From: Gammaproteobacteria bacterium
GTDB taxonomy: Bacteria; Pseudomonadota; Gammaproteobacteria; Ga0077536
Assembly (NCBI GenBank): GCA_016191285.1
Contig: JACPPA010000040.1
Coordinates: 1-43,200 of the forward strand
Length of the DNA: 43,200 nt
Direction of reading: 5' to 3'
A program made the position numbers and the translations under genes. Under the pieces are notes generated by a model. It was not told the DNA's origin. It did not search any database and saw only the letters and a list, made by a program, of their open reading frames with translations. The number at the start of each line of letters is the position of its first letter. Positions within the stretch are counted from its first letter, which is position 1. Shown piece after piece: positions 1 to 43,200 of the stretch.

Positions 1-96
1 AACAAAATCCGAGTGTTGCAGCGTCGCGCTTACGGACTGCGTGACGAAGAGTACCTTCGATTGAAGATCCTTACCTGCATGCTGCCTAAGCTTTGA
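1..96 (+). mobile_element. ISL3-family transposase, C-terminal fragment (cut by window edge)
   Basis: Reading from base 1 gives an open frame ending in TGA at 94-96 that contains RRAYGLRDEEYLRLKIL. This is the characteristic C-terminal end of ISL3-family DDE transposases, which carry an NKI(K/R)...RRAYG(F/Y)RD...EYLRLKI signature. Only about 31 residues lie in the window; the catalytic DDE core would be to the left. The gene ends just before a short AT-rich stretch and the end of a converging gene, so the right end of the insertion sequence should lie within the next few tens of bases. Family recognition is from motif memory; I consider it reliable even on this short piece. Confidence 0.8.
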
Positions 97-140
97 GCGA
101 TAAATGATCAAGTTTTACCCACACTAAGTCCGGATGACCC
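97..140. mobile_element. Probable right terminal region of the ISL3 element
   Basis: Between the transposase stop and the neighbouring gene lies TTTACCCACACTAAGTCCGG followed by ATGACCC. ISL3 elements commonly end in imperfect 20-30 bp inverted repeats of this general look, placed shortly after the transposase stop. The left end is outside the window, so the repeat cannot be matched and the exact boundary and target duplication cannot be seen. Confidence 0.4.
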
Positions 141-1523
141 AGTAAAATTATGGCGGTAGCCAACTGCGGCGCCGCCATTCACGCCTAAGGTAAAGGGAGA
201 GCCGAGAGATACGAAGCCGAATTCGGCGTTTTCCACCGTTCCGGCAGTGAGCTTCTTCCCAACTGGCGTATAGAACGCGGCGCTGCAGCAACCATCGCCA
301 TAATTCTTTGCAACAGCCACGACGTCACCAGCAACTATTGGTATTCCGATCCCGCCGAAAGGAAGAATTTGGCCGGTGTCGTTCACGTTCGGTAATTGGA
401 ACGAGTATTGCCGCGAAATGGGATTGCCGGGCTGGACGATGTAGAAAAATAAGCCGGTATAAGGCCCGGTCGGCGGTAGTTGGGTGGTCACTGTAAGCGC
501 GGCACGACCAGAGCCGATGAACACTATTCGGTCGATACCCTGGCCTAAACCCGGAGGCGCTGTTGTCTGCAACCTAACACTTTGTCCGTCACCGACCGTG
601 CCACCGGACACGTCAGTAAACGGCCCTCCATCAATACTATATTTGTCGCCAGCGGAGACAACTATGTTTGCCTCTATATTGATGCCCGAGACAGTGAACG
701 GGGCTGAAGTGACCGTCGAATTCGGTATCGCGCCGATCACCGGCGGAATGGTCTGCACAACTGGCATGTCGTCTTGAAGACTGCCGCCCAATAATTCAAT
801 TTCTTCGTGTCGGGGAGCGGCCCCGGGCCGCGTGCTGGTCGAAGACGACTTTACAAGCCCAAGCGTTGGCACCAGCCAATCTGTCTCGTCAGTTGTCAAG
901 TTAAGCGAAGCGCTGCGACCTTTGATCGTTATTGTGCCCGATCCGGTCGTGACCGTTCGAATGCGCAATACTTTGCGATAGGTGTGCGAATTAACCGTGC
1001 TTTTCACGGTTTCGAACGCTTCGGGGGTTGAGGTTAAGGTATAGCTTAGTGGGAACGTGCCAATCCCCGATATTGCAAAGTTCAATGTACCAGAGGATGT
1101 CACGGGAACCCCCAGTGTCGCGTTTGGTAGCAGCAGAATCTGCGGCGGTAGATACGTCCCGGTCGCACCTACGAGCCCAGCACTACCCGCATCGACCGCA
1201 GGGTCGAACGATCCGTGATCGCGCACCCCGTTGCCGTCGTTCGTGTAGTAGTGTTCGTCATTATTGAGCGTGTCTTGAACGACGTGTACCGGTGTGTCGT
1301 TGAATACGGTAATCCCTACCTCCTTTCTAATAAAAATAGTATTGGGGGTATGGCGATCGCTTGCGGTGACCACATATCGCCACGCCGAGTCTGTGGACAA
1401 AGGGAAATACGGTGCAGTGTCGAAGGCTTTCGCAGCGAATGCGAAAGCGGTCGCGAATACGACGAAAACGCTGAATTTGAAGCCGGCCCTGAACTTTCGA
1501 ACGCGCGAGGGGACTATGGTCAT
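108..1523 (-). CDS. Secreted protein of unknown function, C-terminus probably replaced by IS end
   Basis: About 471 residues from the ATG at 1523. I prefer this start because it places a basic n-region (RVRKFRAGFK), a hydrophobic core (FSVFVVFATAFAFA) and an AFAAKA cleavage-type site right at the N-terminus; an upstream in-frame start at 1616 would bury the signal. The mature part is Ser/Thr/Gly rich and looks beta-structured. A segment around residues 270-350 (FTVSGINIEANIVVSAGDK, then YSIDGGPFTDVSGGTVGDGQ) matches a repeat I know from proteobacterial extracellular proteins of the form F.VSGI....I.I..G.YS.NGG.FT...G.V..G..V. No catalytic motif is seen. The last dozen residues are encoded by the presumed ISL3 terminal sequence, so the natural C-terminus is probably lost. 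Exported location is well supported; function is not known. Confidence 0.7.
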   Translation of the reverse strand: MTIVPSRVRKFRAGFKFSVFVVFATAFAFAAKAFDTAPYFPLSTDSAWRYVVTASDRHTPNTIFIRKEVGITVFNDTPVHVVQDTLNNDEHYYTNDGNGVRDHGSFDPAVDAGSAGLVGATGTYLPPQILLLPNATLGVPVTSSGTLNFAISGIGTFPLSYTLTSTPEAFETVKSTVNSHTYRKVLRIRTVTTGSGTITIKGRSASLNLTTDETDWLVPTLGLVKSSSTSTRPGAAPRHEEIELLGGSLQDDMPVVQTIPPVIGAIPNSTVTSAPFTVSGINIEANIVVSAGDKYSIDGGPFTDVSGGTVGDGQSVRLQTTAPPGLGQGIDRIVFIGSGRAALTVTTQLPPTGPYTGLFFYIVQPGNPISRQYSFQLPNVNDTGQILPFGGIGIPIVAGDVVAVAKNYGDGCCSAAFYTPVGKKLTAGTVENAEFGFVSLGSPFTLGVNGGAAVGYRHNFTGSSGLSVGKT

Positions 1524-1977
1524 GGATGCGATTCTGCTCAGAAAGTCGTGACCCACAGAGCGAATATATTCAGTGCTCATTCGATGCGGCAGCGAGTCCG
1601 AACCGGACTGTCTCAAAACCGCTAATGCCGGTCAATGACGTGGTGAAGAAAACTACTTTTCTTGACAGTCCTGACAGCGACCGGACAGCAGGTACGCCGA
1701 TGCTCCCAAGCGGTATGCCGGTTCGGCCACGCCGCACTCAGCCCCTTACTAGCCAGCACAACCCTTCCCGGACAGCCCTAATTGACGTGCGGGTTCCGAT
1801 TTTGTCTAGCGCCTTTCTTAAAGATATCTGTCCACGTAGAATCCGCGCCGGCCGTTCTGCCGACTATCGCCACCCCCCCCAATCCGCAGAGTTTGTGCAT
1901 TCTCCTACAATGTATTTCCAATCTAAGCACCAGGCATCCCACATCAACGGTGTTTATATGACGCCGCGAACGCCCGC
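1524..1977. other. Intergenic region between divergent genes
   Basis: About 450 bp separate the minus-strand secreted protein from the plus-strand polysaccharide arm, so promoters for both directions must lie here. A plus-strand open frame runs through 1526-1981 but its predicted protein is compositionally ordinary and has no recognisable domain or ribosome site, so I do not call it. A TTGACA hexamer occurs at 1662-1667 but lacks a convincing -10 at 17 bp. I see no hairpin or repeat. Confidence 0.5.
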
Positions 1978-3636
1978 GTGACGCAGCGTTTCGAGCAAAG
2001 CGCTCAATTCGATCCCCCTGGGTCGCGGCCAGCTACCTTCATGGCCGCAGTATTGATTACGCTCCTATTTTTCGGATTCGCGGGAACTACGAACAAACTC
2101 TACCCGACAAGTTTTTGGGGGAGTGGGGATTACGGCATGCTGTCCTTGTCGCATGCGCTAAACCTCGAAGCACGCTTGGCCGATCGCACGCTCTATCCCG
2201 CGCCAAGTATTGCCGGCCATCCGGGAGTCCCGTTCTACCTCACGAGCTGGCTAGCGTTGAAGGCGAGTGTGCCCAGCACTACTGACGTGGCTGATCGGCT
2301 ATCTCAGGTTTTCGACAACGCTGAGGCGTTTTTTTCGGCGACCGAGGGCATGGCAATCGCAATTGGTGCGGCATCAATTTTTTCATTCGTGATGGTCGCT
2401 GGGCGCCTAGCAAATCCATTGGTGTGCCTACTCGGTCTGGGGCTATGGGTGGCATCCTCGCATCAATCTCTGCTCACCGTCTTGTCACTGCAGAACGAAA
2501 CGTTTGCCCTCGCGTTGAACGTCGCCTTCATCGCCGTCGTCTACCGCTTGGCGGGGCGTGACCGGCTGAGTTTCTCCGATGCGCTATGGATTGGCTTAGT
2601 CTCGGCGGCAGCTTATCTCGTTAAGGTTTCTTACCTCTATATTCCAATCGCAATTGCGGCCGCACTGCTCACCTCTCTCACCATTCGGCATCGCCCCGAA
2701 CGATCCGAAATTCCCATTGCGGGTCTCGCCGGTGTGATATTTGTCGCGGCGATTATGGCGATCGGTTACGGCGTCATTGGGAAACCCGCGTTCCATGCCC
2801 TGCTCGCATTCCATTGGTCCGTCCTCACTCATGCCGGATTATACGGACATGGGGCAAGCGGCTTAGTGTCCGAGGGGGTCCTGCGCGCGACCCAGCAAAG
2901 CGCGATTGCGAGCGGGGCGTTAGCCATTCCGCTGGCATTGGCTGGTGGAGCATTCGGATCGATATGCTCAGTGTTGCGCTACCGGCAACGGCGTTCTGAA
3001 GCCGCTGACGTGATTATTGGTGTGGGGTTGAGCGTTGCTACGATGATGTCTGCGCTCATCGTGATCAAACACTATGCCGAGCACTATGTCGCGGGTGTAT
3101 CGGCGACTTTGCCCGGATTGGCGATCATTGTTTTCCGCAGTCTAGGATCGCGTCGTTTACGCACGCTTTACTACTTGACGCTAACTCTCATCGTTGCGGG
3201 CTGCTTGGCCGTATCGTGGCCACGCTTGCTGGCAATTTGTCGCGCCGCTACAGAATTTAGGGCGGAGCTACCCAATGATCGTCGCGAGCTCGAGAACGTA
3301 GTCGCCGCTAGAAAAGGCGTCGGGTTGTACACTTATGGCTTGCCGCTACGCGAAGCGTCGGCCGGTTTTGTCCTGTACTACGTCGGTTTAGACGCCCTAG
3401 AGCGGAAATACTCAGATGATAATCCGACCCGGATGTCCCCTTTAGAGAAGATCGCGCAGAATCCGGATACACGGTTTGATTATATCGTCGTCAGCAAATC
3501 CTATTATCCGGACCAAGCAACTGTTATCTCGTCCGCTACGCTGGATCCCTCCGGCGTAGTGCGTATCCATTATGAGCCAGGGGATAAGATCATTGAACTC
3601 CGTCGAATGTTTATCATCCTGAAATCTCAACTCTGA
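1978..3636 (+). CDS. Polytopic membrane protein, GT-C glycosyltransferase-like
   Basis: A 552-residue protein with roughly ten hydrophobic segments between residues 22 and 410, followed by a soluble C-terminal part of about 140 residues. The first outer loop contains SGDYGMLSLSHALNLEARL and then HPGVPFYLTSW. An early acidic loop plus an HPG/HPP-like motif is the arrangement of GT-C (ArnT/PMT/GT39-like) glycosyltransferases that use polyprenyl-phosphate sugars in the inner membrane. The GTG at 1978 gives the longest protein; an ATG at 2041 would start directly at the first membrane helix and is a real alternative. It heads a tightly packed plus-strand set (6 bp to the next gene), so a role in building or decorating the locus polysaccharide is likely. 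A Wzy-type polymerase is the main alternative. The family call is inferred from topology and weak motifs. Confidence 0.6.
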   Translation: MTQRFEQSAQFDPPGSRPATFMAAVLITLLFFGFAGTTNKLYPTSFWGSGDYGMLSLSHALNLEARLADRTLYPAPSIAGHPGVPFYLTSWLALKASVPSTTDVADRLSQVFDNAEAFFSATEGMAIAIGAASIFSFVMVAGRLANPLVCLLGLGLWVASSHQSLLTVLSLQNETFALALNVAFIAVVYRLAGRDRLSFSDALWIGLVSAAAYLVKVSYLYIPIAIAAALLTSLTIRHRPERSEIPIAGLAGVIFVAAIMAIGYGVIGKPAFHALLAFHWSVLTHAGLYGHGASGLVSEGVLRATQQSAIASGALAIPLALAGGAFGSICSVLRYRQRRSEAADVIIGVGLSVATMMSALIVIKHYAEHYVAGVSATLPGLAIIVFRSLGSRRLRTLYYLTLTLIVAGCLAVSWPRLLAICRAATEFRAELPNDRRELENVVAARKGVGLYTYGLPLREASAGFVLYYVGLDALERKYSDDNPTRMSPLEKIAQNPDTRFDYIVVSKSYYPDQATVISSATLDPSGVVRIHYEPGDKIIELRRMFIILKSQL

Positions 3637-3642
3637 CAGCGC

Positions 3643-5046
3643 ATGAACACTTCGAACTCACCACCCGCCGAAGCCTTTGACATGCGTACATCGACCCGCT
3701 TGCGTCCAACATTTATGCGGTTTCGAAGCTATTTCTATTCGCTGCTTCGAAAATATCTGTCGCTCTTTATTTTGCCCCAGAACTCAGTCGTGGAGGTAGA
3801 TCCAACCACTCCGCTACTCGTGGCGTCGCTGCCTCATGGGCGAATTACGTTTCGCCCCGCCAATTCGTCCGCTGCCAATACCTTTGAGGCGGATAAAATC
3901 GTACCGATCGCGAACGTCTTCGAGCAGAATCCCGACTACCTTGTAATCAGCGGTTTGATTCATTACGAGCGGAATATCCAGGGTTTGCTCGCCGGCCTAC
4001 ATCGCATGAGCCATGCAGGCACTCGTCTTATTGTTGTGTACTACAGCAGCGTGTGGCGACCATTCATTCGGCTCGCCTCAGCGCTGGGGCTGCGCGAACG
4101 CTTGCCAGAATCAAATTGGCTCGCGCATGAAGATATCGATAATCTCCTCGCACTGGAGAATTTCGAGATTATTAGACGCGATAACCGCGTGCTCATCCCG
4201 TTTTATCTCCCGATCATCAGTAACCTCGTCAATCGCTATCTGGCCCCGCTACCGGGATTTCGTCTCTTGTCGTTAGTGAATATCCTAGTAGCAAGACCCA
4301 TAAGGCAAGATCGGCCATCTAACAGCCCGTCTGTGTCGATCGTGATCCCAGCTCGCAACGAAGCCGGAAATATCGAGGCCATCGTCACGCGCGTCCCGAC
4401 GATGGGACCGAATGATGAAATCATCTTCGTCGAAGGCCATTCGACTGATGCGACATGGCAAACCATGCAGCGCGTCGCGGATACGTACGGCGCAACTCGA
4501 CGCATCGTCCTGGCGCGGCAAGACGGCAAAGGCAAGGGGGATGCCGTACGCAAAGGGTTTGCGCTAGCGAACAACGAGATACTCATGATCCTAGATGCCG
4601 ATATAACCGTGCCACCCGAAGATCTGTCGAAATTCTATGCTGCCATCACGGCGGATAAGGGTGAGTTCATCAACGGAAGCCGCCTGGTCTACCCCATGGA
4701 AGACCGCGCGATGCGCTTTTTCAATCTACTAGGAAATAAGTTCTTTGCCGTGGCGTTTTCATTTGTCCTCGGCCAGCGGTTCAAAGACACGCTGTGCGGT
4801 ACCAAGGTGCTGTCGCGGAGCAATTACGAGAAACTTGCCGCAAATCGATCTTATTTTGGCGAGTTCGACCCTTTTGGAGATTTCGATCTGCTATTTGGCG
4901 CCTCGCGGATGGGCCTGCGCATTATCGAACTACCGATTAATTACAAGAATCGGCGCTACGGGGACACGAATATTTCGCGGTGGCGCCACGGAACAATCCT
5001 GCTGGCAATGCTCTTCTTTAGCGCGCGGCGTATAAAATTCATTTGA
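3643..5046 (+). CDS. Family 2 glycosyltransferase fused to a degenerate methyltransferase-like domain
   Basis: The 467-residue protein has two parts. Residues 60-220 match the C-terminal half of a class I SAM-methyltransferase fold as found in bifunctional methyltransferase/GT2 proteins (YLVISGLIHYERNIQGLL, NWLAHEDIDNLLALENFE, NRYLAPLPGF). The SAM-binding glycine loop expected upstream is replaced by VVEVDPTTPLLVASL, without GxGxG. Residues about 228-467 form a DPM1-like GT-A domain: SIVIPARNEAGNIEAIV at the nucleotide site, DGKGKGDAVRKGF, the metal-binding ILDADITV (DxD), FKDTLCGTKVL, and FGDFDLLFGA near the acceptor site. It probably transfers a sugar to a polyprenyl phosphate or a lipid-linked intermediate at the inner membrane. 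It lies 6 bp after the membrane protein gene, so the two are probably co-translated. The methyltransferase half is probably non-catalytic and may be structural. Confidence 0.85.
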   Translation: MNTSNSPPAEAFDMRTSTRLRPTFMRFRSYFYSLLRKYLSLFILPQNSVVEVDPTTPLLVASLPHGRITFRPANSSAANTFEADKIVPIANVFEQNPDYLVISGLIHYERNIQGLLAGLHRMSHAGTRLIVVYYSSVWRPFIRLASALGLRERLPESNWLAHEDIDNLLALENFEIIRRDNRVLIPFYLPIISNLVNRYLAPLPGFRLLSLVNILVARPIRQDRPSNSPSVSIVIPARNEAGNIEAIVTRVPTMGPNDEIIFVEGHSTDATWQTMQRVADTYGATRRIVLARQDGKGKGDAVRKGFALANNEILMILDADITVPPEDLSKFYAAITADKGEFINGSRLVYPMEDRAMRFFNLLGNKFFAVAFSFVLGQRFKDTLCGTKVLSRSNYEKLAANRSYFGEFDPFGDFDLLFGASRMGLRIIELPINYKNRRYGDTNISRWRHGTILLAMLFFSARRIKFI

Positions 5047-5117
5047 GCGCGCCGGGAGCGCTTGTAATGTGCTCATAGCGCCAGCCCAATAGCGTTCGGG
5101 CATCTCGTAAAGACAAA

Positions 5118-5900
5118 ATGCAATCTAACCAGGGCTTCGAACGCGATCTAGTAACGACTCGTGAGAATCGCGCGCGCCTCAAACAGAATAATAACCTGCG
5201 CTACTGGTATGCCGCCCTTTACCGTGAGTTATTCGCCGATGTACAGGATTTGCCACACAAGCGAATTCTTGAGATCGGGAGCGGAGCATCACCCCTCAAG
5301 GAGTTTATACCGCAAATCCTAACCTCGGACGTATTATCGCTCGATTACGTGGATTTCGTTTTTGATTGTCATGAGATCGCGGACTTTGATCGGATTGCGG
5401 ACCATAGCTTGGACATCGTGACGCTGACCAATGTGCTGCACCACCTTCGCGATCCCTTGTTATTTCTACAGCGCGTCACGCACAAACTTAACGACGGCGG
5501 TCAGGTCTTCATTGCAGAACCGTATTTCTCACTCGTGTCCTATCCGATATTTAAATTTCTCCATCCCGAGAACACCGACTTCAACATTGCGAACCCTTCG
5601 CTTACGCAAATTGACGGGCCGCTAACCACCTCGAATCAAGCTATCCCGTATATGCTGTTCTTCACTCGCCCCGATTGGCGTCATCGCTTGAGCCTCTATT
5701 ACGACTTGGCGCAAACACGCATCGCCTATTTCTCAAGCGTCTCCTACATGATGAGCGGCGGAATTTCCCGTCAGTTACCGGTGCCGCAGTGGCTTTATCA
5801 GGCTTGGTTCGGCATCGACCATGTTCTTGCGAAATCCTTACCACGAATTTTCGCGTCGTTTTTCACGGCTAAACTCCTAGCGCAACCGAATTATCGATGA
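5118..5900 (+). CDS. Class I SAM-dependent methyltransferase
   Basis: A 260-residue soluble protein with the Rossmann-type methyltransferase core. Motif I is RILEIGSGASPLKEFI near residue 50. The acidic end of strand 2 is LSLDYVDFVFDCHEI. The strand 4 motif is LDIVTLTNVLHHLRDPLLFL, typical of Methyltransf_11-type enzymes, followed by LNDGGQVFIAEPY. The later part, with FFTRPDWRHRLSL and a hydrophobic C-terminus, is specific to this subgroup and may bind substrate or membrane. There is no recognisable substrate signature. Its place between a GT2 protein and two FkbM methyltransferases suggests methylation of a sugar or glycolipid of the same polysaccharide. Its stop overlaps the next start in an ATGA, so the two genes are translationally coupled. 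Confidence 0.85.
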   Translation: MQSNQGFERDLVTTRENRARLKQNNNLRYWYAALYRELFADVQDLPHKRILEIGSGASPLKEFIPQILTSDVLSLDYVDFVFDCHEIADFDRIADHSLDIVTLTNVLHHLRDPLLFLQRVTHKLNDGGQVFIAEPYFSLVSYPIFKFLHPENTDFNIANPSLTQIDGPLTTSNQAIPYMLFFTRPDWRHRLSLYYDLAQTRIAYFSSVSYMMSGGISRQLPVPQWLYQAWFGIDHVLAKSLPRIFASFFTAKLLAQPNYR

Positions 5901-6649
5901 AAAAAGCGCTTGCAGAGCCATCGAATTGGCTGTTTAACCATTGCTTTTCCGCGTATCGCCCACTGTACGCCTTGTATAAACGGATATCGGACCGTCACGA
6001 GCGCGCTGTGATCCGTCAACTCATCGAGCCTGGCGCGGTGGTCGTCGACATAGGCGCCAATATTGGAGAGTACACCGCCTTCTTTTCGAAAATTGTGGGA
6101 CCCACCGGCAGGGTATTCGCGTTCGAGCCGGGTCCACAAAATTTCGCACGGTTAAACGCGCGAGTGGAGACATCGGCCAACGTAACTACTGTCCAATCCG
6201 CCGTCGGCGATACCAACGGCGAACTGTCGTTCTACCTGTCCACCGATTTAAACGTGGATCATCGAACCTACGACACCGGGGATGGGCGAGCGGTGACCAC
6301 CGTTCCCGTCTGCCGCTTAGACGATTACTTCCAAACACAGCAACGGATAGACTTCATCAAAATCGACGTTCAGGGCTTTGAGCACAACGTTCTGCAAGGT
6401 GCTCGGCGAGTACTCACCGATAATCCGAACCTTACCCTCATCGCCGAATTCTGGCCCTATGGCCTAGCTAAGGCTGGATCGAGCCCGCGGGATTTCTTAA
6501 AGTTCCTCACCTCGCTAGGATTCGACTACATTGCGCTCAACTCTAATTTCTCAAGGAGACCGGGCTTGAACGATTTAGATCCGCTCCGTGAAGATCAGTA
6601 TTGCAACATTCTTCTAAGCAGAACCAGTTCGAAATGTTTACCTCCTTAG
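5897..6649 (+). CDS. FkbM-family methyltransferase (first of a pair)
   Basis: A 250-residue protein with the FkbM pattern: motif I AVVVDIGANIGEYTAFFSKI near residue 50, then GRVFAFEPGPQNFARL with the acidic residue that binds SAM ribose, and RIDFIKIDVQGFEHNVL, the IDVQG(F/A)E signature of the family. FkbM-type enzymes mostly O-methylate hydroxyls on sugars, polyketides or glycolipids. The ATG overlaps the preceding methyltransferase stop (ATGA). The stop codon is TAG, which matters because it shows that amber is a normal stop in this genome. The substrate is unknown; O-methylation of the locus polysaccharide is inferred from position. Confidence 0.88.
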   Translation: MKKALAEPSNWLFNHCFSAYRPLYALYKRISDRHERAVIRQLIEPGAVVVDIGANIGEYTAFFSKIVGPTGRVFAFEPGPQNFARLNARVETSANVTTVQSAVGDTNGELSFYLSTDLNVDHRTYDTGDGRAVTTVPVCRLDDYFQTQQRIDFIKIDVQGFEHNVLQGARRVLTDNPNLTLIAEFWPYGLAKAGSSPRDFLKFLTSLGFDYIALNSNFSRRPGLNDLDPLREDQYCNILLSRTSSKCLPP

Positions 6650-7518
6650 TAATCGTCCCACTCATTTACACCATGTTGAATACGAATCAAAAAATCAGGA
6701 TCGCTCGGCTACTATCCAGAATCGTTGTTAGTCTTCGTCATCTCTGTGGAAAGCCAAGTACAGTTATCACCACACGGCGTGGCTATCGCTGGGATTTAGA
6801 TTTAAAGGAAGGGATTGATCTCGCGATCTATCTTCTCGGCGGATTTGAGATTCGAACTCTCCGTCGCTATGCTTCGCTGATCCGCGAAGGCGATATCGTA
6901 TTCGATGTCGGCGCCAATATCGGCGCCCATACAATTCCCCTGGCTGCGTTAGTTGGCGCTCGTGGAAGAGTCGTTGCGTTCGAGCCGACGGATTACGCGT
7001 TTGGGAAATTAAACCGAAACCTCGCACTCAATCCCACGTTATCCGCACGGGTGTCCGCATCTCAGACGATGCTAGCCGCCGATCCCGATGGCGAGCTGCC
7101 GTCGGCAATATATTCGAGCTGGCCTTTAGGCGAACGCGGTGATTTGCACAATCAACATCACGGACGCTTGATGAATACTACGGGTGCTAACCTTTCGACA
7201 TTAGACCGGATAGTTAAGGAACTCAGTCTCGATCGGGTTAGCTTTATAAAAATCGACGTCGACGGTAATGAGTACAGTGTGTTGAAAGGAGCTCAGGAAA
7301 CGCTGAGAACCCACAAACCGATGCTCATGCTCGAACTCGCCCCCTATGTCTATGAAAATCACCCACACGAATTTGATCAGATGCTGCTCATGCTTTGGGA
7401 CTGCGGCTACCGGTTTAGTGACGTGGTATCGGGAAAGGATATTCCCCAGGATCTCTCCAAAATCCGTTCGCTGATCCCGGCGGCCGGAGGAATCAACGTG
7501 CTGGCAAAAGCGCTGTAA
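6634..7518 (+). CDS. FkbM-family methyltransferase (second of a pair)
   Basis: About 294 residues from the ATG at 6634, overlapping the previous gene by 16 nt; TTG at 6601 and ATG at 6673 are alternatives and none has a strong Shine-Dalgarno. The core has motif I GDIVFDVGANIGAHTIPLA, then RVVAFEPTDYAFGKLNRN, and VSFIKIDVDGNEYSVLKGA, the family IDVDG.E signature. It shares the fold with the adjacent FkbM protein but differs widely in sequence, with a longer N-terminal segment (residues 1-60) before the Rossmann core. The two are therefore likely to act on different hydroxyls rather than being a recent duplication. It ends the plus-strand arm and converges on wbpG with only 35 bp between stops; no clear terminator hairpin is seen there. 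Confidence 0.88.
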   Translation: MFTSLVIVPLIYTMLNTNQKIRIARLLSRIVVSLRHLCGKPSTVITTRRGYRWDLDLKEGIDLAIYLLGGFEIRTLRRYASLIREGDIVFDVGANIGAHTIPLAALVGARGRVVAFEPTDYAFGKLNRNLALNPTLSARVSASQTMLAADPDGELPSAIYSSWPLGERGDLHNQHHGRLMNTTGANLSTLDRIVKELSLDRVSFIKIDVDGNEYSVLKGAQETLRTHKPMLMLELAPYVYENHPHEFDQMLLMLWDCGYRFSDVVSGKDIPQDLSKIRSLIPAAGGINVLAKAL

Positions 7519-7553
7519 AACGGTCCATCGCTACAACTATGCCAATCACGTTT

Positions 7554-8675
7554 TTATGTTCTCGCTAGTCGCAGCCAATTTCTAATCTTCGTCAGACCGG
7601 CATGGGCCGCCTTTTGGTTCGGATAGGATTCGTGCGGAACCGCCGGCGACGCCAGCAACGCATCGAGGTCCGCTTCCGTAATTCCAAGCTTCTTCGCGAC
7701 ATACCGCAGGTCACGAGCGACTTGCAACGGCTCGGCTAACGGAGTTTTCAATTCCTCAACCGCTGCGTCACGGGTTAATTGACCGGACACAATAAGGCTC
7801 GATAAATGTAGCCTGCGTTTGTCGAAGCCAAACTTTCGCGGCAGATAGATTTCTTGATAAAACCGCGTGAAGCGGGACTCATGGTGCTTGCCGCCATAGT
7901 CTTTCCAGGCGTAGGCCCTTGCGAGTTCTTGTTTGGATTTTTCTTTGTCGTATGGAAGGTAGTTAAGGGGCTTAATTACGCGAAGTTGTTTTCGCACTCG
8001 CGTCAACCACAGATATTCGCCTAGCCTCATAATCGGAAACGTGCGCAATGGAATGTTCCCGAATCGCTGGTATACCCCTTTCAAATGCCGTCCATCCATT
8101 GCGGGATATCCCCAGTTGGCGGGCACCACCGACTCGCTCGCATAATTCACGCCGCTTAAGAACGTCTGTAGCCCAAATTTGGCCGCAGTCCGATATAGGG
8201 TGGAAAAAAATGCGTGATCCTGGGGAATATCTTGATTGAGCACGGAAGCACGAAGAAATGCCAACTGCAGCGCTCGCATTTCCTCCCATTCAACGACGTA
8301 CGTATACAAATCGAGATCGAGTCGTCGTACTAGTACCTCAATGTTCCGCACGGCGGCTTCCGTATTCCAACCACCATCGACGTGCACGGCCAATAGGCGC
8401 AACCCATATTCGCACTTGATGAAGTGTGCGAGATAGGCGCTATCCACGCCACCGCTCAATCCGATCATCGCATCGTAGGGCTTGTGGGCTCCGTCCTTGC
8501 GCAATTGAGCCATGATTTCATCGAGGCGACGTCTACCGCCGCTGTCCGGCCACCATTCATGCGGACGACGGGCCATGGCCTCCGCACAACAATTGCACTG
8601 CCCTTTTGGATCGAATGTGATGTGCGGATTCGAGGTGTCCATCACACATACGGTGCACATCTGATACGGAAGCAT
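7554..8675 (-). CDS. wbpG: N-acetyl sugar amidotransferase, WbpG-type
   Basis: A 373-residue PP-loop ATP pyrophosphatase of the N-acetyl sugar amidotransferase family (P. aeruginosa WbpG and relatives). The N-terminus carries CTVC and CNCC cysteine pairs likely to bind zinc. The ATP-binding PP-loop is MIGLSGGVDSAYLAHFIK near residue 70, followed by LLAVHVDGGWN, FLSGVNYASESVVPANWGY and, further on, IKPLNYLPYDKEK. With HisH2 and HisF2 the family converts an acetamido group to an acetamidino group on a nucleotide sugar: HisH2 releases ammonia from glutamine, HisF2 channels it, and WbpG activates the amide with ATP. All three genes are adjacent and co-oriented here, in the order HisH2, HisF2, WbpG. 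It is the last gene of the minus-strand arm. Confidence 0.92.
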   Translation of the reverse strand: MLPYQMCTVCVMDTSNPHITFDPKGQCNCCAEAMARRPHEWWPDSGGRRRLDEIMAQLRKDGAHKPYDAMIGLSGGVDSAYLAHFIKCEYGLRLLAVHVDGGWNTEAAVRNIEVLVRRLDLDLYTYVVEWEEMRALQLAFLRASVLNQDIPQDHAFFSTLYRTAAKFGLQTFLSGVNYASESVVPANWGYPAMDGRHLKGVYQRFGNIPLRTFPIMRLGEYLWLTRVRKQLRVIKPLNYLPYDKEKSKQELARAYAWKDYGGKHHESRFTRFYQEIYLPRKFGFDKRRLHLSSLIVSGQLTRDAAVEELKTPLAEPLQVARDLRYVAKKLGITEADLDALLASPAVPHESYPNQKAAHAGLTKIRNWLRLART

Positions 8676-8695
8676 TAGTGACGCACCTTAAACCC

Positions 8696-9448
8696 CTACG
8701 CCAAGATGGCGTCCAGCTCGACGCCGACCGGGTAGGACACCAGAACCCCACGCAGCTTGCCAATGAAAACGAATGCGCTACCGGAGGCGACCGCCGATGC
8801 GCCCGCTTGCAACCCAGCACGTAGATGTGCGTGCGTGCCCGCTCCGCCCACCGCGATTAGCGGAATCGAAATCGCTTTGCTCACTGCCTGAATCAAATCC
8901 AAATCGTATCCTTCACGTGCTCCGTCGCGATCGACGGATTGCAGCAATATTTCGCCAGCGCCCTGTCCTTCGAGCCAGCGCGCATAGGCTACCGGCAAAT
9001 GATCGAGTGCGTGTTCCGCTCTGCGGATCACAACGCGAGCGGTATTTCCAGAACCGCGTATATCGATACACACACATACCGAGGAAGATCCGAAATCCGC
9101 CGCGACCTGTTGAACAAGGGAACTCGTCGGCGCCATGGTCCCGATTACCACTTTCTCAATCCCAGATTTCATCACCGCTTCGCAATCCGCAACCGACGTG
9201 ATGCCGCCGCCATACGCGATCGGCATGAAGCACTCGGCGGCGAGTTCGCGGAGGAAGCCGATATCCGGCATACGACCGTCGTGGGTTGCTTCGATGTCCA
9301 ACACGCAGATTTCGTCGACTTCCTTTTCGTTGAAGATACGGACGACGTTGAACGGGTCTCCGATGTAAGTGGGCGCGGAGAAGCCTTGAGTCTTTACCAG
9401 TCGGCGCCGGCGGTCGAGCAACAATACTGGGATCACGCGAGGTCGCAT
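8696..9448 (-). CDS. hisF2: HisF2-type cyclase subunit for acetamidino modification
   Basis: A 250-residue HisF-like TIM barrel. I place the start at the ATG at 9448, just after the HisH2 stop, giving an N-terminus MRPRVIPVLLLDRRRRLVKT as in HisF2/AglZ proteins; a TTG at 9466 adds six residues and overlaps HisH2. Visible features are FNEKEVDEICVLDIEAT, MPIAYGGGITSVADCEAVM (phosphate site), VCVCIDIRGSG with the second catalytic-type Asp, and IPLIAVGGAGTHAHLRAG. True HisF of histidine synthesis has a different early motif (CLDVKDGRVVKG) and sits beside hisA/hisI; neither is present. The context with WbpG and HisH2 assigns it to ammonia channelling for sugar amidination. Confidence 0.9.
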   Translation of the reverse strand: MRPRVIPVLLLDRRRRLVKTQGFSAPTYIGDPFNVVRIFNEKEVDEICVLDIEATHDGRMPDIGFLRELAAECFMPIAYGGGITSVADCEAVMKSGIEKVVIGTMAPTSSLVQQVAADFGSSSVCVCIDIRGSGNTARVVIRRAEHALDHLPVAYARWLEGQGAGEILLQSVDRDGAREGYDLDLIQAVSKAISIPLIAVGGAGTHAHLRAGLQAGASAVASGSAFVFIGKLRGVLVSYPVGVELDAILA

Positions 9449-9449
9449 T

Positions 9450-10064
9450 TCAGGTCTTTGCCGCAAAAGCTTTTAGTATTGCCATGCCATGTCGATGGCT
9501 TTTCTCAGGATGAAACTGCACGCCATGGATGTTCCCGGCAGCGACGGCGCAACACAGCTCGCCGCCATATTCGACCATGGCCGCGATATGTTCGTCGCGT
9601 CGGCATTGCATGTGATAGCTATGGGAAAAATAAAATCGTGGATTGGTACCATTACCCTCGAATAGAGGAGATCCGCATCGCGGCGTGACGTCCGACCAAC
9701 CGATATGGGGCACTTTGAGGTCCATATCGATCGGCGGACGTATCCGCAGCGACTGTGCCGCGATCCAACCTAGCCCCGGTTGCGAGCCTTCTTCGCTCGC
9801 CTCCCCCAGCAATTGCATCCCCAAACAAACACCGAGAACGGGCGTGCCGCGGCCAAGTACCGCGTCGCTTAGTGGTTGGACGAGGCCATAATCGTGAAGA
9901 TTACGCATGGCTTTATCGAATGCGCCGACACCCGGGAGTACCAACTTACCCGCCGCCGCGATAGTCTTCGGATCGCGGCTGGTCTCGCAATCGAATCCGA
10001 GATACTCAAACATATTGACCAGCGCACCGAGATTCCCCACCCCGTAATCAACTATTACGATCAA
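9450..10064 (-). CDS. hisH2: HisH2-type glutamine amidotransferase
   Basis: A 204-residue class I glutamine amidotransferase. The nucleophile is the Cys in PVLGVCLGMQLLG, and the His/Glu of the triad are in VQFHPEKSHRHG near the C-terminus. An oxyanion-type KLVLPGVGAFDKAM segment lies near residue 50. The start codon is TTG at 10064, giving MIVIVDYGVGNLGAL, the standard HisH N-terminus. It supplies ammonia to HisF2, whose start lies 1 nt after this stop. Because it is embedded between a flippase and WbpG rather than in a his operon, it is assigned to acetamidino-sugar formation. It is the first gene of the three-gene amidotransferase set. Confidence 0.9.
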   Translation of the reverse strand: MIVIVDYGVGNLGALVNMFEYLGFDCETSRDPKTIAAAGKLVLPGVGAFDKAMRNLHDYGLVQPLSDAVLGRGTPVLGVCLGMQLLGEASEEGSQPGLGWIAAQSLRIRPPIDMDLKVPHIGWSDVTPRCGSPLFEGNGTNPRFYFSHSYHMQCRRDEHIAAMVEYGGELCCAVAAGNIHGVQFHPEKSHRHGMAILKAFAAKT

Positions 10065-10120
10065 CGCTCAATCCTCACTAAGCGATGCGGATACACGAAC
10101 CGGGCCAACGTCTTCGTCCT

Positions 10121-11530
10121 TCAGACCCATCCGCGCATCACACGGAACGCCATGATGACACTAAAGCTTCCGGCGATAATGCCACTCAATGCCGCACCAG
10201 CTAGAGGCGTGGTCAAGTCGCTTAAGACGCTACAGATAAAACCGAAACCTAATGCAATTACGAAGCTCAATGCCAGAACTTGCGGCACAGTGCGGCGCCG
10301 GTAGCCAGATATTTGATACGCCACGGCGATAAAACCAACGTAGCAGAGCGCCAACACGGCCGCTTGCGCGGAAATCGCGTCGAGTAAGGCGAACCCTCGA
10401 CTCAGCATTACCCACAAGGCGCCGATCGAAAGTACACAGGTTACGAACTCGGCTAATAAATTCAGATCTTGCCGGCCCTGCACATCCAAAATTCTATCCA
10501 TCCAGTTTGAGAGTGCGAAATAAAACGCCGGGATCGCGAGAACGGCCGCCAATGTCCCAGAGTTCCGCCAAGCATCGCCGAGGAGCGTACCAAAGATTGT
10601 TTGTGGATTGCAGGCAAGTATTCCTAGCCACGGTGCGCCGATAACAGTGATAAGAAACAGGATTCGCGATATGCGTTGTTCCTGCGCAGCTAATCCTTGT
10701 GTCGCCGCCGCATGAAACAACACGGGGCGCAACGCACTGCTGCTCACGCCAACCGGGATGCTCACCAAGCGCCACGCCTGACTATACCACCCTACTTCAG
10801 CCGGCGAGGCTAACGCAGCCAGCACGAGGATCGGCGCGCGTTCCCGTGCGATCGTAAGAAGCGTGTATGGCGCCGAGAAGAGCGGAAACCGGCGATGCCG
10901 AACAGCAAGCGCGCGGATCTCCGGCCACCGTCCGAAAGTGCGCTGCGGCGGATGTTTGGCTAAGCATCGTAGCGCAATGCCGGTAGCAAACATTTGCCCG
11001 ACCACGCTCCCGGCGATCAACCATAGGGGCGAAGCCCCGTACCATCCTCCCAAGAGTTGGGTCGCGTTCGTAACCACTGCGCTAGATATTTGAAGCTGCG
11101 AAACGGCTAAAAAGTCGCCTCTGCGCAGAAACCAGCTTTGCGCGACCTGTGCGATTACGACTAAGGTACTCCAGACGCAAATGATGAAAATTGGCGCCTG
11201 CTTGTCACCCGATAGTGCCGGAATCAAGCGCCCTCCAATATTTCCGACCAATGCGCCACATCCAACACTCACCGTGATCCCGAGCAGCAGGGTGAACCAG
11301 AATAAAACGCTGGCGTCGCGTTCGTCGCGTTCGATCACGATCGCGAGTTCGTAGCGAAGGGTTGAAACCGCGCCTATTAGCAATGCGAGCGCCATTAGCG
11401 CTGCCCAAGCACCGAACGCCTCTGGTGGATACAACCGAAATAGGATGGGCACGCATGCCAGTGACACCAGTTGAGAAATGACGGTTCCGGAACCGGCGTG
11501 CAAAAATCTAATAAACGGAAGCGTTGGCAC
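10121..11530 (-). CDS. wzx: Wzx-like lipopolysaccharide/oligosaccharide flippase
   Basis: A 469-residue protein with about twelve to fourteen hydrophobic helices spread over its whole length, and the N-terminal pattern LPFIRFLHAGSGTVISQLV followed by FRLYPPEAFGAWAALMAL, which is typical of the polysaccharide transporter (MOP/MVF) family. Wzx proteins move undecaprenyl-diphosphate-linked repeat units across the inner membrane. The gene is 23 bp from the aminotransferase gene upstream and 56 bp from hisH2, within the same minus-strand transcription unit. Sequence identity in this family is low, so the function rests on topology, length and context. No Wzy polymerase or chain-length regulator is recognisable nearby, apart from the possible GT-C/Wzy protein at 1978. 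Confidence 0.85.
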   Translation of the reverse strand: MPTLPFIRFLHAGSGTVISQLVSLACVPILFRLYPPEAFGAWAALMALALLIGAVSTLRYELAIVIERDERDASVLFWFTLLLGITVSVGCGALVGNIGGRLIPALSGDKQAPIFIICVWSTLVVIAQVAQSWFLRRGDFLAVSQLQISSAVVTNATQLLGGWYGASPLWLIAGSVVGQMFATGIALRCLAKHPPQRTFGRWPEIRALAVRHRRFPLFSAPYTLLTIARERAPILVLAALASPAEVGWYSQAWRLVSIPVGVSSSALRPVLFHAAATQGLAAQEQRISRILFLITVIGAPWLGILACNPQTIFGTLLGDAWRNSGTLAAVLAIPAFYFALSNWMDRILDVQGRQDLNLLAEFVTCVLSIGALWVMLSRGFALLDAISAQAAVLALCYVGFIAVAYQISGYRRRTVPQVLALSFVIALGFGFICSVLSDLTTPLAGAALSGIIAGSFSVIMAFRVMRGWV

Positions 11531-11553
11531 CTACACCCGAACTCAACAGCGGT

Positions 11554-12666
11554 CTAAGTTGCCGCAGTGAAGCGAACAATGGCGCTTGCGACGGCATCCA
11601 GTTGTTCATCCGACATCTCGGGAAAGATGGGCAAGGAGAGAATTTCACCCTGTGCCGCGAACGCGCGGGGAAATTCTTCGGGGGTATGACCGTGGTGCCG
11701 ATAAGCCGGCAGGAACGGCAGTGCCACCGGGTAGTTGATCACGGTCTCAATGCCATTTTGCTTCAGATAGCGTGCCAAATCATCGCGCGCGCGATGGCGG
11801 ACCACGTATAGATGAAACACATGCTCACGGCCCGGCGCGGTGACGGGTAAACGCAAGCTCGGTAGTCCGGATAAGGCATCGGCATAACGCTTAGCAAGCA
11901 CCCGCCGGCGTTCGTTCCACCGTTCGAGATACTTGAGCTTGACGGACAACACCGCCGCTTGCAGCCCATCGAGCCGGCTGTTGATCCCTTCAATCTGATG
12001 ATCGCCTTTAGTGAGCCCCCCATGTCGCGCGAACATTGCCATGCGCCGGGCGAGGTCCGCGTGACCGGTAACGATTGCGCCAGCGTCGCCCATCGCGCCT
12101 AAGTTTTTCCCCGGATAGAACGAAAAGGTAGCTGCATCACCGAATGTACCCACGAGTTGATCTCGAAAGCGCGCGAGATGTGCCTGTGCGCAGTCCTCGA
12201 TCACCCATAGGTGATGCTTCTTTGCGATATTCATTATCGTGGCCATATCCGCAGCCTGACCATAGAGATGCACCGGAATAATCCCGACGGTCCGAGCGGT
12301 AATCTTCGCTTCGATTGCCGTCGGATCTATCGTGTAGGTATCAGCATCAGTATCGCAAAAAACAACCCGACCGCCGGCTTGGGTGATCGTCTCGGCCGTC
12401 GATATCCAGGAATGAGCGGTCGTAATCACCTCGTCCCCGGGCTGCACGCCGAGTGCGTGCATCGCGATATAAAGCGCGTCCGTACCGTTCGCACAAGATA
12501 CACAGTGCGGCACACCCGACGCTGTCGCGAAATCGGCTTCAAATCGTTCAACGAACGGACCCCTTATGAATGCAGAAGTCCGAATCACCTCGGCAATAGC
12601 GAAATCTATTTCGGGCTTTAAGGCACAGAATTGCCGATAGAGATCGGCGAATGGAACCTGGCGCAT
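11554..12666 (-). CDS. DegT/DnrJ/EryC1/StrS aminotransferase (nucleotide-sugar aminotransferase)
   Basis: About 370 residues from the ATG at 12666, which is preceded by GAGGTAGAA, a good Shine-Dalgarno; a longer frame starts at 12714. Fold-type I PLP enzyme. SCANGTDALYIAMHALG binds phosphate, WVIEDCAQAH carries the Asp that pairs with the pyridine nitrogen, and FSFYPGKNLGAMGDAG carries the lysine that forms the internal aldimine. HGGLTKGDHQIEGINSRLDG is the usual active-site loop. It is a strong candidate for the C3 amination step after WbpB, since it shares an operon with WbpB- and WbpD-like genes. The other candidate is the PIN-fused aminotransferase upstream. Both look catalytically intact, so one may act on a different keto-sugar. 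Confidence 0.9.
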   Translation of the reverse strand: MRQVPFADLYRQFCALKPEIDFAIAEVIRTSAFIRGPFVERFEADFATASGVPHCVSCANGTDALYIAMHALGVQPGDEVITTAHSWISTAETITQAGGRVVFCDTDADTYTIDPTAIEAKITARTVGIIPVHLYGQAADMATIMNIAKKHHLWVIEDCAQAHLARFRDQLVGTFGDAATFSFYPGKNLGAMGDAGAIVTGHADLARRMAMFARHGGLTKGDHQIEGINSRLDGLQAAVLSVKLKYLERWNERRRVLAKRYADALSGLPSLRLPVTAPGREHVFHLYVVRHRARDDLARYLKQNGIETVINYPVALPFLPAYRHHGHTPEEFPRAFAAQGEILSLPIFPEMSDEQLDAVASAIVRFTAAT

Positions 12667-12717
12667 TTCTACCTCATGGTGCTCGTGTATTGAAATTGAA
12701 TAAGGCTTTGCCATTCG

Positions 12718-13878
12718 TTAATACTGAAACCGCTTACCATAATTTATTAGCGGACCCTCAAGATATCGAAAAAGAAAAACGCTCCAGCCTATCGTTAGGG
12801 CTAATGCCACCAAGGCTAAGGCTCCATCACAAAGTTCCGCTAGGCGTTCCGGACGCCCATCAGTCATAAAAACGCTGGAGAGAATTAGGGGATGAAACAA
12901 ATAAAGCGAATAAGAGATTTTGCCAAAGAATCGTAGTGGGCTCGACCGTAGCCAATGTAGGCCCGGTGACCCGCGCTTAACCAATAGAAGGATCAGCACG
13001 CTTGAAAACAGCAGCGTTAGATACGTATGTCCAAAATAAAACATGCTGCTCGGCAAATCATACGCAATTGAGACTCCCAGCAACGGGATAAGTAGCATTA
13101 ACGCGTACGCGATTCGCACGAAAATCCGTTCCACAGCAGGTGACACGCTTTCGAAAAACCCCGACAGGTTGTAGAGCGCAATTAATCCACCAGCCGCCAA
13201 CCCATCTAAACGGCTAAACGTCATTACATAACAAGTAAATGCGTTCTCAGGAGCTATCTTGTGGAGCCACGCTCTCGTTGCAACCGACGCAACCCCCACC
13301 ACCACCAACACCAGTGGCAAATAGCGACGATTCACACAAAGCACTAACAAGGGGAAGAAGAGATAGTAATGCTCCTCGATCGCGACCGACCAAGTGACCG
13401 AGATCGCGCCCGGCCCCCATTGATTGTTCTCACTCATCCAGAAATTCTGCGTAAAACTTAGATGGCGCCAGAAGGGCGTTTCTGCGCCAAATGCAGACGA
13501 GTGAACGCCTCCCACTACAAATAGCCAAAATACTCCCACCAATATTGCGTAAGGCGGGATGATTCGCAGTGCTCTTCGCATATAAAAAGCGAGTAGAAAA
13601 CGTCCTCCGGACTGGCGACGCTTGAGTATTATTTGAGTGATTAAAAATCCCGAGAGAACAAAAAATAAGTCAACTCCGGAGCGGCCAAGTATCAAGACCC
13701 GATACAAACCGCTCGCCCACGCGCCCAATATCGGATCGATCATCGCACCGACGAAATGCCACGATAACACCATTAAAACCGCGGAACCGCGGAGGCCATC
13801 CAGCTCTAACAGACGAGAATCATTCTTTGCTGTCGCGCTCACGGGGTTAAGAAGGGATCCACTCTCGCCGCGACACAA
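12718..13878 (-). CDS. Acyltransferase family 3 membrane protein (OafA/NodX type)
   Basis: An integral membrane protein of up to 386 residues with about ten hydrophobic helices. Family hallmarks are LLELDGLRGSAVLMVLSWHF at the N-terminus, with the conserved His of AT3 enzymes, FFVLSGFLITQIIL, then YMRRALRIIPPYAILV, and SVAIEEHYYLFFPLLV. AT3 proteins transfer acetyl or other acyl groups onto polysaccharide hydroxyls, usually at the periplasmic side of the inner membrane. The start is uncertain: TTG at 13878 or GTG at 13842, neither with a strong ribosome site. It lies between WbpD-like and aminotransferase genes in the same orientation, so O-acylation of this O-unit is the natural inference. 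There is no SGNH domain fused at the C-terminus. Confidence 0.87.
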   Translation of the reverse strand: MCRGESGSLLNPVSATAKNDSRLLELDGLRGSAVLMVLSWHFVGAMIDPILGAWASGLYRVLILGRSGVDLFFVLSGFLITQIILKRRQSGGRFLLAFYMRRALRIIPPYAILVGVFWLFVVGGVHSSAFGAETPFWRHLSFTQNFWMSENNQWGPGAISVTWSVAIEEHYYLFFPLLVLCVNRRYLPLVLVVVGVASVATRAWLHKIAPENAFTCYVMTFSRLDGLAAGGLIALYNLSGFFESVSPAVERIFVRIAYALMLLIPLLGVSIAYDLPSSMFYFGHTYLTLLFSSVLILLLVKRGSPGLHWLRSSPLRFFGKISYSLYLFHPLILSSVFMTDGRPERLAELCDGALALVALALTIGWSVFLFRYLEGPLINYGKRFQY

Positions 13879-13924
13879 GTAACAGTGAGTCGGAGCGTCC
13901 TACAGTCGCGGGGAACTTGTGAAT

Positions 13925-14410
13925 TTAATTACTCCGAGCGATCCGGATAAATCGCGCCGGAACACCGGCGTAGATGCCAGCCACCCGGATATCACAAGTC
14001 ACAACCGCGCCGGCCCCTATTACCACGTCGTCGCAAATTGTCACGGGCAAGATAGTCGCATTCGATCCAATCGATACTCGGCTTCCGATCGTTGTGCTTT
14101 TCCACAAACTACGATCCCCGCGTGCGGGCCCGCCAGTTGCGAATGTGTCGTTCACGAACATCACACCGTGCCCAACGAAACAGTCCTCGCCTAGCTTGAC
14201 GAGTTCGCAGACAAACGCGTGGGATTGAATCCGGGTTCGGGCGCCAACCACGACGCCTTTTTGAACCTCGACGAACGGACCGATGAAGCAATCGTCCCCG
14301 ATTGTGCATTCATACAGATTGCACGGCTCTACAACCTTTACATCGCGGCCAAATTCAACGTCTCTGATTTCAACCTTGAATTTAACCGGTTCATAGGGAC
14401 CTCGAATCAT
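13925..14410 (-). CDS. wbpD: WbpD-like UDP-amino-sugar N-acetyltransferase (left-handed beta-helix)
   Basis: A 161-residue hexapeptide-repeat transferase. I take the ATG at 14410 because it overlaps the preceding stop as ATGA; a start at 14431 is possible. The sequence shows repeated [LIV]Gxxxx turns: VEIRDVEFGRDVKVVEPCNL, CTIGDDCFIGPFVEVQKGV, VGHGVMFVNDTFATGG, and TIGSRVSIGSNATILPVTI. It closes with VAGIYAGVPARFI, the classical coil end. WbpD acetylates the 3-amino group of UDP-GlcNAc3NA to give UDP-GlcNAc3NAcA with acetyl-CoA. The FVND...SLWKST loop and placement directly behind a WbpB-like dehydrogenase support that step. A generic DapH/GlmU-like acetyltransferase for a related amino sugar is the alternative. 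Confidence 0.85.
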   Translation of the reverse strand: MIRGPYEPVKFKVEIRDVEFGRDVKVVEPCNLYECTIGDDCFIGPFVEVQKGVVVGARTRIQSHAFVCELVKLGEDCFVGHGVMFVNDTFATGGPARGDRSLWKSTTIGSRVSIGSNATILPVTICDDVVIGAGAVVTCDIRVAGIYAGVPARFIRIARSN

Positions 14411-15468
14411 CGCGTACTTCCGAGTCGGCAACGATTGGGTTGAAAACGCATCGGCACCTCGCGCCCCGTCTCGATCGATTCGTATAAAGCCGAAATCAAT
14501 TCAAGGCTTTTGCGGCCTTCAAGTCCATCCACCAACGCGGACCGTCCATCGCTCAAACACTCGACAACATGTTCATAATAGGCCTGATGACCAAACCCGT
14601 AGACATTCGGCGGATTCACGGAGTAGCGCTCTATTACCTCGGTATCTAGGGCGAGGTGGTCACAGAATTGCCAGGTGCGAATTTTGTTAACAGCGAAGCC
14701 GGCGATTTCGACGGCACCGCGTTCGCCTAGAATCGATACCGATCCCTCCATGTCTTTTGGTCGTGCCGCGGTAGTCGCTTCGATTATCCCCAACGCGCCA
14801 TTTCGAAACTTTAGCGTCGCGACCGCGGTATCTTCAGCCTCGATGTTTACGAGCGCGGTCAACGCGCGCGCATGCACGCTCTCGACATCCCCCATGAACC
14901 ACTCGAGCATGTCGACATGGTGACTCGCTTGATTCGACAAAACGCCGCCGTCGTGTGCCCAAGTCCCGCGCCACGCGTCTTGGTCGTAATAAGACTGCTC
15001 GCGGCACCACCGCACTCGAACGGTGCCCAATACGAGACGTCCGAAGCGGCCGGCATCGAGCGCTTCACGAGCTTTGACAACAGGCACGTTAAAGCGATTC
15101 TGCTTGACGACAAAAAGTTTCACCCCCGCGAAATCGCACGCTTTAATCATTGCGTCCGCATCGTCGAGACGCAGGGCCATCGGCTTTTCCACGACGACAT
15201 GCTTCCCAGCGGCGGCAACGGTAATCGCATGCGCGGCGTGCGCGCCGCTCGGTGTTAGTACGGAGATTGCGTCGACCGCTTTGCACGCGAGGAGTTCATC
15301 GATCGATCCATACGCAGGAACGCCGTAGCGTTCACCGAATGCCTGCGCGCGCTCCGGACGAATATCGCACACCGCTCCCAGCCGAGCACCGTTAATTTGG
15401 GCCGTCCCCAGCAGATCGGCGTGCCTTTTTGCGATCCGCCCGCATCCTAGCAAGCCAAAAGAGATCAT
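14407..15468 (-). CDS. wbpB: WbpB-like Gfo/Idh/MocA dehydrogenase (UDP-GlcNAcA 3-oxidation)
   Basis: A 353-residue oxidoreductase. The Rossmann NAD motif is ISFGLLGCGRIAKRHADL at the N-terminus, the EKP motif is in GKHVVVEKPMALRLDDA near residue 95, and GVLSNQASHHVDMLEW carries the His region of the active site. In the Wbp/Wlb pathway this class oxidises the C3 hydroxyl of UDP-2-acetamido-2-deoxyglucuronate, recycling NAD with 2-oxoglutarate, before aminotransferase and acetyltransferase steps. Its ATGA overlap with the WbpD-like gene and a nearby aminotransferase give the expected trio. The protein is longer than P. aeruginosa WbpB as I remember it and nearer to the WlbA-type branch, so the exact substrate is inferred from context. 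Confidence 0.85.
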   Translation of the reverse strand: MISFGLLGCGRIAKRHADLLGTAQINGARLGAVCDIRPERAQAFGERYGVPAYGSIDELLACKAVDAISVLTPSGAHAAHAITVAAAGKHVVVEKPMALRLDDADAMIKACDFAGVKLFVVKQNRFNVPVVKAREALDAGRFGRLVLGTVRVRWCREQSYYDQDAWRGTWAHDGGVLSNQASHHVDMLEWFMGDVESVHARALTALVNIEAEDTAVATLKFRNGALGIIEATTAARPKDMEGSVSILGERGAVEIAGFAVNKIRTWQFCDHLALDTEVIERYSVNPPNVYGFGHQAYYEHVVECLSDGRSALVDGLEGRKSLELISALYESIETGREVPMRFQPNRCRLGSTR

Positions 15469-15575
15469 GTGTGAATGCCTTACTCGATGATTATTGTTCC
15501 GTGGAGCGTTCGTTCCGCTGCGTTACTGCGCGGAAAACGCAAGCATGGGATGTCGCGCGCAGCGTTGTCGATCGA

Positions 15576-17144
15576 TTATCGTTTTCCAGCGTATGCCGCC
15601 GCTACAGCGCGGATTATAGCGATTTGAGTCGCTTCCTCCAGATAGGGATGCAACGGTACGCTAATCACCCGCGCGGCGGCCGTCTCCGCATGAGTAAAAG
15701 ACCTCGACTCGGCGCTCGACAACCCAAGCGCTGATTGTGAATGCAGTGGCGTTGGATAGTGAATCGCCGTGGGAATACCCTTGGACTGAAGCATATTCTG
15801 CAATTCAGCGCGATTCTCGACATTCAACGTATATTGCGCGTAAACGCTAGTACACCATGGTTCGAGATAAGGTGGCGCGATGTTGCTAAGTAGCGAACGA
15901 ATTAGCGCGTCATAGCGCGCGGCGGCGCATTGCCGAGCGAGGACTTCAGTGGCGAATATGTCGAGCTTCGCCAGTAGTACAGCAGCCTGCAAGGTATCCA
16001 ACCGGCCGTTAATCCCGACTTCCGTGTGCCGATAGCGGCCGCTCTGGCCATGGTCACGCAGCCGACTCAGCCGCGCCGCGATCTCGTCATCATCCGTAAA
16101 ACATGCACCTCCGTCGCCATACGCGCCGAGAGGCTTCGCTGGATAAAAGCTCGTGCACGCGATCATGGTCAGGGAGCACGACGGCCGACCTTTATACGTC
16201 GCGCCGAAGCTTTGGGCCGCGTCTTCGATCACGGGAAGCTTGTATCGCGCGGCTATCGCGTTGATCGGATCGAAGTCCGCGCATTGACCGTAGAGACTCA
16301 CGGGCACGATCGCTCGCGTGCGCGGGGTGATTGCAGCCTCAAGTTTGTTTGGATCGAGATTGTAGGTGCGCGGATCGATATCGACGAATACTGGGATTGC
16401 CCCGAGGAGGAGGATGACTTCAACGGTTGCGAAAAAAGAAAACGGGGTAGTGATCACCTCGTCGTCCCGTTTTATGCCCAATGCCATTAACGCGATGAGC
16501 AGCGCATCGGTACCACTTGAAGTCGTAACGCAGTGCTTAACGCCCACCGTCGCGGCGAGACGCGATTCCAATTCAATGACTTCGGGACCCATGATGTACT
16601 GCCCGTGATGCAATACCCGATGCACTTGGCGTTCCAGCCGCGGGCGAATCAGCGCTTGTTGGGTCGCGAGATCAATGAACTCAAGCGATTGAGCGCGCGG
16701 CGCTAGCACCAGGTAATCTGCGCAGGAAATCGCCGTGGTGCAGCTACCAAGCAACCGGTCGTCCCGCGTCAGCAGACGTATCCCACCTTCCTTGAAGCGA
16801 TCGAGCGCACGAACGAGCTGCTCATTTTCGGGATCATCATCCGCGAACACGTCGCCTTCGCCCGCCAACGCACTCAGCCATTGTTTGTCAGCGGAGAATA
16901 CCTGCAACAAGCGTCTGCTTCGACCCAGTGCTTCTGCACGTGAAAGCGCCGTTCCCGCACGCCGCGCGTCATCGAGCAGACCATTCGCCAAAAGGTACAA
17001 CATGGTCTGTACCGCACCGGCATACAGCCACATACGCCCACCCTCGCGATGACACTTGCTCAGCGCTAGGTGGGCAGAGTCAGCAAATGGATGACGCGGC
17101 TGACAGATATCCAGGACGATATTGACGTCGAGCAATAAATCCAT
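15576..17144 (-). CDS. wbpE: PIN-domain ribonuclease fused in frame to WbpE-type aminotransferase
   Basis: One uninterrupted frame of 522 residues. Residues 1-150 are a VapC-like PIN domain: LLLDVNIVLDI with D6, an acidic stretch FADDDPENEQLV around 101-111, and LLTRDDRLL with D128, the usual acidic set of PIN nucleases. Residues 154-522 are a full DegT/WbpE-type PLP aminotransferase starting LEFIDLATQQ and continuing HGQYIMGPEV, SSGTDALLIALMALG (about 209-223), VFVDIDPRTYNLDP, VSLYGQCADFD, EDAAQSFGA with D308, and FYPAKPLGAYGDGG with the PLP lysine K337. The codon where an aminotransferase Met would normally stand (16685-16683) is CTT, and the next in-frame Met is residue 185, so separate translation is unlikely. 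The start is 2 nt after an antitoxin-like gene. By memory the aminotransferase half resembles P. aeruginosa WbpE closely. Confidence 0.88.
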   Translation of the reverse strand: MDLLLDVNIVLDICQPRHPFADSAHLALSKCHREGGRMWLYAGAVQTMLYLLANGLLDDARRAGTALSRAEALGRSRRLLQVFSADKQWLSALAGEGDVFADDDPENEQLVRALDRFKEGGIRLLTRDDRLLGSCTTAISCADYLVLAPRAQSLEFIDLATQQALIRPRLERQVHRVLHHGQYIMGPEVIELESRLAATVGVKHCVTTSSGTDALLIALMALGIKRDDEVITTPFSFFATVEVILLLGAIPVFVDIDPRTYNLDPNKLEAAITPRTRAIVPVSLYGQCADFDPINAIAARYKLPVIEDAAQSFGATYKGRPSCSLTMIACTSFYPAKPLGAYGDGGACFTDDDEIAARLSRLRDHGQSGRYRHTEVGINGRLDTLQAAVLLAKLDIFATEVLARQCAAARYDALIRSLLSNIAPPYLEPWCTSVYAQYTLNVENRAELQNMLQSKGIPTAIHYPTPLHSQSALGLSSAESRSFTHAETAAARVISVPLHPYLEEATQIAIIRAVAAAYAGKR

Positions 17145-17146
17145 AA

Positions 17147-17416
17147 CTAGCGATCGTCCGCCGTATTAAACGCTGCAAGTCGTTCATGCTGTTCGGCGGT
17201 CACACGCTCGGGACGTTCGAAGAGGGGCGGCGGCAATCGAATGGAGTCGAGCGTGTTGATCATTTGCCGTGCGTACTCATCGAGTTCGGTAGCGGCAGCA
17301 CCCTCTTCAATTTCGCCCTCCGGGATTTCTACTATCACGTTCAAGCGCTCGTGACGAAGCTTTATCGGCGAAAGAAAGGACAAACGGCCTTGATCATAGA
17401 TCGCTTCAATGCGCAT
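17147..17416 (-). CDS. Antitoxin-like small protein partnering a PIN domain
   Basis: An 89-residue acidic protein, MRIEAIYDQGRLSFLSPIKL followed by a beta-rich segment RLNVIVEIPEGE, then a helical C-terminus. The N-terminal pattern is that of DUF104/AF2212-like antitoxin families, which precede PIN toxins in type II toxin-antitoxin operons. There is a strong ribosome site, GAAGGAGT, 6-7 nt before the ATG. Its TAG stop is 2 nt from the start of the PIN-aminotransferase gene, the classic antitoxin-toxin spacing. The C-terminal half is the likely toxin-wrapping region. The family assignment is from motif memory; the antitoxin role is inferred mainly from operon position. Confidence 0.75.
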   Translation of the reverse strand: MRIEAIYDQGRLSFLSPIKLRHERLNVIVEIPEGEIEEGAAATELDEYARQMINTLDSIRLPPPLFERPERVTAEQHERLAAFNTADDR

Positions 17417-17718
17417 GTTCGACTCCTTCGGTATCCTCTGTTGAACGCGTTTACTAAATCACTCGAAGCAATCAGGCGCCAGCACGAAGCGATTATGTCG
17501 TGACCGGTCTCCAAGTAAATAGCCAAGCGGAAATACCGTCCACCCTACGGGGGCCGGGCTTTAACCGTGTCATTCCGGCGCAGGCCGGAATCCAGAACAT
17601 TGAGTTATTCGACTGGGTCCCGGCGTGCGCCGGGACGACGGCAGTGCCTTCCTGATGAGCCGACGCATCGCCGCGACCTGCTCGCTATTTATGCTCTTCT
17701 ATTTAGATGAATTTCGAA
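17417..17718. repeat. Intergenic region with two REP-like palindromes
   Basis: About 300 bp upstream of the antitoxin and downstream of ugd. It holds two imperfect palindromes in tandem: CATTCCGGCGCAGGCCGGAA starting at 17571, and GTCCCGGCGTGCGCCGGGAC at about 17617-17636. They belong to the GATTCCGGC...GCCGGAATGAC family that recurs at 22.4, 34.2 and 39.4 kb. The promoter of the antitoxin-to-wbpG operon should be between 17417 and 17560; I cannot fix it. Confidence 0.75.
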
Positions 17719-19023
17719 TCATCTTCCAACGCACGAGTACGCAAACCCGGCCGCCGTTGTCGCCGCCGGCCCATAAACATTCCGCAAATCCACCAACACC
17801 TTGGCCCGCATCCCAGCTCCAGCGCGCGCCAAGTCCATCCCGCGATACAAATTCCATTCGGTCATCAAAACCACCGCATCCGCACCGGCGAAAACCGCAT
17901 AAGGATCGTCACAATACTGCACCGAACTCGGCAGCATCGATTTGGCTTCATGCATGCCTTGCGGATCGTGCGCGCGAATCGTCGCGCCTTTCTCGATCAG
18001 CGCCGGCAGAATCGAGAGCGCCGGCGCATCGCGCATGTCGTCGGTTTCAGGTTTGAAGGTCAGGCCCAACACGCCGATGGTTTTGCCGGCTTCGTTGCCG
18101 CCCACGGCATCGCGAATTTTCTTGATCATTCGCGCCTTCTGCGCGGCATTCACTTCGATCACGGTCTCGACAATGCGACTCGACACGCCATGCTCCTGCG
18201 CGATGCGCACCAGTGCTTGGGTGTCTTTGGGGAAACACGAGCCGCCATAACCTGGGCCAGCATGTAGAAACTTCGGCCCGATCCGCTTATCCATGCCCAT
18301 GCCCTTGGCCACCGCATGGACATCGGCGCCGACCGCTTCGCAGAGCGTCGACATTTCGTTAATGAAACTGATCTTGGTCGCGAGAAACGCATTGGCCGCG
18401 TACTTGATGAGCTCCGCGCTCTCTAAATCCGTCACCAAAATCGGCGCTTCGATCAAATTAATCGGGCGATAGAGTTCGCGCAGTAGTTTCTCGGCGCGCT
18501 CGCTTTCCACGCCAATAACCACGCGATCCGGCCGCATGAAATCGGAAATCGCAGCACCTTCACGTAAGAATTCAGGGTTCGAGGCCACATCGAAATCGGC
18601 TTGGGGGTTCGCTTCGCGAATCAACCGCGCCACGTTGCGCGCGGTGCCCACCGGCACCGTCGATTTGTCCACAATGACCGTATACCCGCGCAGATGCTGG
18701 GCTAACTGGCGCGCCGCGTCGTACACATACGTCAAATCTGCGTGGCCATCCCCGCGCCGGCTCGGCGTGCCCACCGCCACGAACACTAAATCGGCGGCGC
18801 CCGCCACATTGCCCAATTCAGTTGTAAACGTCAGCCGCTTTTCGCGCACGTTCTTCGCCACCAGCGCTTCAAGGCCGGGCTCATAAATCGGAATTTGTCC
18901 GGCTTTTAGGCGCGCGACTTTCGCGGCGTCCACATCGACACAGGTCACTTCGGCGCCGAATTCGGCGAAGCACGCCCCCGAGACCAAGCCCACGTAGCCG
19001 GTGCCAATCATCACTACGCGCAT
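17719..19023 (-). CDS. ugd: UDP-glucose 6-dehydrogenase
   Basis: A 434-residue UDP-sugar dehydrogenase of the TuaD/Ugd branch. The N-terminal NAD motif is MIGTGYVGLVSGACFAEFG, followed by VDKSTVPVGTARNV, SNPEFLREGAAISDF and the catalytic-cysteine region HAGPGYGGSCFPKDTQAL. The C-terminal UDP-binding part begins GVLGLTFKPETDDMRDAP. It oxidises UDP-glucose twice to UDP-glucuronate with NAD in the cytoplasm, a precursor for uronic acid residues in polysaccharides. The protein starts MRVVMIGTGYVGL at 19023. It is separated from tviB upstream by a block of repeats and may have its own promoter. Full length with all motifs intact. Confidence 0.95.
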   Translation of the reverse strand: MRVVMIGTGYVGLVSGACFAEFGAEVTCVDVDAAKVARLKAGQIPIYEPGLEALVAKNVREKRLTFTTELGNVAGAADLVFVAVGTPSRRGDGHADLTYVYDAARQLAQHLRGYTVIVDKSTVPVGTARNVARLIREANPQADFDVASNPEFLREGAAISDFMRPDRVVIGVESERAEKLLRELYRPINLIEAPILVTDLESAELIKYAANAFLATKISFINEMSTLCEAVGADVHAVAKGMGMDKRIGPKFLHAGPGYGGSCFPKDTQALVRIAQEHGVSSRIVETVIEVNAAQKARMIKKIRDAVGGNEAGKTIGVLGLTFKPETDDMRDAPALSILPALIEKGATIRAHDPQGMHEAKSMLPSSVQYCDDPYAVFAGADAVVLMTEWNLYRGMDLARAGAGMRAKVLVDLRNVYGPAATTAAGFAYSCVGR

Positions 19024-19464
19024 TTGATTAAAGGCTTCGGCTGATAAAGGCTATGCGTATAACGCGGGTTGGATAGAGATGTTCGAGAACGTTTGCGACC
19101 GGTCTTTAACCGTGCTCCCTCACCCCAGCCCTCTCCCGCGAGGGGAGAGGGAGAAAGATTGTCGATCTTCGATCGGGTACGGAGCGAGGAGTCAGGTTTT
19201 AGCCGCACCCCCTCACCCCAGCCCTCTCCCGCGAGGGGAGAGGGAGAAAGATTGTCGATCTTCGATCGGGTACGCAGCGAGGAATTAGGTTTTAGCCGCA
19301 CCCCCTCTCCCCTCTCCCGCAAGGGGAGCGGGGAATGTCGTTCTCCACCCTGCTTCATCACTGCGCACGCGCTCAACGTTTGACGATCGAACGCCCTCTC
19401 CCCTCGCGGGAGAGGGCCGGAGTGAGGGGGAAAATTGCCGCCACGTAATTTTGAGAACGCCAAT
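19024..19464. repeat. Tandem 93-bp repeat block with an inverted copy
   Basis: The 440 bp between tviB and ugd hold three units at a 93-bp period, starting at about 19117, 19210 and 19303. Each contains CCTCTCCCGCGAGGGGAGAG or a close variant, able to form a strong hairpin, followed in the first two by GAAAGATTGTCGATCTTCGA. A fourth copy in the opposite orientation lies near 19392-19432. This is a widespread proteobacterial intergenic palindrome. A 149-codon minus-strand frame through it is repeat translation, not a gene. Confidence 0.85.
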
Positions 19465-20757
19465 TTAGAGCCTCCAATGCACGATGCCCGCCGGCAACGT
19501 GGCGCGATCGAGCTTGGCCTTCACATCAATGACGACACCAGCACCCCCTTTAAGCCGCTTCACCACCCCATTCCAGCCGGCTTCGAGGTATTGCTTGTGC
19601 GGAACGGCGAGGACTACCGCGTGCGCCGGTTTCAGTGCGTCCGCATCGATTAAACTGATCCCATACTCTTCGTGCGCTTCCACGCTGTGCGCACAGGGAT
19701 CGTGAACCTGCACTTCAACACCATAATCCTTTAATTCATTGATGATGTCGGTGACGCGCGTGTTGCGTAAGTCCGGGACATCTTCTTTAAAGGTCAGGCC
19801 GAGCACCGTCACCACGCCGCCATTCACGGGCAGTTTCGATTGGATCATGTGTTTGACGGTTTGCTGCGCGACATAGCGCCCCATGTTGTCGTTGATGCTG
19901 CGGCCCGCCAAGATCACTTCGGGGATATAGCCCGCGATTTGCGCTCTGTGCGTCAGGTAATATGGATCAACCCCAATACAATGTCCGCCAACCAAGCCCG
20001 GATCGAATTTCAGAAAATTCCATTTGGTGCCGGCGGCCGCGAGCACATCGCGCGTATCGATGCCCAAGCGCTGAAAGATCAGCGCGAGCTCGTTCATCAG
20101 CGCGATATTGAGATCGCGCTGGGTGTTTTCAATGACTTTCGCGGCTTCGGCCACTTTAATCGTCGCCGCGCGATGCACCCCGGCGGTCACCACGCTCTCA
20201 TACACGCGGGCCACGACGTCGAGCACGGCCGGCGTTTGACCCGAGACCACCTTGGTGATTTTGGTGAAGGTATGTTCTTTATCACCGGGATTGATGCGCT
20301 CCGGTGAGTAGCCGACAAAAAAATCGACGCCACATTTAAGTCCCGAACAACGTTCGAGCACCGGCACGCAATCTTCTTCGGTCGCTCCGGGATACACGGT
20401 CGATTCATAGACGACGATGTCGCCGTTTTTTAGCTGCTTGCCGACGGTTTCCGAGGCCCGAATGACTGGCGTCATGTCGGGCCGTTTGGCGTTGTCGATC
20501 GGTGTCGGCACCGCGACGATGTGAAAATCCGCGAGTTTGAGATCGGCGGGTTCGGCCGTGAAATGGATGTTGGTCGCGCGCAGATCGATGTCTTCCACTT
20601 CGAGCGTGCTGTCGTGTCCGTCTTTTAGTTCGGCGATCCGGCGCGCGTTGATATCGAAACCGATCGTGCGCTGATGCTTGCCGAAAGCGACGGCCACGGG
20701 CAGGCCGACATAGCCTAAGCCGACGACTGAAATCTTGCGGTGATGGGGTGAACTCAT
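19465..20757 (-). CDS. tviB: UDP-N-acetylglucosamine 6-dehydrogenase, TviB/WbpO type
   Basis: A 430-residue nucleotide-sugar dehydrogenase. It begins [20 protein letters not shown] and [20 protein letters not shown], which marks the TviB (VipA)/WbpO branch rather than the WbpA branch. Other features are [47 protein letters not shown], and the catalytic-Cys region [19 protein letters not shown], then [18 protein letters not shown]. It converts UDP-GlcNAc (or UDP-GalNAc) to the uronate, the entry step for the diamino-uronic acid made by the WbpB/aminotransferase/WbpD-like genes of the neighbouring operon. Its start overlaps the stop of the epimerase gene as ATGA, so the two are coupled. Confidence 0.92.
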
Positions 20758-21767
20758 GGTTGAATGCCGTAATACGCTTTATACCAAGTGACAAAATTAG
20801 CGATGCCAGTCGCAATCGAAGTCGCCGGTTGGTAGCCCACGTCGTCCACCAGGGCCGTGACGTCCGCGTACGTATCCGGCACATCGCCGGGCTGCAACGG
20901 CAGAAAGTTCTTCTTAGCCTCAATCCCTAAGCAGCGCTCCAGCGTGCCGATGAAATCCATTAATTCAACCGGCGAATTATTCCCAATGTTGTAGAGCCGA
21001 TACGGTGCGGCACTGGTTCCTGGGTCGGGATGATCGGCATTCCAACTGGACGACCCGGTTGCCACCCGATCGAGGCAGCGGATTACGCCCTCCACGATAT
21101 CGTCCACATAGGTGAAATCGCGCCGGTGATGGCCGTGATTAAAGACGTCTATCGGCTCGCCGGCCAGGATCTTGCGCGTGAACAGAAACAGCGACATGTC
21201 CGGCCGGCCCCAGGGTCCATAAACCGTGAAGAATCGCAGCCCCGTGGTGGGTAATTGATAAAGATGACTGTAGGTATGCGCCATCAGCTCATTGGCCTTT
21301 TTCGTCGCGGCATAAAACGAGACCGGATGATCGACGTTGTCATGCACCGAAAACGGCATTTTGGTGTTGGCGCCGTAAACCGAACTGGTCGAGGCGTAGA
21401 CCAGGTGTTCGATCTGCTGATGACGGCAGGCTTCCAGGATGTTCATGAAGCCCAGAAGATTCGCTTCCACGTACGCATGGGGATTTTGGATGGAATAACG
21501 CACTCCCGCCTGCGCCGCGAGATGCATCACGCGCTGGGGTTGAGCCGCTTTGATAAGCCGCTCCAAGCCAGCACGATCGACGATATCCAGCCGGTGGAAT
21601 TCAAAATTCGCGTGCGGCAGCAACCGCGCCAACCGCGCTTCTTTCAGCGCCACGTCGTAATAATTATTGAGATTATCGAGGCCGACGACCTGATCGCCAC
21701 GCGCCAAGAGCTGCTCACAGAGCCGGGCGCCGATAAACCCCGCGGCGCCGGTGACTAAGATTTTCAT
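20754..21767 (-). CDS. NAD-dependent epimerase, UDP-glucuronate 4-epimerase-like
   Basis: A 337-residue extended short-chain dehydrogenase. Features are [19 protein letters not shown] with the GxxGxxG NAD loop, [20 protein letters not shown] (the NNYYD signature of GAE/LspL-type UDP-glucuronate 4-epimerases), [16 protein letters not shown] with the catalytic Ser/Thr, and [20 protein letters not shown] with the YxxxK pair. [15 protein letters not shown] is the usual C-terminal motif. It probably interconverts UDP-GlcA, made by the nearby Ugd, and UDP-GalA. Action on UDP-GlcNAcA from the coupled TviB cannot be excluded. First gene of its unit; the promoter should be in the 155 bp upstream, shared divergently with the 21924 gene. 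Confidence 0.88.
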
Positions 21768-21923
21768 TCCGAAGTTTTCTCTCCCATCGCGCCACGGATT
21801 CTACACCGAACGACCTCGTTCATTGCGCGCGGCCGGATAGTCGCACGCCGTCTCCATGGCTACCGCCAACCCACGCGCAGATTTTGTTAGTATTCGCAAA
21901 ATAGCATTACAGGAGTGCAACTC

Positions 21924-22334
21924 ATGGCGAGCCGCCCCGGCATGACCCCCGACGGTATGACCGTCGATACTGAAAACCTCTATCGTGAGGAGACGTACTC
22001 GGATCTCCGCGCTGCCTCGATTCGCGTGCTGACCCCGGTTAAAACCGATGGCAGCGTGGACCCTGCGCGGCCGCGCCTCTATATCGGCGACACCACGCTA
22101 ATGACGCAGATGGGGCCGATTCCGGTGCAGTTCGAGCTGGCGGCCGAGACGCTGGCGGTGGCCTTCGAGAAGTTTCCGGAAGGGGTCCGCGAAGCGGTCG
22201 GGCGGCTGAACGAGCGGGCCAAGGAAATGGCGCGTGAAGAAGCCTCGAGGTTGGTGGTGCCTTCCCAAATGCCGCCTGGCTTGCCCGGGGGCTTGGGTGG
22301 GATGCCGGGGAAGGGCAAATTAGTGATCAAATGA
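21924..22334 (+). CDS. Conserved small cytoplasmic protein of unknown function
   Basis: A 136-residue protein from the ATG at 21924, which has AGGAG 8 nt upstream; a GTG at 21915 overlaps that ribosome site and is less likely. The N-terminal two-thirds read DTENLYREETYSDLRAASIR and PRLYIGDTTLMTQMGPIPVQ, then a predicted helix rich in Glu/Arg (ALAVAFEKFPEGV type pattern), and the end is a Gly/Pro/Met-rich tail PPGLPGGLGGMPGKGK. It resembles conserved hypothetical proteins I recall from other gammaproteobacteria that share LYREE.Y.DL....IRVLTPV. No signal peptide or membrane segment. It stands alone, divergent from the sugar genes, so context gives no function. Confidence 0.8.
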   Translation: MASRPGMTPDGMTVDTENLYREETYSDLRAASIRVLTPVKTDGSVDPARPRLYIGDTTLMTQMGPIPVQFELAAETLAVAFEKFPEGVREAVGRLNERAKEMAREEASRLVVPSQMPPGLPGGLGGMPGKGKLVIK

Positions 22335-22935
22335 GCGTCGCGGGAGATTGCGGAATTTCGTTAACAGCGGCCGCAATCAAACTGTCGTCATTCCGGCGAA
22401 GGCCGGAATCCACTATCGAACGCACGAACTCGCGTTGGGAAGACCGGTATTCGAGGTTGCTTTAAGGCCCTCTGGATTCCGGCATTCGCCGGAATGACCG
22501 TGGTGGGGGTGCTCTGAGGTCCTTTGGATTCCGGCATGCGCCGGCATGACGGTGGTGGGGGTGCTCTGAGGTTCAGAGGATTCCAGCATTCGCCGGAATG
22601 ACCGTGGTGGGGGTGCTCTGAGGTTCTTTAGGATTCCGGCATGCGCCGGGCCGTGTAACAACTCCAAGTGAATTCGAGCAGGAAACAACCCGGCACCCGT
22701 CATTCCGGCGCACGCCGGAATCCAGTAAAAAAAAAAGCGGATCCACGCTGCGCAGACGCCTATTCTGACTGGACCCCAGAGTTTCGCTTTGCGAATTCCG
22801 GGGTAACGGCGGTTCGAGCTTTTACACGGCCTCGCAAGTCGGCGTGACGAGTGGGCTGCGACAAGGTACTTTCGATGGATATAAGGTGAATAACAGTCAG
22901 CGCAAGGGGCGAAGAGATGACCGTTCGGACGGACT
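22335..22935. repeat. REP-like palindrome array, including a 52-bp tandem repeat
   Basis: The 600 bp before ccmA hold an isolated palindrome near 22388 (CATTCCGGCGAAGGCCGGAA). Next comes a tandem array with unit starts at 22474, 22526, 22578 and 22631 (period 52-53 bp), each unit being a REP-like palindrome plus the spacer GTGGTGGGGGTGCTCTGAGG. A further palindrome lies at about 22700-22720, followed by a ten-A run near 22727-22736. The last 200 bp upstream of ccmA should contain its promoter; a TATAAG at about 22878 is a weak -10 candidate only. Confidence 0.85.
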
Positions 22936-23595
22936 TTGACACCGCCTGAAGCGCCGGCGCGCATTGCGAACGGCACGTTAAAAATTAGCGACCTCGAATG
23001 CATTCGCGGCGATGCGATGGTCTTCCGCCGCCTCAATTTCGACATCCACGCTGGCGAAATTCTGCAAGTCACCGGCGGTAACGGCAGCGGTAAAACCAGT
23101 TTATTGCGGATCCTAAGCGGGTTGGCGCGACCTACCGCCGGTCGCGTTGAATGGAACGGCGCGGATATTGAAAACGATCGCGCAGCGTGGCAATCCTCGG
23201 TTAGTTATCTCGGCCATCTGAACGGCGCGACGGCCGCGTTATCGCCGCGCGAAAATCTGAGCTACGCAGCGGCATTAGCTAGCCAACCATCTGCCACCGA
23301 TATCGATGAAGCACTCAAGCGCGTTGGATTAGCGCGCCTTGCGGATACCCCAGCGGCGCGGCTATCGGCCGGCCAACGCCAACGAATTGCGTTAGCACGC
23401 TTGGTGCGACACCCGACTCCGATCTGGATCCTGGACGAACCACTAACCGCGCTCGATGGTTCGGCCAAGCGCCTGGTTGAGGATTTGCTGGCCGAACACG
23501 TCGCGCGGCGTGGCCTCGCGGTGGTGTCAACCCATCAGTCGTTAACCACAGCCAGCCACGCCGTACGCCAGCTCGAACTCAACCCAAGTCAATGA
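22936..23595 (+). CDS. ccmA: Cytochrome c biogenesis ATP-binding protein CcmA
   Basis: A 219-residue ABC ATPase. Walker A is VTGGNGSGKTSLLRIL, the signature is RLSAGQRQRIALARLV, and Walker B is PIWILDEPLTALD, followed by a switch His in VVSTHQSLTTASH. The GEILQVTGGNGSGKTSLL context is typical of CcmA. With CcmB it energises the release of the heme-CcmE complex made at CcmC. The only in-frame start upstream of the conserved part is TTG at 22936, with no good ribosome site, so the true start could differ by a few codons. First gene of the ccm operon; its stop overlaps ccmB as ATGA. Confidence 0.93.
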   Translation: MTPPEAPARIANGTLKISDLECIRGDAMVFRRLNFDIHAGEILQVTGGNGSGKTSLLRILSGLARPTAGRVEWNGADIENDRAAWQSSVSYLGHLNGATAALSPRENLSYAAALASQPSATDIDEALKRVGLARLADTPAARLSAGQRQRIALARLVRHPTPIWILDEPLTALDGSAKRLVEDLLAEHVARRGLAVVSTHQSLTTASHAVRQLELNPSQ

Positions 23596-24266
23596 GTGCG
23601 TTTAGCGCCGCCCGCGCCGTGTTGCTCCGCGAGTTTTTGCGCTTGGGGCGCAAACGCGGCCAGCTAGTGCAACCGCTGCTATTTTTTTTATTAGTCGCCG
23701 TGCTCTTTCCGTTCGCGGTCGGTACCGATGCCACGCTGATCAATCGTTTGGGTCCGGCGGTGGTATGGGTGGCGGTATTGCTCGCCACCACCCTAAGCCT
23801 GGACGAAATCTTTCGCAGTGATTTCGATGACGGCAGTCTCGAGCAGTTGGTCTTAAGCGTGTACCCGTTGCCTTTGTTAGTCGCGATGAAAAGCCTCGCG
23901 CATTGGTTAACGTCGATCGCGCCCTTGATTCTGCTCGCGCTGGCAACGACCTGGCTGTTTGATATCGATCAAACGCAACGCGAAAATCTGGCGGCCAGTT
24001 TGCTGCTTGGCACGCCGGTGTTTAGTTTGGTCGGCGCCGTGGGGAGCGCGCTCACGGTGGGCTTACGCGGCAGCGCCATGCTGCTAGCCCTGATCATGCT
24101 GCCGTTGTACATTCCGGTTCTCATTTTTGGCGCCGCGGCGGTAGCCAATGCCGGGCTCGGACTGCCCACCAACGCGGAACATTATTTTCTCGCCGGCCTC
24201 GCGCTAATGTCGCTCACACTCGCGCCATTCGCGACCGCTGCCGCTTTAAGGGCTCGCCTAGGTTAA
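23592..24266 (+). CDS. ccmB: Heme exporter membrane protein CcmB
   Basis: A 224-residue inner-membrane protein with six hydrophobic helices. The N-terminus LLREFLRLGRKRGQLVQPLL and the loop LSLDEIFRSDFDDGSLEQLV are hallmark CcmB sequences; the FxxDxxDG(S/T)LEQL loop contacts CcmA. SLAHWLTSIAPLILLALATT and the Gly-rich SLVGAVGSALTVGLRGSAML follow. It is the membrane partner of CcmA in the CcmABCD complex of System I cytochrome c maturation. Length is normal for the family, and the start is coupled to ccmA. Confidence 0.94.
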   Translation: MSAFSAARAVLLREFLRLGRKRGQLVQPLLFFLLVAVLFPFAVGTDATLINRLGPAVVWVAVLLATTLSLDEIFRSDFDDGSLEQLVLSVYPLPLLVAMKSLAHWLTSIAPLILLALATTWLFDIDQTQRENLAASLLLGTPVFSLVGAVGSALTVGLRGSAMLLALIMLPLYIPVLIFGAAAVANAGLGLPTNAEHYFLAGLALMSLTLAPFATAAALRARLG

Positions 24267-24275
24267 TCTGGGTTA

Positions 24276-25019
24276 ATGTTTACTCACTGGCATAAATACG
24301 CGTCATTGATGCATTTCCATACCCTCGCCCGGCGTCTCACGCCGTGGTTATATGGCGTCTCTGGCGTGCTTTTTATCGCGGGCCTGATCAGCGGTTTGGT
24401 GCTCGCGCCCCCCGACTATCAACAAGGCGAGAGTTTCCGCATTATTTACGTGCACGTGCCGAGTGCCTGGCTGTCGATGTTCGCTTATGTGGTGATGGCC
24501 GGCGCCGCGGCGGCGAGTTTGATTTGGCGCGTGAAGCTCGGCGACGTCCTGGCCCGCGCCACCGCGCCGGTCGGCGCCTCGTTCACCGCGCTGGCGCTCA
24601 TCACCGGCTCGCTGTGGGGCAAACCCATGTGGGGCACGTGGTGGGTGTGGGATGCGCGCCTGACTTCGGAGTTGCTGTTGCTATTCTTGTATCTAGGGTA
24701 TCTCGCGTTGCAGTCGGCGATTGAAGATCGACGCGCGGCGGCGCGCGCGGGGGCGGTCCTCGCCGTCGTTGGCGTGGTGAATATCCCCATCATTCACTAT
24801 TCGGTTGAATGGTGGAGTACGCTGCATCAAGGCGCGACGCTCACAAAATTCGCCGCGCCCTCCATTGCAACCTCGATGTTGATTCCATTACTCATCATGA
24901 CGGCCGCCTTTCAACTCTTTTTCTTCGCGACGGTCCTGGTCCGCGCACGTTGCGAAATACTCGAATTCGATCGCCACACGCAATGGGTTAGAAACCTGGT
25001 CAGTGCGGGTTACCCATAG
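24276..25019 (+). CDS. ccmC: Heme handling protein CcmC
   Basis: A 247-residue membrane protein with six hydrophobic helices. The periplasmic WWD motif is seen as MWGTWWVWDARLTSELLLLF, and two external histidine-bearing loops are present (YVHVPSAWLSMFAY and PIIHYSVEWWSTLHQGATLT). CcmC presents heme to CcmE and is needed for covalent heme attachment to it. ATG at 24276 is the longest start; ATG at 24309 would also leave all helices. It begins 9 nt after ccmB. Unlike the rest of the operon it is followed by about 400 bp of repeats before ccmD. Confidence 0.94.
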   Translation: MFTHWHKYASLMHFHTLARRLTPWLYGVSGVLFIAGLISGLVLAPPDYQQGESFRIIYVHVPSAWLSMFAYVVMAGAAAASLIWRVKLGDVLARATAPVGASFTALALITGSLWGKPMWGTWWVWDARLTSELLLLFLYLGYLALQSAIEDRRAAARAGAVLAVVGVVNIPIIHYSVEWWSTLHQGATLTKFAAPSIATSMLIPLLIMTAAFQLFFFATVLVRARCEILEFDRHTQWVRNLVSAGYP

Positions 25020-25423
25020 TGTGCCGTCCAGTACTGAACCTGCATAATTCCCGTACCAGTGAGGCGCGTTCCGTGGGCGCCGCTTTAGTGGCGAAGACAC
25101 TTCATAATTCTTCATTCGCGGCTAAAGCCGCTCCCACAATAATGACGCATTATGGGCGCGGCATTGGGGGATCCCGGATTGATGTCGGTGCGAAACCGCG
25201 CCTCCCCACAATAATGACGTATTGTGGGCGCGGCATTGGGGGATCCCGGATTGATGTCGATGCGAAACCGCGCCTCCCCACAATAATCACGCATTATGGG
25301 CGTGGCATTGTGGGAGCTGCTTTAGCAGCGAATCTTCGCCGCGGTCAGTTCGCCGCTAAAGCGGCTCCCACAAGAAGCCACGCGTCGATTGTCATGAGCG
25401 CTCGCGCCTGGGCAGTACCCTAA
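25020..25423. repeat. Repeat block inserted between ccmC and ccmD
   Basis: Three units at an exact 72-bp period start at about 25133, 25205 and 25277, each opening CCCACAATAAT and, in the first two, containing GGGGGATCCCGGATTGATGT. They are flanked on both sides by palindromes of the GCTAAAGCCGCTCCCAC type (25119-25137 and about 25310-25373, the latter a large imperfect inverted repeat around GTGGGAGCTGC). An open frame running through 25019-25423 is repeat translation. This block breaks an operon whose other genes overlap or nearly touch. Confidence 0.85.
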
Positions 25424-25588
25424 ATGCAAGACTTTCTCGCGATGGGCGGGTACGCCAGTTTTGTGTGGCCGGCCTTTGGCTTGACGGCGCTAGTGCTGGG
25501 ATTAAACGTGTATTTGCCGGCGTGCCGCGAGCGCGCGTTACTGCGTGAACTCGCGCGCCGCGCGGCCGTCGAAAACTCAACACCATGA
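25424..25588 (+). CDS. ccmD: Heme exporter small protein CcmD
   Basis: A 54-residue protein. It reads MQDFLAMGGYASFVWPAFGL, a hydrophobic helix TALVLGLNVYLP, and a basic cytoplasmic tail RERALLRELARRAA. This is the CcmD pattern: GGYA.FVWPA.G, a single membrane span, then an Arg-rich helix. CcmD stabilises the CcmABC complex and aids release of heme-loaded CcmE. Its TGA overlaps the ccmE start as ATGA. It is below the usual length cut-off for gene finders and easy to miss, but position and motif are decisive. Confidence 0.92.
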   Translation: MQDFLAMGGYASFVWPAFGLTALVLGLNVYLPACRERALLRELARRAAVENSTP

Positions 25589-26040
25589 CGCCACGTCGCA
25601 AGCGCATCGTTACCGTGATCTTGTTGTTGCTCGGCATGGGCGGCGCAACGGCGTTGATCTTAAAAGCGTTCAACCAAAACTTGATGTACTTCTACAGCCC
25701 GAGCGACATTCACGAGGGCAAAGCGCCCAGTGCGCGCAGTTTTCGCATTGGCGGCCTGGTGTTGAAGGGAAGTCTCAAACGCAATCCGCAAAGTCTCGCG
25801 GTGACGTTCGTGCTGAGCGATCTCAAACAAGAAACCACCGTGCGTTATGCCGGGATACTGCCTGACCTCTTTCGCGAAGGGCAAGGGATCGTCGCTAACG
25901 GCAAACTTGGCGCCGATGGCGTGTTCGAGGCGGCTGAAGTCCTGGCCAAGCACGACGAAAAATACATGCCGCCGGAAGTCGCGGCCAGTCTTAAGGCCAA
26001 TCTCAACGCCAACGCGACGCCAACCGGGAAAACGCCATGA
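25585..26040 (+). CDS. ccmE: Periplasmic heme chaperone CcmE
   Basis: A 151-residue protein with a basic start (MTPRRKRIVTVILLLLGMGG) and one membrane anchor, then the OB-fold periplasmic domain: YFYSPSDIHEGKAPSARSFR, then GGLVLKGSLKR and ILPDLFREGQGIVANGKLG. The covalent heme-binding site is in VLAKHDEKYMPPEV, with the His that bonds the heme vinyl group and the Tyr four residues on that ligates iron. It carries heme from CcmC to the CcmFH ligase. All key residues are intact. The stop overlaps the ccmF start as ATGA. Confidence 0.95.
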   Translation: MTPRRKRIVTVILLLLGMGGATALILKAFNQNLMYFYSPSDIHEGKAPSARSFRIGGLVLKGSLKRNPQSLAVTFVLSDLKQETTVRYAGILPDLFREGQGIVANGKLGADGVFEAAEVLAKHDEKYMPPEVAASLKANLNANATPTGKTP

Positions 26041-28007
26041 TTGCTGAATTCGGACATTTCGCGCTGGCTTTGGCGCTCGCCGTCGCCTGCGTGCAAGGTA
26101 TGTTGCCATTAGTCGGACTCGCACGCGGGCGCAACGCTTGGTTAGCGCTCGCGTGGCCCGCGGCGCGCTGGCAGTTCGCCTTGGTGCTAATCGCCTTCGG
26201 CGCGCTGGCGTATGCCTTCGCGACCAACGATTTCAGCCTCGCCTATGTCGCGCAAAATTCGAACTCGGCCTTGCCCCTTCACTACCGTTTGTCCGCAGTG
26301 TGGGGCGCACACGAAGGTTCGCTGCTGCTGTGGACGCTGATCTTAGCCGGCTGGGGCGCGGCGGTTAGTTATCGGAGCCGGCACTTGCCGTACGACATCA
26401 CCGCCATTGTGCTCGCCGTCATCGGCTTGGTCGGCGTGGCGTTCCTGCTGTTTCTCATCTGCACCTCGAATCCCTTCTTACGCGGCTTCCCGGCGCCGGC
26501 CGACGGTGCCGATTTAAATCCCTTGTTGCAAGATCCTGGTCTCATCGCGCATCCGCCGATTCTCTACATGGGATATGTCGGATTCGTCGTGCCGTTTGGC
26601 TTTGCCGTCGCGGCCTTGCTACGCGGCCGCTTGACCCCAGCGTGGGCGCGCTGGGCCCGACCGTGGGCCGTGACGGCGTGGATCTTTTTAACGCTCGGGA
26701 TCGCGCTCGGCAGCTTTTGGGCCTAGTACGAACTCGGCTGGGGTGGCTGGTGGTTTTGGGATCCGGTCGAGAACGCGTCGTTCATGCCCTGGCTACTCGG
26801 CACGGCGTTGATCCACTCGCTGGCCGTCAGCGAAAAGCGTGGGGCATTTAAAAACTGGACGGTGTTGCTTGCCATCGGCGCGTTTGCGCTGAGTCTGCTC
26901 GGCACATTTTTAGTCCGCTCCGGGGTTTTAACTTCGGTGCACGCCTTCGCGACCGATCCCGCGCGCGGGGTGTTTGTGCTCGCGATCCTGGGCGTTTTAA
27001 TCGGCGGCGCTTTGGCGCTCTATGCGTGGCGTGGACCGCAGACACTGGCCGGGGGTGAGTATTCGCCGGTCTCGCGCGAAACCTTTTTGCTCGCGAATTC
27101 ACTATTGCTCGCGGTCGCCGCCGCGACGATATTGCTCGGCACGCTGTATCCGCTGCTGATCGATGCGCTCGGCATGGGCAAGCTTTCGGTCGGTCCACCG
27201 TATTTTAATTTGGTGTTCACCTTGGTCATGACGCCCCTGATATTGGCGCTCGGGTTAGGGCAGTTTGCGCGCTGGAAGGAAGATTCCCTGCGCCGCCTGG
27301 TGCGCGAACTCGCGGTGGTCGCCGTCGGGACGGTGGTGATTGCCGTCGCTTGTATGGCGGTGCTGGTGCCGGAGAATCGTTGGCAAGCCGCGCTGGGATT
27401 ACTGCTCGCGACCTGGGTCATCGGGAGCACGTTGAACGGCGTACGGGCGCGAATCAGCGGGCGTCATGCACCCTTCAACGCGTTGCTGGAATTGCCGCGC
27501 GCGTTTGTCGGCCAATGCGTCGCGCATCTTGGGTTTGCCGTGACGCTCGCCGGTGTCTGCCTCACCAGTACGCAAAGCCTCGATCTCCACACGCGCATGG
27601 CGCCGAAAGATCGCGTTCAACTCGGTAACTATTCGATTATGTTCGTGGCGCTCCGCGAATTTAAAGGGCCGAATTATCAGGCGAGCGAAGGGCAGTTTGA
27701 GATCAGGCGTGGCGCGGAATTGGTCGCCGAGTTACACCCGCAAAAGCGCTTTTACCAAGTCCGCCAGGCGGCGCTAACCGAAGCCGGCATCGAACCGGGC
27801 TTCACGCGCGATCTCTACATCTCACTCGGCGAACCGCTCGGTGATGGCGCGTGGAGTGTTCGTTTGCACGTCAAGGCCTTCGTTCGCTGGCTGTGGTTGG
27901 GGGCGTTATTGATGGCGGGCGGTGGCGCGCTCGCCATTAGCGATCGACGCTTTCGTAGCGCCGCGGCGGCGCGTGCAGGCGCGCAAGTGGTCGGAGTTCA
28001 ACGGTGA
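26037..28007 (+). pseudogene. ccmF: Heme lyase CcmF, interrupted by an in-frame amber codon
   Basis: Without one TAG at 26724-26726 this would be a full-length CcmF of about 656 residues, the normal size. The first 229 codons include SALPLHYRLSAVWGAHEGSL and DPGLIAHPPILYMGYVGF, then LGIALGSFWA. The stop falls there and the frame continues [20 protein letters not shown], the heme-binding WWD motif. In known CcmF proteins the sequence at this point is A-Y-Y-E-L-G, so the TAG replaces the first Tyr by a single base change. The downstream part is open to 28007 with no other damage, and an ATG at 26784 could only restart inside the WWD domain. Amber is an ordinary stop elsewhere here (ccmG, the 5897 gene). 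Either a real null mutation, a sequencing error, or suppression. Confidence 0.9.
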
Positions 28008-28537
28008 GATTTGTTGTTCCGGCGGCGTTTTTTGGCGTGTTGCTGGTAGTGTTGGCGGTCGGCCTAAAGCTCGATCCGCGCTACGTGCCGTCACCGTTGA
28101 TCGACAAACCGGCGCCGGAATTTAGTCTCTCGACCCTCGACAATGCCGAGCAAACCTACACCAAGCAGTCTCTAGCGGGGCGCCCGGTGGTGCTCAATGT
28201 GTGGGCCTCGTGGTGTAGTGCGTGCCGCGACGAACATCCGCTGCTCGTCGAATTGGCGCGCGATCCGGGCGTTGAGATCGTCGGCCTTAACTACAAAGAC
28301 ACCCGCGACGCCGCGCGTGATCTGCTCGCCCTGCACGGCAATCCCTATCGCACGAATATCTTCGACCCGGACGGTAAACTCGGACTCGATCTCGGCGTCT
28401 ACGGCGTTCCCGAGACCTTCATCATCGACGCGCAGGGGATCATCCGGCATAAACAAGTGGGTCCCCTGACCCCTGAAATCTGGCGCAGCGAAATCGCGCC
28501 CCTACTCGCCAAATTGCGCGGTAAACCCGTTGGGTAG
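28004..28537 (+). CDS. ccmG: Thiol:disulfide interchange protein CcmG (DsbE)
   Basis: A 177-residue membrane-anchored thioredoxin-fold protein. An N-terminal signal anchor ([19 protein letters not shown]) is followed by [12 protein letters not shown], the redox site [18 protein letters not shown] with a CxxC pair, and the cis-Pro loop [28 protein letters not shown] is the Ccm-specific acidic insert. It reduces apocytochrome c or CcmH cysteines in the periplasm. The start is GTG at 28004 overlapping the ccmF stop as GTGA. CSAC is a less common active-site pair than CPTC. It ends in TAG. Confidence 0.94.
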
Positions 28538-28940
28538 ACCGGGCTGCAACGTACGCCGGGGAGCGTGGCTGGCCGTCGTATTCGGGCTGGCAGTGCACGC
28601 GGCCGATCTGCCGCTGACGTTTAGGGACGCGCCGCGCCAAGCCCGTTACGAACAATTGTTGAACGAACTACGCTGCCTGGTGTGCCAAAACCAGTCGCTC
28701 GCCGACTCACAGGCGGATCTCGCGCAAGATCTGCGCAACGAAGTCTTCCGCATGATCGGCGCGGGTCAAACCAATGCCGAGATCATTGCCTTCTTGGTCA
28801 AGCGTTACGGAGATTTCGTCTTATACAAACCGCCGATGAAAGACACCACCTGGCTGTTGTGGTTCGGACCGTTGCTGATGCTGATCGTGGTCGGCGGCGT
28901 GTGGTGGCGCGTCGCGCGCTCGCACGAGAATCGCGCGTGA
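28530..28940 (+). CDS. ccmH: Cytochrome c maturation protein CcmH
   Basis: A 136-residue protein with a signal peptide, a three-helix periplasmic domain and one C-terminal membrane span. The redox motif is NELRCLVCQNQSLADSQADL, diagnostic of CcmH/NrfF/CycL. EIIAFLVKRYGDFVLYKPP and TTWLLWFGPLLMLIVVGGVW follow. It reduces the CxxCH cysteines of apocytochromes as part of the heme ligase with CcmF. The start is a TTG at 28530 that overlaps ccmG by 8 nt; no ATG is available before the signal peptide. The gene encodes only the short CcmH; the TPR part is the separate ccmI, as in Pseudomonas and alphaproteobacteria rather than E. coli. Confidence 0.93.
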   Translation: MGRPGCNVRRGAWLAVVFGLAVHAADLPLTFRDAPRQARYEQLLNELRCLVCQNQSLADSQADLAQDLRNEVFRMIGAGQTNAEIIAFLVKRYGDFVLYKPPMKDTTWLLWFGPLLMLIVVGGVWWRVARSHENRA

Positions 28941-30169
28941 CGTTTTGGTTCGCCGCTGGCGCGCTACTGTTGGTGGTTAGCGCAACCCTCATCTGGGTTG
29001 GATTACGTGCCACCGCCACGCCTAAGGACAGTGCCGCCACTGACTACTTCCAAGGCAACGACGAGGTGCTGGCGCTCGACGCACAACTGGGTGATGTGGC
29101 GGTCGATCAAGTCGCCGCACTTAAGCGCGATGTAGCGCGCGTGACGTTGAACGAGACCAACGCACATGCCTTAAAAATCACACCGACGGCGCGCGGCGAA
29201 CGCGTGGCGATCGCGCTAGTGCTCGCCGTTGTTATCCCGGCAATCGCCGTTCCCACTTATCTTAAATTCGGCACTCTCGAGAGCATTGCGCCGCCGGTTG
29301 CAGCGGACGCGCGTCCGCACCCGTCCTTGGAACGAATGATCGCGGAACTCCAAGCGCGGATTACGCGCGCACCCGATGATCCCGAGCCGCGTCTGTGGCT
29401 GGCTCGCGTGTACATGAGTAGCAATCAATTCGACAAAGCCGTGCAGGAATTCGAGACACTGCATAAAAAGAATCCCGATTTGCCCGCAGTGCTCGTGCAA
29501 TACGCCGACGCCTTGGCCATGACGAACAACGGCAAATTGGCCGGAAAAGCGACGGGTTTGATCACGCACGCGCTCGAACTGGAACCGGAAAACCCGACTG
29601 CGTTATGGCTCGCCGGCCTGGCGGCGGACGAAGCGGGCGATGCGAAGAAAGCCCTTGTTTTTCTCACGCATGCCAAGCGCGCGAGTGCGGCGAGCGAATT
29701 ACCGACGGCGGAACTCGATGCATTAATCGCTGAAATTGAAAACCGGAGCGGAGAGAAGTCGGCGCCGGCGCTTGCCGCCAATATCCCGGCGCCGGCCGCT
29801 GCCACCGCGGACGCTACAAACGCGGCGCGGGTGACCGTCGATGTTGCCCTCGACGAATCCTTACGCGCGACTGCGCCACCCGACGCAATCCTGTTTGTGC
29901 TCGCCAAGGCGGTTAATGGCCCACCGATGCCGCTGGCGGTGAAGCGCCTCACTGCGCGCGATCTGCCGACTCACGTGATACTGGACGACTCACTCGCGAT
30001 GGCGCCGCAGTTCAAGCTCAGCAGTGTCAATGAAGTCATGGTGACCGCGCGGATTTCAAAGTCCGGGCAGCCCATCGCCGCGAGCGGCGATCTGCAAGGG
30101 ACCGCCGGTCCACTGAAAGTCGGACCGGCGACAACGGTTGCGATCATCATCAACCAGGTCGTGCCTTAG
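28937..30169 (+). CDS. ccmI: Cytochrome c maturation TPR protein CcmI
   Basis: About 410 residues from a GTG at 28937 that overlaps the ccmH stop as GTGA; the open frame extends further upstream but only over ccmH. Two N-terminal membrane spans (FAAGALLLVVSATLIWVGL and VAIALVLAVVIPAIAVPTY) flank a cytoplasmic segment of about 55 residues. The TPR region follows (DPEPRLWLARVYMSSNQFDK, PENPTALWLAGLAADEAGDA). The C-terminal beta domain has TVDVALDESLRATAPPDAIL and PMPLAVKRLTARDLP, as in the C-terminal domain of CcmH/CycH. CcmI chaperones apocytochromes to the ligase. It ends the operon; no clear terminator is visible. Confidence 0.92.
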   Translation: MTFWFAAGALLLVVSATLIWVGLRATATPKDSAATDYFQGNDEVLALDAQLGDVAVDQVAALKRDVARVTLNETNAHALKITPTARGERVAIALVLAVVIPAIAVPTYLKFGTLESIAPPVAADARPHPSLERMIAELQARITRAPDDPEPRLWLARVYMSSNQFDKAVQEFETLHKKNPDLPAVLVQYADALAMTNNGKLAGKATGLITHALELEPENPTALWLAGLAADEAGDAKKALVFLTHAKRASAASELPTAELDALIAEIENRSGEKSAPALAANIPAPAAATADATNAARVTVDVALDESLRATAPPDAILFVLAKAVNGPPMPLAVKRLTARDLPTHVILDDSLAMAPQFKLSSVNEVMVTARISKSGQPIAASGDLQGTAGPLKVGPATTVAIIINQVVP

Positions 30170-30213
30170 GGCAGCAGCGGGAAACAATCGCCCCCCGCTC
30201 ACGTGGCGAAGGC

Positions 30214-30507
30214 TTACGGAACCTCCTCGATATACGAGCGCTCGATCGGCGTCTGCACGTAACGCTTTTTACCATTCTCGATCGCCCAGAAATAATAATA
30301 ACCCTTGCCCGGTTCGCTGGTGACTTTGCCGCCGTGAACTTCCCATTGTTTGAGATGCGAACCCGACGCAAAGGTCACGCGGTAATTACCTTCCAGCCAC
30401 GTCACGCCGAGACGCGAAAGTTTATTTTGCGCTTCTTGGCTACAACCGCCGAGGCTAAGAGCGAGGACGATGCCGAGTGCGAAAGGGGTGACGTTAAATG
30501 CTTTCAT
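30214..30507 (-). CDS. Small predicted lipoprotein, function unknown
   Basis: A 97-residue protein with a type II signal peptide: positively charged start (MKAFNVTPF), hydrophobic core, and lipobox LSLGGCSQ with the acylated Cys at residue 22. The mature domain is about 75 residues, rich in aromatic and Gly residues (WLEGNYRVTFASGSHLKQWE, YYYFWAIENGKKRYVQTPIE), suggesting a small beta-rich fold. Ser-Gln after the Cys suggests outer-membrane sorting. An AAGGACCTC-like ribosome site precedes the ATG at 30507. It converges on ccmI with 44 bp between stops and is not obviously linked to it. I do not recognise the family. Confidence 0.8.
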   Translation of the reverse strand: MKAFNVTPFALGIVLALSLGGCSQEAQNKLSRLGVTWLEGNYRVTFASGSHLKQWEVHGGKVTSEPGKGYYYFWAIENGKKRYVQTPIERSYIEEVP

Positions 30508-30569
30508 GATGAGGTCCTTAAATGGATCGCAGAGTTGCCAGTGGGTTGTTCCGCGTTGGTGGTGCGCAA

Positions 30570-30695
30570 CCTCGCGCCAGGAGCTGTTTTGTGGGAGCTG
30601 CTTTCTGAGGGCTGCTTTGTGGGAGCTGCTTTAGCAGCGAATCCTTATTGAGACCCGCCTCGACGCTACAACAGCTCCCACAAATCCTCCGAGAA
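30570..30695. repeat. GTGGGAGCTGCTTTAGCAGC-type palindromes
   Basis: Three close copies of the same interspersed element: TTTTGTGGGAGCTGCTTTCT near 30588, GTGGGAGCTGCTTTAGCAGC near 30620, and a reverse-oriented ACAGCTCCCACAAATC near 30670. The family also occurs at 25.1-25.4, 32.1-32.2 and 34.1 kb. It fills the space between two minus-strand genes and could end or process their transcript. Confidence 0.8.
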
Positions 30696-30701
30696 CGCAC
30701 A

Positions 30702-31217
30702 TTAGTTGGCACGACCATGATACTGCTTGCGATAGCGCCACGGCGCCAGCGGATGTTTATCGCGCCACAAACCGATGTGCGCCTTGCGCGCGCGTTGTTC
30801 AAGCCGGCGCAAGGTTGCATCCTTGCGCGCAAACGGCCGATTCCACCAACCGAGTCCAACCCGCAGTAACTCGCGCGACGCCGAGCGACCGGCGATAAAG
30901 ATTTCACCGACTTCCCGTTGATACGTGTGCTCGCCAGTTAACCGGACTTTAACTGCGTGATTGAGGAGCAAGTCCGCCATGAAGTCGCCGGCCTCCTTGC
31001 CAAAGGCCTGATCCGGCCAATACTCCGTCGCACGTTCCGGCGCATCGACACCGTAAAAGCGCACGCGCAAGGTCTTGCCATCGCGGGTCGCGACCGTCGC
31101 GGTATCGCCGTCATGCACGCTGACGACCTGACCGATAACCCATTCGTCAGCCCGGGCGCCGCCCGCGACGAAAAATAAAACAAAGACGAAAAAGCGCGCG
31201 TGAAGATTCCGCCGCAT
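30702..31217 (-). CDS. Thermonuclease-like (SNase domain) secreted protein
   Basis: About 171 residues. I take the ATG at 31217, which overlaps the upstream methyltransferase stop as TGATG. A signal peptide with core FFVFVLFFVAGGARA precedes a staphylococcal-nuclease-like OB fold: VVSVHDGDTATVATRDGKTL, then RVRFYGVDAPERATEYWPDQ with the family R-x-x-G-V/I-D-A-P-E motif, and ASRELLRVGLGWWNRPFA. The catalytic Arg and Asp positions of this motif are present, so it is probably an active calcium-dependent nuclease of the periplasm or outside. The C-terminus KAHIGLWRDKHPLAPWRYRK is usual for bacterial members. The role in this organism is unknown. Confidence 0.9.
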   Translation of the reverse strand: MRRNLHARFFVFVLFFVAGGARADEWVIGQVVSVHDGDTATVATRDGKTLRVRFYGVDAPERATEYWPDQAFGKEAGDFMADLLLNHAVKVRLTGEHTYQREVGEIFIAGRSASRELLRVGLGWWNRPFARKDATLRRLEQRARKAHIGLWRDKHPLAPWRYRKQYHGRAN

Positions 31218-31957
31218 CAAACCACGCGCAGGCGCGGTTTACGCAGCAGGTCTACGCGCATTGGCATCAAAAATTCGGCGCCCTGTGGTGCGGTCAGGTG
31301 CCGCGCAAACCGCGCCTGCACTTCGGCATGGACGTCAGGCGTTAGCTGATGGCGCGTATGCGTGACGCCGATCACCATCCGCTCGTATTCGTCGAAATCC
31401 TTAAACAGAACCGGGGTATTGAAGAAAATCTCTTCCACCAATTCGTAGGTGCCATCGGCGACTGCCGCTTGCACCGCCGCGAACGCCGCGCCCCGCACGC
31501 GTTCTTCGTTATGAAACAGCCGCAAGATCTCATTGAAGTCGCCGGCGAAGATCGGCTCGGAAATGTAGGCGAGACCACCCGGCTTCAGCACTCGCGAGAT
31601 TTCGTTAAGTGCCGGCGCCATCAAGTCCAAGGGCACGTGATGTAGTGACTTGAACATGAACACGACGTCAAAATGATTGGCCGGCGCCGGAATGGCTTGT
31701 GCGCCCGCCAGCTTAAATTCGACATTGGGCAGATTGGTGATCTGTAGATTGAGCGCGTGTTGGATCGCATCGACTTCGAGCGCCGTGAGGTGTCGATCGC
31801 GGCCGTGCGTCGCAATCTGTCGGGTGAGATCGGCCCGGCCACAACCCAACTCCAGGATGCGCGCCCCATCGAGTGCCAGGACGCGGTTATAGACATCACG
31901 TTCGGGACAGGTATGTGTGATCGCGGGTAATGCGATCTGCATGGCGGCGGATGACAC
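31217..31957 (-). CDS. Class I SAM-dependent methyltransferase
   Basis: About 246 residues from a GTG at 31957, which has AAGGA 8 nt upstream; an ATG at 31942 lacks a ribosome site and a longer frame opens at 32023. The core has motif I ARILELGCGRADLTRQIATH, then HLTALEVDAIQHALNL, the strand 4 motif FDVVFMFKSLHHVPLDLM, and LKPGGLAYISEPIFAGDFN. The second half, with FKDFDEYERMVIGVTHTRHQ, is subgroup specific. No substrate can be named from the sequence. Coupling to the SNase gene by TGATG makes a two-gene unit, but there is no obvious functional link between them. Confidence 0.85.
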   Translation of the reverse strand: MSSAAMQIALPAITHTCPERDVYNRVLALDGARILELGCGRADLTRQIATHGRDRHLTALEVDAIQHALNLQITNLPNVEFKLAGAQAIPAPANHFDVVFMFKSLHHVPLDLMAPALNEISRVLKPGGLAYISEPIFAGDFNEILRLFHNEERVRGAAFAAVQAAVADGTYELVEEIFFNTPVLFKDFDEYERMVIGVTHTRHQLTPDVHAEVQARFARHLTAPQGAEFLMPMRVDLLRKPRLRVV

Positions 31958-32023
31958 GATAAGGTTCCTTGCTGGAGGAATGATGCGGTGAGAATACTCC
32001 AGCCGTAACCTGCCAGTCAGCAT

Positions 32024-32216
32024 GGAAAGTCAATCTTCACTCAAAATTTCAAGCTATATTCGCGATCAAAGTCGCTCTCACGATTTTTGGCCCCCGCACC
32101 GGCAAAGATTCGCCACTAAAGCGGCTCCCACAGGGAGCGCTTCGCGTCGATGCGTCGGCTGTGGTGGGAGCGGATTTAGCCGCGAATCTTCTTAACGGAT
32201 CAATCTGTCACAGCTA
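32024..32216. repeat. Intergenic region with GTGGGAGC-family palindromes
   Basis: About 190 bp upstream of the methyltransferase gene. It holds CGCCACTAAAGCGGCTCCCA near 32111 and the opposite-oriented GTGGGAGCGGATTTAGCCGC at about 32164-32183, together an imperfect long inverted pair. The methyltransferase promoter is presumably in 31960-32100. The adjoining hairpin series begins at 32217. Confidence 0.75.
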
Positions 32217-32328
32217 GGGAAGCTCTGCAAAAGGCAGAGCTTCCCGCGGCACAGGGAGGTGCCGCCATTTTCGATGGTTGCAAACCATTGAAAATGAAGG
32301 GAAGCAAAAATCATACTTTTTGCTTCCC
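32217..32328. other. Four adjoining hairpins in tandem
   Basis: Four inverted repeats follow one another with almost no spacing. H1 is 32217-32245, stem GGGAAGCTCTGC (12 bp, perfect) with loop AAAAG. H2 is 32246-32265, stem GCGGCAC (7 bp, perfect) with a 6-nt loop. H3 is 32266-32296, stem CATTTTC-G-ATGGTT, 14 pairs plus one G/T position, with a 3-nt loop. H4 is 32299-32328, stem GGGAAGCAAAAA (12 bp, perfect) with loop TCATAC. H1 and H4 share the outer GGGAAGC. One arm of H4 encodes the last codons of the PQQ protein and its stop lies in the loop. H4 and H3 could end transcription of that gene, but four in a row exceeds a normal terminator. A small mobile or structured RNA element is the alternative. 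Confidence 0.85.
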
Positions 32329-34014
32329 GTACTCTGAATAAGTCCAGGATGGAAACGCGCGCATCACACCGCTCATCGAGCCTGAGAACACGACACCAGG
32401 GATCGCCGTAACCGCGGCGGTTTGCGCCGGACTGCATCGCTCGCGTCCCGCGCACGATACCGGCGGCGCCCGCCACAAGGGTTTGCCATCGGCCAGATTA
32501 AGGGCGAAAAGTCCACCGCCCACGTTTGGATCCAGCGCGACCTTATCGCCAAAAAATAGGCCGCCGGCCCAGCGCGCGTCCGACACCGCGACATACACCG
32601 CCTTGTCATCCGCCGCCGATCCCCATTCGACGCCGCCTAAAATGCCCCCTTTGCCGACGCGCGTTTTCCACACTACTTTGCCTTTGTGATCCGGATCGAT
32701 GGCGTGCATGACGCCGGTCTTCTGACCCCCCAGCAAGAGTCGTTTGCCATTCGCGAGGGTGACCAGAATCGGCGAGGAACCCATGTCGTGATCGGGGCCT
32801 TCCTCGCGCGGACAATTGGCCTTGGCTTGCAGACTACAGGCCACGTTCCAGGCGTCCCCCGCCAAGCCTTGATAGGTCCACAGCACCTTGCCCTTGTCGA
32901 GCGACATCGCCATCACACCGTCGCTGGTCAGGGTCGCTGGCTGCGTGTAGTTATCGCCGGTCGCGACATATAAACGATTGTGTGCGACATCGATCGTCGG
33001 CGACGACCACACGCTCGCGCCATTCGGCCCGATCTGCACCTTACCGCTCGGCCCTTTGCTCTCGTGCGTGGCGGCCTCGGGTATGGTGTATTGCTTCCAA
33101 TTCACTTTGCCGGTTAGCGGTTCGACCTGCATGACGGCGCCACGGAATGTGCAGCATTTGTAGTTGGGATCGGCAGCCAGACCTTCTTCGAGCGACGACA
33201 CGGGGATATAAAGTTTGCCGTCGACGAGTTGAAAACCGCCCGTTAGACGTGCCGCCGGATGCGCATCGGCAACGAGTTGCCACTCCGTCGCGCCGGTGAC
33301 CGCATCCACCGCGTAAGCGCGACCGCTCACATCGCCGAAGAACGCGAGTAAGTGATCGTCTACTTGGCCGACGAGAATCGGGCCTTTAACCGCCGCATCG
33401 GCTTGAAAAGTCCAATGCGTGCAGCCGCGCTTCGCATCGAGCGCGTACACCGCACCGCTGCGGCTGCCGACGAATAGGCGTCCATCGACGATCGAAGCAT
33501 GCGCTTCCGCCAAGGTCTCGCCTGGGAACGCAAAAGCCCATTGCAGTTCCAATCGCTTGACGTCGTCGCGATCGAGCTTGGCCTGTGCTGCCGGTTGGAA
33601 GCGCGAATTCTGTTGATTCGCGCCCCAGCCATTCCACTGCGGAGCGGCAAACGGATCAGCCACCGGCCACTTCGCCGGCGGACATTGATTGGTTGCCTTG
33701 GCTGCCCAATTGGCGTCGTAGGGCTTGCCGGTCACATATTCGGCGACGGCAATCCGTTGCGGTCCGCTCAAGTTGAAGTTGCCGACCATTCGCATGACGC
33801 CAGTTTCCAACGCACGGACCACCGCCGTCGGTTGCATTTGTTTCAATGTTTCTGGTGTCGGTGCGCGCGTCGCACCACCCTCGTGGCAGCCCGCGCAAGT
33901 TTTAGTGTAGATCGCCTTACCGTCCAACCCATCGGCGGCATAAAGCGTGTTCGCCGATACGGCGCCGAGCACGATGAGAATCCAACCGGAAATTCTTGTT
34001 TTAAGCACGACCAT
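32311..34014 (-). CDS. Cytochrome c / PQQ beta-propeller dehydrogenase, C-terminally truncated
   Basis: 567 residues. After a signal peptide ending near A26-A27 comes a cytochrome c domain with C40-x-x-C43-H44 (TKTCAGCHEGG) and a later Met-rich LETGVMRMVGNF that may hold the axial ligand. Then a PQQ-type propeller: QWNGWGANQQNSRFQ, GSRSGAVYALDAKRGCTHW, SVWSSPTIDVAHNRLYVATG, LLGGQKTGVMHAID. This order resembles polyvinyl-alcohol dehydrogenase-like quinohemoproteins of the periplasm, which need cytochrome c maturation. Such proteins are about 80 residues longer; here homology stops at GVVFSGSMSGVMRAF and a foreign tail PSWTYSEYGKQKV follows, encoded by the junction and the hairpin element. One or more final propeller blades are missing, so activity is doubtful. 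Confidence 0.82.
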   Translation of the reverse strand: MVVLKTRISGWILIVLGAVSANTLYAADGLDGKAIYTKTCAGCHEGGATRAPTPETLKQMQPTAVVRALETGVMRMVGNFNLSGPQRIAVAEYVTGKPYDANWAAKATNQCPPAKWPVADPFAAPQWNGWGANQQNSRFQPAAQAKLDRDDVKRLELQWAFAFPGETLAEAHASIVDGRLFVGSRSGAVYALDAKRGCTHWTFQADAAVKGPILVGQVDDHLLAFFGDVSGRAYAVDAVTGATEWQLVADAHPAARLTGGFQLVDGKLYIPVSSLEEGLAADPNYKCCTFRGAVMQVEPLTGKVNWKQYTIPEAATHESKGPSGKVQIGPNGASVWSSPTIDVAHNRLYVATGDNYTQPATLTSDGVMAMSLDKGKVLWTYQGLAGDAWNVACSLQAKANCPREEGPDHDMGSSPILVTLANGKRLLLGGQKTGVMHAIDPDHKGKVVWKTRVGKGGILGGVEWGSAADDKAVYVAVSDARWAGGLFFGDKVALDPNVGGGLFALNLADGKPLWRAPPVSCAGRERCSPAQTAAVTAIPGVVFSGSMSGVMRAFPSWTYSEYGKQKV

Positions 34015-34336
34015 CCCCTCTCAGTGTTGAGAAGAGCAGGATAATGAATTGTGACGCCGAAACAAACGCCCCGCGTGCCCGCGATTTATCGGCAGCACGC
34101 TATGGGAGCCGCATAAGCCGCGAATGTGCAGCGGCGGGCGATCTCAATTACGCTGTCGTCGTCCCGGCGTGATCCCGGCTTGCGCCGGGAGGGACCCAGT
34201 CCAATAAAAGAAGATCGATGGATTCCGGCTTACGCCGGAATGACGGTAAATAAAATCCAGCTCCCTTTGGGAAGTCGGAATTTCCGGTTCGTTATTCAGC
34301 AAATAGCTCATCAAATTAGCAACCAAGGAGAACTCA
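34015..34336. repeat. Intergenic region with two repeat families
   Basis: About 320 bp between divergent genes. It contains TATGGGAGCCGCATAAGCCG near 34100 (GTGGGAGC family), a composite palindrome with CCCGGCTTGCGCCGGGAGGG around 34168-34195, and GATTCCGGCTTACGCCGGAA starting near 34218 followed by TGAC. The last 80 bp should hold the SDR gene promoter; AAGGAG at about 34325-34330 is its ribosome site. Confidence 0.8.
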
Positions 34337-35116
34337 ATGCCTCGCTTATCGAAACTCAGCCGCAGTATTCAAGGGAAAGTCGCCCTCGTCACCGGCGCCG
34401 CCAGTGGCATGGGGCGCGCGACCGCGCATTTATTCGCGGACGAAGGCGCGCACGTCGCGGTCAGCGATCTCGACGCCAACAAAGTGCAAGCAGTGGTCGA
34501 TGAAATCAAGGCCGCTGGCGGCAGCGCAGCAGGTTGGGTGCTCGACGTGGCGAACGCCGCGCAACGCACGGCCGTGGTCAAGCGCATCGTCGAGCGCTGG
34601 GGCAGCCTCGATATTCTGGTCAACAATGCCGGCATCGTTTTCGAATCCACGCTCGAAGATCCGGAATTCGACGCGCGCTGGGCGCGCACCTTCGCGGTGG
34701 TGATTACCGCGCAGGCGCAGTTAGTTCGGGAATGTCTGCCGCATCTGACGAAAAGTGGCGCTGGCCGGGTGGTGAATATCGCGTCCACCGAAGCGCTCGG
34801 CGCGACCAAAGGCATCAGCGCCTATACCGCGAGCAAAACCGGCGTCATCGGACTCACACGATCGTTGGCCGTCGAATTGGCGTCGCGCGGGATCACGGTG
34901 AACTGCATTTGCCCGGGCGCCGTGAATACCGGCATGACGTCGAATATCACCGATGAACACAAGCATGAATTCGCGCGCCGGCGCGTGGCAGCGAAGCGTT
35001 ATGCCGAACCCGAAGAGATCGCGCAGATGACGTTGAGCTTGGTGTTACCCGCCGCATCCTACGTCACGGGTGCCGCGATTCCGGTCGACGGTGGGCTAAC
35101 CATTAAGAACGCATAA
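34337..35116 (+). CDS. Short-chain dehydrogenase/reductase (FabG-like)
   Basis: A 259-residue classical SDR. The NAD(P) loop is VALVTGAASGMGRATAHLF (TGxxxGxG), VAVSDLDANK has an acidic residue after strand 2 that favours NAD(H), and ILVNNAGIVFEST is the NNAG motif. The catalytic Ser is in GRVVNIASTEALG, and the YxxxK pair in GISAYTASKTGVIGL. The end VTGAAIPVDGGLTIKNA is typical of 3-oxoacyl or hydroxysteroid-type SDRs. A strong AAGGAG precedes the ATG. It leads a same-strand set with a thiolase-like remnant, a P450 and an acyl-CoA dehydrogenase, which suggests oxidation of a hydroxy intermediate in lipid or steroid-like catabolism. The substrate is not determined. Confidence 0.93.
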   Translation: MPRLSKLSRSIQGKVALVTGAASGMGRATAHLFADEGAHVAVSDLDANKVQAVVDEIKAAGGSAAGWVLDVANAAQRTAVVKRIVERWGSLDILVNNAGIVFESTLEDPEFDARWARTFAVVITAQAQLVRECLPHLTKSGAGRVVNIASTEALGATKGISAYTASKTGVIGLTRSLAVELASRGITVNCICPGAVNTGMTSNITDEHKHEFARRRVAAKRYAEPEEIAQMTLSLVLPAASYVTGAAIPVDGGLTIKNA

Positions 35117-35137
35117 ACGCGGCACTTAATCGCTAGC

Positions 35138-35996
35138 GTGTTGCCCGTGTCGAATCAAAACTGTAGGCGTGCGCTCGAGCCGCTCGACCTGACGATCGAG
35201 GCCGTGCTTGCGGCTGGCGTCGATACCGGCATTCCCGCAATGTTGGCCGGCGCCCAGTACATCGCCGTACCACGGGGCCGGTGGACCTATCGCAACCCCG
35301 CGGGTGAAATCGCGCGCAGGATTGATGCGACCCGTGCTACGACCGTGCTCGCGAGCGTCAGCGCCCTCCAGCAGACCTTGCTCGGCGAAGCCTGCGCACG
35401 TATTGCGCGCGGCGAGGCGCATACCGCCTTGGTGGCTGGCGCTATCGAATCACATGGTGCCGGTATCGGCGCGCGCTGATCTCGCGGCCTGTCCAGGCGC
35501 CGGGATCGCGGGCCAGGCTGCGCTCGGAATTCCAGACGGTCGAGACCTCACCGTCACCGGCGGCATGCCCTTTGCGGGTGGTCCTTTCAACAACTATGTA
35601 TTCCAGGCGACGTGTCGTGCGGCCGAGTTGTTGCGCCTACGCGGAAACAGTACGGCACTGGTGTCGAGCGTGTCCGGTTTGCTTACCAAGCAGGGATTTG
35701 GGCTGTGGTCCACTACGCCGGCAGCCGGTGGCTTCGTGCATGCCGACGTTACTGAAACGGTTGCGCGCGAAGTCGCTACGTGCGACGTTCTCGATGTGTT
35801 CTCGGGAGACGCAACCGTCGCCGATTACACCGTGCTCTATGGTCGCGGACAGTCGCCACGCGCGATAGCACTCGTCGATATCGATCCGCGGCAGCGCGCG
35901 TTGACCACCACCGACGATCCAGTGCTGATCGCGCGCCTGGAGCGCGAGGAATTCGTCGGCCGTCGCGTGCGGATCAAGGACAACGTTTTGCTATGA
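35138..35996 (+). pseudogene. Acetyl-CoA acetyltransferase-like (thiolase superfamily) remnant
   Basis: Two matching pieces lie in different frames. The first (35138-35479) has ALEPLDLTIEAVLAAG, GAQYIAVPRGRWTYRNPAGE, then TVLASVSALQQTLLGEACAR, the N-terminal thiolase-like part. The second, open in another frame to 35996, has LTVTGGMPFAGGPFNNYVFQ, VSGLLTKQGFGLWSTTPAAG and LEREEFVGRRVRI, the C-terminal part. The frames switch at about 35450-35490. In intact relatives, which are about 500 residues, roughly 150-180 residues separate these parts, including the central thiolase core. The gene has therefore suffered an internal deletion and a frameshift. The start is GTG at 35138. Family recognition is from motif memory. 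Confidence 0.78.
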
Positions 35997-36009
35997 AGAG
36001 GATCTTTTT

Positions 36010-37245
36010 ATGACTGTCGACGATCAACTAAACGATCCGGCGTTTTTCGCGACCGGCGAACATTATCGCTTGTTCGATACGATGCGAGTGAAGGATCCGG
36101 TGTATTGGACTCATAGCCCGGATGGGCGTGGCTATTGGTCGGTGTTCCGCCATGCCGATGTCAAAACCATCCTTAACGAACCCACGCTGTATAGCTCCGA
36201 GCGCGAAGGCGTCGCTCCCGTCGTCGACGTTGAGATGGCGGCGATTGTGCGGGAAGCCTGGGGAGTTGGTAAAAATGTGGCGATGATCGATCCCCCGCGT
36301 CATACCGAATTCCGCAAGGTGATCGCGGCGCCGTTTCTGCCTAAGGCACTAGCCGATGGCGAGGCGCGCACAAAAATTTTAATCGGTGAAATCTTCGACC
36401 AACTGCCTAAACATGGCGAAATCGATCTGGTCACCGATCTCGCCGTGCGCATCCCGATGGCGGTGATCTGCGACATCATGAATATCCCATCAACCGATTG
36501 GGACGAAATGCTGGACTGGGGCAAGATGGCCATCGGCGGCACCGATCCCGAATACCAGCAGGGAACCGCGGCCGAAACGATTAGTCGCGGCTTTCGCCTG
36601 CTTTACGACTACAGCGATCGTCGCGCGTCTGAACGGCGTGGCTGCCCGTTTTCCGATCCCTTAAGCTTGCTCGCCAATGCGCGGGTCAAAGATCAACCGC
36701 TCACCCCTGCCGAGGTCGCACACAACGCCGTACAAGTGATCCTCGCCGGCTTCGAGACCACGCGTAACGCTTTTTCCGGGGGCGTGCTGGCGTTGCTCGA
36801 GCATCCCGAACAGATGGCCTTGCTGCGCGAAGATCGCAAACTGCTGCGACTCGCGGCCGAGGAGTTCGTGCGCTGGTCAGACCCAGTGATTTCGCTGATG
36901 CGCACGGTGACCGCCGATACCGAGCTCGGTGACAAGCAAATTCGTGAAGGCGAGCGCGTGATGTTGTGGTTTCCCTCCGCCAATCGCGATGAGGCAGTAT
37001 TCGATCGACCCTACGACTTTGACATCACGCGGCATCCCAATCTGCATCTCGGCTTCGGGGCGGGTCCGCATTTTTGCCTCGGTGGCCCGCTCGCTAAATT
37101 GGAGATCCGTCTCGCCATGGAGGAATTACTGGAGCGCTACGATGGCATTGAGATCACGGGTCCCGTTCTGCGCGTGCAATCAACCTTCGTCGGCGGCCTC
37201 AAGCATTTACCGGTAAGACTCAAACCGCATGTGGCCACGCACTAG
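36010..37245 (+). CDS. Cytochrome P450 monooxygenase
   Basis: A 411-residue soluble bacterial P450. The I-helix oxygen-activation motif is VILAGFETTRNAFSGGVLAL (A-G-x-E-T-T), the K-helix pair is in LRLAAEEFVRWSDPVISLMR, and the heme loop LGFGAGPHFCLGGPLAK carries the axial Cys at residue 356. The sequence GFGAGPHFCLG and the ETTRNA variant resemble the CYP125/CYP142-like steroid and fatty-acid side-chain hydroxylases more than the camphor group; this subgroup call is tentative. AGAGGA precedes the ATG with suitable spacing. The gene follows the thiolase remnant by 13 bp. Electron partners (ferredoxin, reductase) are not in the window. Confidence 0.95.
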   Translation: MTVDDQLNDPAFFATGEHYRLFDTMRVKDPVYWTHSPDGRGYWSVFRHADVKTILNEPTLYSSEREGVAPVVDVEMAAIVREAWGVGKNVAMIDPPRHTEFRKVIAAPFLPKALADGEARTKILIGEIFDQLPKHGEIDLVTDLAVRIPMAVICDIMNIPSTDWDEMLDWGKMAIGGTDPEYQQGTAAETISRGFRLLYDYSDRRASERRGCPFSDPLSLLANARVKDQPLTPAEVAHNAVQVILAGFETTRNAFSGGVLALLEHPEQMALLREDRKLLRLAAEEFVRWSDPVISLMRTVTADTELGDKQIREGERVMLWFPSANRDEAVFDRPYDFDITRHPNLHLGFGAGPHFCLGGPLAKLEIRLAMEELLERYDGIEITGPVLRVQSTFVGGLKHLPVRLKPHVATH

Positions 37246-37318
37246 TCGGCGCGTGCACTAGTGACGATGCCATCATCGTGGGCTAGCGGCGACAAGTTAG
37301 GAGAATGAAAGCCCTAAC

Positions 37319-38467
37319 ATGATCCTTAAGCCTGAACATCTTGAAATCCAGCGCGTCGCGCGTGGCTTCACGACGCGTGAGATTGTGCCGTACGCACGCC
37401 ACTGGGAAACCGCGGGGAGCGTGCCCTCGCAAGTGCTGCGCGCGTTGGGTGGACTCGGCTTCATGGGCCTATGTGTCACACCCGAATGGGGTGGCGCGGG
37501 CGCGGATTTTGTTTCCTATGTGGTGGCCGTGGAGGAAATCGCCGCTGGCGACTGCGGCCTCTGCAACATGCTGTGCGTGAACAATTCGCCGAATTGTGCA
37601 GCGCTGCAAGAGCACGGCACCGCCGCGCAGAAAGAACGCTTCCTGCGGCCGCTCGCCACGGGCGAACAGACCAGCGCGTTTCTACTGACCGAAGCGGGCG
37701 CGGGGTCCGACGCCGCGGCGATCACGACTCGCGCCGTTCGTCGGGGAGATCGCTTCGTGCTCGATGGCAGTAAATATTTTGTGACCGCGGGTCGGTCGGC
37801 CGCGGTTGCGTTGATCGTCGCGGTCACCGATCCCGGCGCTGGGAAACGTGGGATCTCGTGCTTTCTAACGCCAACCAACGTTCCCGGATATCGGGTGGTT
37901 CGCGAAGAACAAAAGCTCGGACAGCGCGCGGCGGATACCTGCCAGATCGCGCTCGAAGGTCTCGAGATCCCCGCCGAATATCTGCTTGGCGCGCCGGGAC
38001 AAGGTTATCAAATTGCGCTCGCCTATCTTGAACAGGGTCGCATCGGCGTCGCCGCCCAAGCGCTCGGCGTGGCGCGCGCCGCATTCGATGCCGCACTAAC
38101 CTACGCGCAGCAACGACAGACCTTCGGCAAATCGCTGATGGAACATCAAGCGATCAATTTCAAACTCGCGGACATGGCAACAGCCCTCGAAGCCGCGCGC
38201 CAACTCACCTGGCACGCGGCGGCGCTGAAGGATGCGCGGCGACCCTGCCTCAAGGAGGCATCCATGGCCAAACTTGCTGCTTCCGAAATCGCCGAACGGG
38301 TGTGTTCGGCCGCCATTCAGATCCACGGCGGGTATGGGTACCTCGCCGATTTTCCCGTCGAGAAATATTATCGCGATGCGCGCGTGCTCTCGATCTACGA
38401 AGGGACGAATGAGATTCAAAGGTTGGTGATCGGGCGCGCGTTGGCTGCCGACACGAATCGTGGTTAG
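37319..38467 (+). CDS. Acyl-CoA dehydrogenase
   Basis: A 382-residue flavoprotein with the complete ACAD signature set: helical N-terminal domain, TSAFLLTEAGAGSDAAAITT and FVLDGSKYFVTAGRSAAV at the FAD/substrate site, then RQTFGKSLMEHQAINFKLAD. The C-terminal VCSAAIQIHGGYGYLADFPV precedes YYRDARVLSIYEGTNEIQRL, whose Glu is in the position of the catalytic base of short- and medium-chain enzymes. It oxidises an acyl-CoA to the trans-2-enoyl-CoA, probably for a product of the P450 and SDR. AGGAG lies about 14 nt before the ATG, and a five-codon ATG-to-TGA frame (37305-37322) overlaps the start as ATGA, so weak translational coupling is possible. Confidence 0.95.
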   Translation: MILKPEHLEIQRVARGFTTREIVPYARHWETAGSVPSQVLRALGGLGFMGLCVTPEWGGAGADFVSYVVAVEEIAAGDCGLCNMLCVNNSPNCAALQEHGTAAQKERFLRPLATGEQTSAFLLTEAGAGSDAAAITTRAVRRGDRFVLDGSKYFVTAGRSAAVALIVAVTDPGAGKRGISCFLTPTNVPGYRVVREEQKLGQRAADTCQIALEGLEIPAEYLLGAPGQGYQIALAYLEQGRIGVAAQALGVARAAFDAALTYAQQRQTFGKSLMEHQAINFKLADMATALEAARQLTWHAAALKDARRPCLKEASMAKLAASEIAERVCSAAIQIHGGYGYLADFPVEKYYRDARVLSIYEGTNEIQRLVIGRALAADTNRG

Positions 38468-38504
38468 CGTGGCAACCTTGATTGGAGCAATGCGAATTCG
38501 CTCG

Positions 38505-38931
38505 CTATGATTTCCAGAATTTGACGACACGCGATTTTCGGATGGCTTCATCACCTGTCGCCATCGACAATCCATGCGCGCGGGCCGTGGCAACGATTAG
38601 TCGATCCGCGGGATCACCACGGAACTTAGCTGGAAGTCCATCCAGAGCAATGATTACGTCACGATCAAAGAGCAATGATTACGTCACGATCAAGTGGCAG
38701 CACCGATATGACGCTGACATCCGTTGCGCGCGCTAACCAGGCGGCAAACGGCAGCGGCAACTGAAGACGCCGTTTAGAATGAAGTAACTGTGCCTCCCAC
38801 ATGCTGATCGCCGCAAGACAAAGCGTGCCCGCTCTCGCTGCGTTATCGAGTGCGGCGCGTTCCGCACGGGTTATGGGAGATTCTGGGGTCAGCCACCATA
38901 TCCAGAAATGAGTATCCAGCAACAGCGTCAA
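38505..38931 (-). pseudogene. vapC: VapC-type PIN toxin, broken by a 25-bp tandem duplication
   Basis: The frame starts MTLLLDTHFWIWWLTPES (PIN Asp in LLLDTH), continues AISMWEAQLLHSKRRLQLP with the conserved Glu, and reaches LPLDRDVIIAL, then stops at 38665. The missing end is in another frame just beyond: DGLPAKFRGDPADRLIVATA, then HGLSMATGDEAIRKS and VVKFWKS, ending at 38505. The cause is an exact tandem duplication of 25 bp (25 is not a multiple of three). Removing one copy restores a complete VapC of about 130 residues with all acidic residues. The start overlaps the antitoxin stop as ATGA. The truncated product lacks the C-terminal Asp pair, so it is probably inactive. Confidence 0.9.
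38644..38693. repeat. Exact 25-bp tandem duplication inside vapC
   Basis: 38644-38668 and 38669-38693 are identical, each beginning AGAGCAATGATTACGTCACG and ending ATCAA. The pair is not flanked by any other repeat, and deletion of either copy restores the toxin reading frame, so this is a recent slippage or duplication event. Confidence 0.97.
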
Positions 38932-39173
38932 CGCAAGGCCTCAAAGTCCTTCGCAAGCACCGCTGATTCGCCGGGCTTTGCGATCAATCGACCGCCCATG
39001 GCGCGCAATTGCTCCCAAGGGGCCAAATTGCCGTCCGTAGCCGCCGCGAACGAAGGACCTATTCGCGCCACGACTTTGCCGCGTCGGGTGATTGAGACGG
39101 GCCGCCCAGTTTTCTCAACGCAACGAATAACTTCTAGGCAGGTGTTCTTGAACTCTGTAATAGAAATGGCCAT
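38928..39173 (-). CDS. Phd/YefM-family antitoxin
   Basis: An 81-residue protein starting MAISITEFKNTCLEVIRCVE and continuing TGRPVSITRRGKVVARIGPS, the Phd/YefM DNA-binding and dimerisation fold with the usual ...I(T/S).(R/H)G(K/R)PVA.. turn. The C-terminus LIAKPGESAVLAKDFEALR is the toxin-binding tail. It precedes and overlaps (ATGA) the broken VapC gene. Such antitoxins repress their own operon, so an operator is expected just upstream of 39173. With the toxin broken, the antitoxin may persist as an orphan. Confidence 0.9.
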   Translation of the reverse strand: MAISITEFKNTCLEVIRCVEKTGRPVSITRRGKVVARIGPSFAAATDGNLAPWEQLRAMGGRLIAKPGESAVLAKDFEALR

Positions 39174-39293
39174 GTAGATATCCTAAGTGGCCATTTTGTA
39201 TTGATCAAGCGGCAATGCCGTACACCCTTCACCCGATTTCGGGACAGTGTTACTCACGCCCGCCGCGCAAGGCCAGAAAATGGTGACCGATTT
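39174..39293. other. Intergenic region upstream of the Phd antitoxin
   Basis: About 120 bp between the antitoxin start and the MITE. It should contain the antitoxin promoter/operator. No clear inverted repeat or promoter can be fixed by eye. The right end, GTGACCGATTT at 39283-39293, is the left target-site copy of the MITE insertion. Confidence 0.4.
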
Positions 39294-39459
39294 GAATGGC
39301 ACTTACTTTAGTGCGGTTTACGCCGTCACCCCGTTCTCCGAGCACTGGGTCCAGTGAAGAATGAATTCATTGTTTGACTGGATTCCGGCGTTCGCCGGAA
39401 TGACGAAGGGCCAAGATTGCGCATCTTTCCCGGCATTTCAGCTTTTGTAAGTGCCATTC
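39294..39459. mobile_element. 166-bp MITE with perfect terminal repeats and target duplication
   Basis: The element begins GAATGGCACTTAC (39294-39306) and ends with the exact reverse complement GTAAGTGCCATTC (39447-39459). It is flanked on both sides by the same 11 bp, GTGACCGATTT (39283-39293 and 39460-39470). Perfect 13-bp inverted repeats inside a perfect 11-bp direct duplication are the hallmark of transposition. It encodes no transposase. Inside are a GATTCCGGCGTTCGCCGGAA palindrome near 39382 and a pair of inverted CTGGGTCCAG/ACTGGAT-like segments. An 11-bp duplication fits IS4-family transposases (10-13 bp), so it may be moved by one elsewhere in the genome. Confidence 0.88.
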
Positions 39460-39533
39460 GTGACCGATTTATTTTCAAGTGCACGGCGATGCTAACATGC
39501 GATCCCGCACAACGTGGCGTAGGGAGAAGACCC

Positions 39534-40385
39534 ATGATCAAGATGTATGGATATTTACCCGCTTGGGGTTGTTCAGACATGAGCCCCTACGTGTCCTATA
39601 CCGACTTGTACCTGCGATTGGCTGGCCTACCCTTCACCGTCGAAATGTTGCACCAGGGGGATCTAACCAAGGCGCCCAAGGGCAAATTGCCCTTCATCGT
39701 CGACGAAGACAGCACCGTCGTCTCCGACACGGTGCTGATCGAGCTGTACCTGAAGGAGAAGTATGGAGACAGGCTCGACGCCACGCTGACGAAAGAACAG
39801 AAGGCCGTCTCCACCCTTGCGAATCGGATGCTGGGAGAATGTTGGTATTGGTACATCGTGCAGACGCGCTATCGCCGGGATGAGGATTTTAAGATCTACG
39901 ATCCGCTATGGGTGAAGTTTCTGTCATGGCTTCCCGTCGAGGAGCGCCGGGAGCCGGTGCGAGTGTTCCGCGAGCGGCTATTGAGCCAATTCTGGTATCA
40001 CGGTGCTGGTCGCAACAGCGAAGCCGAAGTCGAGCGGTTGGCCTATGGCGCGATCGATGCTGTGTCCGATCTTATCGGTGACAAACCGTATTTTCATGGC
40101 GACCATCCCACCTCGATCGACGCCGTGGTGTACTCGAACTTGGTCCACCTGATGTTTACGCCCTTTCCAGGGCCGATCGTCGATTACGCCATTTCCAAAT
40201 CCAACCTTCGCGCCTATACGGATCGCCTCTTCAATCAGCACTATCCACATCTGGCAAAGGATCGCGAAGAAGCCGCGCGAATGCGGATCGAAGCGGTCAA
40301 GGCGCGTAAGCCATTCGACAACGACAGCGATCACTCCTTGGAAGAACTGTTCAAGGGGCGCAAGAAAAAAACCACTGGGATTTAA
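39534..40385 (+). CDS. Glutathione S-transferase, metaxin/FAXC-like
   Basis: 283 residues from the ATG at 39534, which has GGGAGAAG 5-7 nt upstream; a longer frame to 39417 runs back into the MITE and is not used. The N-terminal thioredoxin-like domain reads MSPYVSYTDLYLRLAGLPFT, then KLPFIVDEDSTVVSDTVLIE with the cis-Pro and the VxDS-type glutathione loop of GST proteins. The C-terminal helical domain follows (WVKFLSWLPVEERREPVRVF, GDKPYFHGDHPTSIDAVVYS). The longer length and GDHPTSIDA motif are typical of the metaxin-like/FAXC group often found beside P450 or catabolic genes. A conjugating or chaperone-like role is plausible; the substrate is unknown. Confidence 0.9.
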   Translation: MIKMYGYLPAWGCSDMSPYVSYTDLYLRLAGLPFTVEMLHQGDLTKAPKGKLPFIVDEDSTVVSDTVLIELYLKEKYGDRLDATLTKEQKAVSTLANRMLGECWYWYIVQTRYRRDEDFKIYDPLWVKFLSWLPVEERREPVRVFRERLLSQFWYHGAGRNSEAEVERLAYGAIDAVSDLIGDKPYFHGDHPTSIDAVVYSNLVHLMFTPFPGPIVDYAISKSNLRAYTDRLFNQHYPHLAKDREEAARMRIEAVKARKPFDNDSDHSLEELFKGRKKKTTGI

Positions 40386-40436
40386 TCGAGACACACTGGA
40401 GATTTTTCAATCAGCATCAATAAGAGGACCTCAACG
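40386..40436 (+). promoter_or_regulatory. Short intergenic with ribosome site of the P450 fragment
   Basis: About 50 bp between the GST gene and the P450 remnant, containing AAGAGGACC 9-10 nt before the ATG at 40437. The close spacing suggests that GST and the former P450 were co-transcribed. Confidence 0.5.
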
Positions 40437-40661
40437 ATGACCCATGCCGTAAGCGACAAGCTAGCGAATTCCGGGCCGACGGGTTCCCTGATGTCGAGTT
40501 TCGATCGTGTGTTTCCGCAAATTGGCGCCGACGGCACACCGTACGATTATTATGCGACGGTACGCAACGAGGCGATCGAAAACGGACGTTATGTCGGCTG
40601 GTGCAAATCGCGCGATGGTTTCTGGCTGGTGCTCGGCTATCAAGAGAAGACGCGCGCTTGA
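40437..40661 (+). pseudogene. Cytochrome P450, N-terminal fragment cut by an IS3 remnant
   Basis: The frame starts MTHAVSDKLANSGPTGSLMS and continues PQIGADGTPYDYYATVRNEA, then YVGWCKSRDGFWLVLGYQE. This is the N-terminal pattern of bacterial P450s (...DPYP.Y..LR.E.PV.W....GFWVV..Y.). After about 70 residues the homology ends at 40640-40647 where an IS3-type transposase sequence begins, and the frame runs four residues further to a TGA at 40661. The remaining 85 percent, including the heme-binding Cys, is absent. It is not a duplicate of the P450 at 36010 by inspection. Confidence 0.78.
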
Positions 40662-41037
40662 CTGAATTCATCCGCACGACCTACTTGGCGAGTGGCGGCG
40701 TTTACGACAGTCCGAAGGTGTGGTGGGACCTCCGTGAAGAGGCGAACGCGGTGGCGAGAATCGGCTGGGGCGGTTGATGCGCGCGCAGCGGTTACACGCA
40801 TTACGGGGTTACCGTAAATCGCGCTATCGAGCTGGGAAGCCGGCGAGTGCGGCCCCCAATCGATTAGCGCAACAGTTCACGGTGGCTCAGCCGGACCGCG
40901 CTTGGGTCACGGATATCACGTATATCCGCACGGCTGAAGGCCGGTTGTACCTGGCCGTAGTCCTCGATCTCTATTCGCGTGCTGTCATTGGATGGTCGAT
41001 GGCTCTCTGGTATATGACGAGACCCGCTACGCCTTAG
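40643..41037 (+). mobile_element. IS3-family transposase (OrfB) remnant, frameshifted and truncated
   Basis: The first frame reads LTEFIRTTYLASGGVYDSPK, then [12 protein letters not shown], and ends at TGA 40775-40777. The second frame, from 40774, reads [20 protein letters not shown], then [20 protein letters not shown], then [19 protein letters not shown]. These are the N-terminal part and the first DDE region (D in VTDITY, D in VVLDLYSR) of IS3/IS150-type OrfB integrases. A one-base shift near 40740 separates the frames. After GWSM homology stops, so the third catalytic residue, OrfA and both IS ends are missing. Inactive. Confidence 0.88.
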
Positions 41038-41250
41038 CGTGGTGACCAACATTTACAACTACAATTGCGCTGCTTGATGGGTTGGAATCTGTGACAACAA
41101 GTCAACAGAATCATCTAGATCACACGATTGATGGTGGAATGAGCACTTTCCGGAACGGATGAAAGCAGGTTAAAAACTTTTCGCCGACGGTGGATCCCCG
41201 CACAACTTCGCAGGCTCAACGACTTGATAATAAACAGCGAGCGAAAGCTC
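41038..41250. other. Intergenic region without recognisable gene
   Basis: About 210 bp after the IS3 remnant, AT-richer by eye than its surroundings (for example GGTTAAAAACTTTTCGCCGA). No coding frame, hairpin or repeat is convincing. Confidence 0.5.
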
Positions 41251-41439
41251 ATGGCGTCCCTCACGCCATATCAGGTTGCACGCGACTCTGATCTATCAGG
41301 ACGAATTTTTTGGCGGGTGCGAACTTTGTGCAAGAAAGGGCACGTATTGGGTTTAAACAAGGAGGACATTTCTTGCAAATGTAACCCACGAGTCATGGTT
41401 GGGTGGATCGAGACTGTTGCAAATGGGAGCAACGTATAA
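41251..41439 (+). CDS. Small orphan protein, possibly a gene-cassette remnant
   Basis: A 62-residue frame MASLTPYQVARDSDLSGRIF, then CKKGHVLGLNKEDISCKCNP, with a possible cysteine pair (CKC) and another upstream Cys. An ATG at 41224 extends it by nine residues. No good ribosome site and no family recognised. Its stop codon lies inside GTATAAC, followed by CAAGCATTCAACCGGACACC, which looks like the left half of an integron attC site; the stop-within-core arrangement is typical for cassettes. The matching right half is not found. Low confidence as a gene. Confidence 0.4.
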   Translation: MASLTPYQVARDSDLSGRIFWRVRTLCKKGHVLGLNKEDISCKCNPRVMVGWIETVANGSNV

Positions 41440-41752
41440 CCAAGCATTCAACCGGACACCGGGTAAAACATCGCGGCGCTTCGCGGTTCTGTTCGCTGCC
41501 AGCGCTCGCTACCGCCGGCGTCGAGGCTAAAGAAATAAGTGGTTGCTTTCAGGCACGCAATTTCTATCTTCGAGTGGTCGTACTCAGCACTACCCCGCGC
41601 ATTTCAATTCACTTTAGGGTTCTGATTCCCACTCGTTGCCATCCCGCGCCACGGACGGCGCGATCTGTGCGGGACTTTTCTTTGGGATTTAGCGCGGGAG
41701 TGGACGAACTCCGCGAAAGGTCGATAATCTGAGCAACTGGAGGATCGCAGTT
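41440..41752. other. Intergenic region with short palindromes
   Basis: About 310 bp. The left end has the attC-like CAAGCATTCAACCGGACACC and then CGCGGCGCTTCGCGG, a short hairpin. Around 41652-41685 the sequence CGCGCCACGGACGGCGCG is a near-perfect inverted repeat. GGAGG at about 41740 is the ribosome site of the next gene. No frame with recognisable content. Confidence 0.5.
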
Positions 41753-41941
41753 ATGACCGCGAAGGACATTCGCATTAATGCCAAAAGCAGCACCGTCACC
41801 GTTGAGCCCAGCGGCGCGCGTTCAGTTAATCTCGGCCAAGTGCTGAAATCGGACCGCGGCCGCGCGCAACTCGAACAAATTCAGAAGATTCGGGACAAGC
41901 AGGTTAATCGAGGCCAAGAAAACAACGCGAACAAGCGTTAG
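41753..41941 (+). CDS. Small hydrophilic protein of unknown function
   Basis: A 62-residue protein, MTAKDIRINAKSSTVTVEPS then LGQVLKSDRGRAQLEQIQKI, highly charged with a predicted helix in the second half. GGAGG 9-10 nt before the ATG supports translation. No signal, membrane segment or motif is seen. It lies 29 bp before a membrane-protein remnant, which may have been its operon partner. I do not recognise the family. Confidence 0.6.
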   Translation: MTAKDIRINAKSSTVTVEPSGARSVNLGQVLKSDRGRAQLEQIQKIRDKQVNRGQENNANKR

Positions 41942-41970
41942 CGTTCATTGACGCGATCGACGGCCTGTAA

Positions 41971-42503
41971 ATGCCCTTTAACCTGTTGTTGCTGCCGCTG
42001 CTCGGCGGCTACCTGCTAGTTTCCCGTACCCACCTACTCGCATTCGGCGCCGCCAAACAGTCCGGCGAACGGCTGCTATTTATGGCTGCTCACGTTGCCG
42101 TCGTCCTGTTGTTCGTGTCCCGCGTGCTGATGCTTACCATTGTGCACTACCTACCTAGAGTCGGTGGATTGTGGCGGGCGTTTTCACCTTGGGAGTATTC
42201 CGGCACCGCTACCGGAGCGTTATTTCTAGGATTTGCGATTCCTTGGATCATCAACTGGCTAAAGCCGCTAAATGTCGCTAGCCGATTGGCGATCCAAAAG
42301 CATGGCGACGGGCTCGACCAATTGTTCTTCGAGGCGACGGAAAACGAAAACCAAGTGGTAATTACGCTCGCTTCGGGCAAAGTTTATGCCGGGTGGCTCG
42401 ATTGGACGCCACCGAATCCGGGCGCATCAGTCAGATTGTAACCGCTGGCCTGTTCGATCCAGCCGCATACAATCGGTTTAATCCTCAATCATCGGCGCCC
42501 TAG
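41971..42503 (+). pseudogene. Membrane protein with internal deletion/frameshift (probable)
   Basis: The first frame (156 residues to 42441) has three hydrophobic segments (LLLLPLLGGYLLVS, AAHVAVVLLFVSRVLMLTIV, GALFLGFAIPWIINWL), then VVITLASGKVYAGWLDWTPP and an abrupt stop. The motif SGKVY.GW is where longer relatives I recall begin a cytoplasmic domain of about 80 residues. In the next frame from about 42433 comes ISQIVTAGLFDPAAYNRFNP, which resembles the C-terminal end of such proteins (...IVSA..FDP..Y.RF.P), ending at 42503. I infer loss of the middle of the domain with a frame change. An intact short protein ending at 42441 is the alternative. Confidence 0.5.
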
Positions 42504-42872
42504 CGCGAGCCGCTCACCATTCGTGAAGCTTGCGGGCACGGCCGATCGGAATTGGTGCGCGTGGGGTTTGTCGGACACTTTCTCGATACGCCAAAGTAAA
42601 TCGGAACCAGCGGTACGGCAGGTAGCGCCTAAATGACGATCCAGACTTAAGTAGGATCGTTCAGTGTTCTGTGCGAGTATCGAATCGATTAAGTCAGCGT
42701 TCTCCCAGTAGTTAAGGACATCCAATAATCCCGATGTCCTCTCTTCATCGGTGACGCCAAGCACTCGTCGAGCTGAGTAGTAAACGGCACTGAACGAATG
42801 CGCGTCGCTTTTCGCTGCGAGCATGTGCAGCGAAGGCCCATATCGATCACGTAAAATCCTCATGAATCGCAT
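42489..42872 (-). CDS. Hypothetical protein
   Basis: A 127-residue frame with no signal peptide or membrane segment. The N-terminal part MRILRDRYGPSLHMLAAKSD and HSFSAVYYSARRVLGVTDEE look helical and protein-like, and the middle LLDVLNYWENADLIDSILAQ is a plausible amphipathic helix. No family recognised. The start could be ATG 42872 or the in-frame ATG at 42863; neither has a strong ribosome site. Its end overlaps the end of the converging membrane-protein remnant by 15 bp. It may be a fragment. Confidence 0.45.
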   Translation of the reverse strand: MRFMRILRDRYGPSLHMLAAKSDAHSFSAVYYSARRVLGVTDEERTSGLLDVLNYWENADLIDSILAQNTERSYLSLDRHLGATCRTAGSDLLWRIEKVSDKPHAHQFRSAVPASFTNGERLALGRR

Positions 42873-42987
42873 TACTGTCGGCAGCTGCGCACGAGGCGAT
42901 GGATATCAATGCAACTACCAGCGCATCGGAACTTTTTCGCTTCTAATTATCAAAACAATACAACAAGCGCTGAATCGTGAGGAGAGT

Positions 42988-43200
42988 AGGAGACGCCACA
43001 TATGAAGTGACGCGGCCGATTTACTTTGATGCGCTGAAGGGGGGGATGGACTCGCAAACGCTTTTGCGTTTGCTCGCCCCTGCGGGGCGCACTGCGTGCG
43101 TCCCGCTTCGCTTCGCGAAGCGGTCGAACTTGGGGCTCTCTTCCAACCAGGAGACGCCACATATGAAGTGACGCGGCCGATTTACTTTGATGCGCTGAAG
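42988..43200. repeat. Direct repeat (at least 52 bp, 161-bp period) enclosing a hairpin series
   Basis: The segment 42988-43039 (AGGAGACGCCACATATGAAG, then TGACGCGGCCGATTTACTTT, GATGCGCTGAAG) recurs exactly at 43149-43200, where the window ends, so the repeat may be longer. Between the copies lie GCAAACGC-TTTT-GCGTTTGC (43054-43073), CGCCCC-TGC-GGGGCG (43075-43089), a short CGCAC-TGC-GTGCG, and CCGCTTCG-CTTCG-CGAAGCGG (43103-43123): successive hairpins with 8-, 6-, 5- and 8-bp stems. No complete gene is seen in it. Confidence 0.9.

Follow-up and report, generated by a model that had tools for sequence, protein, structure and literature searches.

What are the four near-perfect hairpins that follow one another at 32217-32328 of this DNA, and why do they overlap the 3' end of a PQQ dehydrogenase-like gene? 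The window (the whole stretch of 43,200 nucleotides that was analysed) is contig C5 of a 5.1-Mb host genome, G000, which is assembled in 60 contigs. The original prediction was that a small mobile element of several hairpins, or else a structured RNA, had landed in the gene and truncated it. It proposed a search for multi-copy occurrences with sharp ends and folding of both strands, and named as the alternative an ordinary 3' region, that is, a single-copy sequence at an orthologous position.

The stems and loops of the four end-to-end hairpins are real and sit where they had been placed (Table 1). The third hairpin contains the predicted single G-T pair, but its stem counts 14 bp and not 15. 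Half of a fifth hairpin had been overlooked. Alignment to full-length copies shows that the window holds the first 136 bp of an element, whose left end directly follows the target CTAG; its hairpin 5 is broken near the loop and the remainder of that hairpin is lost. Folded as RNA, 32200-32345 is far more stable than shuffled sequence on both strands (-73.4 kcal/mol, z -9.3 on the + strand; -74.1 kcal/mol, z -10.2 on the - strand), and none of 200 shuffles was as good for either strand. An intrinsic terminator was set aside, as five hairpins are present and no T run was seen by eye after a stem.

Table 1. Positions of the hairpins, the mobile element and its neighbours in the window
Feature	Position	Strand	Basis
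REP-type inverted repeat adjoining the element and separate from it	32105..32190	.	In the window, the REP core is matched intact at 32166 and 25114
CTAG, left copy of the YTAR target site	32214..32217	+	Sequence; identical YTAR on both sides in 23 of 33 full-length genome copies
Right-truncated five-hairpin mobile element, positions 1-136 of 152	32218..32353	+	Alignment to full copies
Hairpin 1, includes the left terminal inverted repeat GGAAGCTCTGCAAAAG	32217..32245	+	Stems 32217-32228/32234-32245, 12 bp, loop 5
Hairpin 2, GCGGCAC-AGGGAG-GTGCCGC	32246..32265	+	Stems 32246-32252/32259-32265, 7 bp, loop 6
Hairpin 3, variable loop	32266..32296	+	Stems 32266-32279/32283-32296, 14 bp including one G-T, loop 3
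Hairpin 4, loop TCATAC, A run and T run flanking the loop	32299..32328	+	Stems 32299-32310/32317-32328, 12 bp, loop 6
Hairpin 5 remnant: 5' arm, loop AGGAT (32346-32350), 3 nt of the 3' arm	32332..32353	+	Comparison with full copies
PQQ dehydrogenase-like gene, N-terminal cytochrome domain	32311..34014	-	C-terminal ~65 codons missing

The search of the host genome with 32195-32345 gave at least 41 strong matches with E of 6e-50 or better (best 40 of 129 candidates scored). Because the sequence is multi-copy and its copies have sharp ends, it is not a single-copy 3' region. Most full copies are 151-153 bp long, start with GGAA(G/T)CTCTGC and finish with CAGAG(G/T)TTCC; two copies of 165 and 167 bp carry internal duplications. 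Blast over the fetched host loci distinguished 86 pieces (33 full, 28 with the left end only, 24 with the right end only, 1 with neither), which are not 86 separate copies, since short variants yield two pieces each and tandem copies are present. Covariance-model matches at E<=0.01 numbered at least 116 in the host genome (best 150 of 1588 candidates; a small number of places gave a match on each strand). Host variants of about 86 bp and 224 bp, judged from covariance-model match lengths, have the same ends and different middles (L062, L064, L175-L178). The element of about 152 bp is built of hairpins and has no transposase of its own. Three elements searched against a plasmid collection and one against a phage collection gave a single 28-base chance match and otherwise none.

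The flanks of these copies record movement. Identical 4-bp flanks were found in 24 of the 33 full host copies and are YTAR in 23 of them; YTAR precedes the left end in all 28 left-intact pieces and follows the right end in 22 of 24 right-intact pieces. The 16 bases at 32218-32233 (GGAAGCTCTGCAAAAG) are identical, 16/16, to the left end of a host insertion sequence (L088, 818-2008) that has CTAA on both flanks and a DDE domain match split into two adjoining pieces. A second insertion sequence (L085, 1323-2480) has TTAG on both flanks and ends similar to those of the element, whose right end GGAACCTCTGAATAAG resembles them. The transposase at L085 is intact, with 317 aa, the Pfam domains DDE_Tnp_1 and DUF772, and a score of 337 bits with the NCBIfam IS5 model NF033581, whose cut-off is 140. 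From the copies, the YTAR duplication and the ends common to resident insertion sequences, we conclude with near certainty that this is a mobile element of IS5 type, namely a non-autonomous MITE. A resident IS5-family transposase would move it in trans, cutting at the GGAANCTCTG ends.

REP-type elements are themselves palindromic, mostly intergenic and multi-copy, and the element resembles them in these respects. It differs in its DDE-type ends and its target duplication, whereas REPs are associated with tyrosine (HUH) transposases. A REP/BIME or REP/IS200-type element was ruled out by the identical YTAR flanks, since the REP/IS200 type is defined by an HUH transposase and the lack of a target duplication. 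The element is not one of the REPs of the window, as had been claimed, but REPs are sometimes its target. Copy L028 is inserted precisely within such a REP and has duplicated TTAG. In the fetched loci, uninterrupted REPs of this target type were seen in 19 distinct contexts, and halves of five different REPs adjoin an element end. TTAG/CTAA in the centre of the host REP palindromes serves the element as a target, in L028 and in other REP-flanked copies.

A second genome, the single-contig G144, was scanned over 800 kb and gave 53 blast pieces in total. Full copies account for 24 of them, and in 21 of these the 4-bp flanks are identical (YTAR in 15 cases). Another 15 are copies of a variant of about 205 bp, 13 with identical flanks and all with the right end present (e.g. 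L245-L260, L270-L281). Of the other pieces, 7 come from the ~205-bp variant and 2 from a short one, and 5 are partial. A search of G144 returned at least 41 full-length matches (best 40 of 164 candidates).

The PQQ protein does lose homology at the element junction: the G005 orthologue continues for 65 residues beyond 'GVMRAF', with the next gene likewise a methyltransferase by eye, and five further orthologues examined also extend beyond the junction. The last ~13 residues and the stop codon of the protein are encoded by the element. Since about 195 bp of the gene, perhaps more, are absent together with the right end of the element, the junction is one of deletion (or assembly misjoin) and not the clean insertion implied by a mobile element that landed in the gene. 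The gene truncation is real in the assembly and may be an assembly fault.

The junction is of a recurrent kind in the host. Sixteen host pieces end at positions 134-143 of the element and 15 begin at 14-18, in both cases close to a terminal-hairpin loop. Their missing ends were not found within 150 bp, tandem copies and 224-bp variants being left out. The recurrent truncations have different flanking DNA each time (e.g. L001, L004, L007, L029, L030, L033-L035, L037, L171-L173). No break at 134-143 or 14-18 was seen among the pieces in 800 kb of G144. Either the terminal hairpins are deletion hot spots in the host lineage, or short-read assembly failed there. For the window copy, there is thus a real possibility, somewhat short of even odds, that the end at 32353 and the lost C-terminus are assembly errors and that the living cell has a full element and an intact gene. 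The recurrence of the breaks in a genome of 60 contigs and their lack among the few partial pieces of a single-contig genome favor such errors. However, the missing ~195 bp of gene exceed a local error, and positions near the loops of terminal hairpins are plausible real breakpoints. This possibility concerns the window copy only and is compatible with our main explanation.

The hairpins proved to be conserved well beyond the host, with paired changes in many families. We compared three alignments: A1, made before any covariance-model search, and A2 (38 elements) and A3, both fitted to a covariance model; A2 and A3 together make a set of 77 elements from about 70 genomes by hand count. In A2, standard pairs fill 97.9% of cells (shuffled mean 80.4%), 44 of 56 pairs show changes on both sides (shuffled mean 23.7) and the covariation score is 0.468 (0.136 when shuffled). 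None of 500 shuffles reached the observed value on any of five measures, and structures shifted by 1-3 columns were only 36-53% paired; both controls leave relatedness in. Pairs changed on both sides are spread over hairpins 1 to 5 (6, 6, 12, 10 and 10, respectively), hairpin 5 being favored where L080-L084 are concerned, as these were retrieved through an exact match to a hairpin-5 pattern. In A1, 31 of 56 pairs are changed on both sides.

Paired changes as numerous as these, in adjacent and near-perfect hairpins, could also come from mutation alone, if replication template switching at quasi-palindromes copied one arm onto the other in an otherwise ordinary IS5-type MITE. E. coli is known to correct quasi-palindromes in this way. 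What template switching fails to explain is a difference between the strands. Were the two strands of equal weight, stem mismatches of the G-T and A-C kinds would be expected in equal numbers. The 77 elements, which share ancestry so that the counts are inflated and not independent, have 154 G-T against 56 A-C mismatches. Without one frequent A2 pair there are 137 against 54, and element by element G-T exceeds A-C in 43, A-C exceeds G-T in 9 and 25 are tied. The A1 alignment has 28 G-T against 8 A-C, or 22 against 8 when the structure is predicted on the opposite strand. This excess of G-T over A-C is not explained by template switching, which we regard as improbable.

In agreement with the mismatches, the + strand gives the more stable fold in 62 of the 77 elements with RNA parameters and in 51 with DNA parameters. 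The latter figure, and the joint occurrence of structure and mobility, would suit a folded + strand that works as single-stranded DNA, for instance by forming a structure that is recognized in transposition or replication. On the other hand, the strand difference is the larger with RNA parameters, and the 4-bp YTAR duplication and terminal inverted repeats fit a DDE (IS5) transposase, an enzyme that acts on double-stranded DNA. A role as single-stranded DNA is thus quite unlikely. Because G-T is in excess over A-C, selection appears to act on one strand, and we consider it probable that a one-strand structure is under selection. Of the two alternatives of the original prediction, the mobile element is established by the copies, target duplications and IS5-type ends; a conserved structure with a strand preference is supported as well, in what would be a predicted RNA.

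Which loops are conserved led us to a candidate ligand. Counting in two to three flanking bases, GGA lies at the loop of hairpin 2 in 72 of the 77 elements and at that of hairpin 5 in 73, compared with 3, 4 and 5 elements for hairpins 1, 3 and 4. The string CANGGANG is present in 67 of 77, and ACANGGANGT in 44 of 77 with its reverse complement in none. The two GGAs are 88-95 nt apart (about 91 nt) in 59 elements of at most 64 measurable, and two elements among those shown have spacings of 72 and 116 nt. The restriction of GGA mainly to the loops of hairpins 2 and 5 and their near-constant spacing are further features that template switching does not explain. The hairpin 4 loop also follows a pattern, AA[CT]C[AG]C[AG] ahead of the T run, in 56 of 77 elements; the window copy has TCATAC (32311-32316).

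A review gives the SELEX consensus of CsrA as RUACARGGAUGU, mostly with six-base loops and with AC and GU paired, in hairpins of mostly four base pairs or fewer (PMC7652899). Hairpin 2 has the form of this site, and the window copy carries the CsrA-like GGA loop motif at 32255-32257. These matches suggest that, upon read-through from a neighboring gene, the + strand RNA would fold into five hairpins, of which hairpins 2 and 5 might offer their GGA loops to CsrA/RsmA; in this way the RNA would recruit or titrate this global regulator. An internal promoter was set aside: TTGAAA...CATACT was seen by eye in one subfamily but not in others.

A CsrA gene, matched by eye, is present in 199 of 397 genomes of a phylum sample, including all 33 carriers of the element and 166 of 364 others, and in 324 of 370 genomes of a class sample (by eye again, 79 of the 83 carriers and 245 of the remaining 287). 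The four carriers without a CsrA match are the drafts G116, G142, G196 and G211, and three of their four families otherwise have CsrA. This association agrees with the CsrA reading, yet it tracks phylogeny. Against that reading, hairpin 2 has seven pairs, more than most of the SELEX hairpins described in that review (PMC7652899). The ~205-bp variant of G144 bears on it as well. This variant has an insert ahead of hairpin 5 with two extra short GGA palindromes, GTCCACGGATGGAC and GCCCAGGGAGGGGC, but its predicted fold shows GGA in just two or three loops (8 copies fold into 7 loops, 3 of them with GGA, and the other 7 copies into 5 loops, 2 of them with GGA). A CsrA role is our best guess and the most attractive reading of the loops; that CsrA/RsmA is the ligand of the element RNA remains a tentative proposal.

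Another reading of the folded transcript requires no specific ligand. In a MITE of the NEMIS/ERIC type, hairpins in read-through mRNA would be signals for processing or stability through RNase III or RNase E, and such roles are known for Correia/NEMIS and ERIC (PMC10969869). For 70 host copies that are 110 bp or longer and have sufficient flank, we examined the context, calling genes by a longest-ORF heuristic. Copies are mostly intergenic, as this reading would have it: 54 lie between open frames on both sides, 12 within a called frame, and 4 have no called frame on one side. Few are at divergent promoter regions, the 54 intergenic copies being between convergent genes in 17 cases, divergent in 6, with both genes along the element in 12 and both against it in 19. 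Signals of this kind would have no need for GGA in two specific loops throughout about 70 genomes, and we judge this reading unlikely, while less so than the two given above. No clear strand bias relative to the flanking genes was found among the 70 copies, which speaks against the RNA being used by the host at most sites.

Taken as a whole, our explanation of the locus is a truncated IS5-type MITE whose five hairpins are kept by selection on one strand; we give it a probability of roughly 60%, the step to CsrA/RsmA being the less likely part. It does not account for the conserved hairpin 4 loop. If the loops do bind CsrA/RsmA, each insertion would give a host transcript a CsrA decoy or recruitment site, and a selfish element would be spreading sites for a global regulator.

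The element was compared with known systems. With IS5-family MITEs it shares terminal inverted repeats, the 4-bp YTAR duplication, the lack of a transposase, many copies and a genomic insertion sequence with ends of the same kind. It differs from them in a body whose five hairpins are conserved, show paired changes and carry loop motifs in more than one class, and in having, by eye, more than one type of terminal inverted repeat. To our knowledge, the core of a MITE is seldom conserved when its hosts are distant. What lies between the transposon ends of a MITE is usually regarded as dead filler; in this element the core is conserved, with a one-strand fold and fixed loop motifs. NEMIS/Correia, ERIC and QMITE are likewise small, multi-copy and structured once transcribed, but are described with other ends, QMITE2 with 7-9 bp direct repeats (PMC10969869, PMC5896051). 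Two described Thiomargarita MITEs do not resemble the element, their direct repeat being of 10 bp and their ends TATAG. With CsrB/RsmY/RsmZ it has in common GGA in hairpin loops at more than one site, hairpin 2 having the CsrA SELEX form. Unlike these RNAs, it usually has two GGA hairpins, is mobile, is present in many genomic copies and has no Rfam match.

At gathering score, Rfam gave no match in the window. Among 20 element loci it gave one tRNA, outside the element, and nothing else, and at a loose threshold 11 matches to one full element, all far below gathering scores. No description of the element was found in the open-access literature, a search whose coverage leaves out most subscription journals. 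On these comparisons we call it an IS5-type MITE whose core is a conserved and apparently strand-specific five-hairpin structure. The covariance model R1 (14 elements, 151 positions, 56 pairs) is now available for a repeat that is missing from Rfam.

With R1, matches at E<=0.001 were found in at least 83 of 370 class genomes, the host counted; carriers may have been missed because only the best 8 candidates per genome were scored. The best match is weak (E above 1e-8) in 12 of the 83. In the phylum sample 33 of 397 genomes match, of which 27 carry the 'same phylum' label and are outside the class; we suspect that these are Zetaproteobacteria. The exact hairpin-5 search added as carriers a Nevskia MAG, Gammaproteobacteria RIFCSPLOWO2_02_FULL_61_13 and BWSM_30. 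The conserved core is thus present in about a fifth of the sampled class genomes and in genomes outside the class. It is doubtful whether it can be raised to a new, widespread class of mobile structured RNAs on IS-type ends, with two (in one variant up to four) putative CsrA/RsmA-type sites, in Gammaproteobacteria and at least one other class.

Some distant members (L126, L129, L134, L135, L137, L139 and L152) keep the order of the hairpins and have, by eye, other terminal repeats (CAGGCTGTTGAAAAA or AGAGGCTGTCGCAAAAG). This suggests that the core was taken up by more than one type of insertion sequence, and it may therefore outlast a given pair of ends. In the single-contig genome G054, the core also occurs in tandem arrays with a period of about 122-124 bp, at L206, L209 and L215 (G054:C1:2569103-2569521) and at G054:C1:13813-14533.
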